Assembly (NCBI RefSeq): GCF_900141825.1
Contig: NZ_FQYQ01000001.1
Span: forward strand, 310,001 to 374,000
Reading direction: 5' to 3'
Length of the DNA stretch: 64,000 bases
Source of the DNA: Pseudobutyrivibrio xylanivorans DSM 14809
Lineage (GTDB): Bacteria > Bacillota > Clostridia > Lachnospirales > Lachnospiraceae
The notes beneath the pieces were generated by a model. The model did no database searches and was not told where the DNA came from. It was given only the letters and a program-made list of their open reading frames with translations. Both the position numbers and the translations under genes were made by a program. Of this stretch, positions 1 through 64,000 are shown piece after piece. Each line of letters begins with the position of its first letter. Position 1 is the first letter of the stretch.

Positions 1-270
1 GCAGATATTGATGGAACTGTTGATGGTGTGCGTGATATCGCTGGTGGGGCAAGCACTTGTGTGGAGTCTAATGATGTCGTATCAGATGCCATGTCATCAC
101 TTTCAGCTATTTCAGAAGAGAATGCAGCATCTTCAGAAACAACTGGAAATTCTGTTCAGGAATTATCTGGAACAGTTTCAGACCTTGCAAAATCTGCTGA
201 TGACCTTAAGGACATAGCTATTAAGCTTAATGAAGAGATTTCCTTCTTTAAGGATGATGATGAAGTATAG
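1..270 (+). CDS. Methyl-accepting chemotaxis protein, C-terminal fragment
   Basis: This is the 3' end of a chemoreceptor gene that begins upstream of the window; the frame is open from base 1 to the TAG at 268-270. The visible 89 residues are the C-terminal part of the cytoplasmic signalling coiled coil. They are rich in Ser, Ala and Glu, with the typical run SAISEENAASSETTGNSV (about residues 37-54 here), which includes likely methylation-helix positions. It would signal to CheA/CheW at the membrane. An intrinsic terminator follows 11 bases after the stop. The sensor part and ligand cannot be seen. Confidence 0.85.
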   Translation, partial: ADIDGTVDGVRDIAGGASTCVESNDVVSDAMSSLSAISEENAASSETTGNSVQELSGTVSDLAKSADDLKDIAIKLNEEISFFKDDDEV

Positions 271-281
271 AATAAGATAAT

Positions 282-320
282 AAAAAGCTTAGGATGAGAT
301 AAAGCATCCTAAGCTTTTTT
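282..320 (+). terminator. Intrinsic terminator of the chemoreceptor gene
   Basis: AAAAAGCTTAGGATG pairs with CATCCTAAGCTTTTTT across a short loop, giving a stem of about 15 bp that ends in a T run. It lies directly after the TAG at 270. Confidence 0.85.
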
Positions 321-370
321 AATGATTTTCGATTGTTGGGGTTGCTTGTATGTCATAGGGAAAAAAATGA

Positions 371-646
371 GAAAATGAGGCTTCAAGCATATAAAAATGA
401 GAAAAAGTTGAAAATTATATGCTCAAATGTCTGTTTTGATTGAAGAAAATGAGGCTTCAAGCATATAAAAATGAGAAAAGCTTGAAAATTATATGCTTAA
501 ATGTCTGTTTTGATTGAAGAAAATGAGGCTTCAAGCATATAAAAATGAGAAAAAGTTGAAAATTATATGCTTAAATGCTTGTTTTGAATAAGTCAAAGTT
601 GGTTTTAAGCATATAATATCTTTAATTTTGGAGATATTATATGCTT
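371..646. repeat. Hairpin array 1: four palindromic units at 74-bp period
   Basis: Three nearly identical 74-bp tandem copies start at 371, 445 and 519. Each contains a 40-nt hairpin with a 10-bp stem (AAGCATATAA / TTATATGCTT) and a 20-nt A-rich loop, at 385-424, 459-498 and 533-572. A fourth hairpin sits exactly one period later at 607-646 and has a longer 15-bp stem (AAGCATATAATATCT / AGATATTATATGCTT). The spacers are 34 nt. No open frame of any quality crosses the array. The array follows a terminator, so it is not simply the tail of the chemoreceptor mRNA. Confidence 0.9.
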
Positions 647-884
647 TTGCCCATAATCCCTTGTTGCCAACAGGGGAGAGGAGTTCTAAAAATCCAGATT
701 TAAAGAATATATATTTCCCTAAATAGCTTTTGTAAGTTTTGTGGCATTGCATCAATCAATCATAAGAGTGGACAGTTTCTCTTCAGGCTCCTAGCTTTTT
801 AAGTGTATTTTTTTAGTTCATATACTATAATAGTAGCTAGTACAAATACATGATTTTGAGGAAGCACTATTGGAGAAAAATAAT
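647..884 (+). other. Intergenic region upstream of larB
   Basis: No gene is supported here. A TATAAT at 826-831 is a plausible -10 element for the downstream gene, but no convincing -35 stands 16-18 bases before it. A weak GC-containing hairpin (CCCTTGTT / AACAGGGG, about 658-676) is the only other structure seen. Confidence 0.35.
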
Positions 885-1631
885 ATGAATATAGATGAAA
901 TTCTAACTAGATTTGAAATGGGAAATTTATCAAAAGAAGATGCAGTAAAAATGCTGTCAGCAGATGGCACATTAGAAATGGCTTATGCCAAGCTTGATAT
1001 AGGAAGAAAAAAAAGACAGGGGTTTCCTGAAGTGGTTTATTGTAGTGGGAAAAAGGATGACTACCTCTTGGAAATTTTTAAAAAGCTATATGAGCTTAAT
1101 GGCGAAGTGCTGGGTACCAGAGCATCTAAAGAACAATATGAATTATTAAAAAATGAGTTACCACAGATACAATTTGATGAGGAATCATCTATATTAAAAA
1201 TTGAAGCGCCAGAGAAAAAGCATATTGGAAAGGTGGTCGTATGTACTGCCGGAACCGCAGATATTCCTGTGGCTAAAGAAGCAGCAGAAGTAGCGGAGTT
1301 TATGGGAGCCAATGTGGAAAAACTATTTGACGTTGGTGTAAGTGGTATACACAGGCTATTTCATAATCTGGATATTTTTAATGACGCAAGTTGTGTTATA
1401 GCGGTAGCAGGAATGGAAGGGGCTCTTGCAAGTATAGTTGCAGGGCTCGTTAGTTGTCCGGTTATTGCGGTACCTACCTCTGTGGGATATGGAGCGAGTT
1501 TTAATGGCATATCTGCTCTTTTGACAATGCTTAATTCCTGCGCTAATTGTATTGCTACAGTAAATATTGATAATGGCTATGGAGCAGGGGTTTTAGCCAG
1601 TCAGATAAATAGACAGACATACGAGAAATAA
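885..1631 (+). CDS. larB: LarB-like NCAIR-mutase (PurE)-related protein
   Basis: The protein is about 248 residues, the usual LarB length. LarB carboxylates the pyridine ring of nicotinic acid adenine dinucleotide, the first step towards the nickel-pincer nucleotide of lactate racemase. The C-terminal half has the PurE-like core: VVVCTAGTADIPVAKEA, then DVGVSGIHRL, VAGMEGALASIVAGLV and a final YGAGVLA. The ATG at 885 has GGAG nine bases upstream. A TTG at 870 with GAGGA before it would add five residues and cannot be excluded. No larA, larC or larE lies in the window, so the product of the pathway cannot be confirmed from context. Confidence 0.8.
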   Translation: MNIDEILTRFEMGNLSKEDAVKMLSADGTLEMAYAKLDIGRKKRQGFPEVVYCSGKKDDYLLEIFKKLYELNGEVLGTRASKEQYELLKNELPQIQFDEESSILKIEAPEKKHIGKVVVCTAGTADIPVAKEAAEVAEFMGANVEKLFDVGVSGIHRLFHNLDIFNDASCVIAVAGMEGALASIVAGLVSCPVIAVPTSVGYGASFNGISALLTMLNSCANCIATVNIDNGYGAGVLASQINRQTYEK

Positions 1632-1673
1632 ATATAATGGTTTGTAGTTATAAACAAGTCATGGAGGAAAAAG

Positions 1674-2651
1674 ATGATTAAAGTAGGAATTTTAGGTTAC
1701 GGAAACCTTGGACGTGGAGTGGAAGCAGCAGTTTCATTAAGTGAAGATATGGAACTTGTTGCCATTTATACAAGAAGAGACCCAAAGACAGTTACAGTAA
1801 AATCAAATGTACCAGTTAAAAGCACAGATGATTTGGACACAGGAAAAGAGGATATTGATGTTTTAGTTATCTGTGGTGGTAGTGCTACAGACCTTCCTGA
1901 GATGACACCTAAATATGCGAAGCTCTATAACGTTATTGATTCATTTGATACACATGCAAGAATCCCAGAGCACTTTGCAAATGTTGATGCAGCCTCAAAG
2001 GAAGCTGGGAAGATTGGACTTATCTCTTGCGGATGGGACCCAGGAATGTTTTCTCTAAATCGTTTATATGCAGCCTCAATTCTTCCAAAGGGACAGGCAT
2101 ATACATTCTGGGGTAAGGGCGTTAGCCAGGGGCACTCAGATGCAATTCGTCGTATTGAGGGCGTTGTTGATGCCAGACAGTACACTGTTCCAGTGCCAGC
2201 TGCACTTGAGAGAGTTAGAAGCGGAGAAAATCCAGAACTTACTACAAGAGAAAAGCACACAAGAGAGTGTTTCGTTGTAGTTGAAGAGGGTGCAGATAAG
2301 GCTCGTATAGAAAAAGAAATCAAGGAGATGCCTAATTACTTCTCAGACTATGATACAACAGTAAACTTTATTTCAGCTGAGGAACTTAAGGCAAACCATA
2401 GTGGACTTCCACATGGAGGAAGCGTAATCTACACAGGTGAGACAGGTTTTGATGGCAATAAGCATGTTATTGAGTATCGCCTTGATTTAGATTCAAATCC
2501 AGAATTTACAGGGGCTACACTTACAGCTTATGCAAGAGCAGTTGTTCGTCTTAATTCTGAGGGTGTTACTGGTGCGAAAACAGTATTTGATATTGCACCA
2601 GCATATTTATCACCAATCAGCTCAGAAGAGCTCAGAGCTCATTTCTTATAG
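1674..2651 (+). CDS. ddh: meso-Diaminopimelate D-dehydrogenase
   Basis: This 325-residue cytoplasmic enzyme reductively aminates L-2-amino-6-oxopimelate to meso-DAP with NADPH, giving a one-step route to lysine and the peptidoglycan cross-linking residue. The N-terminus has the Rossmann motif GILGYGNLGRGVE (residues 5-17). Family signatures SCGWDPGMFSLNR and FWGKGVSQGHSDAIRRI are clear in the middle of the protein. Length matches the family. The ATG at 1674 has GGAGG upstream. It lies 42 bases after larB in the same direction. Its last 20 bases overlap the end of the convergent kinase gene. Confidence 0.93.
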   Translation: MIKVGILGYGNLGRGVEAAVSLSEDMELVAIYTRRDPKTVTVKSNVPVKSTDDLDTGKEDIDVLVICGGSATDLPEMTPKYAKLYNVIDSFDTHARIPEHFANVDAASKEAGKIGLISCGWDPGMFSLNRLYAASILPKGQAYTFWGKGVSQGHSDAIRRIEGVVDARQYTVPVPAALERVRSGENPELTTREKHTRECFVVVEEGADKARIEKEIKEMPNYFSDYDTTVNFISAEELKANHSGLPHGGSVIYTGETGFDGNKHVIEYRLDLDSNPEFTGATLTAYARAVVRLNSEGVTGAKTVFDIAPAYLSPISSEELRAHFL

Positions 2652-3999
2652 GAAATTTTAATTCTAAGGTAAAGTTATCTTTTGTGGTGCGAGTTTTGCT
2701 TGCACCACTTTGTCTTTTCATGAGACTTGAAATACTGATAAGACCGATTTTTGCACTTTCATTTTTACGAGGCTCTTTTCTGATTTTATTAGTAATAGAA
2801 AGTACGGCATTTTCATTATCATGGAAAATGCGAATTCTAACTGGTTCAGTTTCATCAGCATATTTATCAATATTCGTAAATACGTTATTGAAGATTCTTA
2901 AAATATCATTCATATTCACATGAATATTAAAGGTATCTTTAGGCTCTTCAAATTCAAAACTAAAACCCTGAGCCTCAAGTGGAAGAGAAAGCTCTGAGAT
3001 TAGCTGCATGAAAAGAGCAACACCATCGTACTCTTCTAAAGCTTCTGCAGGACGTTCTGGATGAGGATCAAATGCAAGGAAGTATTCGAAAAGTCGATCT
3101 GACATCTCTTTGATTTGATGACAGGTATTTAAAGCGGTGTTAATGTACTTATCCATTTCTTCAGGAGAATTATAATGATGCTCCTTAAGAATCTCCAAAT
3201 AACCCATCTGCGTGGTTAGTGGTGTTCGCAAATCATGAGAAAGGGCAGTAACAAGACTATTATTTGCCTGAAGCGCCTGTTTTTCGTTTTTCATCTGTTG
3301 GTCCAGTGCTATACGCATAGAATTAAGGCTTTCAGCCACCTGTGATATTTCATCATTTCCCTTTACAGGAATCTGGTAATCTAGGTTGCCTCCTTCTAAG
3401 ATTCTAATTCCCTGTGTAACATCATTAATGTAATGGATTTTATTTCTGACAAATAAAATAATCGAAATTAGGCTAATAAAAGCTGATATTGCAATGCTTA
3501 ATCGTAATAAATTAGAGTATAAAGAATACTGAATATCAGTGAATAGACAGAGTGTCACCTCACAATCAGTAAGCCGAAGAGTACGTGTGGTTTGTTCTGG
3601 AAAGTAGTCACTATAAATATCGACGTTTTCTTTAAACTCAGCATCATCTGCATCTATGGTTGTTTCAGCGTAGCCTGGGTTGTAAAAGGAAGAATATATT
3701 ATTGAATTATCCTTCTTTAAGTAAAAGAAAGCTCTTGGATGAGAATCGTACCAATCATTAAGCGGAGAAGTATCGCCTGAGTTAACGCTTTCTTCGTAAA
3801 TGAAGGTTTGTAAATTATCTATTAGAGAATTGATTTTATATTCTTTGTAGGTATTTTCATACCATTTTGATGAAGAAACATCTACTGACAATCTGGCAAG
3901 GAAAAAATAGCAGATTGCACCTAACAATACAGAAATGCACACTGCAATGGCCAACTCTATATATAGTGATTTTGAAAATAATTTCTTTGCTTTTATCAT
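2632..3999 (-). CDS. Membrane sensor histidine kinase
   Basis: The protein has 455 residues. A TM helix at about 14-34 is followed by an extracellular sensor region, then a second TM at about 166-186, a HAMP-like linker and a HisKA domain. The phospho-acceptor is H255 in SHDLRTPLT. The ATPase domain has an N-box (NNVFTNIDKYAD), but the usual DxGxG/GxGL boxes are replaced by TNKIRKEPRKNESAKIGLIS, so the ATP lid is short and divergent. It is encoded 4 bp overlapping the response regulator and divergently from an efflux operon, the layout of antibiotic-sensing BceS/VanS-like systems. Its signal is unknown. Confidence 0.85.
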   Translation of the reverse strand: MIKAKKLFSKSLYIELAIAVCISVLLGAICYFFLARLSVDVSSSKWYENTYKEYKINSLIDNLQTFIYEESVNSGDTSPLNDWYDSHPRAFFYLKKDNSIIYSSFYNPGYAETTIDADDAEFKENVDIYSDYFPEQTTRTLRLTDCEVTLCLFTDIQYSLYSNLLRLSIAISAFISLISIILFVRNKIHYINDVTQGIRILEGGNLDYQIPVKGNDEISQVAESLNSMRIALDQQMKNEKQALQANNSLVTALSHDLRTPLTTQMGYLEILKEHHYNSPEEMDKYINTALNTCHQIKEMSDRLFEYFLAFDPHPERPAEALEEYDGVALFMQLISELSLPLEAQGFSFEFEEPKDTFNIHVNMNDILRIFNNVFTNIDKYADETEPVRIRIFHDNENAVLSITNKIRKEPRKNESAKIGLISISSLMKRQSGASKTRTTKDNFTLELKFPIRNEL

Positions 4000-4706
4000 T
4001 GTAGCTTATAGCCCTTTCCCCAGACTGTTAGAAGATGGTGTGGATTAGATGGATCTTCTTCGATTTTTGTACGAAGATTTCTGATATGAACCATAATTGT
4101 AGCGTTAGAGCTGTATAGGTATGGCTCATTCCAAATAGTTTCATATATAAGCTGAGCAGGAAAGATTCTGCCAGGACTACCTATAAGAAGTTTGAAAATC
4201 TGGTATTCCAGTTCAGATAAATCTAATTGAATTTCATTACCCTTGGAATCGGTTGTGAATACTTCATTTCTGTCTTTGGAGATCTTGAATATATCATATG
4301 TAATTACATTATCATCAGCAGGTGCTTCTTTTCCTTTATATACGTAATAGCGACGAAGAAGTGATTTCACTCTGGCGGTTAGCTCCGCGTGAGAGAAAGG
4401 CTTTGCAAGATAATCGTCGCCGCCTATTAAGAGTCCCAACGATTTATCAGAATCAGTGCCTTTGGCAGTCAAGAATAGAATAGGCATCTGGTACTTTTCA
4501 CGGATTATCTTGCAAACATCCAGACCTGATTTACCAGGCATCATAATGTCCAGTATTATAAGATCAATAGAATCATCCACAAGAGAAAGGGCAGTTTCGC
4601 CATCAGGTGCTTCTATAACCTCATAGCCCTCGCTTTCTAATAATATCTTTATAATGTTGCGGATTTCTTCATTATCATCAACTGTTAATATCTTTTGTTT
4701 ACCCAT
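3996..4706 (-). CDS. OmpR/PhoB-family response regulator
   Basis: This 236-residue regulator has a receiver domain (acidic pocket D10-D11, phospho-acceptor D53 in LIILDIMMPG, conserved K in YLAKPF) and a C-terminal winged helix (LSELEYQIFKLL, NATIMVHIRNLRTKIE, LLTVWGKGYKL). The ATG at 4706 is preferred over an in-frame TTG 18 bases upstream because AAGGAA stands 7 bases before the ATG. It is co-transcribed with the kinase (4-bp overlap) and reads away from the efflux operon, which it probably controls through direct repeats in the divergent promoter region. Confidence 0.9.
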   Translation of the reverse strand: MGKQKILTVDDNEEIRNIIKILLESEGYEVIEAPDGETALSLVDDSIDLIILDIMMPGKSGLDVCKIIREKYQMPILFLTAKGTDSDKSLGLLIGGDDYLAKPFSHAELTARVKSLLRRYYVYKGKEAPADDNVITYDIFKISKDRNEVFTTDSKGNEIQLDLSELEYQIFKLLIGSPGRIFPAQLIYETIWNEPYLYSSNATIMVHIRNLRTKIEEDPSNPHHLLTVWGKGYKLQ

Positions 4707-4792
4707 AATTAATTCCTTAATCAAATAATTGATACATGTCTTTAACTGTATACTAGCATAAAAAAAGTGTTTAATCTCTGAAAAAAGGCTTT

Positions 4793-4833
4793 TTTAGATT
4801 TCTTTAGATTTACCATAGGCTTTTCTTTAGATT
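4793..4833. promoter_or_regulatory. Three TTTAGATT direct repeats, candidate response-regulator site
   Basis: TTTAGATT occurs at 4793-4800, 4803-4810 and 4826-4833 on the plus strand, with starts 10 and 23 bases apart. OmpR-type regulators usually bind direct repeats spaced by about one helical turn. The repeats lie between the divergent regulator gene and the efflux operon, 56 bases or more before the latter's start codon. The function is inferred. Confidence 0.45.
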
Positions 4834-4888
4834 CTGTCTGTATGATTGTCCAATGTAAGTTAAAAACATACTTCGGAGGAAAATAAAA

Positions 4889-6412
4889 ATGAAGTTAAAA
4901 GAAATATTAGCTGTCCAGAAAAATGAAGGAGAAATGTCTGAACAAGATAAGAAATTTTTTAAGAGTTTAAATAAAAAAGTAGTTGCAGCCATGGTTATTG
5001 CAGCAATACTTCTTACAACTATTATTGGAGCGACTGTAATTAAAAATGTTAAGGCAGGCAACACAGAGCTACCTGAAATCCTTACAGTTCAGGCGGCTAA
5101 GCAGGATATTCAAAAGACTATTTCAGCAACGGGAACAATCATCTCATCGGAAGAATCATCAGAGAATGCATCTATTACAGGAAGTTATCCTGTGGCTGAA
5201 GTATATGTAAAAGTAGGTGATGTTGTAAAAAAAGGTGATCCACTTTATAAGCTAGACATGAAGTCAATGAGGGAGCAGTTGTCTTATCAGCAGCAGGCTC
5301 TTAGTATCCAAAATCAGCTTAATGATATTGCAAAACAGAATGCTGACCGAGGTATGCAAAATACAAAGGATAGCGGTGCTATTGCAGTAATTGATGCAGA
5401 CAGAGATATCGTGAAAAAACAGCAGGCAGTTGTTGAGGCGGAAAGAAATGTAAGAAAGGCAAAGGAAGCTATTGATAGAGCCTATGATTCTATTAGACAT
5501 GCAGAAGGAGGCTCGGAGGAAGAAAAACGTAGTGCTCATGCGGAGCGAATAGAAGCAGAAAATTCTTTACAGCCAGCTAAGGAAGCCCTAGAGGAAGCAA
5601 AAAAGGAATTAGAGATAGAAACCATAAAATCCGAGAAGGCAAAGAAAGATGCAAATGATGCAATTGTCGACAAGTACATGGCATCTAAAGTGGACGAGCT
5701 AAATGCAAAACAGAGCAGTCTTTCAGCAAAGCAGGAGATGAGCAAGGCCAGGGAAGAGCTTTCGAAAGAAATAGTGTATGCCTCTCAGGATGGAACGGTT
5801 ACTAATGTGAATATTAAAGCAGATCAGCCTTTTAGTGGGGGAGATGCAGTAGTTATAGATAATGTTACAAATCTAAAAGCTACTGCTGACATAGATGAGG
5901 CACAGATCCCAAATGTTAAAGAAGGCCAGAAGGTTCAGATTAAGACAGATGCAACAGGCGATGAAATTTTAAATGGTACTGTAGTTTTTGTTTCACCCAC
6001 AGCGACAAAAAATAGTAACAAGAACACAGATAATCAATCATCAACAGCATCAGTTTCTAAGACCCGCGCTACTTATAGAGTGGATGTTGATATAGAAGGT
6101 TCAAATGAAGCGTTAAGACTTGGAATGACTGCCAAAATGACCTTTATTATTGCAGATAAACAAAACGCTCTTGCAGTACCTTCAGCTGATATTCAGACAG
6201 ATGCAGATGGAAGCAAGTATGTTGTAGTGCAGCAGGCAGACGGAACTACTACTAATGTGAAGGTTGAAACAGGTATTTCTGATGAATTCTATACAGAGAT
6301 TACAGGTGGTCAGCTTAAAGAGGGACAGGAAATTGTAGAAGCTTCAATGGACGGTGGAGCGGATGCAGTTCTTGATGCAATGGGAGCAGATGGAGGTATT
6401 TACGATGAGTAA
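4889..6412 (+). CDS. MacA/HlyD-type efflux adaptor protein
   Basis: This 507-residue membrane-fusion protein has an N-terminal cytoplasmic segment, one TM helix at about 30-52, a lipoyl-like half (SGTYPVAEVYVKVGDVVKKGDPLYKLD region, about 95-125), a long alpha-helical hairpin rich in Lys, Glu and Ala (about 130-295), the second lipoyl half (DGTVTNVNIKADQPF) and a beta-barrel. In Firmicutes such proteins link MacB-type ATPase/permease pairs to substrate capture at the cell surface. GGAGG precedes the ATG. Its last 8 bases overlap the ATPase gene. Substrate is likely a peptide or cell-envelope-active compound; this is inference from context. Confidence 0.88.
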   Translation: MKLKEILAVQKNEGEMSEQDKKFFKSLNKKVVAAMVIAAILLTTIIGATVIKNVKAGNTELPEILTVQAAKQDIQKTISATGTIISSEESSENASITGSYPVAEVYVKVGDVVKKGDPLYKLDMKSMREQLSYQQQALSIQNQLNDIAKQNADRGMQNTKDSGAIAVIDADRDIVKKQQAVVEAERNVRKAKEAIDRAYDSIRHAEGGSEEEKRSAHAERIEAENSLQPAKEALEEAKKELEIETIKSEKAKKDANDAIVDKYMASKVDELNAKQSSLSAKQEMSKAREELSKEIVYASQDGTVTNVNIKADQPFSGGDAVVIDNVTNLKATADIDEAQIPNVKEGQKVQIKTDATGDEILNGTVVFVSPTATKNSNKNTDNQSSTASVSKTRATYRVDVDIEGSNEALRLGMTAKMTFIIADKQNALAVPSADIQTDADGSKYVVVQQADGTTTNVKVETGISDEFYTEITGGQLKEGQEIVEASMDGGADAVLDAMGADGGIYDE

Positions 6413-7151
6413 TAATAATGATGTCTTGTTATCTGCAAGAAATATTAGAAAAAGCTACTACATAGGAACTCCCAACGAACTTGAGATATTACATGGGATA
6501 GATTTGGATATTCGTAAAGGCGAATTTGTTTCTATAGTAGGTCAGTCTGGTTCTGGTAAAAGTACCTTGATGAATATCCTTGGAATTTTAGATAGGCAGA
6601 CAGCTGGCGAGTACGTGTTAAATGGAGTAAATATTTCTACAGCGCCTGCGAAGCAGCTTGCAAAGCTAAGAAACAAACATATTGGATTTGTATTTCAGAC
6701 CTACAATCTAATTGCTCGAACAGATTCCATTTCAAATGTAGAAATGCCAATGCTTTATGCAGGTATTTCACCCAAAGAAAGAAGAGAACGAGCTGAAGAA
6801 CTGTTAGAGATGGTAGGAATGAAAGAACGAATGCATCATACACCAGATGAGCTTTCAGGTGGACAAAAGCAAAGAGTTGCCATTGCTAGAGCCATGGCTA
6901 ATAACCCTGATATTATTCTAGCTGATGAGCCAACAGGAGCATTGGATTCTGGAACAGGCCGAATGGTTATGGATATTTTCCATGAACTTCACGAAAAGCA
7001 GGGCAAGACCATTGTGTTAATCACTCATTCAAATGAGCTTGCTGCAGAGACACCAAGGATAATTACAATTAGTGATGGCAATATTATTAATGAAAAGATA
7101 AATGAGGTTGAAGGATTGATGAACAATCCTGAAAGGAAAATCGTATGTTAG
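6405..7151 (+). CDS. MacB/LolD-type ABC transporter ATPase
   Basis: The 248-residue ATPase has Walker A GQSGSGKST, the Q-loop in FVFQTYNLIARTDS, signature LSGGQKQRVAIARA, Walker B IILADEPTGALD and an H-loop in ITHS. It belongs to the lipoprotein/macrolide export group. The ATG at 6405 is chosen because it follows a GGAGG by a normal distance and gives the usual 8-bp overlap with the adaptor gene; the frame is open further upstream but only through the adaptor coding region. It powers the permease that follows with a 7-bp overlap. Confidence 0.92.
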   Translation: MSNNNDVLLSARNIRKSYYIGTPNELEILHGIDLDIRKGEFVSIVGQSGSGKSTLMNILGILDRQTAGEYVLNGVNISTAPAKQLAKLRNKHIGFVFQTYNLIARTDSISNVEMPMLYAGISPKERRERAEELLEMVGMKERMHHTPDELSGGQKQRVAIARAMANNPDIILADEPTGALDSGTGRMVMDIFHELHEKQGKTIVLITHSNELAAETPRIITISDGNIINEKINEVEGLMNNPERKIVC

Positions 7152-8401
7152 TTGAAAATTGCAAGCTTGCGATTAAAAGTATCAAGGCCAATAAAAAAAG
7201 AGCATTTCTAACAATGCTAGGAATTATTATTGGTGTTGCGGCTGTAATTGCAATTATGACAGTGGGAAACTCCATGACTAAGGGCGTACAAAAACAGCTT
7301 GAAAGTTATGGTGTTCAAAATATTGAAGTATATATTTCAACAATAGATTATTCACAGGAACTGTCCGAAGAAGAGCAGGAGAATCTTAAATTTAAGCCAG
7401 AAGATATTCACTCTCTTTCAGAACATTTTGGCAAAAAAATAGCAGCTATATCCATGGATTCAAGTCTTGGAAGCGGAACAGTTCTTGTTAATAATAAAAA
7501 AGCAAAGGTTGATGTTACTGGAGTTAGTGCTGGATATTTCAAAGCAAATAATCTTAAACTAAAGTCAGGAAGTTATTTTAATGAGTATGCATATAGACAG
7601 GGGACCAATGTGGCTCTTGTTTCAGAAAAATATGCCAAGCAAATAGCTGGAGACAATTATAAGAATGAGGATGTAATTGGTAAGACCTATGAGGTTAATT
7701 TAAATGATGAATACATCAATCTTACAGTAGTAGGAATCTATGAAGAACAAAAGTCTCAGGGAATGGGAGGCAGCGCTGCTGGCGTCCAAACAACAACTAT
7801 GTATATACCGCTCTTTACAGCCTGGAACTTTAACCATAATAAAGATATGTATTCGCCAACTGTGGTTGCAGCAGAAGGAGTAGATACCATTGCTCTTTCT
7901 AATGATATAAAAGCCTACCTTAATCAGAAAATGGCAAATCAGTTGGGAGATAAATTACAGGTTGATGCATACAGCAATCAGTCCATGATCCAGGAAAACA
8001 ATAAGATGATGAATCAGCTTACCATGGCAATTTCGCTTATAGCAGCTATTGCGCTTATTGTAGGAGGAATAGGTGTTATGAACATAATGACCGTTTCTAT
8101 CACAGAGCGTACCAGAGAAATTGGAACCAGAAAAGCACTTGGTGCGGAGGATTCCATGATTATGCTTCAGTTTATCAGTGAAGCAGTTATACTTTGCCTT
8201 ATCGGTGGACTTATAGGAATGGTAATTGGTGTTGTTATTGGAGATGTGGCATCTAAACTTATGGGATACGCTCCAACAATTTCACTTGCAAGCATTTATA
8301 TTTCTGTAGGCTTTTCTACAGCCATAGGTATGTTCTTTGGCTACTCACCAGCAAAACATGCTGCCAAAATGAATCCAATTGACGCATTAAGATATGAGTA
8401 A
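7145..8401 (+). CDS. MacB-type ABC transporter permease
   Basis: The 418-residue permease has the MacB/FtsX layout: an N-terminal TM (LTMLGIIIGVAAVIAIMTVG, about 20-40), a large extracellular domain (about 50-285) and three C-terminal TM helices (about 290-312, 340-362 and 378-400). The motif TERTREIGTRKALGA between the second and third helices is the family's coupling segment. It completes a three-gene efflux unit under the divergent two-component system. The start overlaps the ATPase gene. A hairpin after the stop ends the operon. Confidence 0.9.
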   Translation: MLVENCKLAIKSIKANKKRAFLTMLGIIIGVAAVIAIMTVGNSMTKGVQKQLESYGVQNIEVYISTIDYSQELSEEEQENLKFKPEDIHSLSEHFGKKIAAISMDSSLGSGTVLVNNKKAKVDVTGVSAGYFKANNLKLKSGSYFNEYAYRQGTNVALVSEKYAKQIAGDNYKNEDVIGKTYEVNLNDEYINLTVVGIYEEQKSQGMGGSAAGVQTTTMYIPLFTAWNFNHNKDMYSPTVVAAEGVDTIALSNDIKAYLNQKMANQLGDKLQVDAYSNQSMIQENNKMMNQLTMAISLIAAIALIVGGIGVMNIMTVSITERTREIGTRKALGAEDSMIMLQFISEAVILCLIGGLIGMVIGVVIGDVASKLMGYAPTISLASIYISVGFSTAIGMFFGYSPAKHAAKMNPIDALRYE

Positions 8402-8434
8402 TTGATAAAAACTCGCAATAAGCATATTTTTGAG

Positions 8435-8472
8435 AATCACCTATTGACGCGATAGGTGATTTCTTTTATATT
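8435..8472 (+). promoter_or_regulatory. nifSU promoter with overlapping palindromic operator and hairpin
   Basis: ACCTATTGACGCGATAGGT (8439-8457) is a palindrome whose centre contains TTGACG (8444-8449). Exactly 17 bases later is TATATT (8467-8472), giving a good -35/-10 pair for nifS. The longer stem AATCACCTAT / ATAGGTGATT followed by TTCTTTT may also end the efflux operon. The 19-bp palindrome matches the one before the cysteine operon at 15 of 19 positions. A second half-site-like stretch, AAGTAGGTAAT, lies at 8495-8505. Confidence 0.6.
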
Positions 8473-8529
8473 AATCGCAGACTAAAATACTAGGCAAGTA
8501 GGTAATAAAAAAAGAAAGGGTAAAAGGAT

Positions 8530-9735
8530 ATGTTCGTATACGCAGATAACGCAGCAACAACTGCTGTTTCACCTAAAGTAGTTGAAGCAATGCTTCCATA
8601 TTTTACAGAGGTTTATGGTAATCCATCCAGCCTCTATTCAGTAGGACAGAAGGCTAAGGAGGTTCTCGAGGAATCAAGAGAGAGAGTAGCAAAGGTTCTT
8701 GGCGCTTCGCCTAGAGAGATTTATTTCACATCAGGCGGTAGCGAGGCTGATAATCAGGCTATCATCTCAGCAGCCAGAATCGGAGAGAAGAAGGGAAAGA
8801 AGCACATCATCTCCACAAAGTTCGAGCATCACGCAGTACTTCATACTTTACAGGCTCTTGAGAAGGAAGGCTTTGAAATCGAACTTCTTGACGTACATTC
8901 AAATGGTGTTGTATCTGCACAGCAGGTAGCAGATGCTATCCGTGAGGATACAGCTCTTGTAACTATTATGTATGCTAACAACGAGATTGGAACAATTCAG
9001 CCTATCGCTGAAATTGGTGCTGTATGTAAGGAAAGAGGAGTTCTTTTCCATACAGATGCTGTTCAGGCAGTTAGCCATGTTCACATCGATGTAAAGGAGC
9101 AGAACATTGATATGCTTTCAATTTCAGCGCATAAGTTCCACGGTCCTAAGGGCGTTGGTGTGCTTTATGCCAGAGGCGGAATCGTTCTTACAAACGTAAT
9201 TAACGGTGGTGCTCAGGAGAGAGGTAAGCGTGCCGGCACAGAAAACCTTGCAGGTATAGTCGGACTTACAGTAGCCCTTGAGGATGTGGTTGCTCACATT
9301 GATGAGACAAATGAGAAGCTTGAAAAGCTTCAGGACAGATTAATCGAAGGTCTTTCAAAGATTCCTTATTCAGAGCTTAACGGTGACAGAAATTTAAGAG
9401 TAAAGTCAAACGTAAACTTCTGTTTTGAAGGAATCGAAGGAGAATCACTTCTTTTATTATTAGATGACAAGGGAGTGGCAGTTTCATCAGGTTCTGCCTG
9501 CACATCAGGTTCACTTGACCCAAGCCACGTGCTTCTTGCAATTGGCAGACCACATGAGGTTGCACACGGTTCACTTAGAGTTTCACTTGGTGAGGATGCA
9601 ACAGAGGAGCAGGTTGATTACATCATCAAGTCTGTTTCAGAAGTAGTTGAATACCTTCGTGGATTTTCACCATTCTGGGGTGATTTAGTAAGTGGCAAGC
9701 GTCCACACGTATTTGCAGAGCACACAGTGGCTTAA
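8530..9735 (+). CDS. nifS: Cysteine desulfurase (NifS/IscS family)
   Basis: The 401-residue PLP enzyme removes sulfur from cysteine to form a persulfide for Fe-S cluster assembly. PLP-lysine is K202 in [12 protein letters not shown]; the persulfide-forming cysteine is C324 in [10 protein letters not shown]. The N-terminal YADNAATT is the family hallmark. The start has AGAAAGGG upstream. It is followed after 31 bases by the scaffold gene nifU. The C-terminal 20 residues ([17 protein letters not shown]) match the NifS form common in clostridia. The palindromic operator at its promoter suggests Rrf2-type control. Confidence 0.95.
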
Positions 9736-9766
9736 TTAATAGACAGAAGTAATTGGAGGAAAAACA

Positions 9767-10201
9767 ATGGCATTATATAGCGAAAAGGTCATGGACCATT
9801 TTAGAAACCCAAGAAATGTAGGAGTAATTGAAAATGCAGATGGTGTAGGCGAAGTCGGTAACCCAGTCTGTGGTGACATCATGAAAATCTATCTTAAGAT
9901 AAATGATGAGCAGATTATTGAGGATGTAAAGTTTGAGACTTTCGGATGCGGCAGCGCTATTGCTTCATCTTCAATGGCAACAGAGCTTATTATGGGAAAG
10001 CCTGTATCTGAGGCACTTCAGCTTACAAACAAGGCTGTTACAGAGGCACTTGATGGACTGCCAGCTCACAAGCTTCACTGTTCAGTTCTTGCAGAGGAGG
10101 CAATCAAGTCTGCAGTAAAGAATTACTATGATAATAATGGCATTGAATATGATCCAAAGGATTTCCCAGATCCTGAGGTTGAGTCTTGCCACATGCATTA
10201 A
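9767..10201 (+). CDS. nifU: NifU/IscU-type Fe-S scaffold protein
   Basis: The 144-residue protein is the N-terminal NifU (IscU) scaffold only. The three cluster ligands are C35 (NPVCGD), C61 (FGCGSA) and C105 (LHCSVL), with the conserved D37. It receives sulfur from the desulfurase encoded just upstream and builds [2Fe-2S] or [4Fe-4S] clusters. GGAGG precedes the ATG. The C-terminus ends in CHMH, a short Cys/His tail seen in several clostridial homologues. Confidence 0.95.
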   Translation: MALYSEKVMDHFRNPRNVGVIENADGVGEVGNPVCGDIMKIYLKINDEQIIEDVKFETFGCGSAIASSSMATELIMGKPVSEALQLTNKAVTEALDGLPAHKLHCSVLAEEAIKSAVKNYYDNNGIEYDPKDFPDPEVESCHMH

Positions 10202-10300
10202 CAATAGGAAGGGATGTGTTGAGGGGTTAATATTGCATTACTGTGTTTAAATCAGTAAAATATTTCTTATCTTATTTGTTAAATGGAGAAATAATATTTG

Positions 10301-11611
10301 ATGAGTGATTTAAAACAGCATCCAACCCCAAATGCTAAGGCACTTCTTCCTATAGCATTATTTTTGATTTTATATCTTGGTAATGGAATCTATTTCCAAT
10401 ACATTTCACCAATTGAAGGGCAGATGGGATTTTACGTAGTCTCAGTAGTTCTGTCCTTCACTTTTGCGTTAATTCTTGCTTTTTGCCAGAATCGAGGCAA
10501 AAGCTTTGAAGAAAAAATACATATATGTGCGGAAGGCATAGGAGATGACAATATTGTCACTATGCTTTTCATTTTTATATTGGCAGGTGCTTTCAGTGGC
10601 GTAGCAGGAGAAGCTGGTGGTGCATCATCCACTGCAAATCTTTTACTTAGCGTCATTCCTGGTAGATTTGCTATACCAGGGCTTTTTATTATAGCCTGCC
10701 TTATTTCTATGGCTATGGGTACCAGTGTAGGAACAATATCAGTTTTAGCACCAATAGCCTGTGCTGTGGCTAAAAACGGTCACATTAGTATGGCATTTTG
10801 CGTGGGAGTAGTTGTCGGTGGAGCTATGTTTGGAGATAATCTTTCATTTATTTCAGACACTACCATTGCAGCCACTAAGACACAGGGAATAGAGATGAAG
10901 GATAAGTTTGAAGCCAATTTAAAGCTGGCACTTCCTTCAGCTATTGTTACGCTTGTAATTCTTATCGCCTGTTCCTTCAAAACAGAGGTAAGTGCCATTG
11001 GTACTTTCGATTATAATTTGTGGCAGGCACTTCCATATTTCATCGTACTTGTGCTTTCAGTACTTAGTGTAAATGTCTTTAAAGTATTATTACTTGGATG
11101 CTTCATGTTTATAGTAGTAGGAATCTTCACAGGTTCCCTTACCTACGTTTCTGGTCTTTCTTCAATGGGAACAGGAATCGCTGGAATGTTTGAGACAATG
11201 ATTGTAACTATACTTGTTGCATCTGTTGCCTCACTTATCAGAGAGCACGGCGGCTTTGAAGCTATATTGGAGCTTATCAGAAGAAAAGCTGGAAACAAAA
11301 AAGGTGGGATGCTGGGCATCGCTTTCCTTACTATGTTTATGGATCTTGCCACAGCAAACAATACAGTTGCCATCGTAATAGCAGCACCAATCGCAAAGCA
11401 TATCAGCGAGGAGTACGGTGTGGAGCCTAAGAAGACCGCATCACTTCTTGATACCTGCTCTTGCATTATGCAGGGAATCATTCCTTATGGAGCGCAGCTT
11501 CTTGTGGCAGCAAACATTGCAAAGATTGCCAGTTTTTCACTTATTCCATGGTTGATTTATCCATTTGTGTTGATTGTTTTTGTAGCAATCTCAATTATTA
11601 AAGAAAAATAA
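10301..11611 (+). CDS. NhaC-family Na+/H+ (or Na+/organic acid) antiporter
   Basis: The roughly 436-residue integral membrane protein has about eleven hydrophobic segments. NhaC-family signatures include GAFSGVAGEAGGASSTAN, MAMGTSVGTISVLAPIA and GGAMFGDNLSFISDTTIAAT. It would exchange cytoplasmic Na+ for protons or, in MleN-like members, lactate/malate. The ATG at 10301 is chosen; a TTG directly before it is also in frame and GGAGAA lies 10 bases upstream. It sits alone about 100 bases after nifU and is followed by msrC after 26 bases. Substrate is uncertain. Confidence 0.85.
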   Translation: MSDLKQHPTPNAKALLPIALFLILYLGNGIYFQYISPIEGQMGFYVVSVVLSFTFALILAFCQNRGKSFEEKIHICAEGIGDDNIVTMLFIFILAGAFSGVAGEAGGASSTANLLLSVIPGRFAIPGLFIIACLISMAMGTSVGTISVLAPIACAVAKNGHISMAFCVGVVVGGAMFGDNLSFISDTTIAATKTQGIEMKDKFEANLKLALPSAIVTLVILIACSFKTEVSAIGTFDYNLWQALPYFIVLVLSVLSVNVFKVLLLGCFMFIVVGIFTGSLTYVSGLSSMGTGIAGMFETMIVTILVASVASLIREHGGFEAILELIRRKAGNKKGGMLGIAFLTMFMDLATANNTVAIVIAAPIAKHISEEYGVEPKKTASLLDTCSCIMQGIIPYGAQLLVAANIAKIASFSLIPWLIYPFVLIVFVAISIIKEK

Positions 11612-11637
11612 TTAAAGAGTAGGAGCGTAGAGGAAAA

Positions 11638-12093
11638 ATGACAGATTACAAATTACTTTCAGAACAATTAAAAGCTTTGGCAGAGGATGAGCCAAACTAC
11701 CTTCCTGTGCTTTCAAATGCTTCTGCACTTATAAATGAAAATTTAGATGATTTAAACTGGGCAGGTTTTTATTTGATGAATAACGGTTCTTTATTACTTG
11801 GACCATTTCAGGGAAAGGTTGCCTGCATAAGAATTGCTCTTGGAAAGGGCGTATGTGGAACAGCAGCTGAAAAGGATGAAACACTTGTAGTTCCAAACGT
11901 CCACGAATTCCCAGGACATATTGCATGCGACTGTGCATCCAATTCTGAGATAGTAGTTCCTATTCATAAGGACGGCAAGGTTATTGGTGTCTTGGATATT
12001 GATAGTCCAAGTCTCAATAGATTTTCAGATGAAGATAAAGCTGGACTTGAAGAGTTTGTAAGAACTCTTGAGGCTGTAATTCAGTTTAACTGA
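11638..12093 (+). CDS. msrC: Free methionine-(R)-sulfoxide reductase (GAF domain)
   Basis: The 151-residue single-GAF-domain enzyme reduces free L-methionine-(R)-sulfoxide, repairing oxidised methionine with thioredoxin. The family pattern LGPFQGKVACIRI, GKGVCGTAA and FPGHIACDCASNSEIVVP is intact, including the three catalytic or resolving cysteines. The length is typical of the YebR/fRMsr family. AGGAGCG precedes the ATG and it probably shares a transcript with the antiporter. A role in sulfur amino-acid maintenance fits the nearby Fe-S and cysteine genes, but no shared operator was seen here. Confidence 0.9.
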   Translation: MTDYKLLSEQLKALAEDEPNYLPVLSNASALINENLDDLNWAGFYLMNNGSLLLGPFQGKVACIRIALGKGVCGTAAEKDETLVVPNVHEFPGHIACDCASNSEIVVPIHKDGKVIGVLDIDSPSLNRFSDEDKAGLEEFVRTLEAVIQFN

Positions 12094-12190
12094 TAAATGT
12101 TATCAATATAAAAGTTGCAAATGCAACTCATAGCTATTGCCTCTTAGGTTAAGATGTAGGAGAATAAAGAAAAACATAGGAGGTAAAATC

Positions 12191-13138
12191 ATGAGTAAGT
12201 TAAATGAAAGAAAAGTTGCAGTTGTAGGTTGTGGATTTGTTGGTTCAGCGTCAGCCTTTGCACTAATGGAAAGCGGATTGTTTTCTGAGATGGTTCTCAT
12301 TGATGTGAACAAGGACAAGGCAGAGGGCGAGGCACTTGATATCAGTCATGGTTTACCTTTTGCAAAGCCAATGTCTATATATGCAGGAGATTACAAGGAT
12401 GCTGGAGATGCAGCAGTTGTAGTTGTTACTGCCGGTGCAGGTCAGAAGCCAGGGGAGACAAGACTTGATCTTGTAAAGAAGAACGTAGGAATCTTTAAAT
12501 CAATTATTCCTGAGATTACAAAATACAATAAGGATGGAATTCTTCTTATTGTTGCAAATCCTGTTGATATTCTTACATCAGTAGCTGCAAAGCTTAGTGG
12601 TTTCCCAGAAAACAGAGTATTTGGTTCAGGTACAGTTCTTGATACAGCCAGATTTAAATACTTATTAGGCGAGCATCTTGATGTAGATAGCCGTTCTGTT
12701 CATGCCTTTATTATTGGAGAGCACGGTGACAGCGAGATAGCAGCTTGGTCATCAGCAAATGTATCAGGTATTCCTATCAATGATTTCTGTGAGATGAGAG
12801 GACATTTCGAGCATGAGAAATCAATGAAGAGAATTGCCGAGGATGTTAAGAATAGTGCTTACGGCATTATTGAAAAGAAGGGAGCTACTTATTACGGAAT
12901 CGCAATGAGTGTTCGCAGAATCTGTGAGGCAATTATACGTGATGAGAAATCAATCCTTCCAATTTCAAGCATCCAGCATGGAGACTTCGGAATTGATGGC
13001 GTGGCACTTAGTATGCCAGCAATAGTTGGTAGAAACGGTGTTGAAGGCTCTGTTCCTATCAGACTGAGTGATGACGAAAAGGCTGCACTTAAGGCTTCAG
13101 GTGATACTCTGAAGCAAGTTTTAGAGGAAGCTTTCTAA
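12191..13138 (+). CDS. ldh: L-lactate dehydrogenase
   Basis: The 315-residue enzyme reduces pyruvate to L-lactate with NADH. The Rossmann glycine motif VVGCGFVGSASA is near the N-terminus. The catalytic histidine is H178 in IIGEHGDSE, with the D/R relay in RVFGSGTVLDTARF. Substrate-loop residues KKPGETR-type (GQKPGETRLDL) mark it as lactate rather than malate dehydrogenase. The ATG at 12191 has AGGAGGT upstream. The longer frame from 12137 has no ribosome site. Two short palindromes (TGATAA/TTATCA and GTTGCA/TGCAAC) lie in the 97-base leader; neither fits the Rex consensus. Confidence 0.94.
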   Translation: MSKLNERKVAVVGCGFVGSASAFALMESGLFSEMVLIDVNKDKAEGEALDISHGLPFAKPMSIYAGDYKDAGDAAVVVVTAGAGQKPGETRLDLVKKNVGIFKSIIPEITKYNKDGILLIVANPVDILTSVAAKLSGFPENRVFGSGTVLDTARFKYLLGEHLDVDSRSVHAFIIGEHGDSEIAAWSSANVSGIPINDFCEMRGHFEHEKSMKRIAEDVKNSAYGIIEKKGATYYGIAMSVRRICEAIIRDEKSILPISSIQHGDFGIDGVALSMPAIVGRNGVEGSVPIRLSDDEKAALKASGDTLKQVLEEAF

Positions 13139-13184
13139 TTGATAAAAATAATCAATAAAAACTAAATAGATTTCTTGAGTAATC

Positions 13185-13293
13185 AAAGGAGTTCTGCTAT
13201 TCTACTCTTGGTTAGAAACATCTAACCATGTGTGGATCATTGTAGAACTCCTTTCTCGATTTAAAGAGTTGCTACCTCTTGGGAGAGGAGTTC
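13185..13293 (+). promoter_or_regulatory. Structured leader with competing stems before enolase
   Basis: AAAGGAGTTCT (13185-13195) pairs with AGAACTCCTTT (13244-13254) around an inner hairpin TGGTTAG/CTAACCA (13209-13228). AGGAGTTC occurs again at 13286-13293, so the middle strand GAACTCCT (13246-13253) can pair with either copy, an arrangement typical of attenuators. The first hairpin may also serve as the ldh terminator, but its T tract is poor. No ligand class is recognised. Confidence 0.4.
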
Positions 13294-13308
13294 ACAAAAC
13301 TACTTTGA

Positions 13309-14628
<1,320 letters not shown>

Positions 14629-14673
14629 GCATTAAGCTAAATCATTAAAATTTCACAAGGAAAGGTTACAATA

Positions 14674-14710
14674 CCCCTATATTGTTGGGAGACAGTGTAG
14701 GGGGATTTTT
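14674..14710 (+). terminator. Hairpin after eno overlapping the next ribosome site
   Basis: CCCCTA (14674-14679) pairs with TAGGGG (14698-14703), and ATTTTT follows. It looks like an intrinsic terminator for eno. The right arm also contains the AGGGGG ribosome site of the next gene (ATG at 14714), so read-through transcripts would have that site masked. Confidence 0.6.
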
Positions 14711-14713
14711 GTT

Positions 14714-15331
14714 ATGGATTATAAGAAAACTATTCTAACTTCAATTCTCGCGGGCTTTTCTATTGGACTTGGAGGAATGATTTTCCTCTCAGTGGACAAT
14801 AAGATTGTGGGCTCCGCACTTTTCAGCATCGGATTATTTTTAGTTTTAACAATGCGCTTTAGTTTATTCACGGGGAAGGTTAGCTACTTATTAGAGGGGA
14901 ATTTTGAAAAGAATGTCATCAACATAGTTTTGATTTGGTGCGGCAATTTTATTGGCTCGTTTATTCTTGCATTTATTATTAAAAATTCCAGAGTCTATGG
15001 AGGACTCTATGAGAAGGCTGTAGGCCTGTGTCAAATCAAGAATCAGGATTCATACTTAAGTCTTTTTATGTTAGGTATCATTTGTAACATCTTTATTTTC
15101 ATCGGAGTGGATGAGTATAAGAAGAATGAACATGTTCTTGGTAAATATATGGCTATAATTCTTTCTGTAATGGGATTTATTCTAGTAGGATCCGAGCACT
15201 GCGTGGCAGATATGTTCTATTACAACATGTCAGGAAGCTACTCTAAGGAGATGTTTATAAGACTATTGATTATTACTATCGGAAATGCGGTAGGAGGAAT
15301 TGCAGCTAATCATTTTGTAAAGAAATGTTGA
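14714..15331 (+). CDS. Formate/nitrite transporter (FNT) family channel, short form
   Basis: This is a 205-residue, six-TM protein. FNT marks are the omega-loop LFTG (residues about 52-55), the pore-histidine motif SEHCVADMF (H in the usual FEHSVANMF position) and IGNAVGG near the C-terminus. Members normally have 250-280 residues, so this one is short, mainly at the N-terminus and in loops. It would be a pentameric channel for small monovalent anions such as formate, nitrite or hydrosulfide. Formate is plausible in a fermenter, but the substrate cannot be assigned. Confidence 0.75.
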   Translation: MDYKKTILTSILAGFSIGLGGMIFLSVDNKIVGSALFSIGLFLVLTMRFSLFTGKVSYLLEGNFEKNVINIVLIWCGNFIGSFILAFIIKNSRVYGGLYEKAVGLCQIKNQDSYLSLFMLGIICNIFIFIGVDEYKKNEHVLGKYMAIILSVMGFILVGSEHCVADMFYYNMSGSYSKEMFIRLLIITIGNAVGGIAANHFVKKC

Positions 15332-15414
15332 GAAACTCTATGGTGGGGATAGTCTAAAGAAGATTAAGTAAAGTATTGAAATGCAGACCAGCGGATTTGT
15401 GTGGGGAGTAGAAT

Positions 15415-15945
15415 ATGTACTTAATATCAGCATATTTTGATGAGAATACAAATAAAACTTTAAAGGAATATATAGATGGGGTGGCAAAAGCTTGTGGAAA
15501 TAATTTCATGATAGATAACAATGTTCCACCACATCTTACTGTTCTTAGTATAGAGGCCAGGGATGAGGATGCGGTAGTGGAAAAGGCTTCGGCTGTGATG
15601 AAAACACTATCATCAGGAGAAATTCTGATTCCTACTTTAGGACAGATTCTTCCTGGGGTAATCTATGCTTCCCCAGTGATAAACGAATACATAATGGACT
15701 TGCAGGTAAAGTTATATGAAGCATTAAAAGATATGGAAGAACTATCCTTTAGTAAATATTATCTACCATATTCCTGGATGCCTCACATAACTTTAGGCAA
15801 GACACTAGAGCCAGAGCAAATGAAGGATGCATTTACATACCTGCAGAAATCATTTGTCCCTCTAGAAGCAAAGATAGTGGAGATTGGAGTCGCCAAGACT
15901 AATCCTCACAGGGATATTTATTCAAATACGCTGGCGCAATCCTGA
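15415..15945 (+). CDS. 2H phosphoesterase / 2'-5' RNA ligase-like protein
   Basis: The 176-residue protein carries the paired HxTx motifs of the 2H superfamily: PHLTVL at about 42-47 and PHITLGKT at about 123-130. Members cleave or form 2'-5' or cyclic phosphodiester bonds in RNA or nucleotides. The start has GGGGAG upstream. Its last 28 bases overlap the end of the convergent aldo/keto reductase gene, so the two transcripts are antisense at their tails. The physiological substrate is unknown. Confidence 0.8.
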   Translation: MYLISAYFDENTNKTLKEYIDGVAKACGNNFMIDNNVPPHLTVLSIEARDEDAVVEKASAVMKTLSSGEILIPTLGQILPGVIYASPVINEYIMDLQVKLYEALKDMEELSFSKYYLPYSWMPHITLGKTLEPEQMKDAFTYLQKSFVPLEAKIVEIGVAKTNPHRDIYSNTLAQS

Positions 15946-17048
15946 AGTCTTTCAATAATATTTATATGCTGAGGGCAAACGCTTTCACACTGTCCACACT
16001 GAACGCATGCGCTGGCAACGCCACGATCTTTAGTTGCTTTTTCGTAATCCTGTTTACCGGCTTCAATCTGTTCCCAAATAAGCTGTTTGTTTCTGGCAGA
16101 GAAAATCTCTGGAATAGGAATCTGCATTGGGCAGCCGTCTGTACAGTAATGACATGATGTGCAAGGAATAGAATCAATGCTATCGAGTATATTCTGCGCT
16201 TTTGAAATAACCTGTTGCTCTTCATCGGATAGAGGCTTAAAGTTACTCATATATGTAAGATTATCAGCCATCTGCTCTACATTTGACATACCAGATAGTA
16301 CTGTGATAATACCATCTAAGGATGCAACGAAGCGGATTGCCCAGGATGCAATACTTGTGTTAGGATTTGCTCCTTTTAAAAGCTCACGGACTGCAGCAGG
16401 AGGATTTGCCAGTGTCCCCCCTTTGATTGGCTCCATAACCACGATAGATTTACCGTGCTTTCTAGCTACCTCGTAGCAGCCTCTGGACTGTACATCAGGA
16501 TTGTTCCAGTCAGCATAGTTAATTTGAAGCTGAACGAATTCTGCATCTGGATGAGCTGTAAGAATTTCATCTAAGCGCTCAGGTGTATCGTGGAAAGAAA
16601 AGCCATAGTGCTTGATAAGCCCTTTTTCTTTCATCTCTTTTACGTAGTCCCAAAGATGCCATTCTTCGTATTTTTTTAAGTTTCCATCTGAGAGAGCATG
16701 GAGCAGATAATAATCAATGTAGCCTGCACCAGTACGCTCCAAGCTGGTAAGAAGCTCCTGCTTTGCACTTTCCTCATCATGAGCTGCAAAAGCTCCAAGC
16801 TTTGTAGCGAGAGTGTAGCTTTCTCTAGGATATCTGTCTACGAGAGCTACTTTTGCTGCCTTCTCGGATTCGCCACCATCATAAACAAAGGCAGTATCAA
16901 AATATGTAAGACCTGCTTCCATAAACATATCTACCATTTTCTTGGTCTGTTCAATGTCGATCTTTGAAGGATTGTCAGCTTCCTTTGGTAATCGCATTAG
17001 TCCAAAACCTAGCTTAGGTGTATTTTCACCAAAAAATTTTTCGCCCAT
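15918..17048 (-). CDS. Aldo/keto reductase with C-terminal ferredoxin domain
   Basis: The 376-residue protein has an N-terminal (beta/alpha)8 aldo/keto reductase barrel (LGFGLMRLP, FDTAFVYDGGESEKA, YYLLHALSD) and a C-terminal region with two Cys clusters: CTSCHYCTDGCPM (about 302-314) and CVQCGQCESVCP (about 353-364), each a [4Fe-4S] motif. This architecture is widespread in clostridia as an Fe-S aldo/keto reductase of unknown substrate. An in-frame GGAGAC-type ribosome site precedes the ATG. It is a single-gene unit divergent from the importer/CooS operon. Confidence 0.88.
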   Translation of the reverse strand: MGEKFFGENTPKLGFGLMRLPKEADNPSKIDIEQTKKMVDMFMEAGLTYFDTAFVYDGGESEKAAKVALVDRYPRESYTLATKLGAFAAHDEESAKQELLTSLERTGAGYIDYYLLHALSDGNLKKYEEWHLWDYVKEMKEKGLIKHYGFSFHDTPERLDEILTAHPDAEFVQLQINYADWNNPDVQSRGCYEVARKHGKSIVVMEPIKGGTLANPPAAVRELLKGANPNTSIASWAIRFVASLDGIITVLSGMSNVEQMADNLTYMSNFKPLSDEEQQVISKAQNILDSIDSIPCTSCHYCTDGCPMQIPIPEIFSARNKQLIWEQIEAGKQDYEKATKDRGVASACVQCGQCESVCPQHINIIERLQDCASVFE

Positions 17049-17116
17049 ACATAGTCTCCTTTTACAAATTATTAATCTAAATATATCACAAATATTTTTT
17101 GAGTGACTAATTGTTT

Positions 17117-17256
17117 GTTGATTTATGTAATACTATTATTTGTTATTCTACGTGGTGAGTAAGAAAGGTTTACAGGGGGTTTTGTTGTTATTAATATAAT
17201 TGATACCCAGCTATCATAAAATGTGGGAACCAGGTTTATTGACCTGGTTCTTTTAT
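17117..17256 (+). promoter_or_regulatory. Leader with terminator hairpin upstream of the importer/CooS operon
   Basis: GAACCAGGT (17227-17235) pairs with ACCTGGTTC (17242-17250) and is followed by TTTTATT, a good intrinsic terminator. No plus-strand gene precedes it, since the neighbour upstream is divergent. A possible promoter for the leader is TTGTTT, 17 bases, TATTAT in the 17110-17145 region. This suggests a short terminated leader RNA. I do not recognise a riboswitch class in it. Confidence 0.4.
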
Positions 17257-17284
17257 TCTGTTATTATCCTACTAACCTAGTAGG
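17239..17284 (+). promoter_or_regulatory. Importer/CooS operon promoter and Rrf2-like operator
   Basis: TTGACC (17239-17244) and TATTAT (17262-17267) are spaced by exactly 17 bases. Directly after the -10 is the palindrome CCTACTA ACC TAGTAGG (17268-17284), 7-bp arms around 3 bases. Its right part, ACCTAGTAGG, is identical to the element before the cysteine operon. Binding there would block initiation. Confidence 0.6.
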
Positions 17285-17322
17285 CGATAGGAATTTATTG
17301 AGATAAAGTGGAGGATAACAAT

Positions 17323-18249
17323 ATGAAAAAATACTTACTATTAACATCATTACTAATCATTTCATTATTTGCTTTAGTTGGCTGTGGTAGCGCCAAAGCA
17401 AGTGAATCAGCAGAAACTGTGAAGATTGCTTATCTTCCAATTACTCATTCGCTTGCGGCATTGGAGGAAGCAGAGGAGCTTGCGAACAATGATAAGGTGA
17501 GAGTTGAGCTTGTGAAATATGGTTCATGGCCAGAGCTTTTGGACGCACTCAATTCAGGCCAGGTAGATGGAGCATCAGTACTCATTGAGCTTGCCATGAA
17601 ATCAAAAGCGGAGGGTGTTGGAATAAAGGCAGTTGCTCTTGGCCATAAGGATGGAAATGTAATAATCGTTTCAAATGATGTTAAAGATGGGGCAGATTTA
17701 AAGGGAAGAACAATTGCTATTCCACATCGCCAGTCATCACATAACATTTTAGTAAATGATGCCTTAGCAAAAGATGGTCTTACAATCGATGACATTAATG
17801 TGGTAGAGCTTGCTCCTACAGAAATGCCTTCAGCCCTTGCAGCTGGAACAATCGATGGCTACTGCGTAGCTGAGCCATTTGGAGCTATGGGTGTTTCAAT
17901 TGGAGCAGGAAAGGTTCTTTATACATCAGAGGAACTTTGGGAGGATTCAGTATGCTGCGCCTTAGTTCTTACAGATGATTTTATCGATAATCACGCAGAT
18001 ACAGCAAAGGCTTTTGTAGAGGGTTATAAGACAGCAGGAAATAATCTTGATGCAGACACAGCAAAGGCTGTTGCACAGAAATATTTAAATCAGAAGGATG
18101 ATGTTCTTGATATTTCTCTCAAGTGGATTTCATATGATGATTTGACAATCACAGAGGACCAGTACAACGAGCTTGCTGAGAAGGTAAAGTCTTATGGTCT
18201 TTCAGACAATCCACCAGCATATGCTGATTTCGTAAAAAGTGACTTTTAA
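17323..18249 (+). CDS. SsuA/TauA/NMT1-like ABC substrate-binding lipoprotein
   Basis: The 308-residue protein has a signal peptide with a lipobox (LVGC, Cys at about residue 21), so it is anchored on the outer face of the membrane. The fold is that of the nitrate/sulfonate/taurine/thiamine-precursor binding group: VKIAYLPITHSLA, GQVDGASV, GRTIAIPHRQSSHN and DGYCVAEPFGAMG. The ATG at 17323 is chosen because GGAGG lies 10 bases upstream; an in-frame GTG at 17308 overlaps that site. The ligand cannot be read from sequence. It is the first gene of an operon with permease, ATPase and a CooS-like protein, behind a promoter shared in design with cysteine genes. Confidence 0.85.
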   Translation: MKKYLLLTSLLIISLFALVGCGSAKASESAETVKIAYLPITHSLAALEEAEELANNDKVRVELVKYGSWPELLDALNSGQVDGASVLIELAMKSKAEGVGIKAVALGHKDGNVIIVSNDVKDGADLKGRTIAIPHRQSSHNILVNDALAKDGLTIDDINVVELAPTEMPSALAAGTIDGYCVAEPFGAMGVSIGAGKVLYTSEELWEDSVCCALVLTDDFIDNHADTAKAFVEGYKTAGNNLDADTAKAVAQKYLNQKDDVLDISLKWISYDDLTITEDQYNELAEKVKSYGLSDNPPAYADFVKSDF

Positions 18250-18270
18250 TGGGGGACTAAAAGGGGAAGC

Positions 18271-19032
18271 ATGAAAAGACTAATCTCTCTCAAATATGTA
18301 ATCGTTTCAATACTAATATTAATAGCGATATGGCAATTCGCATTTACGATAAGTGATTATAGTGAGGCACTGTTTCCATCACCTTTAATGGCACTTCAGG
18401 CCTTGGTGGAAATGATAGCTGATGGAACACTTATTGCATCAATCGGAGCCAGCATGTACAGATTTGTAATTGGTTACGGACTGTCAGTAGTTATCGCAGT
18501 GTTTCTAGGATTGATTTTGGGAAGCCTGCCAAGGGTATTTAACTATGTAAATCCAACCTTGCAGTTGCTTCGACCAATTTCGCCAACAGCATGGATGCCA
18601 TTTGTAGTTCTCCTTTTTGGTATTGGAGATCTGCCAGCAATTGTCATTATTTTTATCGCAGCATTTTTCCCAGTGTTGTTATCTACAGTATCTGCTGTTT
18701 CAAAGATTGATGACATCTATTTCAGGGTATCTGATAATTTTGGAATCAAGCAGCCTGCACTTATGTGGAAGGTGATTTTACCTGCTGCGTTTCCACAAAT
18801 CGCAAATGCGATACATTTGGCGCTTGGAAGCGCCTGGATATTCCTTGTAGCAGGTGAAATGGTAGGTGCTCAGTCTGGACTAGGATATCAGATTATTGAT
18901 GCCAGAAATAACATCAGAGCAGATATTCTTCTTGCCACAATATTGGTGATTGGCTTGATAGGTTTATTACTTGATTTCTTAATTGGACTTGCTGAAAAGA
19001 GAATTCTTAAAGCATGGGGAGGTGAAAGCTAA
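18271..19032 (+). CDS. SsuC/TauC-like ABC transporter permease
   Basis: The 253-residue integral membrane protein has about six TM helices and the BPD_transp_1 fold. The EAA-like coupling loop is near FGIKQPALMWKVILPAAFPQIANAIHLALGSAWI's start, around residues 150-175. The early LFPSPLMALQALVEM and PTAWMPFVVLLFGIGDLPAI are typical of sulfonate/nitrate-type permeases. It starts 21 bases after the binding protein and its stop overlaps the ATPase start by one base (TAATG). Confidence 0.9.
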   Translation: MKRLISLKYVIVSILILIAIWQFAFTISDYSEALFPSPLMALQALVEMIADGTLIASIGASMYRFVIGYGLSVVIAVFLGLILGSLPRVFNYVNPTLQLLRPISPTAWMPFVVLLFGIGDLPAIVIIFIAAFFPVLLSTVSAVSKIDDIYFRVSDNFGIKQPALMWKVILPAAFPQIANAIHLALGSAWIFLVAGEMVGAQSGLGYQIIDARNNIRADILLATILVIGLIGLLLDFLIGLAEKRILKAWGGES

Positions 19033-19805
19033 TGTCATACATTCATATTGAAAATGCTGGAAAGACTTTTGTGGAAAATGGCATAGAATTCACAGCCTTA
19101 TCAGACGTAAATCTTGATATAGAAAAGGGAGAGTTTATCTGCTTACTTGGACCATCAGGATGCGGAAAAAGTACATTGCTTAATGCAATAGCAGGTTTTG
19201 ATCTGGCGAATCATGGACGTGTCCAAATCGACGGAAAAGAGGTCACAGCTCCTAGTACAAAGAATGTTACTATCTTTCAAAACTACGGGCTTTTACCATG
19301 GCGCACAGTAGTGAAAAATGTAGAGCTTGGTCTTGAAGCTCAAGGGATTGATAAGAAAACAAGAAGAAAGAAGGCTTTAGAGTACCTTAAGCTTGTGAAG
19401 CTTGAGGATTTTGCAAACAGCTTCCCACGACAGCTTTCAGGTGGCATGAAGCAAAGAGTTGCAATAGCAAGAGCCCTTGCGGTGGAGCCAGATATCATTT
19501 TCATGGATGAGCCCTTTGGAGCTCTTGATGCTATCACAAGAATGAAGCTTCAGGATGATATTTTAGATATTTGTAAAAATGAAAAGAAGACTATTATCTT
19601 CGTTACTCACGATATCGAAGAGGCGGTTTACTTGGCAGATAGAATTGTTGTAATGACACCTAATCCTGGCAAAGTAAAGGGGGTAATTACAGTTCCGCTT
19701 CATCATTTCAGAGACAGAACCAGCGGAGATTTCTTATTAGTAAGAGATAAGATTTTTGATTTGCTAAATATGAAGATTGAAGACAATATCGAATATACGA
19801 TTTAA
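19032..19805 (+). CDS. SsuB/TauB-like ABC transporter ATPase
   Basis: The 257-residue ATPase has Walker A GPSGCGKST, the Q-loop in IFQNYGLLPWRTV, signature LSGGMKQRVAIARA, Walker B IIFMDEPFGALD and H-loop VTHDIEEAVYLADRI. LLPWRTV after the Q-loop is characteristic of the nitrate/sulfonate/taurine subfamily. It energises the permease encoded directly upstream. The CooS-like gene follows after 28 bases with its own ribosome site. Confidence 0.93.
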   Translation: MSYIHIENAGKTFVENGIEFTALSDVNLDIEKGEFICLLGPSGCGKSTLLNAIAGFDLANHGRVQIDGKEVTAPSTKNVTIFQNYGLLPWRTVVKNVELGLEAQGIDKKTRRKKALEYLKLVKLEDFANSFPRQLSGGMKQRVAIARALAVEPDIIFMDEPFGALDAITRMKLQDDILDICKNEKKTIIFVTHDIEEAVYLADRIVVMTPNPGKVKGVITVPLHHFRDRTSGDFLLVRDKIFDLLNMKIEDNIEYTI

Positions 19806-19833
19806 TAAAAAAGAAAGTAAAGGGAGAAACAAA

Positions 19834-21954
19834 ATGAGTCACATACACAATGCTACAGAAGAACACTGTCACAGCCATGAGCACAGTCATTCACATTCTC
19901 ATGGTAAGCATGGCCTTGAGCACATTCACTCTCACAGAAATCTTATAGGATTCGATGAACATGGAATTCCTACTGTTACTTTAAAAGCCAGTGATCATGG
20001 CGGAGAAAGCAGTCCGGAGGATTTTACTAGAGATTATATGAACGCCGTACAGGAATACAGAAAGACATTTCCTTCAAAGCAGGATGTAATCGACCAGACT
20101 CCAGACCCGGCAGTAAGAGATATGCTTCTTCGAATGGAACAGCTTGGAATCGATACAGCCTTCGACAGATTTGATGCCCAGAAGCCTCAGTGTAACTTCG
20201 GTCTCTGTGGTACCTGCTGTAAGATTTGTAATATGGGCCCATGTCGTATTACCGCTAAGGCGCAACGAGGTGTGTGCGGCGCAGATGCAGATTTGATTGT
20301 TGCAAGAAATCTTCTTCGCTCAGCAGCAGCTGGTGCAGCTCAGCATGGCATGCATGCCCGTGAGGTTATGCTTACACTTAAAAAGGTTGCAGAAGGAGAG
20401 CTTGATATTCCACTTCTAGGTGAGCAGAAAATTAGAAGCACAGCAAAGGCATTTGGAATCAGAGAAAAGAACAGACAGCTTAAAAATGTAGCAAAGGATT
20501 TGGCGGATGTTCTTTTAGAGGATTTATCTAGAACAGTTCCTGATGATTACAAAACCATCAGAGCCTGTGCACTTCCAGAGCGTCAGAAGGTGTGGGAGGA
20601 ATTAGACATCCTTCCAATCAGTGCTTATCACGAAGTATTTGAGGCTTATCATAAATCAGGTTGTGCTACTGACGGAGATTGGAAGAGTGTAATGCAGCAA
20701 TTTTTACGTTGCGGTCTTGCCTTTACATTTTCAGGTGTAGTAGGTGCCAGCCTTGCAACAGACTCATTATTTGGTGTTGGTGACAGAGTTACATCAAAGG
20801 TAAATATTGGAGCTCTTGAAAAGGGCTATGTAAATATTGCTGTTCACGGACATCTTCCAACACTTGTTAGCCAAATTGTGGCAGCTGGAAAGAGAGAGGA
20901 CTTGGTGGCTCTCGCAAAGGAAAAGGGAGCAAAGGGAATTCGTTTTTACGGTATTTGCTGTTCAGGACTTTCAGCCATGTACAGAGACAGCGGTGTTATT
21001 CCTCTTTCAAATGCAGTATCAGCAGAGCTTGTACTTGGAACAGGCGCACTTGATCTTTGGGTAGCAGATGTGCAGGATGTATTCCCATCAATTATGGATG
21101 TTGCAAAATGCTTTAAGACTGTTGTGGTTACCACAAGTGATTCAGCGCGACTTCCAGGTGCAGAAAGATATGAATATGACCATCACCACAGCAACATTGG
21201 ACAGACAAAGGAGCTTGCAGAAAAGATAGTTAGACGTGCGATTGAAAGCTTTGAGGATAGAAAAGGCATCCCTGTATATATTCCACCTTATGAGGTAGAG
21301 GCAGAGGTAGGATTCTCAGTAGAGTATATCCATAAGAGATTTGGCAGCATGAAGCCTCTTGCAGAGGCTATTAAGTCAGGGCAGATTCTTGGTGTTGTAA
21401 ATATGGTTGGTTGCAACAATCCAAAGGTACTTTACGAGAAGTGCATTATTGATGTGGCAGATGAGCTTCTTAAGAATAACGTTCTTATCATCACTAACGG
21501 CTGCGCATCCTTCCCACTTATGAAGCTTGGCTACTGCGCTGTTTCTGGAAAGGAAAAGGCTGGAGAATCATTAAAGGAATTTTTAGAGCCAGATCTTCCA
21601 CCAGTATGGCATGTGGGAGAGTGTATCGATAACACCCGTTCTACAGGAATCTTTGCAGGAATTGCAGGAGAGCTTGGAAAGAATCTTTACGAGCTGCCAT
21701 TTGCTTTCTCATCACCTGAGTGGGGAAATGAGAAGGGGATTGATGCAGCACTTGGCTTCAGGCTTAATGGTATCAGTTCATACCACTGTGTGGAGGCTCC
21801 AATCTACGGTTCAAAGAATGTAATCGAGTTCTTAAAGTATGGTACAAAGGATTTGCTTGGCTCAACAATGAACGTAAATACAGACCCAGTGGAACTTGCT
21901 AAGCAGATAGTGAATGATATGAAGGAGAAGAGAAAGGCTTTGGGCTGGGATTAA
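19834..21954 (+). CDS. CooS-family carbon monoxide dehydrogenase-like protein, variant C-cluster, His-rich N-terminus
   Basis: The 706-residue protein aligns with catalytic Ni-CODH. Residues about 3-35 hold a His-rich stretch (SHEHSHSHSHGKHG), which family members of about 630 residues lack and which could bind nickel. B- and D-cluster cysteines are intact in QCNFGLCGTCCKICNMGPC and GVCGAD. For the C-cluster, the HGH (338-340), C376 (GICCSG), C527 (VGCNN), C557 (NGCAS), C597 (GECIDN) and the acid/base K634 are present. The position of C. hydrogenoformans CODH-II Cys333 is Asp415 (VADVQDVFP instead of DYQCIQP), and the usual CTGNE is CSGLS. The activity may therefore differ from CO oxidation. 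No cooC or cooF lies nearby. The ATG at 19834 has AGGGAG upstream. Confidence 0.85.
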   Translation: MSHIHNATEEHCHSHEHSHSHSHGKHGLEHIHSHRNLIGFDEHGIPTVTLKASDHGGESSPEDFTRDYMNAVQEYRKTFPSKQDVIDQTPDPAVRDMLLRMEQLGIDTAFDRFDAQKPQCNFGLCGTCCKICNMGPCRITAKAQRGVCGADADLIVARNLLRSAAAGAAQHGMHAREVMLTLKKVAEGELDIPLLGEQKIRSTAKAFGIREKNRQLKNVAKDLADVLLEDLSRTVPDDYKTIRACALPERQKVWEELDILPISAYHEVFEAYHKSGCATDGDWKSVMQQFLRCGLAFTFSGVVGASLATDSLFGVGDRVTSKVNIGALEKGYVNIAVHGHLPTLVSQIVAAGKREDLVALAKEKGAKGIRFYGICCSGLSAMYRDSGVIPLSNAVSAELVLGTGALDLWVADVQDVFPSIMDVAKCFKTVVVTTSDSARLPGAERYEYDHHHSNIGQTKELAEKIVRRAIESFEDRKGIPVYIPPYEVEAEVGFSVEYIHKRFGSMKPLAEAIKSGQILGVVNMVGCNNPKVLYEKCIIDVADELLKNNVLIITNGCASFPLMKLGYCAVSGKEKAGESLKEFLEPDLPPVWHVGECIDNTRSTGIFAGIAGELGKNLYELPFAFSSPEWGNEKGIDAALGFRLNGISSYHCVEAPIYGSKNVIEFLKYGTKDLLGSTMNVNTDPVELAKQIVNDMKEKRKALGWD

Positions 21955-22026
21955 TTCAATTTAATATTTTTGACAATGTATATGGTTAACGCCAAGCTCA
22001 TTTTTTGTTTGCTATAAAGTTAATTG

Positions 22027-22038
22027 ATAACCGGTTAT
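22027..22038. promoter_or_regulatory. ATAACCGGTTAT palindrome before the cysteine operon
   Basis: A perfect 12-bp palindrome lies 20 bases upstream of the Rrf2-like operator. Its AACCGGTT core equals the core of the LacI-type operator before the sucrose operon, but the flanks differ. It may be a second regulator site or chance. Confidence 0.3.
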
Positions 22039-22057
22039 AATTTTTAGCCATACTAAA

Positions 22058-22091
22058 ACCTATTGACCTAGTAGGTAATGTGAATTATTAT
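22058..22091 (+). promoter_or_regulatory. Cysteine operon promoter with Rrf2-like operator over the -35
   Basis: TTGACC (22063-22068), 17 bases, TATTAT (22086-22091). The -35 lies inside the palindrome ACCTATTGACCTAGTAGGT (22058-22076), which matches the nifS promoter element at 15 of 19 positions and shares ACCTAGTAGG with the importer/CooS operon. A repressor bound here would exclude RNA polymerase. Confidence 0.65.
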
Positions 22092-22133
22092 AATCCCATC
22101 AATTAAAACATATCGAAAGGGTAGGTAACTCAA

Positions 22134-22217
22134 ATGAAACAACTTTTAATTTCTTTTGTAAGACACAACTGTAAAAACGGCCGAATGCAAAGCTCAAATT
22201 GTTATTACTGTTGTTAA
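22134..22217 (+). CDS. Cysteine-codon leader peptide of the cysteine operon
   Basis: This 27-residue open frame begins MKQLLISFVRHNCKN and ends SSNCYYCC. Four of 27 codons are TGT, three of them among the last five. It has its own ribosome site (GAAAGGG about 10 bases before the ATG) and lies between the promoter and metY; the stop is 29 bases before the metY start codon. Leader peptides rich in the codon of the pathway's product act as sensors of charged tRNA. Scarce Cys-tRNA would stall the ribosome at the very end of the peptide, next to the metY ribosome site. No terminator hairpin was seen after it, so control may be at translation or by Rho. Confidence 0.7.
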   Translation: MKQLLISFVRHNCKNGRMQSSNCYYCC

Positions 22218-22246
22218 AAATATTGATAAGCAAAGGAGATTAAATT

Positions 22247-23578
22247 ATGGCAAACTATAGATTTGAAACATTAGCACTTCACGTAGGTCAGGAAAATCCA
22301 GATCCAGCATCTGATGCAAGAGCAGTACCTATTTACCAGACAACATCTTATGTATTTAGAGATTCACAGCACGCAGCTGACAGATTTGGTCTTGCAGATG
22401 CAGGAAATATTTATGGTAGACTTACAAACTCTACACAAGGTGTTTTAGAAGAAAGAGTAGCAGCTCTTGAAGGTGGCACAGCAGCTCTTGCAGTTGCATC
22501 TGGTGCAGCAGCTATCACATACACAATCGAGGCACTTGCAGCAGGCGGCGGACATATCGTAGCACAGAAGACAATCTACGGTGGAAGTTACAACTTACTT
22601 GCACACACACTTCCACAGTACGGTGTTACAGCTACATTTGTAGATGCTCACAACCTTAAAGAGGTTGAGGATGCAATTCAGGAAGACACAAAGGCAATCT
22701 ACATCGAGACACTTGGCAATCCAAATTCAGATATTCCAGATATTGATGCACTTGCAGAAATTGCTCACCGTCATGACCTTCCACTTGTTGTTGATAACAC
22801 ATTTGGTGCATCTTACTGGGTACGTCCAATAGAGCACGGCGCAGACATCGTAGTTCACTCAGCTACAAAGTTCTTCGGAGGTCACGGAACAACACTTGGT
22901 GGCGTTATCGTAGAAGCAGGCACATATGATTGGAAGAAGAGCGGCAAGTTCCCTAATATTGCAGATCCAAATCCTAGCTATCACGGAATCTCATTTGCTG
23001 ATGTTACTTCACCTGCAGCATTCGTAACATACATTAGAGCAATCCTTCTTCGCGACACAGGAGCTACAATCTCACCATTTAATGCATTCCTTCTTCTTCA
23101 GGGAATCGAGACATTACCACTTCGTCTCGACAGACATGCGGAGAATACTACAAAGGTAGTTGAGTTCCTTAAGAATCATCCAAAGGTTTCTAAGGTTAAC
23201 CATCCATCGCTTGAGGATCATCCAGACCACGAGTTATATAAGAAGTACTTCCCTAAGGATGGCGGAAGCATCTTCACATTCGAAATCAAGGGTGGCAAGG
23301 AAGCAGCATTTAAGTTTATCGACAATCTACAGATTTTCTCAATCCTTGCAAATGTAGCTGATGTAAAGAGCTTAGTAATTCACCCAGCAACAACAACTCA
23401 CTCACAGCTTACAGAGGAAGAGTTGCTTGATCAGGGAATTACACAGTCTACAATCAGACTTTCAATTGGTACAGAGCACATTGATGACATCATTGAGGAT
23501 CTTGAAAAGGGCTTTGCAGCAATTGACGGAATTAATAACGTAAATACGGATTCAAAAAATAATAGCCAGGCAGTATAA
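22247..23578 (+). CDS. metY: O-acetylhomoserine (thiol)-lyase
   Basis: The 443-residue PLP enzyme of the Cys/Met metabolism family uses O-acetylhomoserine and sulfide (or methanethiol) to make homocysteine (or methionine). MetY-specific features are the opening FETLALHVGQE, PIYQTTSYVFRDSQHAADRF and the long C-terminal third. The PLP lysine is in VVHSATKFFGGHGTTLGG. AAAGGAG precedes the ATG. It is the first structural gene after the Cys leader peptide and is followed by cysK after 44 bases, so both sulfide-fixing routes are in one unit. Confidence 0.94.
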   Translation: MANYRFETLALHVGQENPDPASDARAVPIYQTTSYVFRDSQHAADRFGLADAGNIYGRLTNSTQGVLEERVAALEGGTAALAVASGAAAITYTIEALAAGGGHIVAQKTIYGGSYNLLAHTLPQYGVTATFVDAHNLKEVEDAIQEDTKAIYIETLGNPNSDIPDIDALAEIAHRHDLPLVVDNTFGASYWVRPIEHGADIVVHSATKFFGGHGTTLGGVIVEAGTYDWKKSGKFPNIADPNPSYHGISFADVTSPAAFVTYIRAILLRDTGATISPFNAFLLLQGIETLPLRLDRHAENTTKVVEFLKNHPKVSKVNHPSLEDHPDHELYKKYFPKDGGSIFTFEIKGGKEAAFKFIDNLQIFSILANVADVKSLVIHPATTTHSQLTEEELLDQGITQSTIRLSIGTEHIDDIIEDLEKGFAAIDGINNVNTDSKNNSQAV

Positions 23579-23622
23579 AAAAGACTAGAATACAATATAG
23601 AATAAATCGGAGGTTTAATGTT

Positions 23623-24555
23623 ATGGCAAACATTTACAAAAGCGCATCAGAACTTATCGGAAACACACCACTTGTTGAGGTTACAAACATTGAAAAGGAG
23701 CTTGGTCTTGAGGCTACAGTATTAGTTAAGCTTGAGTACTTCAATCCAGCAGGCTCTGTAAAGGATAGAGTAGCACTTGCTATGATTGAGGATGCAGAGA
23801 AGAAGGGACAGCTTAAGGAAGGTTCAGTTATCATTGAGCCTACATCAGGAAATACAGGTATCGGTCTTGCAGCTATTGCAGCAGCAAAGGGCTATCGTGC
23901 AATCCTTACAATGCCTGAGACAATGTCAGTAGAGCGCAGAAACATCCTTAAGGCATACGGTGCAGAAATCGTACTTACAGAAGGTGCTAAGGGTATGAAG
24001 GGTGCTATTGCAAAGGCAGAGGAGCTTGCAGCTGAAATCGAAGGAAGCTTTATCCCAGGACAGTTCGTAAATCCAGCAAACTCAGCAGCACACCGCGAGA
24101 CAACAGGTCCAGAGATTTGGAGAGACACAGACGGAAAGGTTGATCTATTCATCGCTGGTGTTGGTACAGGCGGAACTGTTACAGGTGTTGGCGAGTACCT
24201 TAAGAGCCAAAATCCAAACGTAAAGGTTGTAGCTTTAGAGCCAAAGGATTCTCCAGTTCTTTCTGAGGGCCATGCAGGTGCTCACAAGATTCAGGGTATC
24301 GGTGCAGGTTTCGTACCTGATGTACTTAACACAGAAGTTTACGATGAAATCTTCACAGCGGAGGCTGATGATGCATTTGCAGCAGCAAAGCTTCTTGCAA
24401 AGAAAGAAGGTATCTCAGTTGGTATCTCTTCTGGTGCAGCACTTCACGGTGCAATCGAGTACGCTAAGAAGCCAGAGAACAAGGGCAAAACAATTGTAGC
24501 TCTTCTCCCAGACTCAGGCGACAGATACTACTCAACACCACTTTTCACAGAATAA
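23623..24555 (+). CDS. cysK: Cysteine synthase (O-acetylserine sulfhydrylase)
   Basis: The 310-residue PLP enzyme makes L-cysteine from O-acetylserine and sulfide. PLP lysine is in NPAGSVKDRVALAM; the phosphate loop is GVGTGGTVTGVGEYL; the substrate loop is EPTSGNTGIGLA. KIQGIGAGFVPDVL is typical of CysK. CGGAGG precedes the ATG. The giant palindrome starts at its stop codon, so the 3' end of this transcript would be folded into that structure if it is not terminated before. Confidence 0.96.
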   Translation: MANIYKSASELIGNTPLVEVTNIEKELGLEATVLVKLEYFNPAGSVKDRVALAMIEDAEKKGQLKEGSVIIEPTSGNTGIGLAAIAAAKGYRAILTMPETMSVERRNILKAYGAEIVLTEGAKGMKGAIAKAEELAAEIEGSFIPGQFVNPANSAAHRETTGPEIWRDTDGKVDLFIAGVGTGGTVTGVGEYLKSQNPNVKVVALEPKDSPVLSEGHAGAHKIQGIGAGFVPDVLNTEVYDEIFTAEADDAFAAAKLLAKKEGISVGISSGAALHGAIEYAKKPENKGKTIVALLPDSGDRYYSTPLFTE

Positions 24556-25277
24556 ATTTTGGTTGAATAATGCTTATATGCGGTTCCTTGCTTAGGCGGG
24601 GGCCGCTATTATTTTGCTCAATTTAGTGTATTGAGAAATAGCCCACCATGCTACCGTGCCCTGCCCAGTTCTCCTGCAGCATTTGAGCAAAATGTTAGAT
24701 TTTTTTAAGCTGCTGGTGGAGCTTTAAGTGGGTGTCCTTTCATTGATTTTGCACTTCGAAAAGAATGCTGTGCTTTCCACAGACATGTTTTTTGTCTATA
24801 AATATTCTCCAAAGTTATTTGTTGAGGTTGCTTCCATATTCCGTTTGCTAAGTAGAACTTAAAAAGAGATATTTGTTTGTAAGGGCACCGTGGCACATTC
24901 AACGTCCTGTTTCAAGTGACCACTGCTGCCGCCGTCCTAGCGGCAGCTGCCCTTACAATTCAAATATCTCTTTAAGTTCTACTAAGCTCACTCCAAATAT
25001 CCAGCAACCTTCAACAAAAATTTTGGAGAATAATTCATAAAATATATTTCATGTCTGTGTTAAGCACACATTCTTAATAGAAGTGCAAAGAATGGAAAGA
25101 ACACCCACCAATAAAGAAAGCGACACGCAGCTTATAGAAAATCAACATTTTGTGATTGGGCAGGAGAATGGGCAGGGCACGGTAACATGGTGGGCTATTT
25201 CTATATGTTTTATGAGCAAAATAATAGCGGCACCAATATTAAAGGAACCGCATATAGCATATTATTCAAACAAAATT
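24555..25277. repeat. Giant imperfect palindrome (about 720 bp) between cysK and feoAB
   Basis: The left arm runs inward from AATTTTGGTTGAATAAT at the cysK stop. The right arm is its reverse complement, ending in ATTATTCAAACAAAATT. Matching blocks in order, left with right, are: 24575-24589/25242-25256; 24602-24620/25213-25231 (perfect 19 bp, GCCGCTATTATTTTGCTCA); 24634-24677/25160-25202; 24688-24711/25127-25153; about 24728-24786/25051-25111; about 24804-24832/25002-25032; 24845-24887/24948-24990. By eye about three quarters of positions pair, along nearly the whole length. Interruptions are small loops and bulges. There is no credible gene: the two open frames inside have no ribosome site and differ between arms. 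Single-stranded, it would form a rod of about 320 bp with a branched tip. It could be a structured RNA, an old MITE-like element or a cruciform. Confidence 0.85.
24878..24957 (+). other. Branched tip of the giant palindrome
   Basis: TGTAAGGGCA (24878-24887) pairs with TGCCCTTACA (24948-24957). Inside are two hairpins. One is GTGGCAC (24890-24896) with GTGACCAC (24916-24923) and a 19-nt loop. The other is CTGCCGC (24926-24932) with GCGGCAG (24940-24946) and the loop CGTCCTA. The six bases CGTCCT occur in both loops (24903-24908 and 24933-24938). The tip is far more GC-rich than the arms. Confidence 0.7.
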
Positions 25278-25317
25278 GTATATTGTATACAACAAACTGT
25301 GGTTAGTATGATATAAT
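25276..25317 (+). promoter_or_regulatory. feoAB promoter region with palindromic operator
   Basis: TTGTATA TTG TATACAA (25276-25292) is a perfect 7-bp inverted repeat. TATAAT follows at 25312-25317, 43 bases before the start codon, so the palindrome covers the -35 region. An iron regulator (Fur or DtxR type) would be expected here, but the sequence does not match either consensus that I know well. Confidence 0.45.
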
Positions 25318-25359
25318 GAACGCGATTATAAACTAACTAAGATTAGAGGAGTCAATATA

Positions 25360-27720
25360 TTGAATTTAAGTACGTTAGAAATAGGCAAGACTGCCACGGT
25401 AAGGTCGGTTGGTGGAAGCGGTGCACTGCGTCAGCATTTTCTGGATATGGGTATTATTCCTGGTTCAGATGTGTCCATGATAAAGTATGCTCCTATGGGA
25501 GATCCAATCGAGCTTCGTATATCCGGATATGAGCTTACCATCAGACTGGCAGATGCTAAGCAAATAGAAATTGAGAATATAAGAAATACAGCTGAGGTGG
25601 AGAAGAATCAAAAGAAGCATGAAAAAAGTATTCCCCATCCAGCACTTGGTGAAGAGACGCTCACTCATGATTATGAGGTAGAGCACAAGGCAAAGGAAGT
25701 TAATACTGGCAAGCTTACTTTTGCACTTGTGGGAAATCAGAACTGTGGAAAGACTACACTTTTCAATCAGCTTACTGGTGCAAATCAGCATGTTGGTAAT
25801 TTCCCTGGTGTCACAGTAGATAGAAAGAGTGGCTCAATAAAGGGCTATCCAAATACTGAGGTGGTGGATCTTCCTGGTATTTATTCTATGAGCCCATATA
25901 CCAGCGAGGAGGTAGTATCTCGTCGTTTCGTATTAGAGGAAAAGCCATCGGCTATTATCAATATAGTTGATGCTACAAATATTGAGAGAAATCTGTATCT
26001 TACCATGCAGCTTTTAGAGCTGGAGATTCCTACAATTCTCGCCCTTAATATGATGGATGAGATGGCAGGAAATGGTGGCTCAGTGCTTATTAATGAGCTG
26101 GAGGATTTACTGCAGATTCCTGTTGTTCCAATTTCTGCATCTAAGAATGAAGGTATAGCGGAGCTTGTTTCCCATGCTATTCATATTGCAAAGTATAATG
26201 AGAAGCCAGGGCGTAATGATTTCTGTGGCAAGGAAGATCACAATGGTGCAGTTCATAGAGCTATCCATGGTGTTATGAGCTTGATTGAGGATCATGCAGA
26301 AAAGGCTGATATTCCTATTAGATTTGCTGCAACAAAGCTTCTAGAGGGAGATTCACTTGTTACAAAGGCTCTTGGTCTAGATGATAATGAGGCTGATACC
26401 TTAGAGAAGATTATCCTTCAGATGGAAAAGGAGAGAGGTCTTGATAGAGCAGCTGCCATGGCGGATATGCGATTTACTTTTATAAATCGTATATGCGAAG
26501 AGACAGTTATCAAGCCTAAGGAGAGTAAGGAGCATATCAGAAGTAGAAATCTTGATAAGTTCTTCACTGGTAAGTGGACAGCTATTCCAGCGTTTATCGG
26601 AATTATGGCTCTTGTGTTTTATCTTACCTTTAACGTGGTAGGCGCATTCCTACAGGGAGTGCTTGAAACGATTATAGGTGCAATTACCGATTCCGTAGAC
26701 AATGTGCTTACAGCAGCCAATGTTGCGGCACCTATCCATTCCTTGATTATAGATGCTATTTTTACAGGTGTTGGTTCGGTGCTTAGCTTTGTGCCAATCA
26801 TTGTTGTTTTATATTTCTTCCTTTCTATGCTTGAAGACAGCGGATATATGGCACGTGTAGCTTTTGTTATGGATAAGCTTCTTAGAAGAATTGGTCTTTC
26901 TGGTCGAAGTATCGTTCCGATGCTAATTGGTTTTGGATGTTCAGTGCCAGCCATTATGTCTACACGTACATTGCCATCTGACAGAGATAGAAAGATGACA
27001 CAGCTTCTTATTCCATTTATGAGCTGTAGTGCAAAGATGCCGATTTACGCATTCTTTGCAGCTGCATTCTTCCCAGATAAGGCGGCCCTTGTTATGGTAG
27101 TGCTTTATGTGATTGGAATAGTGGTGGCTGTAGTGGTAGCGCTATGTACGAAGAATACTATGTTTAAGGGTGAGGCAGTTCCTTTTGTAATGGAGCTTCC
27201 AAACTACAGATTACCTGGTCTTAAGAATGTATTGATGCTTATGTGGGATAAGGCTAAAGACTTTATCCAAAGAGCTTTCACAGTAATTTTCCTAGGAACA
27301 ATTGCAGTGTGGTTCCTGCAGAACTTTAACTTTTACTTCCATATGGTGGAATCATCAGAAGAAAGTATTTTAGCAGCTTTGGCCGGAGTTCTTGCTCCTA
27401 TATTTATTCCACTTGGCTTTGGAAACTGGAAGATGGTAACATCACTTATTTCAGGCTTCCTTGCAAAGGAAAGCGTAGTTTCAATGATTACTGTACTTTA
27501 TGGTGGAGCAGAAGGTTTACAGGCAGAGCTTACTCCTCTTACAGTTTTTGTGTTCCTGATTTTCTGCTTGCTTTACACACCTTGTGTTGCTGCAATAGCT
27601 GCAGAAAAGAGAGAAGCTGGACGCAGAGCTGCTCTTAAGATGGTTATCTTCCAGTGCGCAGTAGCATGGCTCATAGCATTTATAGTTAGAGCAATAGGTC
27701 TTGCACTTGGATTTAATTAA
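25360..27720 (+). CDS. feoB: FeoA-FeoB fusion, ferrous iron transporter
   Basis: The 786-residue protein has an N-terminal FeoA (SH3-like) domain at about 1-75 (GKTATVRSVGGSGALRQHFLDMG), a linker, then FeoB. The G domain has G1 GNQNCGKTT, the switch GNFPGVTVDRKSG, G3 DLPGIYS and G4 NMMD. The polytopic membrane part starts at about 405 and includes two Gate-type regions (GCSVPAIMSTRTL and SCSAKMPIY). It imports Fe2+. The start is a TTG at 25360 with GAGGAG 8 bases upstream; the next ATG would remove half of the FeoA domain. Fused FeoAB occurs in several anaerobes. Iron supply suits the Fe-S enzymes encoded nearby. Confidence 0.95.
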   Translation: MNLSTLEIGKTATVRSVGGSGALRQHFLDMGIIPGSDVSMIKYAPMGDPIELRISGYELTIRLADAKQIEIENIRNTAEVEKNQKKHEKSIPHPALGEETLTHDYEVEHKAKEVNTGKLTFALVGNQNCGKTTLFNQLTGANQHVGNFPGVTVDRKSGSIKGYPNTEVVDLPGIYSMSPYTSEEVVSRRFVLEEKPSAIINIVDATNIERNLYLTMQLLELEIPTILALNMMDEMAGNGGSVLINELEDLLQIPVVPISASKNEGIAELVSHAIHIAKYNEKPGRNDFCGKEDHNGAVHRAIHGVMSLIEDHAEKADIPIRFAATKLLEGDSLVTKALGLDDNEADTLEKIILQMEKERGLDRAAAMADMRFTFINRICEETVIKPKESKEHIRSRNLDKFFTGKWTAIPAFIGIMALVFYLTFNVVGAFLQGVLETIIGAITDSVDNVLTAANVAAPIHSLIIDAIFTGVGSVLSFVPIIVVLYFFLSMLEDSGYMARVAFVMDKLLRRIGLSGRSIVPMLIGFGCSVPAIMSTRTLPSDRDRKMTQLLIPFMSCSAKMPIYAFFAAAFFPDKAALVMVVLYVIGIVVAVVVALCTKNTMFKGEAVPFVMELPNYRLPGLKNVLMLMWDKAKDFIQRAFTVIFLGTIAVWFLQNFNFYFHMVESSEESILAALAGVLAPIFIPLGFGNWKMVTSLISGFLAKESVVSMITVLYGGAEGLQAELTPLTVFVFLIFCLLYTPCVAAIAAEKREAGRRAALKMVIFQCAVAWLIAFIVRAIGLALGFN

Positions 27721-27774
27721 TTGAAAAGAAGAATATGTCAAACGCATAACATATTTGTTTTCATATAGCAATAA

Positions 27775-27810
27775 GGGATTTTGTTGGTATTTTCAACAAA
27801 ATCCTTTTTT
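27775..27810 (+). terminator. Intrinsic terminator of feoAB
   Basis: GGATTTTGTTG (27776-27786) pairs with CAACAAAATCC (27794-27804) across 7 bases, followed by six T. Confidence 0.9.
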
Positions 27811-27857
27811 CGTTTTATAGCGGTATTCACAAATCGTTCACGAAAACCTTTAAGATA

Positions 27858-27899
27858 TATGTCAACCGGTTGACATACCACAACACACAGTGCTATCAT
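27858..27899 (+). promoter_or_regulatory. Sucrose operon promoter with LacI-type operator
   Basis: TATGTCAACCGGTTGACATA (27858-27877) is a perfect 20-bp palindrome with the central CG typical of LacI-family operators. Its right arm supplies TTGACA (27870-27875); TATCAT follows after 18 bases (27894-27899). The LacI-family gene at 32688 in the same cluster is the obvious regulator. Confidence 0.75.
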
Positions 27900-27945
27900 C
27901 CAATCATCAAAACAAACAGACCTTTTGAAGGAGGGGTAATTTAAA

Positions 27946-29238
27946 ATGAAGAAAAAGTTAGTTTCATTAGTTATGGTAGCAGCTATGGGATTGTCTATGG
28001 TTGCATGTGGTTCAGCTTCAGGCTCAGGCGATGGGGCAGCAAAGGGTGATGGCGTTTCTATCACAATCTTAAACTCTAAGACAGAGATTCAGACTCAGTT
28101 CGAAGAGATGGCAGAAGAGTACGAGGCAAACACAGGTGTACACGTTGAGGTCTACAATGCTGATACAGATACAACAGTTGCTTCACAGGTAGCAACAAGA
28201 TATGCATCAAACGACCCATACACACTTACAATGGTAGATGCAAAGGATATTTACTCACTTGCTGATGATTATGCTTATGATCTTTCAAATGAAGATTGGG
28301 CTAGCCACACAACACTCGGTATCACAGTAAACAATAAGCTTGCTGGTTTCCCAGTTTGTGTAGAGGCAAGAGGTATTCTTTACAACGCAGATGCAATTAA
28401 GAAGGTAACAGGTAAGGATTTTGATCCTTCATCAGTAGCAACACTTGATGACTTCCAGAAGCTTCTTGATGAGCTTGTAGCTGGTGGAATGGAAGCTCCA
28501 GTTGGTATTCTTTCAGAGTACTGGTCACTTGGTGCTCACTGGTTCCCAATGATTTATGAGGAGCAGGCTGATCCAGACGCATATGTAAATGGTCTTCTTG
28601 CAGGTTCTGAGGACCTTGCTGGAAACGAGAAGTTCAACTCTATCATGGATACATTTGAGACACTTGTTAAGTACAACTACGCTAAGGGTTCTGCTTCAAA
28701 CGCTGACCGTGAAGAAACATCAATGAAGTTTGCTCAGGGCGACATTGCATTTATGTTTGGTGGTAACTGGGATTGGTCAGTAATCAACCAGTACGACTAC
28801 ACAGAGAACCTTGGTATGATGCCAGTTCCACAGAACACAACAGATGGCACAAACGCTAAGCTTGTTGGTGGCGGTTCTAAGTACATCTTCGTAGACAGCT
28901 CTGATGCTACAAGCGATGAGCAGAGACAGGCAGCTCTTGATTTCCTTAACTGGTTAGTAAGTGATGCTGAAGGAAATGCTTTCCTTACAGAAAAGTGCGC
29001 TTTAGTTCCTGCATTCGACAACATTGATGCTTCAGCACTTGATCCACTTTCACTTTCAGTAAAGGCATACGCTGACGCTGGAAACCTTGTACCAAACTAC
29101 AACTACCTTCCAGATGATCACATGACAGTAGTAGGTCAGGAGATTATGCAGAAGTACCTCGATGAGGCAATTGATAGAGCAGAGGTTGCTAAGGAAGTAA
29201 CAGAGTACTTCAAGACAGCAACACCAATTGCTCACTAA
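27946..29238 (+). CDS. Sugar ABC transporter substrate-binding lipoprotein (probably sucrose)
   Basis: The 430-residue family-1 solute-binding protein has a signal peptide with lipobox MVACG (Cys about residue 22) and a Gly/Ser-rich tether. It captures a sugar outside the membrane for the two permeases that follow. Segments such as VCVEARGILYNADAIKKVTG and MKFAQGDIAFMFGGNWDWSVI are typical of oligosaccharide-binding proteins. The gene has AAGGAGGGG upstream and strongly biased codons, suggesting high expression. Sucrose as ligand is inferred from the sucrose phosphorylase and fructokinase in the same cluster. Confidence 0.88.
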   Translation: MKKKLVSLVMVAAMGLSMVACGSASGSGDGAAKGDGVSITILNSKTEIQTQFEEMAEEYEANTGVHVEVYNADTDTTVASQVATRYASNDPYTLTMVDAKDIYSLADDYAYDLSNEDWASHTTLGITVNNKLAGFPVCVEARGILYNADAIKKVTGKDFDPSSVATLDDFQKLLDELVAGGMEAPVGILSEYWSLGAHWFPMIYEEQADPDAYVNGLLAGSEDLAGNEKFNSIMDTFETLVKYNYAKGSASNADREETSMKFAQGDIAFMFGGNWDWSVINQYDYTENLGMMPVPQNTTDGTNAKLVGGGSKYIFVDSSDATSDEQRQAALDFLNWLVSDAEGNAFLTEKCALVPAFDNIDASALDPLSLSVKAYADAGNLVPNYNYLPDDHMTVVGQEIMQKYLDEAIDRAEVAKEVTEYFKTATPIAH

Positions 29239-29325
29239 ATGCAATTGTTTTCGCAAGGAAAACATTTGCTGTGAGCACCTATGCCGAAGGCATATTCAAA
29301 TGGTGCGAACTACCTTGTTTACTTA

Positions 29326-29361
29326 AGGGCCTTGGATAAGAAAAACTGAGGCCCTATTTTT
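29326..29361 (+). terminator. Partial terminator between binding protein and permease genes
   Basis: AGGGCCT (29326-29332) pairs with AGGCCCT (29349-29355), then ATTTTTAT. Such a hairpin after the binding-protein gene usually lowers expression of the downstream permeases. Two smaller stems (GTTTTC/GAAAAC and ATGCC/GGCAT) precede it and may stabilise the upstream mRNA. Confidence 0.65.
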
Positions 29362-29377
29362 ATGAAAGGTGATGTTT

Positions 29378-30256
29378 ATGAAAACGAATACACTGGGTTA
29401 TAAATTTAGGCAGTACTTACTTTTTGCAGGAATATCTACAGTGATTTTTGCAAGCGTGGTAATCATTCCTTTTATTTATGGTCTTTATCTTACATTTACA
29501 AGTTGGGATGGTGTTTCTAGAAATAAGCCATTCGTTGGCATTGATAATTATGTTAATGCATTAGGAGATTCAGGGTATTGGGTATCTCTTGGACGTACAT
29601 TTATCTATTCAGCAATCGCTGTTATTTTGGTAAATGCAGTGGCCTTCATTATCGCTTACATGGTAACAAGCGGTATTAAGGGCCAGAATTTCTTTAGAGC
29701 AGGTTTCTTTGTTCCAAACCTTATCGGTGGTATCGTACTTGGTTATGTTTGGAAATTCGTATTTAATAAGGCATTAGTTTCACTTTCAGCTTCTATTGCA
29801 AGTGGAGATGCCAAGTCACTCCTTGCCACAGAAACAGGTACTATTGCAGCACTTATCATTGTTTCAGTTTGGCAGTATGCAGGCTATATGATGCTTATTT
29901 ATGTAGCAGGCTTTATGAGTGTTTCAGAAGATGTTATTGAGGCGGCTAAAATTGATGGCTGTACGGGGACACAGTCAATCATTCATATATCAATTCCACT
30001 TATGACAGCATCATTTGTACAGTGTTTATTCCTTACAATCACAAGATGCTTCATGGTATACGATGTTAACCTTTCACTGACAAACGGTGATCCATACGGA
30101 AGCTCAGCACTTGCAGCTATGCACGTTTACAACCAGGCTTTCATCAACAAGAATTATGGTACAGGTCAGGCAGAGGCACTTATCCTCTTTGTAATCTGCG
30201 CTATTATCGGTGGAATTCAAGTATACGTTGGTAAGAAAGGGGAGGTGCAGGCATAA
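29378..30256 (+). CDS. Sugar ABC transporter permease (MalF/UgpA type)
   Basis: The 292-residue permease has six TM helices. The EAA loop is DVIEAAKIDGCTGTQSIIHISIPLM, read around residues 190-215. It pairs with the next gene's product to form the channel. The ATG at 29378 follows AAAGGTGA at normal spacing; in-frame GTG and ATG codons just upstream are worse placed. The stop overlaps the next start by one base. Confidence 0.9.
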   Translation: MKTNTLGYKFRQYLLFAGISTVIFASVVIIPFIYGLYLTFTSWDGVSRNKPFVGIDNYVNALGDSGYWVSLGRTFIYSAIAVILVNAVAFIIAYMVTSGIKGQNFFRAGFFVPNLIGGIVLGYVWKFVFNKALVSLSASIASGDAKSLLATETGTIAALIIVSVWQYAGYMMLIYVAGFMSVSEDVIEAAKIDGCTGTQSIIHISIPLMTASFVQCLFLTITRCFMVYDVNLSLTNGDPYGSSALAAMHVYNQAFINKNYGTGQAEALILFVICAIIGGIQVYVGKKGEVQA

Positions 30257-31110
30257 TGGAAAACGAAAAAGCAGCACGCAATAAAAAAATTAGACACGCC
30301 ATTATGATTATCGTACTTGCGATATTATTTGTAGCATTTATTTTCCCTTTCATAATGGTAATCATAAATGTATTTAAGGTTAAGGCAGATATCACTGCAA
30401 ATCCACTTGCTCTTATAGGTAAGCACGGATTCACATTAGAGAATTTCCCTAATGCTATTAAGAAAATGAATTTCTGGAACTCATTTGGAAATTCGCTTTT
30501 TATAACAATTTTCTCAACAATCGGTACAATCATTCTTTCATCAATGACTGCATACCTTATTGTTAGAAATAATTGGAAAGCAAACAAGATTTTATTCGTA
30601 ACAATGATTGCATCAATGGTAATTCCATTCCAGGTACTTATGGTTCCTCTTGTTTCTTTATACGGTGGAATATTTGGAATATTAAATCACAGAATTACAC
30701 TTATTTTTATGCACATCGGTTTCTCACTTTCAATGGCAACATTTATGTTCCACGGAAGTATTCACTCAAATGTACCTATCTCACTTGAGGAGGCAGCAAC
30801 AATTGATGGCTGTAACAAATGGCAGATTTTCTCACAAATCGTATTTCCGATATTAAAGCCAACAATTGCAACAGTAGCAATCATTGATGCAATGGCATTC
30901 TGGAATGACTACTTACTTCCATCTCTTGTACTTGGACGTAAAGAGCTTTACACAATTCCTATCGCAACAAAGGTATTCTACGGTACTTATTCAACAGATA
31001 CAGGATTAATTATGGCTGCACTTCTTTTAGCAATGCTTCCAATCTTACTTCTGTATTTATTCCTTCAGAGATACATCGTTGAGGGTATTACAGCAGGTGC
31101 CGTTAAATAA
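30256..31110 (+). CDS. Sugar ABC transporter permease (MalG/UgpE type)
   Basis: The 284-residue permease has six TM helices. The EAA loop SLEEAATIDGCNKWQIFSQIVFP lies at about residues 176-198, and the C-terminal end IVEGITAGAVK is typical of this subfamily. It is the partner of the preceding permease. There is no ATPase gene in the operon; sugar importers of this type in Firmicutes often borrow a general MsmK-like ATPase encoded elsewhere. Confidence 0.92.
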   Translation: MENEKAARNKKIRHAIMIIVLAILFVAFIFPFIMVIINVFKVKADITANPLALIGKHGFTLENFPNAIKKMNFWNSFGNSLFITIFSTIGTIILSSMTAYLIVRNNWKANKILFVTMIASMVIPFQVLMVPLVSLYGGIFGILNHRITLIFMHIGFSLSMATFMFHGSIHSNVPISLEEAATIDGCNKWQIFSQIVFPILKPTIATVAIIDAMAFWNDYLLPSLVLGRKELYTIPIATKVFYGTYSTDTGLIMAALLLAMLPILLLYLFLQRYIVEGITAGAVK

Positions 31111-31187
31111 GCAGATAGGATGGAACAATGGAGCAAACCATTTTTATGGTGCACCTTCCTATTAAAAAAAAATAAAGGATTGAAAAA

Positions 31188-32603
31188 ATGAAAAAGCTAG
31201 AAAACAAATGTATGCTTATCACTTATGCAGATTCAATGGGTGATAACCTTTCAGATTTAACAACAGTAATGAACAAGCATTTTAAGGATGCAGTTGGTGG
31301 AATTCACATTCTTCCATTCTTCCCATCATCAGGAGACAGAGGTTTTGCTCCAATGGATTACCACGTAGTAGACCCAGCTTTTGGTGATTGGGATGATATT
31401 GAAAAGTTAGCAGAAGATTATTATCTTATGGCTGATTATATGATTAACCATATTTCAGCACAGAGTGAATACTATAAGGATTTCCTTGCAAAGAAGGATG
31501 ATTCTAAGTACAAAGATCTTTTTATCCGTTACAAGGATTTCTGGGAGAACGGCGAACCAACAGAGGAAGAAGTAGATGCAATCTACAAGAGAAAGCCAAG
31601 AGCTCCATACGTAGATGCGAATTTCGCAGACGGCACTACTGAGAAGGTTTGGTGTACATTTGATGAGCAGCAGATTGATATCAACTGTAAGTCTCAGACT
31701 GCAAAGGATTTTATCAAGGATAATCTTGAGACACTTTGCAAGCATGGACTTGCTATGATCAGACTTGATGCTTTTGCATATGCTACAAAGAAGGCAGGTT
31801 CTTCTTGCTTCTTTATTGAGCCAGAAGTATGGGAGCTTATGGATGAGTCAGCTAAGATTGTTGAGCCTTACGGTGTAACACTTCTTCCAGAGATTCACGA
31901 GCACTATACAATGCAGCAGAAGATTGAAAGTCATGATTACTATGTATATGATTTTGCGCTTCCTATGCTTCTTATTAACGGCCTTTACTATGGACAGTCA
32001 CAGTACTTAAAACACTGGCTTGAGATTTGTCCAAGAAAGCAGTTTACAACACTTGATACACACGATGGAATCGGGGTTGTAGATGTTAAGGATCTTCTTC
32101 CTGATGAGGAAATCGAGCGTACAAAGGAAGACATCTTTAAATTCGGCGCTAATGTTAAAAAGATTTACAACACAGCAGCATACAACAACCTTGATATTTA
32201 TCAGGTTAACTGCAGCTACTATTCAGCACTTGGAGATGATGACGATGCTTATCTTCTCGCAAGAGCAGTTCAGTTCTTTGCACCAGGTATTCCACAGGTT
32301 TATTATGTTGGACTTCTTGCAGGAAAGAACGATCTTCAGCTTTTAGAGGAGACAAAGGTTGGTAGAAATATTAATCGTCACTACTACAAGCTTGATGAAA
32401 TCGACCGCGAGGTTGAAAGACCAGTGGTTAAGAAATTACTTGAGCTTATGAAGTTTAGAAATGAGCATCCAGCTTTTGATGGAGAGTTCATCTTAGAGGA
32501 TTGCAGCGATGAAGAGCTTGTTATTCTCAGACAAAAGGGAGATGCTTTTGCAAGACTTAAAGCTAACTTAAAAACTAAGAAGTTCACTATTGAACATTCG
32601 TAA
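31188..32603 (+). CDS. sucP: Sucrose phosphorylase (GH13 subfamily 18)
   Basis: The 471-residue cytoplasmic enzyme converts sucrose and phosphate to glucose-1-phosphate and fructose. The nucleophile is D194 (IRLDAFAYATK), the acid/base E235 (LLPEIHEHY) and the third acid D293 (TLDTHDGIG), close to the positions 192, 232 and 290 of the Bifidobacterium enzyme. The N-terminal ITYADSMGDNLSDL and GGIHILPFFPSSGDRGFAPMDY are family hallmarks. Phosphorolysis saves one ATP per sucrose. It is followed by a terminator, then lacI and fructokinase, which handles the fructose released. Confidence 0.95.
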   Translation: MKKLENKCMLITYADSMGDNLSDLTTVMNKHFKDAVGGIHILPFFPSSGDRGFAPMDYHVVDPAFGDWDDIEKLAEDYYLMADYMINHISAQSEYYKDFLAKKDDSKYKDLFIRYKDFWENGEPTEEEVDAIYKRKPRAPYVDANFADGTTEKVWCTFDEQQIDINCKSQTAKDFIKDNLETLCKHGLAMIRLDAFAYATKKAGSSCFFIEPEVWELMDESAKIVEPYGVTLLPEIHEHYTMQQKIESHDYYVYDFALPMLLINGLYYGQSQYLKHWLEICPRKQFTTLDTHDGIGVVDVKDLLPDEEIERTKEDIFKFGANVKKIYNTAAYNNLDIYQVNCSYYSALGDDDDAYLLARAVQFFAPGIPQVYYVGLLAGKNDLQLLEETKVGRNINRHYYKLDEIDREVERPVVKKLLELMKFRNEHPAFDGEFILEDCSDEELVILRQKGDAFARLKANLKTKKFTIEHS

Positions 32604-32610
32604 AATAAAA

Positions 32611-32642
32611 CGGCAATGCTCAGTGTGGTATTGCCGATTTTT
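32611..32642 (+). terminator. Terminator after sucP
   Basis: CGGCAAT (32611-32617) pairs with ATTGCCG (32630-32636), then ATTTTTAT. Confidence 0.8.
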
Positions 32643-32687
32643 ATGGTAGAATGTGGACAGGGAGATTAGCTTTAATTGGAGGGAAAA

Positions 32688-33668
32688 ATGGCAACATTAA
32701 AGGACGTGGCAGCAAAGTGCGGATTGACTGTCACTACAGTATCAAGAGTATTAAATAACAGAGGATACATTTCCGAAGAGACAAGAGCAAAGGTTTATGC
32801 GGCCATGGAAGAGCTCAACTATCAACCAAATGAGGTGGCAAGATCTTTATCCAAGAAGTCTACAAAAACCATAGGGGTTATAGTCCCACATATCAGACAT
32901 CCTTACTTTTCGGAAATGATTAGTAATATTGAAAACGCAGCAAATAAACAAGGATATAAAATAATCCTTGCCAACTCAAAAGGGGCAAAACACAAGGAGA
33001 AGGAATACTTAGACATGTGCACAAGTAATAGAGTGGCAGGTGTTATATTATTTTCTTCCAGTGTACAGGTATCGGAATTTGCAGATAGCAAAATTCCGCT
33101 TGTCACCGTAGAGCGTTTTATAGAAAATGGAACTGCAGCCGTAGAGTGTGACAATGAACAGGGGGGAATGCTGGCAGCCCAGGCTCTTATTGATTCAGGA
33201 TGTAAGAATGTTCTTATGATTTCAGGTGTTGTTAATAATTCAATGCCTGCGGATGATCGTGTAAAAGGTTTTGCAAAAGTTTGTGAAAAAAATGGTATTT
33301 CATATAAGGAAATAGTCACCAGTCAGGATCAGTACGAAAGCCTGGATTATCATTCACTTTTAGACAGTGCTTTAAAGCTTGATTCTGATATTGATGGCGT
33401 ATTTGCCAGTTCGGATTTAATTGCCGCGCAGGTGCTTCAAGTTTGTGGTAAAATAGGTAGAAAAGTTCCTGAAGACATTAAGCTGGTGGGTTTTGATGAT
33501 GTAATGATATCACGTCTTACTACACCACCTATATCCACTATACACCAGCCAATAAAAGAAATGGCGGAGATGGCAGTGGAGCTTGTTATTTCAGCAACTG
33601 AGGGAAAGGTTGTGCCAAAGCGCACACTCCTTCCAGTATCTTATATAGAAAGAGAGAGCACAATTTAA
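32688..33668 (+). CDS. LacI-family transcriptional regulator of the sucrose cluster
   Basis: The 326-residue repressor has the N-terminal LacI helix-turn-helix ATLKDVAAKCGLTVTTVSRVLNNRGYISEETR, read across residues 2-34, the hinge YQPNEVARSLSKKSTKTIGVI, and a periplasmic-binding-protein-like effector domain. The ATG at 32688 has GGAGGG upstream; a TTG four codons earlier overlaps that site. It most likely binds the 20-bp palindrome at 27858-27877. The stop overlaps the fructokinase start by one base, so regulator and kinase are co-expressed. Confidence 0.92.
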   Translation: MATLKDVAAKCGLTVTTVSRVLNNRGYISEETRAKVYAAMEELNYQPNEVARSLSKKSTKTIGVIVPHIRHPYFSEMISNIENAANKQGYKIILANSKGAKHKEKEYLDMCTSNRVAGVILFSSSVQVSEFADSKIPLVTVERFIENGTAAVECDNEQGGMLAAQALIDSGCKNVLMISGVVNNSMPADDRVKGFAKVCEKNGISYKEIVTSQDQYESLDYHSLLDSALKLDSDIDGVFASSDLIAAQVLQVCGKIGRKVPEDIKLVGFDDVMISRLTTPPISTIHQPIKEMAEMAVELVISATEGKVVPKRTLLPVSYIERESTI

Positions 33669-34597
33669 TGGAAAGATTTGACGTAATAGCATTAGGAGAG
33701 ATTTTAATTGACATGGCTCCAGGTGAGCAGAGTTCACAGGGTAATGATACATTTGAGGCTTGCCCAGGTGGAGCACCTTGTAATGTACTTTCATTATTAA
33801 ACAAGAATGGATATAAGACTGCTTTTATTGGTAAGGTAGGAGAGGACATGTTTGGACGTCTTCTTACAAATACCATTGAGGAAATTGGAATAAACACAGA
33901 GGGTGTTGTTTTTGATAAGGAGGTTCGCACTACACTTGCTTTTGTCAAGAAGCTTCCTAACGGAGACAGAGATTTCAGCTTCTACAGAAATCCAGGTGCA
34001 GATATGATGTTAAATGCGTCTGAGGTTAAATATGACTTAATCGAGGACTCAAAGATTTTCCATTTCGGAACACTTTCAATGACATCAGAATGTGCAAAGG
34101 AAGCAACAAAGAAGGCTGTAGCTTTTGCAAAGGAAAAAGGACTTCTTGTTTCTTTTGATCCAAACCTTAGAGAGCCACTTTGGGCAGATTTAGAGGATGC
34201 CAAAGCTGCAATCAGATGGGGAATGGAAAATTGCGATATTCTCAAGATTTCAGATAACGAAGTAGAATTTATGACAGGCCTTTCAGATATGGAAGCAGGT
34301 TATAAGAAGATAAAGGAAATGTCATCAGCTAAGCAGGTGTTCGTTACACTTGGACCAGACGGAAGTATTGGAATGGCTGATGGTGAGCTTGTTAAAGTAG
34401 CTGGTGTTAAGATGGAATCAGTAGTAGACACCACTGGTGCCGGCGACACATTTATGGGCTGTGCACTCCATTACATATTAGGTCATGGAATAGAGCTTTC
34501 AGCAGACCAGATTAAAGAGTTACTTACAATTGCAAATGCAACAGCTGCAAAGGTAACTCAGGTTAAGGGTGCATTAAAGGTAATGCCTGAAATTTAA
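33668..34597 (+). CDS. scrK: Fructokinase (PfkB family)
   Basis: The 309-residue ribokinase-fold sugar kinase phosphorylates the fructose released by sucrose phosphorylase to fructose-6-phosphate. It shows VIALGEILIDM at the N-terminus, the GGAPCNV sugar-binding motif, KVGEDMFGRLL, and the C-terminal DTTGAGDTFMGC with the catalytic Asp and anion hole. Length and motifs match fructokinases. It is the last gene of the sucrose cluster and is closed by a strong two-way terminator. Confidence 0.9.
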   Translation: MERFDVIALGEILIDMAPGEQSSQGNDTFEACPGGAPCNVLSLLNKNGYKTAFIGKVGEDMFGRLLTNTIEEIGINTEGVVFDKEVRTTLAFVKKLPNGDRDFSFYRNPGADMMLNASEVKYDLIEDSKIFHFGTLSMTSECAKEATKKAVAFAKEKGLLVSFDPNLREPLWADLEDAKAAIRWGMENCDILKISDNEVEFMTGLSDMEAGYKKIKEMSSAKQVFVTLGPDGSIGMADGELVKVAGVKMESVVDTTGAGDTFMGCALHYILGHGIELSADQIKELLTIANATAAKVTQVKGALKVMPEI

Positions 34598-34612
34598 TAT
34601 TAAAGAAATAAG

Positions 34613-34643
34613 GAACCCTCCACTATTTGTGGAGGGTTCTTTT
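34613..34643. terminator. Bidirectional terminator between scrK and the MATE gene
   Basis: GAACCCTCCAC (34613-34623) pairs perfectly with GTGGAGGGTTC (34629-34639) across 5 bases, followed by TTTT on the plus strand. A-rich sequence on the left gives a short U tract for the convergent transcript. Confidence 0.85.
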
Positions 34644-34646
34644 GTA

Positions 34647-36005
34647 TTAGTATTCTTCTTGTAAAGTTTTCTGTAACACCAGAACCTCATTTTCGCCTCT
34701 GATCTTTCTTAATTTCCAGCTGTTCAGAACAAATCGTAGAACTTCATCGATAACAACAAGCCCGAAGATTTGTAAGATTCCCATATGAAATACCATTACC
34801 AGAATTGAGCTCATGGTTATAACAAAGAAGGTTCCAAAGAGCTGAGTCTTTAACATCCATGCTGGCTCGCCATAGCCTTTGATTCCGGAACCGAAAATAA
34901 TATTTCCACTCTTTGGGAACAAATCTACACCTACTATTAAAAGATATAGTGGAGCTGCTGCAAGCACTGCTGCGTCTTTTGTAAATATTCCTAATATCTG
35001 ATGAGGGAATAGGAGGAACATCACAAGGTTTAATATCGAAAATCCCCAGGCAAGATATGAGGAGCACATTACAACATCCCACACACCTTTTACATTCTTT
35101 CTGCCTGTTTCATATCCTGAAAGTGTAAGAGTGGCAGTACCAAATGAACCTGATACAACAACTGCTATCAGCTCTACGCTGAAAACAATGGAATGTATTC
35201 CAGCGGCTGCTACAGAAATCTTGTTGAGCATTGCTATAAGATATAAATGTCCAAGATTCCATGCGAACTCTTCACAGGCTGCTGGTGCACCGAACTTTAT
35301 TGTTGCAGTGTATAGCGGAAGCTTTGCTTTTATTATCTGTGAATAGGTTGGTCTAATAGCAATGTCTTTTGCTGTCAACACATAGATAAGGACGATTAAA
35401 TCACCCAGTAATTCAGCTAATGTTGTGGCAATGGCTGCACCCTTAACACCCATGGCAGGAAGTCCAAAGTGGCCAAAAATCAAAGTATAATCCAGTATTA
35501 CATTTGCCAATGATCTGGAAACACCATACCAAACCATAATCTGAGTCTTCTGGCTTACCTGCAGCATACAGCTGATGGATGCACCGATTCCAGTGAGAAT
35601 AAATATTAGAGCAAAGTAGTGAGCATAATCAATACTCATACTGATGATGCTCTCATCAACGCCCATAAGGTTGAAAGCCACCTGTGGTGTGAAAAACCAG
35701 AACAGGAAAAGAATAATTCCTATACCATTATTAAATTTAAATACTGAAGCCAGTGTTGCTGTTGCTTTATCAAGCTCATTTGCACCATATAACTGACTTA
35801 CTAGGATTGTGGCACCTGTAGTTAGTGCAAAAATGATGCTCATTGTGGTCCACATTGGCGTGGAGGCATTTCCTACAGCACTCATGCTTTCGATTGAGAG
35901 GCTTCCAATGAATACTTTATCAATTAACATCTGAAGCTGCGATATCAGATTTGAAAGCATTATCGGGACAGCAATAGCAAATATTTTCTTAATATAGTCT
36001 TTCAT
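34647..36005 (-). CDS. MATE-family efflux transporter
   Basis: The protein has about 452 residues and twelve TM helices in two halves. MATE signatures are IAVPIMLSNLISQLQMLIDKVFIG's region near the N-terminus (TM1), ASTPMWTTMSIIFALTTGATILVSQ's region (TM2) and the matching second-half segment FSVELIAVVVSGSFGTATLTLSG. It probably exports a cationic drug or metabolite with Na+ or H+. The second of two nearby ATG codons (36005) has the better distance from AAAGAG. It is a single gene, convergent with the sucrose cluster. Confidence 0.88.
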   Translation of the reverse strand: MKDYIKKIFAIAVPIMLSNLISQLQMLIDKVFIGSLSIESMSAVGNASTPMWTTMSIIFALTTGATILVSQLYGANELDKATATLASVFKFNNGIGIILFLFWFFTPQVAFNLMGVDESIISMSIDYAHYFALIFILTGIGASISCMLQVSQKTQIMVWYGVSRSLANVILDYTLIFGHFGLPAMGVKGAAIATTLAELLGDLIVLIYVLTAKDIAIRPTYSQIIKAKLPLYTATIKFGAPAACEEFAWNLGHLYLIAMLNKISVAAAGIHSIVFSVELIAVVVSGSFGTATLTLSGYETGRKNVKGVWDVVMCSSYLAWGFSILNLVMFLLFPHQILGIFTKDAAVLAAAPLYLLIVGVDLFPKSGNIIFGSGIKGYGEPAWMLKTQLFGTFFVITMSSILVMVFHMGILQIFGLVVIDEVLRFVLNSWKLRKIRGENEVLVLQKTLQEEY

Positions 36006-36011
36006 AATCAT

Positions 36012-36413
36012 AATCTCTTTCTTTGTACTTATATCAATTGTGACAGGACATAATTTATCAGCTTAATGGACTTTATAATTAATAATCACTGATTCGAAAT
36101 AATTTTACACTGCTTTTGGTGTCATATATATAATCAGTGCATTTTTCAATAATAAATGATGATAGTGAAAAAAACATGTTTCAGTGTAAATTCGGGCTTA
36201 ATAAGTGTAAGGCACAGGCTCCAGGAAATTTGGTGATAAATTTATCATGAAAATAAAAAATTAGCTGTGTGCTACGGGAGTTTTAGAGGAGAGAATGAAA
36301 TGGAAGCAATCAATCAATTCCTGGTAATAATTTTTACACTTATTCAGATATACGTTGATTTTCTATTGTAATGAATTATCATGAAAATAGGTAGAATCTG
36401 AAGGGGGTACAAA
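36012..36413 (+). other. Regulatory region upstream of the LytTR regulator
   Basis: This 400-base gap holds a small open frame (36300-36371), a perfect palindrome TGATAAATTTATCA (36234-36247), an inverted pair TTTACACTG/CAGTGTAAA (about 36103-36111 and 36182-36190) and a 14-base direct repeat TTATCATGAAAATA at 36242-36255 and 36376-36389, one copy on each side of the small frame. No riboswitch is recognised. Confidence 0.5.
36300..36371 (+). CDS. Possible small hydrophobic peptide upstream of the LytTR regulator
   Basis: A 23-codon frame begins MEAINQFLVIIF and ends YVDFLL, with GAGGAGAG 8 bases before the ATG. Apart from the first six residues it is almost wholly hydrophobic, so it would insert in the membrane. 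It lies 42 bases before the gene of an AgrA-like regulator. It could be a leader peptide, a signal-peptide precursor or a fortuitous frame. Confidence 0.35.
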   Translation: MEAINQFLVIIFTLIQIYVDFLL

Positions 36414-37133
36414 ATGCTAAGAATAGCAATTTGTGATGATGATAAATTAGATAGAGACAGACTTCATGAATACGTTGATCAGTATCTATATGAAAGAAGT
36501 GCTCAGGCTGAGGTCAGAGTATTTGATCATCCAGATACATTAATTCAGGAATGCGAAAGCTTCAGACCACAGGTATATCTTCTTGATATTGTTATGCCTA
36601 TGGTTACAGGTATTCAGGCGGCCAGAGAATTAAGATGGAACCAGCCAGATGCGCAGATTATTTTTGCCACATCTGAAAGTTCTTATGCGTTGGAATCCTT
36701 CGATGTAAATCCAATTAACTATATTTTAAAGCCAGTTGATAAGGAAAAGCTTTTTTCAACCTTGGATTTGGCATTGTCGAGAGTGCAGGATGAGGACAAG
36801 AAGTCTATCACTATAAAAATAAAAGGTGGCCTTTGTACCTTAAGAATAGATGAAGTGATGTACATCGATTATCGTAATCACGTAGTAACATATCATATGG
36901 CAAATGGAGAAATTGTTTCCACTCCCACACTTAGAATCGGCTTTTCAGAATATATGGAGGAGAATCATTCCACACAGGATTTTGTCAGATGTCATGAATC
37001 CATCAGCGTTAATATCTCAGCAGTTGATAAACTTACAAAGACTGACATTACATTAAGGAATAAAGAGACTGTGCCAGTATCAAAAAGTAGATATAACGAA
37101 GTTGCAGACAGCTACATGAATTATAGATTTTAA
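36414..37133 (+). CDS. LytTR-family response regulator (AgrA-like)
   Basis: The 239-residue regulator has a receiver domain (acidic residues D8-D10, phospho-acceptor D58 in VYLLDIVMP, K in INYILKPVD) and a C-terminal LytTR DNA-binding domain (EVMYIDYRNHVVTYH, FVRCHESISVNISAVDKL, VPVSKSRYNEV). AAGGGGG precedes the ATG. It is co-directional with a small Cys protein, a 7TM kinase and an orphan sugar-binding protein, spaced 12-50 bases apart, so all four are likely one operon. Confidence 0.92.
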   Translation: MLRIAICDDDKLDRDRLHEYVDQYLYERSAQAEVRVFDHPDTLIQECESFRPQVYLLDIVMPMVTGIQAARELRWNQPDAQIIFATSESSYALESFDVNPINYILKPVDKEKLFSTLDLALSRVQDEDKKSITIKIKGGLCTLRIDEVMYIDYRNHVVTYHMANGEIVSTPTLRIGFSEYMEENHSTQDFVRCHESISVNISAVDKLTKTDITLRNKETVPVSKSRYNEVADSYMNYRF

Positions 37134-37152
37134 CGACTAAAGAGGAATTACT

Positions 37153-37362
37153 ATGGGTGATAATAAAGCAAACGAATACGATGTACCGAAAAGAGAAGGA
37201 AGTGTGTGGCCAGAAGATATTTGTCCGGCGTATACACCACGTGAGGATGCCATACCATCAATCAAAGGCTGCTGGTACTGTAAATATGCAGATTTCCATC
37301 TAAAAGAGGAGCGGGCATTAGAGGTGGGAATATGTATGTGGCCAAAGAAGATTATCGAATAG
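37153..37362 (+). CDS. Small four-cysteine protein between regulator and kinase
   Basis: I do not recognise a named family for this 69-residue soluble protein. It has cysteines at 24, 40, 43 and 61 in the order C-x15-CWYC-x17-C, which could hold a metal ion or Fe-S centre. GAGGAA precedes the ATG. It is 19 bases after the regulator and 13 before the kinase, so co-expression is nearly certain. A role as accessory factor or redox/metal sensor of the two-component system is a guess from position only. Confidence 0.75.
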   Translation: MGDNKANEYDVPKREGSVWPEDICPAYTPREDAIPSIKGCWYCKYADFHLKEERALEVGICMWPKKIIE

Positions 37363-37375
37363 GGGGAGATGACAA

Positions 37376-38995
37376 ATGCATAATTTTCTTTTAGCTGCAA
37401 TCATGGCCAGCGTATTCGCTATGTTTTTCGAGGGCTTCATCGTTTTTAGAAGCATGAAGAACAGGCTTCACGCATATCTGTTTATTAACTGTATTGTTAT
37501 GCTTGTAAACAATATAGGTTATCTCCTGCAGCTATTATCCAAAACAGAAGATGAATATATAGCTGCCCTTAAATTTTCATATGCCGGCAGAATATGGATT
37601 ATGTTTTCTCTTTTCATGTTCACGGTAGAATTTTGTCATATTAAAATTCCAAGATTTATTCCAAGCGTAATAATTATAATTAATGTTGTTGTTTATGGAT
37701 TCGTATTTACGTTACAGAACCATACTTTCTATTATTCAAAGATGTGGTTCGATAAAGACGGACTTTTTCCAGTCCTGTTGCACAGAAGCGGCATAGTTCA
37801 CCAGTCATTTATGCAGTTTCAGGCTGCTATTATGCTTATTAGCTTCTTCTGGATGTTTAGAAGCTTAAGAAGCTATAAAGGTAAAATTGCAAAAAGAAGA
37901 GCAACTATTATCATTGCTGGCTTTCTTACAGAGGCTGTTCTTTTTGTGTGTGAGATTGCACATTTATTCTTCTTCACTTATTTCTTTGATATTTCCATTA
38001 TTGGCAATGTGGCTGTTACCATTTCCATGTTCATAGCCATATTTAGATACAACCTTCTGGGGATTATTGATATGGCCCGAGAGTATATTGTGGATAGATT
38101 ATCTGAGGGCGTTATTGCTGTGGATTGTGAGGAAAGGGTCCAGTACTACAATGAACATGCCAAAGAACTTTACCCGGAGATTGCAAGCAATCCGGAGAGT
38201 GTTGTGGAAAAATTAAAAGAGGCTATTGTAAAAGATGACACCATAACAATAGGTGACAGATATTTTTCACCGGAGGAAAAGGATCTTTTTGCAGAGGGGG
38301 AACCTATTGGAAAGCTATATGCTCTGGTGGATACCACAGTCTTAAAGCAGAGAGAGTATAGGCTGAAATCTGATGCTGCCATACTTGAAATGGCTGCCAA
38401 TAGCATGAAGGAACGCCTTAGTGCTACAGAAGAGATTCTCAGTCAGGACAGAACTATGCGTCATGACAGGAGACATTTTGAGGCATTGATTTTATCTTTG
38501 ATTCAGGATGGAAAAGTTGATGAGGCCAAAAAATTTCTTGAGGAACGACTGGCTCACGAGCCTCGCGCCAGCGTGCGATACTGTGAGAATGCCACTATCA
38601 ATGCTGCTATCATGCACTATGTCACAGTGGCCCAAAGAAATAATATTGATGTAAAGGTGGCTGCCAATATTCCTTATAATCCCGGGGTGGATGAAATGCA
38701 GCTTGCTATTGCCATAAGCAATCTTCTGGAAAATGCAATTCATGCCTGCGAAAAGCTTCCAGAGGCAGAGCGTTTTATTGAGGTAAATGCCAAATTCAAG
38801 GAACAGCTTTTGTTTGAGCTTGTAAATGCCTGTGATGGTAAGGTGGAGCTTGATGAGGATGGCTACCCTGTCACTACAGAGGTGGGACATGGCATAGGAA
38901 CACGAAGCGTTCTTGATTTTGTTCAAAAGACTAACAGTGAGATTCGATATATTGCAGAAGATGATAAGTTTAAAGTAAGGATGATTATTGGTTAG
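37376..38995 (+). CDS. 7TM-type sensor histidine kinase
   Basis: The 539-residue protein has seven hydrophobic helices in the first roughly 230 residues, matching the N-terminal 7TM histidine-kinase module. A PAS-like segment follows (VDRLSEGVIAVDCEERVQYYN), then a coiled coil, an H-box with H363 in RHDRRHF and a GHKL ATPase (NLLENAIHAC, GHGIGTRSV). H-box and ATPase are of the AgrC/CitA-like type that pairs with LytTR regulators. GGGGGAG precedes the ATG at 37376. The lipoprotein gene that follows may supply its ligand-sensing partner. Confidence 0.88.
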   Translation: MHNFLLAAIMASVFAMFFEGFIVFRSMKNRLHAYLFINCIVMLVNNIGYLLQLLSKTEDEYIAALKFSYAGRIWIMFSLFMFTVEFCHIKIPRFIPSVIIIINVVVYGFVFTLQNHTFYYSKMWFDKDGLFPVLLHRSGIVHQSFMQFQAAIMLISFFWMFRSLRSYKGKIAKRRATIIIAGFLTEAVLFVCEIAHLFFFTYFFDISIIGNVAVTISMFIAIFRYNLLGIIDMAREYIVDRLSEGVIAVDCEERVQYYNEHAKELYPEIASNPESVVEKLKEAIVKDDTITIGDRYFSPEEKDLFAEGEPIGKLYALVDTTVLKQREYRLKSDAAILEMAANSMKERLSATEEILSQDRTMRHDRRHFEALILSLIQDGKVDEAKKFLEERLAHEPRASVRYCENATINAAIMHYVTVAQRNNIDVKVAANIPYNPGVDEMQLAIAISNLLENAIHACEKLPEAERFIEVNAKFKEQLLFELVNACDGKVELDEDGYPVTTEVGHGIGTRSVLDFVQKTNSEIRYIAEDDKFKVRMIIG

Positions 38996-39042
38996 GGGAA
39001 TTTTGGGGGATTTTAAAGGCTATAGGCTGAGGAGATATATAG

Positions 39043-40353
39043 ATGAAAAAAGGAGCATGTTTTCTTTTATCTATGATAATGTGTCCGCTGGTTTTTACAG
39101 GATGTGGTTTTGGAACTGGCAGTGGGGTTACGACTGTGACTTTCCAAACCTGGAACCCGGCAGATACGGGACCTGATAGTCCGATTTATAAAATCATAGA
39201 GGAGTTTGAAAAAGAAAACCCGGATATAAAAATTAAATACAATTTTGTTGGTGCAGGAGATTATCAGGAGCATCTTCGTGTAAATCTTATGACTGGAGAT
39301 GGCCCAGATGTATTTGGTGTTAGCACCGGATCGTATTTTGATACATCAAGAGAGTTTGAGGAAGAGCTGGCACCATATTGCAAGAAGGCATGGGGCACAG
39401 ACTGGAAGAGCAAGTTTTATAGCTCCTGTATCGAGGATGTAAGTGACGAGAATGGTAATATTTACGGATTGCCACTGGGCCAGACATACGCAGGCTATAT
39501 GTGGGCAGATGTAAATATGCTAAAAGAGTATGGCTGTGAAGTGCCTTCCAGCTATAAAGAAATGCAAATGACCTGCCAAAGGCTTCGTGAAAATGGTCAG
39601 TATCCTTTGGGCATGGGAGCAAAAGATTCATGGCTAAATATTGATATGTGGATGTCCATAGCGGCTGACTGCGACAGGGATGCTTTGTATGATGCGATAG
39701 ATGGAAACGCATCTTTTGAATCGGCTCCTATTATAAAATCCTTTGAAATATGGCAGGATTGCTTTAGCAATGGAGTTTTTCAGGATAAAGCTATCAAAAT
39801 GACTCTTTACGATACAGTAAATGAGAAATTTCAGCGTGAGGGCAGTATACCTATGTTTGCCAACGGTTCATGGGCAATGAATATGTATACCATGAATGAT
39901 GAGAAGACACAGGATAATTTTAATGGCTCAGGGGCAGACCACGACATCTTCCTTATTGATTGGAATGACGATGGAAAAGTGGCTCCGGTCACAGCATCTG
40001 CTGATGTAATTCTTTGTTTGAATCCTGAATCTGAGAATAAGGATGCGGCATTTCGCTGGATGGATTACTTAGTCAATGAGGGGCAGGAGCTTCTTGTAAA
40101 TCAGTACCTTGAGTACATGCCATCCAGAACAGATCTGGAGCTTAATGTGCAGGGATTAAGTGCGGATGGAAGAGAAAATCTTGATTACATCCTTGAAAAC
40201 GCAAATACGAATGTGGCAGGCTCCAGAATAATCAGATACGAAGATTTGAAGCTGGCTGTTCGTGATGCACTTGAGGATTTGGCATATGGACGAATAACTC
40301 CAAAGGAGGCTGCCAGCAGAGTTCAGAAAGTATCACATAATACAATTAGATGA
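39043..40353 (+). CDS. Orphan sugar-binding lipoprotein of a two-component cluster
   Basis: The 436-residue family-1 solute-binding protein has a signal peptide and lipobox (FTGC, Cys about 21). It keeps the fold marks TFQTWNPADT, GDGPDVFGVSTG, PMFANGSWAMNMYTMN and KDAAFRWMDYLVNEGQE. No permease genes accompany it. It lies 47 bases after the 7TM kinase and probably in the same operon, as in three-component systems where a binding protein reports sugar to a membrane kinase. It could also serve a transporter encoded elsewhere. Confidence 0.85.
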   Translation: MKKGACFLLSMIMCPLVFTGCGFGTGSGVTTVTFQTWNPADTGPDSPIYKIIEEFEKENPDIKIKYNFVGAGDYQEHLRVNLMTGDGPDVFGVSTGSYFDTSREFEEELAPYCKKAWGTDWKSKFYSSCIEDVSDENGNIYGLPLGQTYAGYMWADVNMLKEYGCEVPSSYKEMQMTCQRLRENGQYPLGMGAKDSWLNIDMWMSIAADCDRDALYDAIDGNASFESAPIIKSFEIWQDCFSNGVFQDKAIKMTLYDTVNEKFQREGSIPMFANGSWAMNMYTMNDEKTQDNFNGSGADHDIFLIDWNDDGKVAPVTASADVILCLNPESENKDAAFRWMDYLVNEGQELLVNQYLEYMPSRTDLELNVQGLSADGRENLDYILENANTNVAGSRIIRYEDLKLAVRDALEDLAYGRITPKEAASRVQKVSHNTIR

Positions 40354-40425
40354 CGAGGCAACAGACAGTTGCGTGATTAAAATTAGTCTTCATAATACAA
40401 TCAACTTATGAGGAGGTATTAATCT

Positions 40426-41190
40426 ATGAGTACACAGGAAGTTTTATTAGAGCTTAGAACAAAGAATGGTCTTTCCCAGGATGAGCTGGCTGAAAAGGTT
40501 TTTGTCACAAGACAGGCTGTATCACGCTGGGAAAATGGAGATACTGTTCCTAATACAGAGACACTGAAGCTTTTATCAAATCTTTATAATGTATCAATCA
40601 ATACATTGCTTGGTTCGCCAAACAAGCTAATCTGCCAGTGCTGCGGCATGCCACTTGAGGATGAGATTATTGGTCGCAATAAAGATGGAAGCCTGAATGA
40701 GGAATATTGCAAGTGGTGCTACGCTGATGGCACCTACACCTATAGCGATATGGATGATTTGATTGATATATGTGTTCAGCATATGGTTGGTGAAAATTTC
40801 ACTGAGGAGCAGGCTCGCTCTTATCTTAAGATTGAGCTGCCTAAGCTGAATTACTGGAAGAAATACGATGAGCTTAGTGATGGTGGTCAGTTTGAGGAAT
40901 TTAAAAAGCAACTGATTGATGAGATAAATGCTCTTGGCATAGAGGGCATGCCAAAGCTGGAAAAGCTGAACGCTTTGGTTGGTAGTTATGTGAATTTAGA
41001 GTATAAGCTGCCTAGCGGAATGAAAGTGAAGTATCTTGATGATGCAACCACATACCTTGGAAATCAGCTGGAGTCAGAAATTGTTCCGGGGCTCTGCTTT
41101 GGAATAGTTGCAAATATGGATTTCATCCTTGTTTGCACCTACGAGGCAGAGGGCGCTAATCCGGAATTGCTGGTGTATAAAAAGAGATAG
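40426..41190 (+). CDS. Xre-family regulator with zinc-ribbon domain
   Basis: The 254-residue protein has an N-terminal HTH_3 domain (LRTKNGLSQDELAEKVFVTRQAVSRWENGD, about 8-37) followed by a putative zinc ribbon, CQCCGMPLEDEI and EEYCKWCYADGTYTYSDMDDLI (about 67-110), and a C-terminal effector-like domain of unknown ligand. The zinc-ribbon segment is found in many clostridial proteins beside HTH domains. GAGGAGG precedes the ATG. It is followed by a terminator, so it is likely a single gene. Confidence 0.85.
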   Translation: MSTQEVLLELRTKNGLSQDELAEKVFVTRQAVSRWENGDTVPNTETLKLLSNLYNVSINTLLGSPNKLICQCCGMPLEDEIIGRNKDGSLNEEYCKWCYADGTYTYSDMDDLIDICVQHMVGENFTEEQARSYLKIELPKLNYWKKYDELSDGGQFEEFKKQLIDEINALGIEGMPKLEKLNALVGSYVNLEYKLPSGMKVKYLDDATTYLGNQLESEIVPGLCFGIVANMDFILVCTYEAEGANPELLVYKKR

Positions 41191-41211
41191 CTGTTGATAT
41201 TAAATGAGAGT

Positions 41212-41250
41212 AAAGCAGATTCTAATAATGGATTAGGATCTGCTTTTATT
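41212..41250 (+). terminator. Terminator after the Xre/zinc-ribbon gene
   Basis: AAAGCAGAT (41212-41220) pairs with ATCTGCTTT (41238-41246) around inner TCTAAT/ATTAGG pairing, followed by TATT. Confidence 0.8.
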
Positions 41251-41256
41251 ATGGGA

Positions 41257-41550
41257 TTTTCAATGGGTGGAGAAAATGGTCGTATATTGAAAAAATAATG
41301 GCAGTATTTTCAATATATTGAGGTATGTGATTTATATTGAAAATTTTTTGCTGTTTTTTTCAATGGGAGAAGATTTTGAAAGTATATTGAAAAAATATGC
41401 CCTTATATTTTCAATGGGGAAGAGATTTGCTTCTATATTGAAAATAATAGGATTTTATTTTCAATGGGAATAAGATTAGCTCTAATATTGAAAAAGATAA
41501 GATATATTTTTCAATATAGATTTAGATTATTTTTCTGTTGAAAATTTCAG
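41257..41550. repeat. Hairpin array 2: ATTGAAAA/TTTTCAAT units at 50-bp period
   Basis: ATTGAAA starts at 41286, 41336, 41386, 41437 and 41487, with a degenerate GTTGAAAA at 41537, so spacing is 50, 50, 51, 50 and 50. Each unit is a hairpin of about 29 nt, ATTGAAAA plus 12-14 variable bases plus TTTTCAAT, followed by about 21 nt that often begins GGGA or GGGGA and ends TAT. The right half of a further unit is at 41257-41265. Only the 8-base arms are conserved; loops and spacers vary. The array lies between two intrinsic terminators and holds no open frame. Confidence 0.9.
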
Positions 41551-41554
41551 TGTA

Positions 41555-41594
41555 AAAACAGACTAAAAGCGTGAATGCTTAGGTCTGTTTTTTT
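41555..41594 (+). terminator. Strong terminator directly after hairpin array 2
   Basis: AAAACAGAC (41555-41563) pairs with GTCTGTTTT (41583-41591), with inner AAGC/GCTT, followed by more T. The upstream gene already has its own terminator, so this one implies that the array itself is transcribed. Confidence 0.8.
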
Positions 41595-41606
41595 CTATGT
41601 GATAAA

Positions 41607-41633
41607 AATGTAGTAGGTCAGGCAGGACCTACA
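41607..41633. promoter_or_regulatory. Inverted repeat upstream of the small-gene operon
   Basis: GTAGGTC and GACCTAC form a perfect 7-bp inverted repeat around AGGCAG, extended on both sides by ATGTA/TACAT-like pairing. It ends about 18 bases before the AGGAGG ribosome site at about 41650. It may be an operator or a 5' stem of the mRNA. Confidence 0.4.
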
Positions 41634-41662
41634 TGAATCCTTCTCAGCAGGAGGATTAAATC

Positions 41663-41920
41663 ATGTACGATATTAATTTTTTTGAAATCGCTAAGAGGCG
41701 AGAAGAGTATTATCAATTTTCTGAGTGGGCAAGAAGTGAAAATCTTGAAAGAATCGTTCCACAGAAAGATTTGTGGGAGATGGAGCTGGACTTGGAAAAC
41801 AAAATTGGAATTTTAGAAAAAATCGTAAGGAGGTTTAAATATGGTATTAGGAATAATAGGAGAGAATTGCAGTGGGAAGTCAACACTGGCGAAGGAAATA
41901 AATCAGCGATTAAATGCTAA
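41663..41920 (+). CDS. Hypothetical 85-residue protein
   Basis: I do not recognise a family. The frame has a very good ribosome site (AGGAGG 7 bases before ATG) and a sensible charged, helical N-terminal half (FEIAKRREEYYQFSEWARSE). The last 80 bases overlap the following kinase gene in another frame, and there the protein becomes basic and low in pattern (RFKYGIRNNRRELQW), so the real gene may once have ended earlier or the C-terminus may be relaxed. Translation may couple to the next gene, whose ribosome site lies inside this frame. Confidence 0.5.
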   Translation: MYDINFFEIAKRREEYYQFSEWARSENLERIVPQKDLWEMELDLENKIGILEKIVRRFKYGIRNNRRELQWEVNTGEGNKSAIKC

Positions 41921-42272
41921 GGTATATACAGGTAGTGATTATTTGAGACTAGCGAAAAATGAAGCAGAGGCAAGAAAAATGTTCATTAAAATGCTGAGTG
42001 AAAATGAGAGTGAAAATAACATTATCTATGTTGTTACAGAGCCAGAGCAGCTTGATATTTTACCAGATAACGCAGTCAGGATTCTTGTTAAAACAGACAT
42101 AGAAACAATAAAAGAAAGATTCAGAGAAAGGATGCATGGGACCCTGCCTAGGCCTGTGGAGATGATGCTTGAGAGAAAGCATGGAATGTTTGATAACGAG
42201 AAGGTTGAGTTTGTTTTCGATGGAGTATCTGGTGATACAGATAGCTTATGTGATGCACTTGAAGCTATGTAG
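41841..42272 (+). CDS. P-loop nucleoside/nucleotide kinase-like protein
   Basis: The 143-residue protein starts MVLGIIGENCSGKSTLAKEI, a Walker A motif (GENCSGKST), followed by a nucleotide-kinase-like body with ILVKTDIETIKERFRERM resembling the LID region of small AAA_17/AAA_33 kinases. It is shorter than adenylate kinases. AAGGAGG stands 9 bases before the ATG. The substrate is unknown. It lies in a run of small same-strand genes of mixed function. Confidence 0.75.
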   Translation: MVLGIIGENCSGKSTLAKEINQRLNAKVYTGSDYLRLAKNEAEARKMFIKMLSENESENNIIYVVTEPEQLDILPDNAVRILVKTDIETIKERFRERMHGTLPRPVEMMLERKHGMFDNEKVEFVFDGVSGDTDSLCDALEAM

Positions 42273-42293
42273 CATTATCTGGAGGAATAAGTA

Positions 42294-42569
42294 ATGAGAG
42301 AATTTATAGATTTTAGTGTAAGTGCTCTTCCATGGATAGCAATCGGATTATTTATTGTAATGTCGTGTATACAAGCTAAAGCCATGGCTGATGGTAAGGA
42401 ACTAGGCAGAGCCTTCAGCTGTGCTGCCTGGTTTCCTGCAATGGTATTCTTTATTCTTGAAATTTCAGAAATGCAAGATGGAGATACATCTAGTGGTACA
42501 ACTTGGTTGATTTTGGGTATAATCAATATTATTCTTAATTATGTGGACAGAGAGAAAGATGAAACGTGA
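42294..42569 (+). CDS. Small membrane protein, three TM helices
   Basis: The 91-residue protein has hydrophobic segments at about 8-27, 42-57 and 67-82, with a charged C-terminus (YVDREKDET). No family is recognised. GGAGG precedes the ATG. It starts 22 bases after the P-loop kinase and probably shares its transcript. Confidence 0.7.
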   Translation: MREFIDFSVSALPWIAIGLFIVMSCIQAKAMADGKELGRAFSCAAWFPAMVFFILEISEMQDGDTSSGTTWLILGIINIILNYVDREKDET

Positions 42570-42616
42570 AATCTTTCACTCTTAGGAGGACAAAATGACA
42601 CATAAAGGAGACAGTG

Positions 42617-43672
42617 ATGTTTGTTTGGATTTGTTTAATAATATTGGTTGAGGTTCTTACATTTGGGTTTACAAATAAAAAACTGAAAGCTGCAGGTAAA
42701 AGAGGCATTAGAATTTTGGCAAATATAGGATTTATTCTTATTTTATTGGTTACACTGCGCTGTGCCCTCTTTCCACCTGTAGGGGAAATGCCTACCAATG
42801 GGCAGTATGAAATAACATCTAATGAATATTGGCTTGAGGAAGACAGGGTAGATCCTTATTTGGAAAGTGGAGACAAGAGAGTCCTTTGGGTAAGAGAATG
42901 GAAGCCAGTGGACTGTGATGAGGAGAAACCTGTAGTAATTGCTTCCCATGGTTCTTGTGGCTCTATTGATAATAACAGGTCGATGTACAGAGAGCTGGCA
43001 AGTAACGGATATACGGTATTGGCTGTAGCTCACTACGGTCAGTCGGCATCTTTTGTATTTGAAGATGGCAAAAGCACAGGCCCAAGTATGATTTTTATAA
43101 AGCAGATGACATCACTAGATCCTGAAAATAATCCAGAGGAAGCATTTGAGGTTTACAAGGAATGGATGGATATTCGTACCACTGACCTGAATACTGTCAT
43201 GGATGATTACAACAACAAAAATGGTAAAACTGAATTTGTTGCTATGGGGCATTCCCTTGGCGGAAGTGCAGCCTATGCTATGGCAAGAATCAGAAGTGAC
43301 GTGATAGGTGTTGTAGCTCTTGAGTCACCATTCATGTATGACATTGAAGGTGTTGAAAACGGTAAATACGTATTTAATCAGGAAGATTATAATGTGCCAC
43401 TTTTAAACATCTACTCAGACTCAGTCTACCCACATCTTTTTGAGGCTGATTTTTCCGAATATGCCAATAATAAATTATTTTTAGAGCGTTCGAACGAACA
43501 GTACACAACTATCCATTACGAGGGTGTGGGACACATGGGACTTTGCGACTTATCACGACAGTCACCAATCTTAGCAGCTATGTTTAGTGGTGGCTTCCAG
43601 AAAGTAAATGCCAGAATACAGCTGGATACTCTAAATAAAGATTGCCTGGAATGGATAGAAAACATTAGATAA
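42617..43672 (+). CDS. Membrane-anchored alpha/beta hydrolase
   Basis: The 351-residue protein has two N-terminal TM helices (about 2-17 and 31-52) and an extracellular alpha/beta-hydrolase domain. The nucleophile elbow is GHSLGGS, the oxyanion-side segment VIASHGSCGS and the catalytic His in GVGHMGLCD; a candidate acid is in LLNIYSDSVYP. It resembles PAF-acetylhydrolase/dienelactone hydrolase-like proteins. The ATG at 42617 has AAGGAG 6 bases upstream; an in-frame GTG lies one codon before. The substrate is unknown. Confidence 0.82.
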   Translation: MFVWICLIILVEVLTFGFTNKKLKAAGKRGIRILANIGFILILLVTLRCALFPPVGEMPTNGQYEITSNEYWLEEDRVDPYLESGDKRVLWVREWKPVDCDEEKPVVIASHGSCGSIDNNRSMYRELASNGYTVLAVAHYGQSASFVFEDGKSTGPSMIFIKQMTSLDPENNPEEAFEVYKEWMDIRTTDLNTVMDDYNNKNGKTEFVAMGHSLGGSAAYAMARIRSDVIGVVALESPFMYDIEGVENGKYVFNQEDYNVPLLNIYSDSVYPHLFEADFSEYANNKLFLERSNEQYTTIHYEGVGHMGLCDLSRQSPILAAMFSGGFQKVNARIQLDTLNKDCLEWIENIR

Positions 43673-43697
43673 TAAAATTTTGTGGAGAAGTAAACAA

Positions 43698-44387
43698 ATG
43701 AAAACAATTGGACTTATAGGTGGAATGAGTTGGGAAAGCACAATCCCATATTACAAGATAATCAATGAGTATGTTGGAAATGAGCTTGGTGGCTTACATA
43801 ATGCCAGAATCATTCTTTTCAGTGTAGAGTTTAGTGAGCTTGAGAATTACATGTCAGCAGGTGAATGGGATAAGATTGAAAAGATTCTTTCAGATGCAGC
43901 AGTAAAGCTTCAGGCTGCTGGTGCTGAAGTCATTCTTATTTGCACTAACACTATGCATAAGATGTTTTCAAGCATAAAAGAGAAAGTTAATGTTCCAATG
44001 ATTCACATAGCTGATGCCACAGGAGATCAGTTGGAGAAAGATGGCTTCAAAAAGGTGGCTCTCCTTGGAACAAAATATACAATGACAGAAGACTTCTATA
44101 AATCCAGATTAATAGATAGAGGTTTTGAAGTGCTGATTCCAAATGAGGAAGACATCGAAACTGTAAATGATGTTATTTTTGATGAGCTTTGCTGTGGAAT
44201 CATAAATGAAAAATCTAGAGATGCTTATTCTTTAATAATTGAAAAATTAAAGGCACAGGGAGCAGAAGCAGTCATTCTTGGATGTACAGAAATTGGAGGT
44301 CTCATCAGACAGGAAGATTCTGTCCTTCCAATCTTTGATACCACTGTAATTCATGCTGAGAGTGCTGCAAGATTTGCTGTGTCCTAG
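43698..44387 (+). CDS. Aspartate/glutamate racemase family protein
   Basis: The 229-residue enzyme has the opening IGLIGGMSWESTIPYYKIIN typical of the YgeA/aspartate racemase group and the two catalytic cysteines in ICTNTMHK and LGCTEIGGLI. It would interconvert L- and D-amino acids without a cofactor, perhaps for peptidoglycan or D-amino acid metabolism. The ATG at 43698 has GGAGAAG at normal distance. It starts 25 bases after the hydrolase gene. Confidence 0.9.
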   Translation: MKTIGLIGGMSWESTIPYYKIINEYVGNELGGLHNARIILFSVEFSELENYMSAGEWDKIEKILSDAAVKLQAAGAEVILICTNTMHKMFSSIKEKVNVPMIHIADATGDQLEKDGFKKVALLGTKYTMTEDFYKSRLIDRGFEVLIPNEEDIETVNDVIFDELCCGIINEKSRDAYSLIIEKLKAQGAEAVILGCTEIGGLIRQEDSVLPIFDTTVIHAESAARFAVS

Positions 44388-44412
44388 ACTTGAAATAAGA
44401 GGGAAATAAAAA

Positions 44413-45072
44413 ATGAATTACAAAATTATTGATAAAGAAAAATATTACAGACATGGTGTCTTTCGACATTTCATGGAGGACTGTAAGTGCTCAACATCAA
44501 TTACTGCAAAGATTGATGTGACTGAGCTTGTAAATTATTCAAAGCATACAGATACTAGATTCTACATTAATTTCTTGTATCTGTTATCAAAGGTTTTAAA
44601 CTCTAGAGACGATTATAAAATGGGATTTTTATGGGAAAGTGGAGACTTGATTTGCTATGAAACAGTGAATCCTATTCAGTACATTTTTCATGAGGATACA
44701 GAGACCTGTACACCGGTTTATACCACCTACTATGAAAACTATGAGACATTCTACGTAAATGCGATAAAAGATGTTGAAAACGCAAAGGAAACAAGAGAGT
44801 ATCAATTAGATATGATGAATCATCCAAATTGGTTTGATGCATCATACATTTCATGGCTTTCATATGATGCTTTACATGTTGAACTTTCAGATGGATATCC
44901 GCACTTTGCACCTATTATTAATTGGGGCAAGTACAGCCAGCAGGATGGAAGATTTATGATGCCACTGACAGTTAGGTTGAATCATGCTATTGCAGACGGT
45001 TATTTAGTTTCATTGGTATATAGACTTTTGGAGAAGGAAATAGCTTCTTTTTGCAGAGGTAATAAGGAATGA
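44413..45072 (+). CDS. Chloramphenicol acetyltransferase-like (CatA family) protein
   Basis: The 219-residue protein matches type-A CAT in length and order: RHGVFRHFMEDCKCSTSIT, FYINFLYLLSKVLNSRDDYKMGF, FASYISW-like FDASYISWLSYD, FAPIINWGKY and the catalytic motif LNHAIADGYL (HxxxDG; canonical CAT has HHAVCDG). Whether it acetylates chloramphenicol is unknown; many such genes in gut bacteria have other substrates. GAGGGA precedes the ATG. Its end overlaps the start of an acetyltransferase remnant by 4 bases. Confidence 0.85.
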   Translation: MNYKIIDKEKYYRHGVFRHFMEDCKCSTSITAKIDVTELVNYSKHTDTRFYINFLYLLSKVLNSRDDYKMGFLWESGDLICYETVNPIQYIFHEDTETCTPVYTTYYENYETFYVNAIKDVENAKETREYQLDMMNHPNWFDASYISWLSYDALHVELSDGYPHFAPIINWGKYSQQDGRFMMPLTVRLNHAIADGYLVSLVYRLLEKEIASFCRGNKE

Positions 45073-45260
45073 GAATAGAGACAGATAAAAACATAGGATA
45101 TGTGCAGTTGGTTCCAATTGGAGAAGATAAATTGGAGATTGGTTACCATGTTGCAAAACCATTTACCAGAAATGGATATGCTACTACCTACCAGAAGCAT
45201 ATTGGGATAGGTAGTAGGAAAAATTGGATTTTTTACTATCTGAAAAGCTTTTCTTCATGA
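45069..45260 (+). pseudogene. GNAT (RimJ/RimL-like) acetyltransferase remnant ending in hairpin array 3
   Basis: About 63 codons. The segment IGYVQLVPIGEDKLEIGYHVAKPFTRNGYATT is the acetyl-CoA-binding core of ribosomal-protein-type GNAT enzymes, read from about residue 9 to 40; normal members have about 160-180 residues with this core in the middle. The N-terminal third is missing, and after YATT the frame runs into the first repeat unit of array 3 (from 45181) and soon stops. It is therefore truncated on both sides, apparently by the CAT-like gene on one side and the repeat array on the other. Confidence 0.7.
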
Positions 45261-45420
45261 AGGTGGTAATTTTTGACTTATATATTACTACTTGTATTGA
45301 TTTTTCATTTTTAGGTAGTAAAAAGTTACTACCTGTATTCATTCCTCGTAGATAGGTAGTAAAAAATCTAAAAAAATGTACTACCTAATTCAATTAGTAG
45401 GTCACAGGTAGTAATTACAA
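45181..45420. repeat. Hairpin array 3: AGGTAGTA/TACTACCT units
   Basis: The hairpins are CTACTACCTA/TAGGTAGTAG (45181-45217), AGGTGGTAAT/ATTACTACTT (45261-45293), AGGTAGTAA/TTACTACCT (45313-45334) and TAGGTAGTA/TACTACCTA (45353-45387), plus further half-sites AATTAGTAGG and AGGTAGTAATT up to 45415 and GAGTAGGTAG at 45481. Spacing is irregular, unlike arrays 1 and 2. The rest of 45421-45540 holds only the ribosome site of the next gene. Confidence 0.85.
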
Positions 45421-45540
45421 AGGGGTTTGCCTAAAAAGAGGTCTAACTAAAGACTAAATATCGGAATTAAACTCTACTCTGAGTAGGTAGCCTTATCAGA
45501 TCCGCTGATTTATCCTTTAATCAGAGGAGGTAAAAAGATA

Positions 45541-46149
45541 ATGAACCAATATGTTACAGGAGCAGTTATTAAGGAACTGCGAGAAAAAAATAAGATTACC
45601 CAGAGTCAGTTAGCAGAAACTTTGGGAGTCAGTGATAAGGCTATTTCAAAGTGGGAGACTGGAAAAGGTTATCCTGACATAACATTGCTTGAACCCATAG
45701 CAGAAGTATTTCGTATTTCCGTTACAGAGCTTATTTCAGGAAGTACAGTCAGTAATGTGAATGTATCCGCAAATATGCTTAAGTCATTATTTTATGTATG
45801 TCCGGTTTGTGGAAATGTGATTCATAGCATGGGACAATCTGTTATCACCTGCCATGGAGTAACACTTCAACCGGAGGATGCAGATAAGCCTGATGAAAAT
45901 CATAAGATTTCAGTTGAGCGAGTTGAAGATGAATACTTTGTTCACATCGAGCATGAAATGACAAAGAATCATTACATTTCATTTATTGCAGCAGTATCTT
46001 CAGATGGAATCCAGATGATTAAGCTTTATCCAGAAGGTAATCCTGAGGTTAGATTTAAGATAGCTGGGGTTAAAAAGATAATATTCTACTGTAACAAGGA
46101 CGGGCTATTCCAGAAAGATTTGATTTCGTCCCCCAAAAACAGGGAATAG
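45541..46149 (+). CDS. Xre-family regulator fused to a desulfoferrodoxin-like domain
   Basis: The 202-residue protein has an HTH_3 domain (ITQSQLAETLGVSDKAISKWETGKG, about 19-43), then a desulforedoxin-like knuckle (YVCPVCGNVIHS, ITCHG) and a superoxide-reductase-like beta domain (HEMTKNHYISFI, YCNKDGLF). True superoxide reductases have CNxHGLW at the last position; here the iron-ligand His is Asp. The protein therefore looks like a DNA-binding sensor with an altered iron or redox site rather than a full enzyme. GAGGAGG precedes the ATG. Confidence 0.85.
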   Translation: MNQYVTGAVIKELREKNKITQSQLAETLGVSDKAISKWETGKGYPDITLLEPIAEVFRISVTELISGSTVSNVNVSANMLKSLFYVCPVCGNVIHSMGQSVITCHGVTLQPEDADKPDENHKISVERVEDEYFVHIEHEMTKNHYISFIAAVSSDGIQMIKLYPEGNPEVRFKIAGVKKIIFYCNKDGLFQKDLISSPKNRE

Positions 46150-46196
46150 ATACTATTTCAATGTAACATAAAACAATTTTAGCAAGGAGCGGAGTT

Positions 46197-46703
46197 ATGA
46201 TTGTGATAGTTAATACTACAGATAACAAAGAAATATCAGCGCTGATACAGACTGATTTAGAAGAGAAAAAAGTGGAGTATAAGATTTTTGAGGCTGACAC
46301 TATGAACATTAGCCCTTGTTTGGGTTGCAACTATTGTTGGCTTAAAACTCCAGGAAATTGCATGATTAATGATGATTATGAGCAGATTGTAAAGTTGTTG
46401 GCAAAGGGAGGTCAAATGTGGGTAATATCTGATACAGCACTGGGATTTATTAATCATAAGGGAAAAAATATTTATGACAGATTGATGCCAATAGTTACCA
46501 TGAATCTTGAGTTCAGAGATAAGTTGATGCGCCATATTATGAGATATGATACAAGACCGGATGTAGGTGTTATTTTCCAAGGGGAAGCAGATAAGGAGTT
46601 CCTGGATACCTGGAATAAAAAGGTAGCATCAAATATGAATAGTGAGCCACTTGGCGTATATGAGGTTAATGAAATTAGGGAGGCAATAGCATGCATGCAG
46701 TAA
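46197..46703 (+). CDS. Flavodoxin-like / NADPH-dependent FMN reductase family protein
   Basis: The 168-residue protein has a flavodoxin-type fold start (MIVIVNTTDNKEISALI) and the motif SPCLGCNYCWLKTPGNCMINDD, the Cys-rich loop common to clostridial multimeric flavodoxin WrbA-like reductases. It probably binds FMN and passes electrons in redox stress responses. AAGGAG precedes the ATG. Its last 13 bases overlap the next flavoprotein gene. The Xre-desulfoferrodoxin gene upstream may control both. Confidence 0.75.
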   Translation: MIVIVNTTDNKEISALIQTDLEEKKVEYKIFEADTMNISPCLGCNYCWLKTPGNCMINDDYEQIVKLLAKGGQMWVISDTALGFINHKGKNIYDRLMPIVTMNLEFRDKLMRHIMRYDTRPDVGVIFQGEADKEFLDTWNKKVASNMNSEPLGVYEVNEIREAIACMQ

Positions 46704-47341
46704 TTATAAATGGCAGTCCTAGAATTCAAAAGAATAGCAATACTGATAAGATATTACAAAAATTCACAGCAGGTTTCTGTAAAGCAGGAAATACATTTGA
46801 ATTGTATTCATTATCCGATAGAAATATTTGGGATGATGCAAGATTAGCTTTTGATAATAATGATAACATTATTTTTGCATTACCTTTATTTGTAGAGTGT
46901 GTACCTGGCTTGATGTTGGAGTTTTTAGAAACATTATCTTCTAAGAATTCAGATACAAAATTATCTTTTATACTTCAAAGCGGTTTCGCAGAAGGAGCTC
47001 AGCTTAGAGTAGGAGAAAAATATTTGGAGATTCTTACAGAAAAACTGAACTGTACATACGGAGGAACCCTCACAAAGGGAAACAATTTTGGTATCCGTGT
47101 ATTTGAGGGAGCTGAAAGAGATAGAATCACAGAGCCATACAAAGAAATGGGTGAGTTATTTGCTGAAGAAGGTGATTTCTTCGACGAGAAATTCAAGACC
47201 TTTACCGGACCTGAAATGTATCCACTACCACTTCGATTATTCATAGACCTCTTGTTTAAAACAAGTGCTAAAAAGGCATATCAGAAAATAGCACAACAGT
47301 GGGGCTGTGATAAACCATTGGAATATCAGCCTTATGCATAA
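46691..47341 (+). CDS. NAD(P)H-dependent flavin oxidoreductase-like protein
   Basis: The 216-residue protein starts HAVIINGSPRIQKNSNTDKILQKF, the FMN phosphate-binding loop of flavodoxin-like reductases, and continues IIFALPLFVECVPGLMLEFLETL. The Cys-rich loop of its neighbour is absent. The overlap with the preceding gene indicates translational coupling, so the two may form a pair of related flavoproteins from an old duplication. Substrate unknown. Confidence 0.75.
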   Translation: MHAVIINGSPRIQKNSNTDKILQKFTAGFCKAGNTFELYSLSDRNIWDDARLAFDNNDNIIFALPLFVECVPGLMLEFLETLSSKNSDTKLSFILQSGFAEGAQLRVGEKYLEILTEKLNCTYGGTLTKGNNFGIRVFEGAERDRITEPYKEMGELFAEEGDFFDEKFKTFTGPEMYPLPLRLFIDLLFKTSAKKAYQKIAQQWGCDKPLEYQPYA

Positions 47342-47435
47342 AAATATTACATTTTCAGCAGTAGTGTTTAATGCTATCATTGGGGTATATGTTTTGCTAG
47401 AAAAATTTGATGAAGATAGGAGAATTTTTATAGGT

Positions 47436-48275
47436 ATGCGAGTAAATGATAGCTGTGCAAAGTGTATGTATGACCGACAATGTGCTAAAACTGACAATAA
47501 GGAGTATCTTTCTGAGATAAAAAAGCTCCTTGATAATAGACCAGAGGATATAACTAGCGCTGAGCTCAATATGGAGTTTAATAGACTTCATGAGAAATAT
47601 ATTGGAGAGCTGCCAGATTTTAAAGATGAAAAGAAGCAGTTTAATGATTTGGTTCTATCTATGGAATCGGATTTACGTAAAGAAATAGAGGCAAGTGAAG
47701 ATCCTCTTGCAACATCTATTATTATGGCAAGAATCGGGAATTATATCGATTTTCCTGTACTTGATAATGTGGATCCTGATGAGTTCCTGCAGCTGTTTGA
47801 TAATACGCAAATACGAAATGATGAAATAGATGTCTATCATTCATTTTGTAAGCAATGTGCCGAGGCAAAGAGCTTTTTACTTCTCACAGATAATTGCGGT
47901 GAGATAGTATTGGATAAGCTGATGTTGGAGCAGCTGAAAAAACGATTCCCCAATATGGAATTAACTGTAATGGTTAGAGGCGAAGATGTTTCAAATGATG
48001 CTACCATGGAAGATGCCACTTATGTTGGTATAGATAAGGTTGCAAAGGTAATTACGAATGGAAGAAAAATGGCAGGAACAGTGTATGAACTTGTTTCTGA
48101 TGAGGCAAGGGAAGCAATTGATAATGCAGATGTAATATTATCAAAGGGGCAGGCTAACTTTGAGTCATTTTCGGGTGATGGCCGTCATGCCTTCTATACA
48201 TTTTTATGTAAGTGCCAGTTATTTATAAATAGATTTCAAGTGCCTAAATTTACAGGAATGCTTGTGGAAGAATAA
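47436..48275 (+). CDS. DUF89 / ARMT1-like metal-dependent phosphatase
   Basis: The roughly 279-residue protein has N-terminal CAKCMYDRQC, then DFPVLDN, LLLTDNCGEIVLDKLM (metal-binding DN), RGEDVSNDATMEDA, SKGQANFESFSG and CKCQ. Members are damage-control phosphatases that remove phosphate from side-product sugar phosphates. The start at 47436 (MRVNDSCAKC) fits the family's usual beginning. AGGAG lies 14 bases upstream, which is long; the frame is open back to 47307, but that segment overlaps the previous gene and looks non-coding. Confidence 0.85.
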   Translation: MRVNDSCAKCMYDRQCAKTDNKEYLSEIKKLLDNRPEDITSAELNMEFNRLHEKYIGELPDFKDEKKQFNDLVLSMESDLRKEIEASEDPLATSIIMARIGNYIDFPVLDNVDPDEFLQLFDNTQIRNDEIDVYHSFCKQCAEAKSFLLLTDNCGEIVLDKLMLEQLKKRFPNMELTVMVRGEDVSNDATMEDATYVGIDKVAKVITNGRKMAGTVYELVSDEAREAIDNADVILSKGQANFESFSGDGRHAFYTFLCKCQLFINRFQVPKFTGMLVEE

Positions 48276-48295
48276 AACAAACATAGGAGAATAAA

Positions 48296-48541
48296 ATGCA
48301 AGAATTAGTATTACACAGAGTGTATAAGCACTTTAAAGGTGATTATTATTTAGTGGAAGATGTTGCCCGCGATTCTGAAACACAGGAAGAAATGGTTGTA
48401 TATCGCAAGCTTTATGATGATGGCTCTCTATGGGTCAGACCTAAGGAGATGTTTCTATCTGAAGTAGATCACGAAAAGTATCCTGAAGTGAAACAGAAGT
48501 ATAGATTTGAACTTCAGGAAATTGCAAGCAAAAAGCATTAG
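48296..48541 (+). CDS. DUF1653-family protein
   Basis: The 81-residue protein has the DUF1653 pattern [32 protein letters not shown] and LWVRPKEMF. The function of the family is unknown; members are small beta-rich domains often encoded alone. AGGAG precedes the ATG and it follows the DUF89 gene by 20 bases. Confidence 0.9.
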
Positions 48542-48661
48542 GCAAATTTATATCATTCATATATAAATGATAAAAAAGGTTTCTAATCCGACAGTTTGAG
48601 TTTTTTATTGATATCATACCAAAGTCGGTTATTGGTTTATAGAGTATGAAAAAGAGCTTGA

Positions 48662-49948
48662 TTAAGACTGTAGCTTTTTCAGGTATTCCTTATTAACATA
48701 CATCTTTTCATCAGCAGATTTGAAGACAGGTGCAACACTACCTTCATTGTCATAGCGGGACATACCACAGGCTATAACAATGCCGCCTTTCTTTACTGCT
48801 TCCAGATTGGATTCGGTGAAATAATTTAATAATTCATCAATGTGCTCATAGTCCTCCCCTTGGGAGATGGCAATGAATTCATCACCGCCAATGCGGAAAA
48901 CAGGACTATGTTTAAATTTGGTGCATATAATTTTACATGCTTCACAAATATAATTATCTCCAGCCTGATGGCCTAATGTGTCATTTATGGTTTTAAGATT
49001 ATTGACATCGAATATCGTAATTGCGAATTGAACCCATCCTTTTTCAGAAATTGATTTATTTAGCTTGCTTTCAAATTCAACATAGGCAGCCTTATTTCTA
49101 ATTCCAGTCAGAGCATCTATGTTGGCTCTGTTCTGTGCATTTTCAAGTTTTCTGTTATATTCTTCCTTAATTGTCATTGCGTCGGTAATATCCTGACATA
49201 AACCAAGCAGGCAGATTCTTCCAGAAGCATCCATGAATTTAAGTTTTGTAGTCTGGAAGCGACGCATATTTCCCTCAGCATCAGGAACATCTTCGAAAAA
49301 TATATAAGGCTTATCCATGGACATGGCTTTTTTATCATCATCTACAAAATGTTGAGCGGTATTTCTATCAAATATTTCAAAGTCGGTAAGTCCACATACA
49401 TCTTCCGGTGTTTCTTTAACTGCATAGTCTGCAAAGGCCTGGTTGCAGGCAATGTATTTTCCCGTACTAACATCCTTTGAAAAAGTCATGGCAGGCATAT
49501 TTGAAAGAAGTGATGAGACAGACTCCTGCAAATCCATAATCTTTTGAGTAACCTGATCTCCAGCTTCTGTATACCATACATGAACAAGATGTACGTCGTT
49601 ACCCATATCAACACATTTCCCAATTGCATGCATAACTTTATAGTTAGCAGAGGAATCTGTTCCCGCTGTACGTGAACGGTAAATTATGTCATAGGTGCCA
49701 CTATTCATCAATGAACGATATGCTTCAGAGTCAATTCTGGAAACATCTGCAGGGTCGATATTATGGTAGACATTTTTGCGCAAAGCATCATAGGCTTGAG
49801 ATTGATTCTCAAACCCAAAGGTTTTGCAATATCCGTCAGAGAGTACCAAGACGACAACCTTATCTTCTATAAATTGATAAATTGCCAGTGCATGAGGTAA
49901 TCTCTCATAAGCATTTTGGATTTCATCGCTGAATTTAAATATTTCCAT
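48662..49948 (-). CDS. PAS-GGDEF diguanylate cyclase
   Basis: The 428-residue soluble protein has two PAS-like regions (about 1-130 and 145-265) and a GGDEF domain (about 270-428). The catalytic motif is intact (FRIGGDEFIAI), with IFDVNNLKTINDTLGHQAGD upstream as expected. No RxxD inhibitory site stands before the motif. It should make cyclic di-GMP in response to an internal signal. It is the only c-di-GMP gene in the window and is transcribed against its neighbours. Confidence 0.92.
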   Translation of the reverse strand: MEIFKFSDEIQNAYERLPHALAIYQFIEDKVVVLVLSDGYCKTFGFENQSQAYDALRKNVYHNIDPADVSRIDSEAYRSLMNSGTYDIIYRSRTAGTDSSANYKVMHAIGKCVDMGNDVHLVHVWYTEAGDQVTQKIMDLQESVSSLLSNMPAMTFSKDVSTGKYIACNQAFADYAVKETPEDVCGLTDFEIFDRNTAQHFVDDDKKAMSMDKPYIFFEDVPDAEGNMRRFQTTKLKFMDASGRICLLGLCQDITDAMTIKEEYNRKLENAQNRANIDALTGIRNKAAYVEFESKLNKSISEKGWVQFAITIFDVNNLKTINDTLGHQAGDNYICEACKIICTKFKHSPVFRIGGDEFIAISQGEDYEHIDELLNYFTESNLEAVKKGGIVIACGMSRYDNEGSVAPVFKSADEKMYVNKEYLKKLQS

Positions 49949-50108
49949 ATTACCCCCACATCATGAGTAATTTTACAACACAAAATTAAATTTTTTGTGA
50001 AGATAAAAAATTCACACTTTTAATTTTCAGTGTATGATATAATAACTTTGCTAGAAAGAATTTTGTACATGGGGTTATTAATTCGGCGTTAATAAAAAGG
50101 GGGTTACT

Positions 50109-50753
50109 ATGCTAAAAGAGTATACTAAGATTCCTGCACCACTTAATTCAGAAGTTGCACTGAAGATTATTCCTGGTCACTTCGCTACCAACCACTCGCA
50201 CATCACTAATTATATGGAGATTGGTACAATGAAGACCAGATGCAACGAGGCACAGGGTGTTGCCCAGCTTCTTGCCATGCATTATTCAGTACAGACTCCC
50301 GTTGACACAATCGTATGTGCCGATGACATGGAGGTTGTTGGAACATTTTTAGCTATGGAACTTACAAAAGCCGGTGTTGCAAACTACAATCAGCACAAGA
50401 CTATTTACGTAACATCACCAGAGCTTACCTCAACAGGACAGAGTATTTTCCGTGATAATATGCAGTTAACTGTACGTGATAAAAATGTACTCCTACTTTT
50501 TGGTTCATTAAGTACAGGACGTACTGTAGAAAGTCTTGCAGAATGCGTTAAGTATTATGGAGCAAAGATAAGTGGCGCCTGTGCTATTTTCTCTGCTGTA
50601 CGACAGGTTGCTGGTATTGATATTACAGCTGTGTTCCATGAAGAGGATATTCCAAATTACGCATCATATCCACTTCATGACTGCCCACTTTGCAAGCAGG
50701 GAGTACCAATTGATGCCATTGTAAATTCATTTGGATATTCGGAATTACGATAA
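50109..50753 (+). CDS. Phosphoribosyltransferase-like protein
   Basis: The 214-residue protein resembles orotate/adenine phosphoribosyltransferases: TIVCADDMEVVGTFLAMEL and a PRPP-loop-like VLLLFGSLSTGRTVESLAECV. The usual acidic DD before the loop is replaced by hydrophobic residues plus FG, so PRPP binding or catalysis may be altered. A C-terminal CPLC pair might bind metal. AAAGGGGG precedes the ATG. It is a single gene closed by a terminator. Confidence 0.7.
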   Translation: MLKEYTKIPAPLNSEVALKIIPGHFATNHSHITNYMEIGTMKTRCNEAQGVAQLLAMHYSVQTPVDTIVCADDMEVVGTFLAMELTKAGVANYNQHKTIYVTSPELTSTGQSIFRDNMQLTVRDKNVLLLFGSLSTGRTVESLAECVKYYGAKISGACAIFSAVRQVAGIDITAVFHEEDIPNYASYPLHDCPLCKQGVPIDAIVNSFGYSELR

Positions 50754-50757
50754 TGTG

Positions 50758-50788
50758 AGCCACCTCATTTGAGGTGGCTTATTTTTTT
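50758..50788 (+). terminator. Terminator after the phosphoribosyltransferase-like gene
   Basis: AGCCACCTC (50758-50766) pairs with GAGGTGGCT (50771-50779), then TATTTTTTT. Confidence 0.9.
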
Positions 50789-50794
50789 AAGTTC

Positions 50795-50852
50795 ACAAAT
50801 CTGACATTAAATCATGAATTTGATAACTTTTTTTACAGGTGGGGCGTATAAT
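50795..50852 (+). promoter_or_regulatory. GH94 promoter with AraC-type half-sites
   Basis: ATGAATTTGATA (50814-50825) stands 33 bases (start to start) before TATAAT (50847-50852). A weaker copy, ACAAATCTGACA, lies 19 bases upstream (50795-50806). There is no good -35, as expected for an activated promoter. The same 12-mer at the same distance from a -10 occurs before the ABC operon at 54468. Confidence 0.6.
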
Positions 50853-50892
50853 ACGACACATCATAAGAAAACAATTTTGTGAGGAGTATGAT

Positions 50893-53607
50893 ATGTTAAA
50901 AACAATCAATACAGATAAGTTTGAGTTTTTAGATGACAAAGGAAGCTTTAAAATCGGCAGAGCTGAAGACACAAGCTACCTATATTTTCCTATAGCTGGT
51001 GAGAAGGGATTAAAGTCGTCTGTTACACCTAATCTTGGTGGTGACGCTATGGTGAATCAGGAAACATTTCTTCTTGAGCCAGTGAGTGTAGAGAATCTTC
51101 ACAATAATAAAAATGGCCGTAACTTCTGGTTGTATATGGATAATGGTTCTGTATGGTCAGCAGTTGGTACTTCTGCAGAGCAGGAGAGTAAGAAATTCAC
51201 TATGGAGCAGGATGAAAGCCTTGTTTCCGCTGGCTTTATGTGGCACACAGCTACAAGAGCTAATAGCAGTTTTGGTGTATTGGCAGAGATTACATCATTT
51301 GTCCCTGTAGATTTTAATGTTGAAGTCATGTCAGTAACAATAAAAAATATCGACCACCAGACAAAGGTTATAACCCCTATCGCAGCAATTCCAATTTTTG
51401 GACGTTCTGCGGATAACCTTCGTGATCATAGAAATGTTACATCTATGCTCCACCGAATTTCTACTATAGAAGATGGTGTTACTGTAAAACCAACTATGTC
51501 ATTCGATGAGAAGGGACATAGACTTAATAATAAGACATATTTTGTAATAGGATATGATGAGAATGGCAATAAGCCTGAGTCATTCTTTCCAACAGTAGAG
51601 TCGTTTATAGGTGAGGGCGGTAGCTTTTCAAAGCCAAGAAGTGTATATCGTCAGGAAGCTGGCTGTAGCGCTGGGGAAAACTTTGCCGGACTTGAGGCAG
51701 TTGGTGGCTTAAAATTTGCCAAGGCTACTCTTAAGCCAAAGGAAGAAATCGTATATACGGTATTAATTGGTGTGGCAGAAGATGAGGCAGAGTTTGAAGC
51801 TGCAAAGAAGAAGCTTGCATCAAAAGATGATGTTGAAAAATCTCTTGAAGCTACAAAGAAATATTGGAGTGACAAGGTTAACGTAGCTTTTCATACAGGC
51901 AATAAAGAATTTGATGAGTTCATGGCATGGGTAGCATTCCAGCCTTTCCTTAGAAGAGTATATGGCTGCTCATTCCTTCCATATCATGATTATGGAAGAG
52001 GCGGAAGAGGATGGAGAGATTTATGGCAGGATTGTTTAGCACTTCTTTTCATGGAGCCAGATGATGTAAGAAAAATGCTTGTTGCAAACTTTGGTGGTGT
52101 CAGAATGGATGGAACCAACGCAACAATCATCGGAGATGGTCTTGGCAACTTTATAGCAGATAGAAATGGTATCGCAAGAGTTTGGATGGACCATGCATAT
52201 TGGCCACTTAAGACATTACTCTTATACATCCATCAGTCTGGAGATTATGAGATTCTCAAGGAGAAGGTTCCTTACTTTAAGGATTCCATCGTACACAGAG
52301 GAAATCTCATAGATAAGAAGTTTGAGACAGAGGGCAACCACCAGTACAGTGAAGATGGCAAGGTTTACGAGGGCTCTATTATCGAGCACCTTCTTGTTCA
52401 GAATCTCTGTGCATTCTACGAGGTGGGAGAGCATAATACATTAAAGCTTCGCGGAGCTGACTGGAACGATGCTCTTGATATGGCATCACATAATGGTGAG
52501 TCAGTTGCATTCTCATATGCATATGCAGGAAATCTCAAAGATCTTTCTATACTGATTCAGGAGTATGCAATGAATACAGGCATCGACACTGTTTCAATTG
52601 CATCTGAGCTAAATATTCTTTTGGATTCTTATGTTCAGATATACGAATCTGTAACAGAGAAAACAGAGCTTTTAAATAATTATTGCAAGCTTGTTGAAGG
52701 AGATATTTCCGGCAAGCAGATTTCAATTCCAGTATCTACATTGGTTTCTAAGCTTATGGAAATGTCAGAGTGGTTCACAGAGCATCTGAATAAACAGGAA
52801 TGGATTTCAGGTGACGAGGGCCAGGGATGGTTCAACAGCTATTATGATGACAGCTGCCGTAGGGTAGAATGTTACGACAGCGATGATAAAAAAACTCGCA
52901 TGATGCTGACAGGTCAGGTATTTGCAATTATGGGTAATGTGGCAACTGACGAACAGATAGAATATATAAGTAAGGCTGCAGATAGATATCTGTACAAGGA
53001 AGAGATTGGAGGCTACAGACTTAATACTGACTTCCATGAACTTAAGGGAGACCTTGGAAGAATGTTCGGCTTTGCTTACGGGGAGAAAGAAAATGGCGCG
53101 GTATTTTCACATATGGCTGTTATGTATTCAAATGCATTGTATAGAAGAGGCTTTGCTAAGGAAGGTTACAAAGCACTTAATGCTCTTTCTGAAGCATCAA
53201 TGAATTTCAATGTAAGTCACATGTATCCAGGAATCCCTGAGTATTTTGATGCTAAGGGACGAGGCAAATATCCATACCTGACTGGGGCGGCATCATGGTA
53301 TTTATTAACTATGATTACCGAAGTGTTTGGTGTAAAGGGTGAGGCAGGAAATCTTGTTCTTGCACCTGCGCTATTAAAAGAACAGTTTGATGAAGCCGGT
53401 GAGGCTAAGATCAGTTTGAACTTTGCTGATAAGAGATTTGATATCGTATATGCGAATTCATCAAAGCTCCAGCATGGTACATATAAAATAAAGGCGGCCA
53501 GCCTTAACGATGGCCAGCTCGCCTTTGATGAAACTAAGGTTACTATCTCGCGAGATGTTATTGATAACCTACCAAAACACAATAGCATTATCGTGACTTT
53601 AGGATAA
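50893..53607 (+). CDS. GH94-family disaccharide phosphorylase
   Basis: The 904-residue cytoplasmic enzyme has an N-terminal beta-sandwich (to about 290), a helical linker and an (alpha/alpha)6 barrel. Key segments are GRGGRGWRDLWQDCLALL and LRGADWNDALDMA; D526 in ADWND is the likely general acid. It phosphorolyses a beta-glucoside to glucose-1-phosphate. Cellobiose phosphorylases are shorter (about 810); the length is nearer laminaribiose-type phosphorylases, but specificity is not certain. The ATG at 50893 has GAGGAG upstream. It is convergent with the AraC gene that probably regulates it. Confidence 0.85.
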   Translation: MLKTINTDKFEFLDDKGSFKIGRAEDTSYLYFPIAGEKGLKSSVTPNLGGDAMVNQETFLLEPVSVENLHNNKNGRNFWLYMDNGSVWSAVGTSAEQESKKFTMEQDESLVSAGFMWHTATRANSSFGVLAEITSFVPVDFNVEVMSVTIKNIDHQTKVITPIAAIPIFGRSADNLRDHRNVTSMLHRISTIEDGVTVKPTMSFDEKGHRLNNKTYFVIGYDENGNKPESFFPTVESFIGEGGSFSKPRSVYRQEAGCSAGENFAGLEAVGGLKFAKATLKPKEEIVYTVLIGVAEDEAEFEAAKKKLASKDDVEKSLEATKKYWSDKVNVAFHTGNKEFDEFMAWVAFQPFLRRVYGCSFLPYHDYGRGGRGWRDLWQDCLALLFMEPDDVRKMLVANFGGVRMDGTNATIIGDGLGNFIADRNGIARVWMDHAYWPLKTLLLYIHQSGDYEILKEKVPYFKDSIVHRGNLIDKKFETEGNHQYSEDGKVYEGSIIEHLLVQNLCAFYEVGEHNTLKLRGADWNDALDMASHNGESVAFSYAYAGNLKDLSILIQEYAMNTGIDTVSIASELNILLDSYVQIYESVTEKTELLNNYCKLVEGDISGKQISIPVSTLVSKLMEMSEWFTEHLNKQEWISGDEGQGWFNSYYDDSCRRVECYDSDDKKTRMMLTGQVFAIMGNVATDEQIEYISKAADRYLYKEEIGGYRLNTDFHELKGDLGRMFGFAYGEKENGAVFSHMAVMYSNALYRRGFAKEGYKALNALSEASMNFNVSHMYPGIPEYFDAKGRGKYPYLTGAASWYLLTMITEVFGVKGEAGNLVLAPALLKEQFDEAGEAKISLNFADKRFDIVYANSSKLQHGTYKIKAASLNDGQLAFDETKVTISRDVIDNLPKHNSIIVTLG

Positions 53608-53614
53608 CAAATCT

Positions 53615-54400
53615 TCATTCTTCATGGGGGATATAATCCATTATGTCCCCCGCAGTTCCTTTCCAATGAGTACCGTAATATTTTTCACGGTACTTTTTTG
53701 GTGTAAGGCCAGTTTCTTTTTGGAAGAGCTGGCAGAAATGACTTTGAGATGTAAATGAAAAATAATTTGCTATATCAACAAGAGAGTAATCGCTATATCT
53801 AAGAAGATTCTTTGAAGCTTCCAATTTCGCATTTCTAATATAATCGCTGGTGGAAACACCTAATTCCTCTTTGAAAAGACGAGAAATATAGCTGGCTGAG
53901 TTGCTAGTGTACTCAGCGAGATCCTTTACGGTGATACGATCCTTTAAATGTGAATAGATGTAATTCATACATTCTGTCATAGGACGGGAAAGTCCAGCGT
54001 TCTGACGAATGATTTTCATCTTATATGTATAATCAGTAACCATCTTATCGTGAAGCTGCTCCATCATTTCTATAGAAGTAATATCATCCAAGCGCTGGAT
54101 GTAAAAATCACTTAGTCTATAAGATTTTTCCATTTCCATTCCATTATCAACACAAAGACGTGAGATGATGGCAACAGAAACTACAAAATGATATTTAAGA
54201 TTCTGAAGGGGATCTTTGGAAAGCTGACCTACACCAGCCTGATTTAAAAACTCATGATTAAGACAGTTCTCACGAATGGCGTCGATATCGCCTTTTGCAA
54301 CCTGCTGATAGAATAGCAGCTCGGCATTCTGATGACGATGAACAATAGCTTCATCATCGTCGTTGACATTGTAAATAAAGAAATCTTTTTCCGCTTTCAT
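53615..54400 (-). CDS. AraC-family transcriptional regulator
   Basis: The 261-residue regulator has a C-terminal double helix-turn-helix: ITVKDLAEYTSNSASYISRLFKEELGVS and LVDIANYFSFTSQSHFCQLFQKETGLTPKKYR (about 155-245). The N-terminal part (about 1-140) is a helical YSIRK/two-helix sensor type without a cupin. GGAGGT precedes the ATG. It lies between the GH94 gene (convergent) and the sugar ABC operon (divergent), and identical candidate sites stand before both. Confidence 0.92.
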   Translation of the reverse strand: MKAEKDFFIYNVNDDDEAIVHRHQNAELLFYQQVAKGDIDAIRENCLNHEFLNQAGVGQLSKDPLQNLKYHFVVSVAIISRLCVDNGMEMEKSYRLSDFYIQRLDDITSIEMMEQLHDKMVTDYTYKMKIIRQNAGLSRPMTECMNYIYSHLKDRITVKDLAEYTSNSASYISRLFKEELGVSTSDYIRNAKLEASKNLLRYSDYSLVDIANYFSFTSQSHFCQLFQKETGLTPKKYREKYYGTHWKGTAGDIMDYIPHEE

Positions 54401-54447
54401 AACATTACCTCCGCGGGTGGCCTAACAAAATTTTTATAAAGCATAGC

Positions 54448-54518
54448 ATGAATTTATTATTTTCGCAATGAATTTGATATTAAAAAAATCGCCGAAAAAT
54501 TAATATAGTAAACGTTTA
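54448..54518 (+). promoter_or_regulatory. ABC operon promoter with AraC-type half-sites and LacI-type operator
   Basis: ATGAATTTAT (54448-54457) and ATGAATTTGATA (54468-54479) are direct repeats 20 bases apart. TAATAT (54501-54506) is 33 bases after the second, the same geometry as at the GH94 promoter. TAAACGTTTA (54509-54518), a LacI/CcpA-like palindrome, covers the expected transcription start. Confidence 0.6.
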
Positions 54519-54572
54519 AGGGAGATAAAAATCAGAATCCCAAATGTAGTATTTCTTAAGGAGGAATAAGTA

Positions 54573-55982
54573 ATGAAAAAGAGAGTAGTTAGTCTTATGC
54601 TTTGCCTTTCAATGGTAGCAGGACTTACAGCTTGCGGGGGAGACGCGGCTGGTGCGGGCAGCGGTGCAGCAGATGCTGGTGCAGACAGCAGTTATGTTGC
54701 AGCAGGCGAAGAAGGAAAGGTAATCAACATTTACTGCTGGAACGATGAGTTCAGAACAAGAGTTGAGGCAGTTTATGACAAGGTTGATCACACATCTGAC
54801 GATGGAACAATCACATACCTTACAGATGGAACAGAGATTCACTGGACAGTAAATCCTAACCAGGACGGTGTATATCAGTCAAAGCTTGATGAGGGTCTTT
54901 TAAATCAGGCAACAGCAGCTGATGATGACAAGATTGATATGTTCCTTTCAGAGACAGATTATGTTGTTAAGTATACAGACGCTGAGGCAGATGTAGCAAT
55001 TCCACTTACAGACCTCGGCATTGACCCAGCAACAGATTTAGCTGATCAGTATGATTTCACAAAGACAGTTGCTTCTGATGCTAATGGTGTACAGAGAGGT
55101 TCTACATGGCAGGCTTGCCCATGTCTTTTCGTTTATCGTAGAGACATCGCACAGGATACTTTCGGAACAGATGATCCAGACGAGATTCACGCAAAGGTTG
55201 CTGATTGGGCAACAATGAAGGCTTCAGGCGAAGAGCTTAAGGCTAAGGGTTACTTCACACTTGCAGGTTATGCAGATACATTCCGTGCTTATGGAAACAG
55301 CATTTCAGCTCCATGGGTTGAGGAAGGTTCAACAGAGATTAACGTAGATCCACAGATCATCAACTGGATCAACGATTCAAAGGATTGGCTTGATGCAGGT
55401 CTTCTTGATAAGAACATCAAGGGCCAGTGGACAGATGATTGGAACAAGTCAATGGGTTCTGCTTCAAAGGTATTTGGTTTCTTACTTCCAGCTTGGGGTA
55501 TCGATTTCGTACTTAATCCAAACTGGGATGGCGAAGCAGGTGAGTGGGCTGTTACAGATGGTCCTCAGGCATTCAACTGGGGTGGTTCTTTCGTTCACGG
55601 TTGTGCTGGTACAGATAACCCAGAGCACGTTAAGGAAATCATCCTTGCAGTTACAGCAAACAAGGATAACCTTATGAAGATTACAAAGGATTATCTTGAT
55701 TTCACAAATACACAGTCTGGTATGAAGGAAATCGCAGAGGATGAGAGCTTCGGAGCTGAGTTCCTTGGTGGTGAGAATCCATTCAAGTACTTCCAGCCAG
55801 CAGCTGCATCTATCGAGATGACAACACTTTCACCATATGATCAGGGTTGCGTAGAGCTTATCCAGAGCTCATTTGGTGATTACTTCCAGGGACAGGTTGA
55901 TTTCGAAACAGCTAAGGCTAACTTCGAAAAGGCTATCATGGAGAGATATCCAGATATCACAGCTGTTAACTGGCCAGAATAG
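54573..55982 (+). CDS. Sugar ABC transporter substrate-binding lipoprotein
   Basis: The 469-residue binding protein has a signal peptide, lipobox LTACG (Cys about 21) and a Gly/Ala-rich tether. The mature part starts KVINIYCWNDEFRTRVEAVYD and ends with MERYPDITAVNWPE. The codons are strongly biased, which suggests high expression. It belongs with the two permeases downstream. The ligand is unknown; a beta-linked di- or oligosaccharide is suggested by the GH94 gene under the same candidate regulator. Confidence 0.88.
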   Translation: MKKRVVSLMLCLSMVAGLTACGGDAAGAGSGAADAGADSSYVAAGEEGKVINIYCWNDEFRTRVEAVYDKVDHTSDDGTITYLTDGTEIHWTVNPNQDGVYQSKLDEGLLNQATAADDDKIDMFLSETDYVVKYTDAEADVAIPLTDLGIDPATDLADQYDFTKTVASDANGVQRGSTWQACPCLFVYRRDIAQDTFGTDDPDEIHAKVADWATMKASGEELKAKGYFTLAGYADTFRAYGNSISAPWVEEGSTEINVDPQIINWINDSKDWLDAGLLDKNIKGQWTDDWNKSMGSASKVFGFLLPAWGIDFVLNPNWDGEAGEWAVTDGPQAFNWGGSFVHGCAGTDNPEHVKEIILAVTANKDNLMKITKDYLDFTNTQSGMKEIAEDESFGAEFLGGENPFKYFQPAAASIEMTTLSPYDQGCVELIQSSFGDYFQGQVDFETAKANFEKAIMERYPDITAVNWPE

Positions 55983-56029
55983 AATTACCTAGTTTAATTT
56001 AGCTTTCTCTATTCATCCCAAATATATAT

Positions 56030-56059
56030 GGGGCAGGCTTAAGTCTGCCCCGAATTTTT
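56030..56059 (+). terminator. Partial terminator between binding protein and permease
   Basis: GGGGCAG (56030-56036) pairs with CTGCCCC (56045-56051) around CTTAAG, then GAATTTTTA. As in the sucrose operon, it would set a high ratio of binding protein to permease. Confidence 0.75.
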
Positions 56060-56074
56060 AAGGAGATATACATT

Positions 56075-57034
56075 ATGAAAAAAGCAAAAAGTATAAGCCG
56101 ATCAAAGTATGGCTACCTTTTCATATTGCCTTTCTTTGTGACTTATTTCATTTTTTCATTGATACCACTGTTAGACACGATTAGGTATAGTTTTTATGAA
56201 TATTACCGCTCTGGTCTTCGTATTGTAGGACCAAGTTTCGTGGGATTTGATAACTATATCAATGTGATGGGTACGGATTTCTTTACATATATGGGAAATA
56301 CCTTTACTCTTTGGATTATTGGATTTGTTCCACAGATTATCATCGCACTTTTACTTGCTTCATGGTTTGTAGATGTACGACTTAAAATCCGTTGTGAACA
56401 GTTCTTCAAGGTGGTGATATATTTACCAAATCTTATTATGGCATCAGCGTTTGCAATGTTGTTCTTTACTCTGTTTTCAACATCAGGCCCTGTAAACAAT
56501 ATTCTTACAGGTCTTGGAATTGTAAATGGACCAATCGACTTCATGGGTACACCAGTAGGAACAAGACTTCTTATTGCACTTATGAACTTCCTTATGTGGT
56601 TTGGTAATACAACAATCATGCTTATGGCAGCAATTATGGGTATCAGCCCAGATATTTTTGAGGCTGCATCAATCGATGGCTGCACACCTAGACAGTCATT
56701 CTTCCATATTACATTACCACTTATCAGACCTATTTTAACTTACACACTTATAACATCACTTATCGGTGGTCTTCAGATGTTTGACGTTCCTCAGATCCTT
56801 ACAAACGGACAGGGAAATCCAAACAGAACAAGCTACACACTTATTATGTGGCTCAACAACTTACTTCGTGCTCCAGATTATGGCCGCGCAGGTGCACTTT
56901 CAGTTTATCTGTTTATTGTCAGCGGTATTCTTTGCCTTGTTGTTTATAAGATGGTAAACGGACAGGACAATGATGCTAAGGCAGAAAAGAAAGCTGCAAA
57001 GAAGAGAATGAAAGGTTTGAAAGGAGGAAACTAA
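56075..57034 (+). CDS. Sugar ABC transporter permease (MalF/UgpA type)
   Basis: The 319-residue permease has six TM helices. The EAA loop DIFEAASIDGCTPRQSFFHITLP lies at about residues 194-216. The C-terminus is a Lys-rich tail (KAEKKAAKKRMKGLKGGN). AAGGAG precedes the ATG. It pairs with the permease that starts three bases after its stop. Confidence 0.92.
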   Translation: MKKAKSISRSKYGYLFILPFFVTYFIFSLIPLLDTIRYSFYEYYRSGLRIVGPSFVGFDNYINVMGTDFFTYMGNTFTLWIIGFVPQIIIALLLASWFVDVRLKIRCEQFFKVVIYLPNLIMASAFAMLFFTLFSTSGPVNNILTGLGIVNGPIDFMGTPVGTRLLIALMNFLMWFGNTTIMLMAAIMGISPDIFEAASIDGCTPRQSFFHITLPLIRPILTYTLITSLIGGLQMFDVPQILTNGQGNPNRTSYTLIMWLNNLLRAPDYGRAGALSVYLFIVSGILCLVVYKMVNGQDNDAKAEKKAAKKRMKGLKGGN

Positions 57035-57036
57035 TA

Positions 57037-57885
57037 ATGGCAAGAAAGAATTTTGCAGGAGTAGCTAGAAGCTTCATTGCACATTTGGTTTTAATTATCC
57101 TTGCCTTTATGTGTTTATTCTTCTTCTACATTTTGATTATTAACTCTACATGTTCACATGCAGATTTACAGAAGGGCTTCTCAGCTCTTCCAAAGGATTA
57201 CTTCGGTAAGAACTTTAACGCAGTTGCTAATGACGGTACATTCCCAATGATGAAGGGTATCGGAAACAGTATTATCGTATCCAGCCTTTGCGCTGCAATC
57301 TGTACATACTTCTCAGCTCTTACAGCATATGGTCTTTATGTATATGACTTTAAGCTTAAGAAGGTGGCATTTACATTTATTATGATTATCCTTGTAATGC
57401 CAACACAGGTTACAGCACTTGGTTTCCTTCGTCTTATTACAAATATGGGATTATACGATACATTAATCCCACTTATTTTACCTTCGATTGCAAGTCCAGC
57501 TGTTTTCTATTTCATGTACAGCTACCTTCAGTCAAATCTTCAGCTTTCACTTGTTGAGGCTGCAAGAATTGATGGTTGCTCTGAAATGAAGATATTCAAC
57601 AGAATTATCTTCCCTATCATGAAGCCAGCTGTTGCAGTACAGGCTATCTTCACATTCGTAGGTTCATGGAATAACTACTTTGTTCCAGCACTTATTCTCC
57701 AGTCAAAGGAGAAGGCTACAGTACCTATTCTTATTGCTACTCTTCGTGGTGCTGATTATATGAACTTCGATATGGGTAAGGTTTACATGATGATTACTGT
57801 TGCAATCGTACCTATTATCATCGCGTACTTATTCCTTTCAAAATTCATCATTGCTGGTGTTGCTCTTGGTGGTGTAAAGGAATAG
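57037..57885 (+). CDS. Sugar ABC transporter permease (MalG/UgpE type)
   Basis: The 282-residue permease has six TM helices. The EAA loop SLVEAARIDGCSEMKIFNRIIFP lies at about residues 170-192, and the end is FIIAGVALGGVKE. No ATPase gene follows, so it too must use one encoded elsewhere. AAAGGAGG precedes the ATG inside the end of the upstream gene. Confidence 0.93.
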   Translation: MARKNFAGVARSFIAHLVLIILAFMCLFFFYILIINSTCSHADLQKGFSALPKDYFGKNFNAVANDGTFPMMKGIGNSIIVSSLCAAICTYFSALTAYGLYVYDFKLKKVAFTFIMIILVMPTQVTALGFLRLITNMGLYDTLIPLILPSIASPAVFYFMYSYLQSNLQLSLVEAARIDGCSEMKIFNRIIFPIMKPAVAVQAIFTFVGSWNNYFVPALILQSKEKATVPILIATLRGADYMNFDMGKVYMMITVAIVPIIIAYLFLSKFIIAGVALGGVKE

Positions 57886-57901
57886 TGCTCCTTTAATTAT
57901 T

Positions 57902-57928
57902 GAGTCTCCGAAAGGAGGCTCTTTTTTT
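57902..57928 (+). terminator. Terminator of the sugar ABC operon
   Basis: GAGTCTCC (57902-57909) pairs with GGAGGCTC (57914-57921) around a GAAA-type loop, then seven T. Confidence 0.85.
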
Positions 57929-57958
57929 GTCTAGGATAATTATCAGATAATATTCTCT

Positions 57959-57995
57959 AAAACTGTGAAATATAATAGATAATTCACAGTTTTTT
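57959..57995 (+). terminator. Second hairpin with T tract before the chemotaxis pair
   Basis: AACTGTGAA (57961-57969) and TTCACAGTT (57983-57991) form a 9-bp stem followed by TTTT. The loop contains TATAAT (57971-57976), so it might alternatively be an operator around a -10 element. Confidence 0.45.
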
Positions 57996-58060
57996 AATCT
58001 ATGTTCCGTATACTAATTGGGTAGACATATGCTTACTAATAGGGCAGGAGGGGAAAACTT

Positions 58061-59368
58061 ATGAGAAAGCAGATTAGTGTGTGGATGTGCTTGTTCCTGG
58101 TTATGGCCACTGTTTTGGGTGGTTGTGGAAAGCAGGAAGAGGCAGCAAGTGGTGATACTGGTGATACATCTGCTGGTGGCTCAATTACGATGGTAAACAT
58201 CAAAAGTGAGATTAATTCTCAGGTTGAAGAGCTTGCTAAGGCTTATCAGGCAGCCACTGGCGTGGAGGTAAAGGTGATTAATGTCCCAGCTGGTGTTGAT
58301 GCACAGGCAACATTAAAGGGATATTATCTGTCTGACCAGATGCCAGATATTATTGCCTGCGAGGCATCGGGCTTTGGTAATTGGGAAGGTCTGCTTGTAG
58401 ATATGAGCGATCAGGACTGGGCAAAGAGAACAGAGGCCGCCTATGTAGACAGTACATATGGAACTCTGGGCTTCCCTTATACTACAGAGGCTATCGGATT
58501 GGCATATAATGCTGACATTTTAGAGAAGTGCGGTGTTGACCCAGCGTCTATCACAGGACCAGATGCTCTTCGTGCAGCTTTCGAAGCAGTAGCTGCTAAT
58601 AAGGATGCATTAGGACTTAAAGCAGTAATTGGTTATTGTGCAGAGCCAGTTAATTTAGGCTGGTCAGCTGGTAACCATATTACTGGCGCATATATAGATT
58701 CTGGATTGGCACGTGATGATACAACCTACATCGATATGATTGCAAATGATAAGAAGGTGGATGATTCCAGATTCCTAAATTTTGCAAATATGATAGGTTT
58801 GTTTAATCAATACTCTGACCCAGAGCTTTTAACAACTGGTATTTACGATGATCAGGTTGCAAATTTCGCAGCTGGAAAGTACGCATTTATCACACAGGGT
58901 TCATGGATTGGTGCATCTCTTGCCTCTTCTGAAGCTTATGCAGCCGCAGGAAGCTTCAAGGTAGGAATGGTTCCATATGCATTTGAGGATGGAATGGAGA
59001 CAATACTTACAGCGGCACCTTCATGGTGGGCAGTATTCAAGGAAGGAAATGTGGCAGCATCTGAGGCGTTTCTTCAGTGGTGTTCAGAGGATGCAGGCCA
59101 GAAGATTTTGGTAGAATCAGCAGGTTGTGTAAGCCCATTTACAGATTGCAAGTATGTGGCTTCAGATCCATTCGCACAGACTATTTCAGACTACATTGCG
59201 TCAGGAAAAACCTCCAACTGGCATTGGATGAACCTGCCTGAAGGTATTGGTAACGGAGAAGGAGGCTTCTGCTACAGCTATTATAGATATGCAAATGGAG
59301 AGCTTACTGCGGAAGGCTTTAGGGATGAGTTCAATCGTACCATTGAAGAATGGTACGCTAAATTATAG
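58061..59368 (+). CDS. Sugar-binding lipoprotein paired with a chemoreceptor
   Basis: The 435-residue family-1 solute-binding protein has a signal peptide and lipobox LGGC (Cys about 22). The mature part has [31 protein letters not shown], read from about 43, and [26 protein letters not shown] near 275. It has a terminator upstream and no permease of its own; the next gene, 17 bases on, is a chemoreceptor. It therefore probably presents a sugar to that receptor. It could also feed the permeases of the preceding operon. Confidence 0.87.
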
Positions 59369-59385
59369 GAAGGGGGGTGTTTGTT

Positions 59386-61155
59386 ATGAGTAAGAAGGAT
59401 AACGGAGACGTAAAAGTAGGCGGAATTCATTCAATAGTTGTACAGATATCTCTCTTAAATATTGGTATGCTTATAGCATTTTTGATAGTTATGGTTATGA
59501 TCATGACATCAATGAACACCTCTACAAGCACCAGTGTTGAGATGTTTGATTCAATGATGAATCTGACTACACATGATGCAAAGCTGAAAACAGATATTAT
59601 GTCTCTTTATGATCAGGTAACTGGTTATATAGCATCAGGCTCAGCAGAAACACAGGAAGCATTGTTGCCTCAGATAGAAGTGGCTAAGTCTACAATAGCA
59701 GAGGATATTTCACAGCTGACCACAGATTTTGCCGCATACAGCAATGAGGACGCAGCAGCACAGCTTCAGGAAATTGAAGCTCAGTACGACAGAATGTGCT
59801 CATTTATTGATAAGGCAATCGAGAAGTGTGATGCTGGAGATCAGGCTAACGCATATGCGATACTCTTTGATAAGGCAGAGATTCAGAAGGTTGCTATTAT
59901 CCATTCAACAGAGATTTTGGATGAGGCAATCGAAGAAAACTCTTCAAATACCAAGGCTAATATGAATTACCTTCTCAAGAGAGGAAATATTATAGCTGCA
60001 ATCGGTATTGGTATTTTCATTTTACTTATTATCTTCAACTTCCTCATGACCTATAGAAGTGTAGTTGCACGAATCAAGTCTATGAGTGCTGAGGTAAATG
60101 ATATTATCGATAACATCCAAAGGGGACAGGGCGATCTTACAGCAAGAATTAATACAAAGACCAGATCAGAGCTTCTTTATATCAAGAATGGTATAAATCA
60201 TTTTATTGAGACACTTCAGGGAATTATGAAGGATGTTAAGGACGGTACAGTTGTCCTTACAGAAAGCTCTGAGGAGGTTAATTCGCAGCTTCAAATTGCA
60301 GATGACAACGTAACAAGTTCTTCTGCAGCTCTTGAGGAGCTTTCAGCTAACATGGAATCTGTAGTTGGCATTCTTGCATCTATTAATCAGAGTGTAGAGG
60401 ATGTTAAGGAAGCTGCTGAGAAGATTACAAATCAGGCTGAGGAAGGCTCGCAGACAGCAAACGAAATTAAGACTGAGGCAGATGAGCTTCAGATTAAGGT
60501 TAATACCAAGAAGTCAGATGTAGGCATTAAGATGGCAAATCTTTCAGAGACACTTGAAAAGTCAGTTAAGGATTCAGAGAAAGTTGATCAGATTAGTGAT
60601 CTTACAAATGATATTTTGGACATTGCCAGCCAGACAAATCTTCTTGCTCTTAATGCTTCTATTGAGGCAGCTAGAGCTGGTGAGGCAGGAAAGGGCTTCG
60701 CAGTTGTTGCTGATGAGATTAGTAAGCTTGCTGCTAATTCAAGACAGACCGCAGCTACTATTCAGGAGATAGCCAGTGAAGTTACAGCGGCAGTTAAGAC
60801 TTTGGCTTCCAGTGCAGAAGAGGTTCTTAATTTCATCAATGGAACTGTAATCGGAGATTATGATGAGTTCGTTGATACTGGCGAGAAGTATGGACATACT
60901 GCAGAGGTTATGAACGAGATGCTTACAGAATTTACTGAGAAGGCAGAAAGCCTTAATGTAATTATGAAGGATATGGTTGATTCTGTAGATACAATTACAA
61001 ATTCCGTTCGTGAAAGCTCTACAGCAATTACTATGAGTGCAGAGAATTCAGCAGAGATTGTTACTGGTATTAAGAACATTTTCAAGGCCATGGACAAGAA
61101 TACCGAGGTTACAGAGCAGCTGAACGATACAACTCAGAAATTTACATCTCTGTAA
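59386..61155 (+). CDS. Methyl-accepting chemotaxis protein
   Basis: The 589-residue receptor has TM1 at about 17-41, a four-helix-bundle extracellular domain (about 42-198), TM2 at about 200-224, a HAMP domain and a signalling coiled coil. The hairpin tip [32 protein letters not shown], read at about 416-447, is canonical for CheA/CheW contact. The ATG at 59386 has AGGAAGGGG upstream. Being co-transcribed with a binding lipoprotein suggests indirect sugar sensing, as with Trg and its binding proteins. It implies a motile organism. Confidence 0.93.
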
Positions 61156-61163
61156 AATAATAG

Positions 61164-61240
61164 TTGCAATTAGATTTGGTGCAACGTATAATACGGACAT
61201 GGGTTAAAAGGTTTTCGCTTATTATGGCGAAAACCTTTTG
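61164..61240 (+). promoter_or_regulatory. Promoter followed at once by a strong hairpin
   Basis: TTGCAA (61164-61169), 17 bases, TATAAT (61187-61192) is a good promoter. AAAAGGTTTTCGC (61206-61218) pairs perfectly with GCGAAAACCTTTT (61226-61238) only a few bases after the expected start. The hairpin could end the chemoreceptor transcript, or form the 5' stem of the GH31 mRNA, since its T run is interrupted. Confidence 0.6.
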
Positions 61241-61331
61241 TTGTCTAAAATTCTTTTTTATCTCGTTTTATCTCCAACAAAAGGTTCGAGCTCTGTAATA
61301 AATAAGTATATGTAGTAGAGAGAGGTCGACA

Positions 61332-63584
61332 ATGACAATTGGAAATAAATATAGAATAACGGTGCTTACCAGCAGGCTAATTCGAATGGAGTATCAGGCA
61401 GATTATGATTTTGTGGATGCCCCAACTCAAATGGTGGTAAATAGAGCATTTCCAAAGGTGGAGTACACAACCCTTCACAAGGATGGACTCCTGATTTTAG
61501 AGACAGATGATTTGATTTTTAGATACGATGGCAAAGAATTCTCACCAGATGGATTGACGATAGAGCTAAAGGAAAGTGGTGAGGTTTGGCATTATAGCAT
61601 CGTTTATGGAAATTCAGACAAAAACCTTTATGGTGCTGCCCGTACACTAGATAACGCAGACGGTGGAATTGTTCTCGATTATGGTATTTTCGGAGAAAAA
61701 GGCTTTGCTGTATTGGATGACAGTGAAAGTGCTCTGCTTGTTGACGGAGAGTTTGTAGCAAGAGGAAGGAAATGCCAGGATTTATATTTCTTTGGATATG
61801 GAAAAGATTACAGAGGAGGATTAAAGGATTTCTTCACTCTTTGCGGAAAGACTCCTATGCTTCCAAGATACGCTCTTGGTAATTGGTGGAGCCGTTATTA
61901 TGCCTATTCTGCAGAGGAGTATAATCAGCTTTTAGATAAAATGGAGCAAGAAAACATTCCTGTTTCCGTGGCTGTTTTGGATATGGATTGGCATGTTACA
62001 GATGTTGATCCAAAGTACGGAACAGGCTGGACAGGATATACCTGGAACAAGGATTTATTCCCGGATTATAAAGGCTTTTTGAGGGGGCTAAAAGAAAGGG
62101 GACTTGCAACAACACTTAATTTACATCCAGCAGATGGAATCAGAGCATTTGAGTCAATGTATGAAAAAATGGCTAAAAGACTGGGAGTTGATGCTGCCAG
62201 TGAAAGACCTATTGAATTTGATTTTTCAAATGCTGAATTTAGAAAAGCTTATTTTGATATTGTGATGGATCCTTACGAGGATGATGGAGTAGATTTCTGG
62301 TGGATTGACTGGCAGCAGGGAACAGGTGAAGAAAATGCTGTGGATCCTTTATTCCTTTTAAATCACTATCATTACGAAGATTCAAACAGGGATAATCGCC
62401 GTGGAATGATTTTCTCTCGTTATGGCGGTGTGGGAAGTCACAGATATCCTGTGGGATTTTCAGGCGATACTGTAGCTACCTGGAAGAGTTTGGATTTCCA
62501 ACCATATTTTACTGCTGTTTCATCAAATATCGGTTATGGTTGGTGGAGCCACGATATAGGTGGTCACATGATGGGAAATAAGGATGAGGAGCGTTTAATC
62601 AGATGGATTCAGTTTGGTGTATTCTCTCCGATTATGAGACTTCACAGCAGCTGTAGTCCATTCTTTAACAAGGAGCCTTGGAATGTATCTGAGCCTTACA
62701 GAAGAGTAATGGGTGAATTCATGCGCCTACGCCATCAGCTGATTCCATATATCTATTCAATGAATTACAAGATGTACACTGATGGGCAAATGCTTATAGA
62801 ACCAATGTATTATCGTATAAGCGATAAAAAGGATGCCTATGAAGTAGGTAACGAATACTTCTTTGGGGACAATCTTTTGGTAGGAAATATTACTGAAAAG
62901 TCTGATGAGAAGCTTAGAATGGCAAAGGCTAATATGCTTATTCCAGAGGGCGTCTGGTTCGATATTTTCACAGGCTACAGATATACAGAAGGCAGAAGAA
63001 ATCTTTACAGAACAATTGATTCCATTCCAGTTCTTATTAAGGCTGGTGGAATAGTGCCATTATCATTGAATGTTGGAAATGATGTAAGTAATCCAGTAAA
63101 CATTAAACTTCTTATCGGTGCTGGAGAAAATGGTGAGTTTACCATGTTTGAGGATGATGGTTGCAGCAAGAACTTTGAAAATGGAGATTTTGTAACCACA
63201 AGATTTACCACTGAATATATTAGTGATAGGAATGTCACTCGTGTAGTTATCCATGGGGCAGAGGGCAATCTTGCACTTATTCCAGAAAAACGTATATACG
63301 AAATCCAGGTTATTGGTCTGGAAGGAAAAGTGGAGAACCATATTACTCCTGAGATTCCAGTTCAGCAGGATTATATTTGGGAGATTGAAGGAAGGCTTAA
63401 AGAGGAAAATGATATTGAGCAAGCAGCTTTTTCTATCCTTGAGAATGGCTGGATGGATATCTTGGAAAAGGAGAGAACCTTTGATGCAGTCAGAAGCTGT
63501 AAGTCTATGGATGAGCTAAAGCAGTGGATTTCAGGTGCTAATATTAACCTTATGGTTAAGGATGCTTTGCTTGAGTTAATGTAG
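61332..63584 (+). CDS. GH31-family alpha-glucosidase
   Basis: The 750-residue cytoplasmic enzyme has a beta-sandwich N-domain, a (beta/alpha)8 barrel and C-terminal beta domains. The nucleophile is D326 (FWWIDWQQG) and the likely acid/base is D379 (GFSGDTVATW). VAVLDMDWHVTDVDPKYGTGWTGYTWN and WSHDIGGHMMG are GH31 marks. It would hydrolyse alpha-linked glucosides or xylosides; there is no signal peptide, so the substrate must be imported. The ATG at 61332 has AGAGAGG upstream. A LacI gene follows and may control it. Confidence 0.9.
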   Translation: MTIGNKYRITVLTSRLIRMEYQADYDFVDAPTQMVVNRAFPKVEYTTLHKDGLLILETDDLIFRYDGKEFSPDGLTIELKESGEVWHYSIVYGNSDKNLYGAARTLDNADGGIVLDYGIFGEKGFAVLDDSESALLVDGEFVARGRKCQDLYFFGYGKDYRGGLKDFFTLCGKTPMLPRYALGNWWSRYYAYSAEEYNQLLDKMEQENIPVSVAVLDMDWHVTDVDPKYGTGWTGYTWNKDLFPDYKGFLRGLKERGLATTLNLHPADGIRAFESMYEKMAKRLGVDAASERPIEFDFSNAEFRKAYFDIVMDPYEDDGVDFWWIDWQQGTGEENAVDPLFLLNHYHYEDSNRDNRRGMIFSRYGGVGSHRYPVGFSGDTVATWKSLDFQPYFTAVSSNIGYGWWSHDIGGHMMGNKDEERLIRWIQFGVFSPIMRLHSSCSPFFNKEPWNVSEPYRRVMGEFMRLRHQLIPYIYSMNYKMYTDGQMLIEPMYYRISDKKDAYEVGNEYFFGDNLLVGNITEKSDEKLRMAKANMLIPEGVWFDIFTGYRYTEGRRNLYRTIDSIPVLIKAGGIVPLSLNVGNDVSNPVNIKLLIGAGENGEFTMFEDDGCSKNFENGDFVTTRFTTEYISDRNVTRVVIHGAEGNLALIPEKRIYEIQVIGLEGKVENHITPEIPVQQDYIWEIEGRLKEENDIEQAAFSILENGWMDILEKERTFDAVRSCKSMDELKQWISGANINLMVKDALLELM

Positions 63585-63593
63585 GTGAATTAA

Positions 63594-63622
63594 TTGACAA
63601 TCAATTGGCAAAAGGCTTATAG
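63594..63622 (+). promoter_or_regulatory. Promoter of the second LacI-family gene
   Basis: TTGACA (63594-63599), 17 bases, TTATAG (63617-63622), 42 bases before the start codon. Confidence 0.6.
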
Positions 63623-63664
63623 TTATTAGTGGTTAATCGCTTAATCTAAGAATGGGGAATAAAG

Positions 63665-64000
63665 ATGAATTTAAAAGATATTGCGGCACTTGCCGGGGTT
63701 AGTACCGCTACAGTGTCAAATGTTCTAAATGGTAACAATAGCAAGGTTTCTCAGGAAACCAAAGAAAAAATAGAAAAAATCATCAAAGAAGTAGACTATA
63801 AGCCAAATGCCATGGCCCGCTCTCTGGCTAAAAAGGAGAGTAAGATTCTGGGCCTGGTGGTTCCATATATCGGGGCTGAGGATGATTTCCTCATGAACCC
63901 ATACTATGCCCGCATGGTGGCTGCCATCGAGCGTTTTGTAAGAAACAGGGATTATTATCTGATGTTAAGATGTGTTCCAGATTGTAGGGCGGTAATACCA
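63665..64000 (+). CDS. LacI-family transcriptional regulator, N-terminal part
   Basis: The window ends inside this gene; 112 codons are visible. The helix-turn-helix LKDIAALAGVSTATVSNVLNG is at residues 3-23, with the hinge helix KPNAMARSLAKKESKILGLVVPY at about 50-72, read in two parts. GGGGA precedes the ATG. It may bind the TAAACGTTTA-type site at 54509 and control the ABC, chemotaxis and GH31 genes, but no copy of that site was found directly before the GH31 gene. Confidence 0.88.
   Translation, partial: MNLKDIAALAGVSTATVSNVLNGNNSKVSQETKEKIEKIIKEVDYKPNAMARSLAKKESKILGLVVPYIGAEDDFLMNPYYARMVAAIERFVRNRDYYLMLRCVPDCRAVIP

Follow-up and report, generated by a model that had tools for sequence, protein, structure and literature searches.

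The closest described relatives of the system reported here are the clade B Ni-CODHs that Inoue et al. tabulated as structural group B-1 (PMC6344411, Table 2). In the accessible part of that paper, the group is characterized by an Asp or Glu at the second C-cluster cysteine, an N-terminal His-rich region, type II D-cluster spacing and an adjoining NitT/TauT ABC transporter, and nickel import for a CODH is the function put forward for it. CooS-V of C. hydrogenoformans likewise combines the CODH fold with the exchange of one C-cluster ligand for an acidic residue, and there, according to the accessible text, the change of Cys295 to Glu can produce a hybrid cluster that lacks activity with CO (PMC9311411). 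In Rhodobacter capsulatus, the isethionate reductase IsrBHDK and SsuCAB provide a precedent for a metallocluster enzyme and an SsuABC importer acting in anaerobic assimilation of sulfonate sulfur; its scaffold is nitrogenase-like, and the excerpted description includes a radical SAM partner and an ATP-driven reductase as requirements (PMC11423573). Finally, the sulfonate-type importer NWMN_0115–0119 of S. aureus, whose substrate-binding protein (SBP) family includes 3un6, stands in the regulon list of the cysteine repressor CymR and is repressed 11.5–34-fold by sulfide; the operon as listed contains no CODH, its flanks being given as 'hypothetical' and 'putative CiaA' (PMC5480029).

Here, we analysed a 64,000-nucleotide window of Pseudobutyrivibrio xylanivorans DSM 14809 (NZ_FQYQ01000001.1, positions 310,001 to 374,000; coordinates below are those of the window), in which a gene on the + strand (19834..21954), starting 28 bp past that of an ABC transporter ATPase, encodes a CooS-like protein of 706 aa. 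This ORF matches the anaerobic CODH model TIGR01702 (NCBI) with 499.3 bits (cut-off 478). When compared with solved structures, its AlphaFold model is closer to the CODH 6t7j_B (Z 56.4, rmsd 2.4, 612 residues aligned) than to CooS-V (7b7q_A, Z 51.3), and the class III HCP 7e0l_A aligns with Z 27.9. The D-cluster is of type II (Cys-X7-13-Cys-Cys), reading C120-X7-C128-C129; the B/D-cluster cysteines C129, C132, C137 and C148 occur in 97/97 clade B rows, C120 and C128 are invariant in a 38-sequence alignment, and 13 His lie within residues 1–34 (19834..19935, +). Judged by its sequence, the protein is a clade B Ni-CODH of group B-1: all four tested group features are present and none sets it apart; the function proposed differs (nickel import there, sulfur here). 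The Asp site, the His-rich tail and the importer, which an earlier note on this DNA had pointed out, are real and had already been published with this group; new with respect to the accessible part of PMC6344411 are an internal insertion, second-shell changes, an operator and the reading of a sulfur role.

Aligned by phmmer with CODH-II of C. hydrogenoformans (7err), the protein has Asp415 (codon 21076..21078, +) opposite the C-cluster ligand Cys333, where the earlier note had placed it. The other assignments made there also hold: C527, C557 and K634 correspond to C446, C476 and K563, the B and D clusters persist, and C597 (=C526, the Ni ligand) is retained. Together with C376 (=C295) and H340 (=H261), this leaves five C-cluster ligands in place, and the acid–base residues are kept as well, H171 (=H93) in 97/97 clade B rows and K634 in all 96 with a residue at that position. 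Thus, of the characters that define a catalytic subunit (CooS), the protein has the family model, the fold, the B/D cysteines and the His93/Lys563 pair, and lacks a six-ligand C-cluster because of Cys333. In a clade B set of 97 rows (the window; L053–L132, the 80 top-scoring of 490 relatives from the candidate stretches that were scanned; and L133–L148), which includes close relatives and leaves out group B-4 (clade B with Cys), the Cys333 site holds Asp in 91 and Glu in 6, compared with Cys in 21/21 non-B CODH rows; the tree carries a long-branch warning for L172, L171 and CODH-II. Since every clade B row has Asp or Glu here, Asp415 is no sequencing accident.

Loss of Cys333 is accompanied by the second-shell changes D219F, I567A (A638 in the window protein), N298L and S525E, and the equivalents of D219, I567 and N298 are replaced across the whole sampled clade (97 rows). 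The CCTGNE motif reads CCSGLS in the window protein, in agreement with the earlier reading of CTGNE as CSGLS. A five-residue insertion specific to clade B has the motif D-[HR]-x-H-[SA]-N, represented here by D449-H-H-H-S-N454 (21178..21195, +), in which D449, H452 and N454 are invariant (97/97). Two residues ahead of the catalytic Lys, all 96 clade B rows with a residue there have Asn (Asn632), the HCP-type Glu being absent. The active-site shell has been rebuilt clade-wide.

Directly ahead of the CooS-like gene, and on the same strand, lie genes for a substrate-binding lipoprotein of the SsuA/NitT family (17308..18249), a permease (18271..19032) and an ATPase (19032..19805), which bears out the Ssu-like operon described previously. 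Downstream follow O-acetylhomoserine sulfhydrylase (OAHS; 22247..23578, +; TIGR01326, 615.7 bits, cut-off 495.1) and the cysteine synthase gene cysK (23623..24555, +; TIGR01139, 447.1 bits, cut-off 350.95). Among solved structures, the SBP comes closest to 3un6 of S. aureus (E 4.8e-67), with which it has in common the invariant-type residues H47, H113, H145, C216, C217 and E189. We take the locus tag of 3un6 to be SAOUHSC_00137; this tag, together with gene order and annotation, connects 3un6 to NWMN_0117, and through this connection the matching S. aureus operon appears, from the regulon list, to be CymR-controlled. None of the locus tags sought is present in PMC2869319, from the literature on this regulator.

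The importer accompanies the enzyme well beyond this genome. In Ruminococcus albus 7, for example, the operon is found on plasmid NC_014825. Among 29 genomes of the genus, the SBP is present in exactly the 15 with a CODH. The co-occurrence of the Asp site with an SsuABC-like importer, a count called for in the earlier note, comes to an SBP gene at 50 of the 54 clade B loci flanked by 8 kb or more on each side, versus 0/17 controls with full flanks; these controls derive from the 20 best-scoring non-B CODH matches, none of which has the importer. Genes of the cysK/OAHS/MalY type, the MalY profile being built from one sequence, were found within 11 kb of 18/54 clade B loci and 0/17 control CODH loci. 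Because the clade B rows contain close relatives, these are not 18 independent events; in three of them (L057, L058 and L073) the sulfur gene is 8.7–10 kb away, and 36/54 loci have no such gene within 11 kb. By eye, the neighbourhoods show about ten gene orders. Part of the clade B loci lies in the neighbourhood of cysteine and methionine genes. A pair of small membrane proteins (f4/f5) beside many Ruminococcus loci gave no Pfam match.

Regulatory sequences, too, tie the operon to sulfur genes. Read by eye, a sigma-70-like promoter of the ABC/CODH operon (TTGACC-N17-TATTAT; 17239..17267, +) is overlapped at its −35 element by a 24-bp palindrome, GAACCAGG-N8-CCTGGTTC (17227..17250, +), which also precedes the sulfite-reductase operon of the same genome (G000:C10, locus L196, where the thioredoxin and hemC-type gene names were assigned by eye). 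Directly past the −10 element lies an operator, CCTACTAACCTAGTAGG (17268..17284, +), with a second copy, CCTATTGACCTAGTAGG, before OAHS-cysK (22059..22075, +). The operator, CCTAYTRACCTAGTAGG, is common to the ABC/CODH promoter and to sulfur operons of this genome; the 18-base pattern occurs twice in the window at up to 3 mismatches (0.14 expected; 0/100 shuffles with two). Both of these sites have 0 mismatches; 1 mismatch is seen before an operon of OAHS-like, sulfite reductase, TusA, ThiF, JAB and siroheme-type genes (C10:270330), and 2 before metK with nifH-like and nifE/D-like genes (C10:234320) and before sulfate-binding protein, importer and AprA genes (C10:250739).

Of the family's 18 clade-B-positive genomes, 10 were searched with up to 2 mismatches allowed and yielded 65 operator matches versus 20 for the reversed control pattern (whole-genome searches drew on the phylum of the window). 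In 10/10 CODH-positive genomes, a match lies upstream of the CODH match, at a distance of 2533–2609 bp and before the SBP gene, and in 7/8 same-genus genomes one precedes sulfite reductase. A model trained on 13 loci, which were excluded from the count, put 13/80 clade B upstream regions beyond the 99% level of the null (0.8 expected; control CODHs, 0/20), the other 67 falling below the threshold. At 3 mismatches, the pattern shows no excess in this genome (21 versus 36 for the control), so the weaker sites at encapsulin and amino-acid-ABC genes count little alone. Beside one such weak site is a divergent Rrf2 protein scoring 94.3 bits with CymR (cut-off 195) and 97.5 with IscR (cut-off 207.55). 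Rrf2/IscR-type regulators also serve Fe–S and iron control.

That the CODH-like enzyme is grouped, and probably co-switched, with sulfur-scavenging genes suggests a part in the anaerobe's sulfur supply rather than in CO handling. Considering the second shell altered clade-wide and an operon within a predicted sulfur regulon, a substrate other than CO, as the earlier note had supposed, is favoured; the modified NiFe cluster suggested with it is hypothetical. We regard it as moderately probable that the four genes of the operon form a system for sulfur acquisition built on a repurposed CODH scaffold, a predicted function. It would be switched on when cysteine or sulfide is scarce, the operator presumably binding a cysteine-responsive (CymR/Rrf2-like) repressor. 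The lipoprotein-dependent ABC importer would take up a small compound that, we infer, carries sulfur and is acted on by the CooS-like enzyme. Using its B and D clusters as a low-potential Fe–S chain, and a C-cluster with Asp or Glu for Cys333, the enzyme would reduce or cleave this compound, its sulfur passing on as sulfide directly, or as sulfite via the co-regulated sulfite reductase, and then to OAHS and CysK. Given the sulfur reading, an alkanesulfonate-type compound is the likeliest candidate, with perhaps an even chance; thiocyanate-, thiosulfate- or COS-like species are further candidates. The COS, CS2 and cyanate named previously fit in so far as the theme is sulfur, with no evidence singling out these three. 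If this reading is right, the system would work like IsrBHDK with SsuCAB, dispensing with the radical SAM partner and the ATP-driven reductase, which the CODH-homologue operon lacks.

More tentatively, and short of what we would call probable, CODH may be a third metallocluster scaffold for sulfur scavenging, next to the aerobic flavin monooxygenases and the anaerobic nitrogenase-like reductases: with Cys333 exchanged for Asp/Glu, more room in the pocket (Ile567 to Ala) and an added D-x-x-H-x-N loop, it would use electrons at the ferredoxin level to cleave a C–S (or S–O/S–N) bond in a small sulfur compound taken up by the importer, and would have passed horizontally between rumen and gut anaerobes belonging to several phyla. 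Within the literature covered, in part as excerpts, we found no proposal of a sulfur role for any CODH clade and no study of sulfur sources in these rumen species.

A counterpoint to the sulfur reading is that three conserved His and two Cys of the SBP, and the enzyme's His-rich tail, resemble metal handling. The main rival, which we nevertheless consider unlikely, is the hypothesis of Inoue et al.: nickel would enter through the ABC transporter and be stored or inserted by the tail, and the protein would be a CO dehydrogenase whose C-cluster is altered. The conserved His/Cys recur in 3un6, a metal-binding protein according to the accessible text of PMC6344411, and the equivalents of H93, K563 and Ni-ligand Cys526 are kept. 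However, this operon has the operator of sulfur genes, the equivalents of D219, I567 and N298 are replaced clade-wide, and the corresponding importer operon of S. aureus appears to be under CymR and is lowered by sulfide, whereas metal (cnt) importers rise, as far as the excerpts extend (PMC5480029). Nickel dependence could not be read from genome content: HypB exceeds its cut-off in 20/20 genus genomes with or without CODH, so nickel handling does not track the operon.

An alternative explanation, rather less likely than nickel import, is that the protein senses sulfur or redox state or has a regulatory role, or that it is a cysteine-sparing variant, and that it is not the catalyst that frees sulfur. 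It would account for the loss of one Cys ligand and for the sulfur regulation, but one-to-one co-occurrence with an importer, the retained B/D cysteines and the catalytic Lys/His fit an electron-fed enzyme better. Slightly more doubtful again is a hybrid-cluster-like enzyme modelled on CooS-V, with an Fe–S–O cluster whose targets in stress defence would be NO, hydroxylamine or peroxide. One exchange suffices for such a cluster in CooS-V, yet the ligand is a different one: here the Cys295 equivalent, C376, is kept in 97/97 rows and Cys333 is replaced, Asn632 occupies the HCP-type Glu position, the model is nearer to 6t7j than to CooS-V, the importer and sulfur regulation would be unexpected for NO detoxification, and an HCP-type Prismane gene is present elsewhere in the genome (604 bits). 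That the enzyme simply interconverts CO and CO2, to serve CO-dependent biosynthesis or to balance redox, is very improbable despite the TIGR01702 score and the acid–base His and Lys, given that a C-cluster ligand and the second shell are altered in 97/97 rows, that the importer is found at none of the 20 control CODH loci, and that no full-length acetyl-CoA synthase was seen in the genome, just a CdhC match of 34.7 bits within a frame of 240 aa.

A Wood–Ljungdahl link was likewise rejected, the weak CdhC matches (frames of ~240 aa) being found in 8/12 CODH-positive and 8/8 CODH-negative genomes. Sulfite reductase was considered as a mutually exclusive alternative to the CODH; because it is present in 12/12 CODH-positive and 6/8 CODH-negative genomes, there is no such exclusion.

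Oxygen-dependent Ssu/Tau monooxygenases are unusable by strict anaerobes, and the sulfur reading, if true, would help explain their organic sulfur supply. A long-unassigned clade would gain a role testable by a growth experiment, and the CODH scaffold would be seen to support sulfur chemistry. We found at least 490 clade B relatives among the scanned candidate stretches, and a human-gut survey, in its accessible part, gives 493 clade B genes (PMC11338639). Hundreds of gut and rumen genomes with clade B 'CO dehydrogenases' are currently counted as CO users; if the clade serves sulfur acquisition, these counts are wrong.

As to control at the RNA level by a riboswitch or T-box, six related loci held no Rfam family at or above its gathering score. 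The one Rfam match in the window is a TwoAYGGAY RNA (24837–24997, −), and a possible 27-codon leader peptide ending in NCYYCC-stop can be read before OAHS (22134..22217, +).

The CooS-like gene (19834-21954, + strand) encodes 706 residues and closes a four-gene operon on that strand, after genes for a substrate-binding lipoprotein (SBP; 17308-18249), a permease (18271-19032, after a 21 bp gap) and an ATPase (19032-19805, overlapping the permease gene by one base and 28 bp ahead of the CooS-like gene). The protein passes the NCBI anaerobic CO dehydrogenase (CODH) model (499.3 bits against a cut-off of 478), and its AlphaFold model (pTM 0.82, mean pLDDT 78.6) matches solved CODHs with Z scores from 56.4 (6t7j_B) down to about 46; CooS-V scores 51.3 and class III hybrid cluster protein 27.9. 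An earlier note had placed Asp at one C-cluster cysteine, and this holds on alignment with C. hydrogenoformans CODH-II, for whose residues we assume the usual ligand and acid–base roles: Asp415 lies opposite Cys333, and the B- and D-cluster cysteines, the acid–base His and Lys, and the five other C-cluster ligands are retained. Across 97 clade B sequences (the window protein, the best 80 of 490 relatives from GTDB genome contigs, and 16 Clostridia loci) no other Cys takes the Cys333 site, which carries Asp in 91 and Glu in 6, against Cys in 21/21 non-B CODHs (20 loci and CODH-II). Further exchanges run through the clade: D219 to F in 97/97 (D kept in 19/21 non-B CODHs), N298 to L, S525 to E, S94 to G and A480 to P, each in 97/97, I567 to A in 96/96, and A564 to G in 95/96. 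They adjoin His93, Cys295, Cys476, the Ni ligand Cys526 and Lys563; PDB titles include CODH-II variants at 93, 295, 563 and 567, showing that these four positions are treated as part of the active site. All 97 clade B sequences, and none of the 21 non-B ones, also carry a five-residue internal insertion bearing the motif D-[HR]-x-H-[SA]-N.

In a tree of 66 dereplicated sequences, which drew long-branch warnings for three non-B sequences, the Asp/Glu proteins form a single clade (support 100/100, branch length 6.79), with a single origin of Glu within the sampled rows. The clade also includes proteins from MAGs labelled Planctomycetota, Pseudomonadota, Campylobacterota and Bacteroidota, suggesting that the gene has moved between bacteria of the rumen and gut or that these MAGs are mis-binned. 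The Asp-for-Cys protein is a member of an already known structural group, B-1, defined in the consulted portions of Inoue et al. (PMC6344411) by Asp/Glu at the second C-cluster Cys and an N-terminal His-rich region, with NitT/TauT ABC transporters linked to all clade B groups. In the portions of the literature searched, including that paper, a 2026 survey (PMC13056359), PMC8776680 and PMC11338639, we found no sulfur-type functional assignment for clade B. Such an assignment is what the present evidence adds to the known group, turning an open question into a testable one.

A common element, CCTA-N9-TAGG, lies upstream of clade B operons; in the window it reads CCTACTAACCTAGTAGG directly downstream of the -10 box of the ABC/CODH promoter, TTGACC-N17-TATTAT (operator at 17268-17284), and CCTATTGACCTAGTAGG before the O-acetylhomoserine sulfhydrylase (OAHS) gene (22059-22075). 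With up to 3 mismatches, the window holds 2 sites against 0.14 expected, and the only two exact sites in the whole genome precede the ABC/CODH operon and OAHS. A 1-mismatch site precedes an operon for TusA, ThiF, JAB, an OAHS-like enzyme, a protein of the sulfite reductase family and a tetrapyrrole methylase/HemD protein; over its -35 box this operon has the same second palindrome as the ABC/CODH promoter (17227-17250). Four sites have 2 mismatches, one before metK-nifH-like-nifE/D-like, one before sulfate-binding protein-permeases-ATPase-AprA, and two within unrelated genes. At 3 mismatches the matches (21 altogether) do not outnumber the 36 of the reversed pattern in this genome; one of them stands before a JAB/MoeB-ThiF/family 2A encapsulin/class V aminotransferase operon and another before an amino-acid ABC operon whose divergent neighbour is an Rrf2 gene. 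Ten CODH-positive genomes gave 65 matches with up to 2 mismatches, where the control pattern gave 20. In 10/10 the distance between one of these sites and the CODH match is 2533-2609 bp, which puts the site just before the SBP gene; in 7/8 same-genus genomes a site precedes sulfite reductase. A weight matrix built from the genus, thresholded at the 99% null level, detected the operator in 13/80 other clade B upstream regions (Lachnospiraceae, Ruminococcus, Lachnoanaerobaculum and a Planctomycetia MAG) and 0/20 controls. We therefore take the ABC/CODH operon to belong to a predicted sulfur or cysteine regulon. The operator resembles what we take to be CymR boxes, and its regulator would be CymR-like; the single Rrf2 protein seen scores under both the CymR and IscR cut-offs.

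Gene neighbourhoods were counted at 54 clade B and 17 non-B CODH loci with at least 8 kb per side. A cysK-, OAHS- or MalY-type gene lies within 11 kb at 18/54 clade B loci against 0/17 (it is absent from that range at 36/54), and an Rrf2 regulator at 6/54 against 0/17. The importer count that the earlier note had proposed found the binding protein at 50/54 against 0/17, and within the genus the SBP occurs in exactly the CODH-holding genomes (15/29). Gene orders differ between loci: CODH-OAHS-cysK in the window, where OAHS and cysK are the next genes after CODH, and in L054, L061 and L062; cysK-ABC-CODH-OAHS (L064); OAHS-cysK-ABC-CODH (L066); cysK-OAHS-Rrf2-ABC-CODH (L085); ABC-CODH-OAHS-cysK-Rrf2 (L088); LysR-OAHS-aminotransferase-cysK-CODH-ABC-Rrf2 (L097); CODH-ABC-cysK (L112); RidA-OAHS-MalY-CODH-ABC (L138, L144); and RidA-OAHS-OAHS-CODH-ABC (L146, L147), with Rrf2/cysK/OAHS 6-9 kb away in L145 and L148.

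Several features adjoin these genes. A small ORF before OAHS (22134-22217, +) ends NCYYCC-stop and is conserved in L054, L061 and L062, relatives ending CCCCYCC-stop or CCCSRCC-stop; it is likely a cysteine attenuation leader peptide. Between cysK and a feoB-like gene at 25360 lies a TwoAYGGAY RNA motif (24837-24997, -; 61.9 bits, gathering 43). The RidA-OAHS-OAHS-CODH-ABC cluster is headed by what by eye is a LarE-like sulfur transferase (L146 5161-6009, L147 5206-6054), with only a weak NAD_synthase match in Pfam. At 23-28 loci (L068-L114 and others), mostly in Ruminococcus, two small membrane proteins of families f4 and f5, neither with a Pfam match, are encoded directly beside the CODH gene (e.g. 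L102 9166-9914). At L124, where no importer adjoins the CODH gene, that gene comes directly after one for a SLAC1/TehA-type anion channel (8984-9928). Two short stretches (L023, G009:C15:96064-96171; L024, G006:C160:2-100) match just the last 33-36 residues of the CooS-like protein, with 81-88% identity, and lie away from the intact copy; they are possible remnants of a second CODH copy.

The solved structure nearest to the SBP is S. aureus 3un6 (E 4.8e-67), which we take to be SAOUHSC_00137. It shares H47, H113, H145, E189, C216 and C217 with the SBPs of 85 clade B loci (at least 97% conserved), residues whose pocket could hold a metal. In the consulted portions of Inoue et al. (PMC6344411), 3un6 is called metal-binding and nickel import is proposed for clade B ABC transporters. 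SAOUHSC_00136-00138 are annotated, in the part of PMC3128592 consulted, as an ATPase, binding protein and permease of sulfonate/nitrate/taurine type, and NWMN_0115-0119 has the same gene order, from which 3un6 would be NWMN_0117. According to the portions seen of PMC5480029, NWMN_0115-0119 is a CymR regulon member that sulfide lowers 11.5- to 34-fold, and cnt metal importers go up.

The regulation and the gene association are computational results; for the substrate, cluster content and catalysis of the CooS-like protein, we infer the following scheme. Sulfur shortage would release a repressor from the two palindromes, and the importer would take up a small sulfur compound. Low-potential electrons would reach the cluster of the CooS-like dimer via the D and B clusters, and the dimer would reduce the compound at an Fe-S (perhaps Ni) cluster bearing one carboxylate ligand, in a pocket that the Ile-to-Ala change may widen. 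The product, sulfide or sulfite, would pass to OAHS/CysK or the co-regulated sulfite reductase. PMC11423573 offers a working parallel in Rhodobacter, where IsrBHDK, an isethionate reductase, is paired with SsuCAB. A nitrogenase-like operon of this genome also stands behind this operator, so CODH-like and nitrogenase-like reductases may serve side by side.

That operon lies outside the window (L193, G000:C10:234320 onward) and consists of metK and, after it, nifH-like and nifE/D-like genes; it would be a sulfur-controlled nitrogenase-like system in a rumen member of the Lachnospiraceae, perhaps an isethionate or methylthio-alkane type reductase. Family 2A encapsulins are reported as sulfur stores; one such shell gene stands behind a 3-mismatch operator at L195 (G000:C10:259409 onward), in a consecutive series of JAB protease, MoaD/MoeB-ThiF-rhodanese protein, encapsulin and a class V aminotransferase that is cysteine-desulfurase-like.
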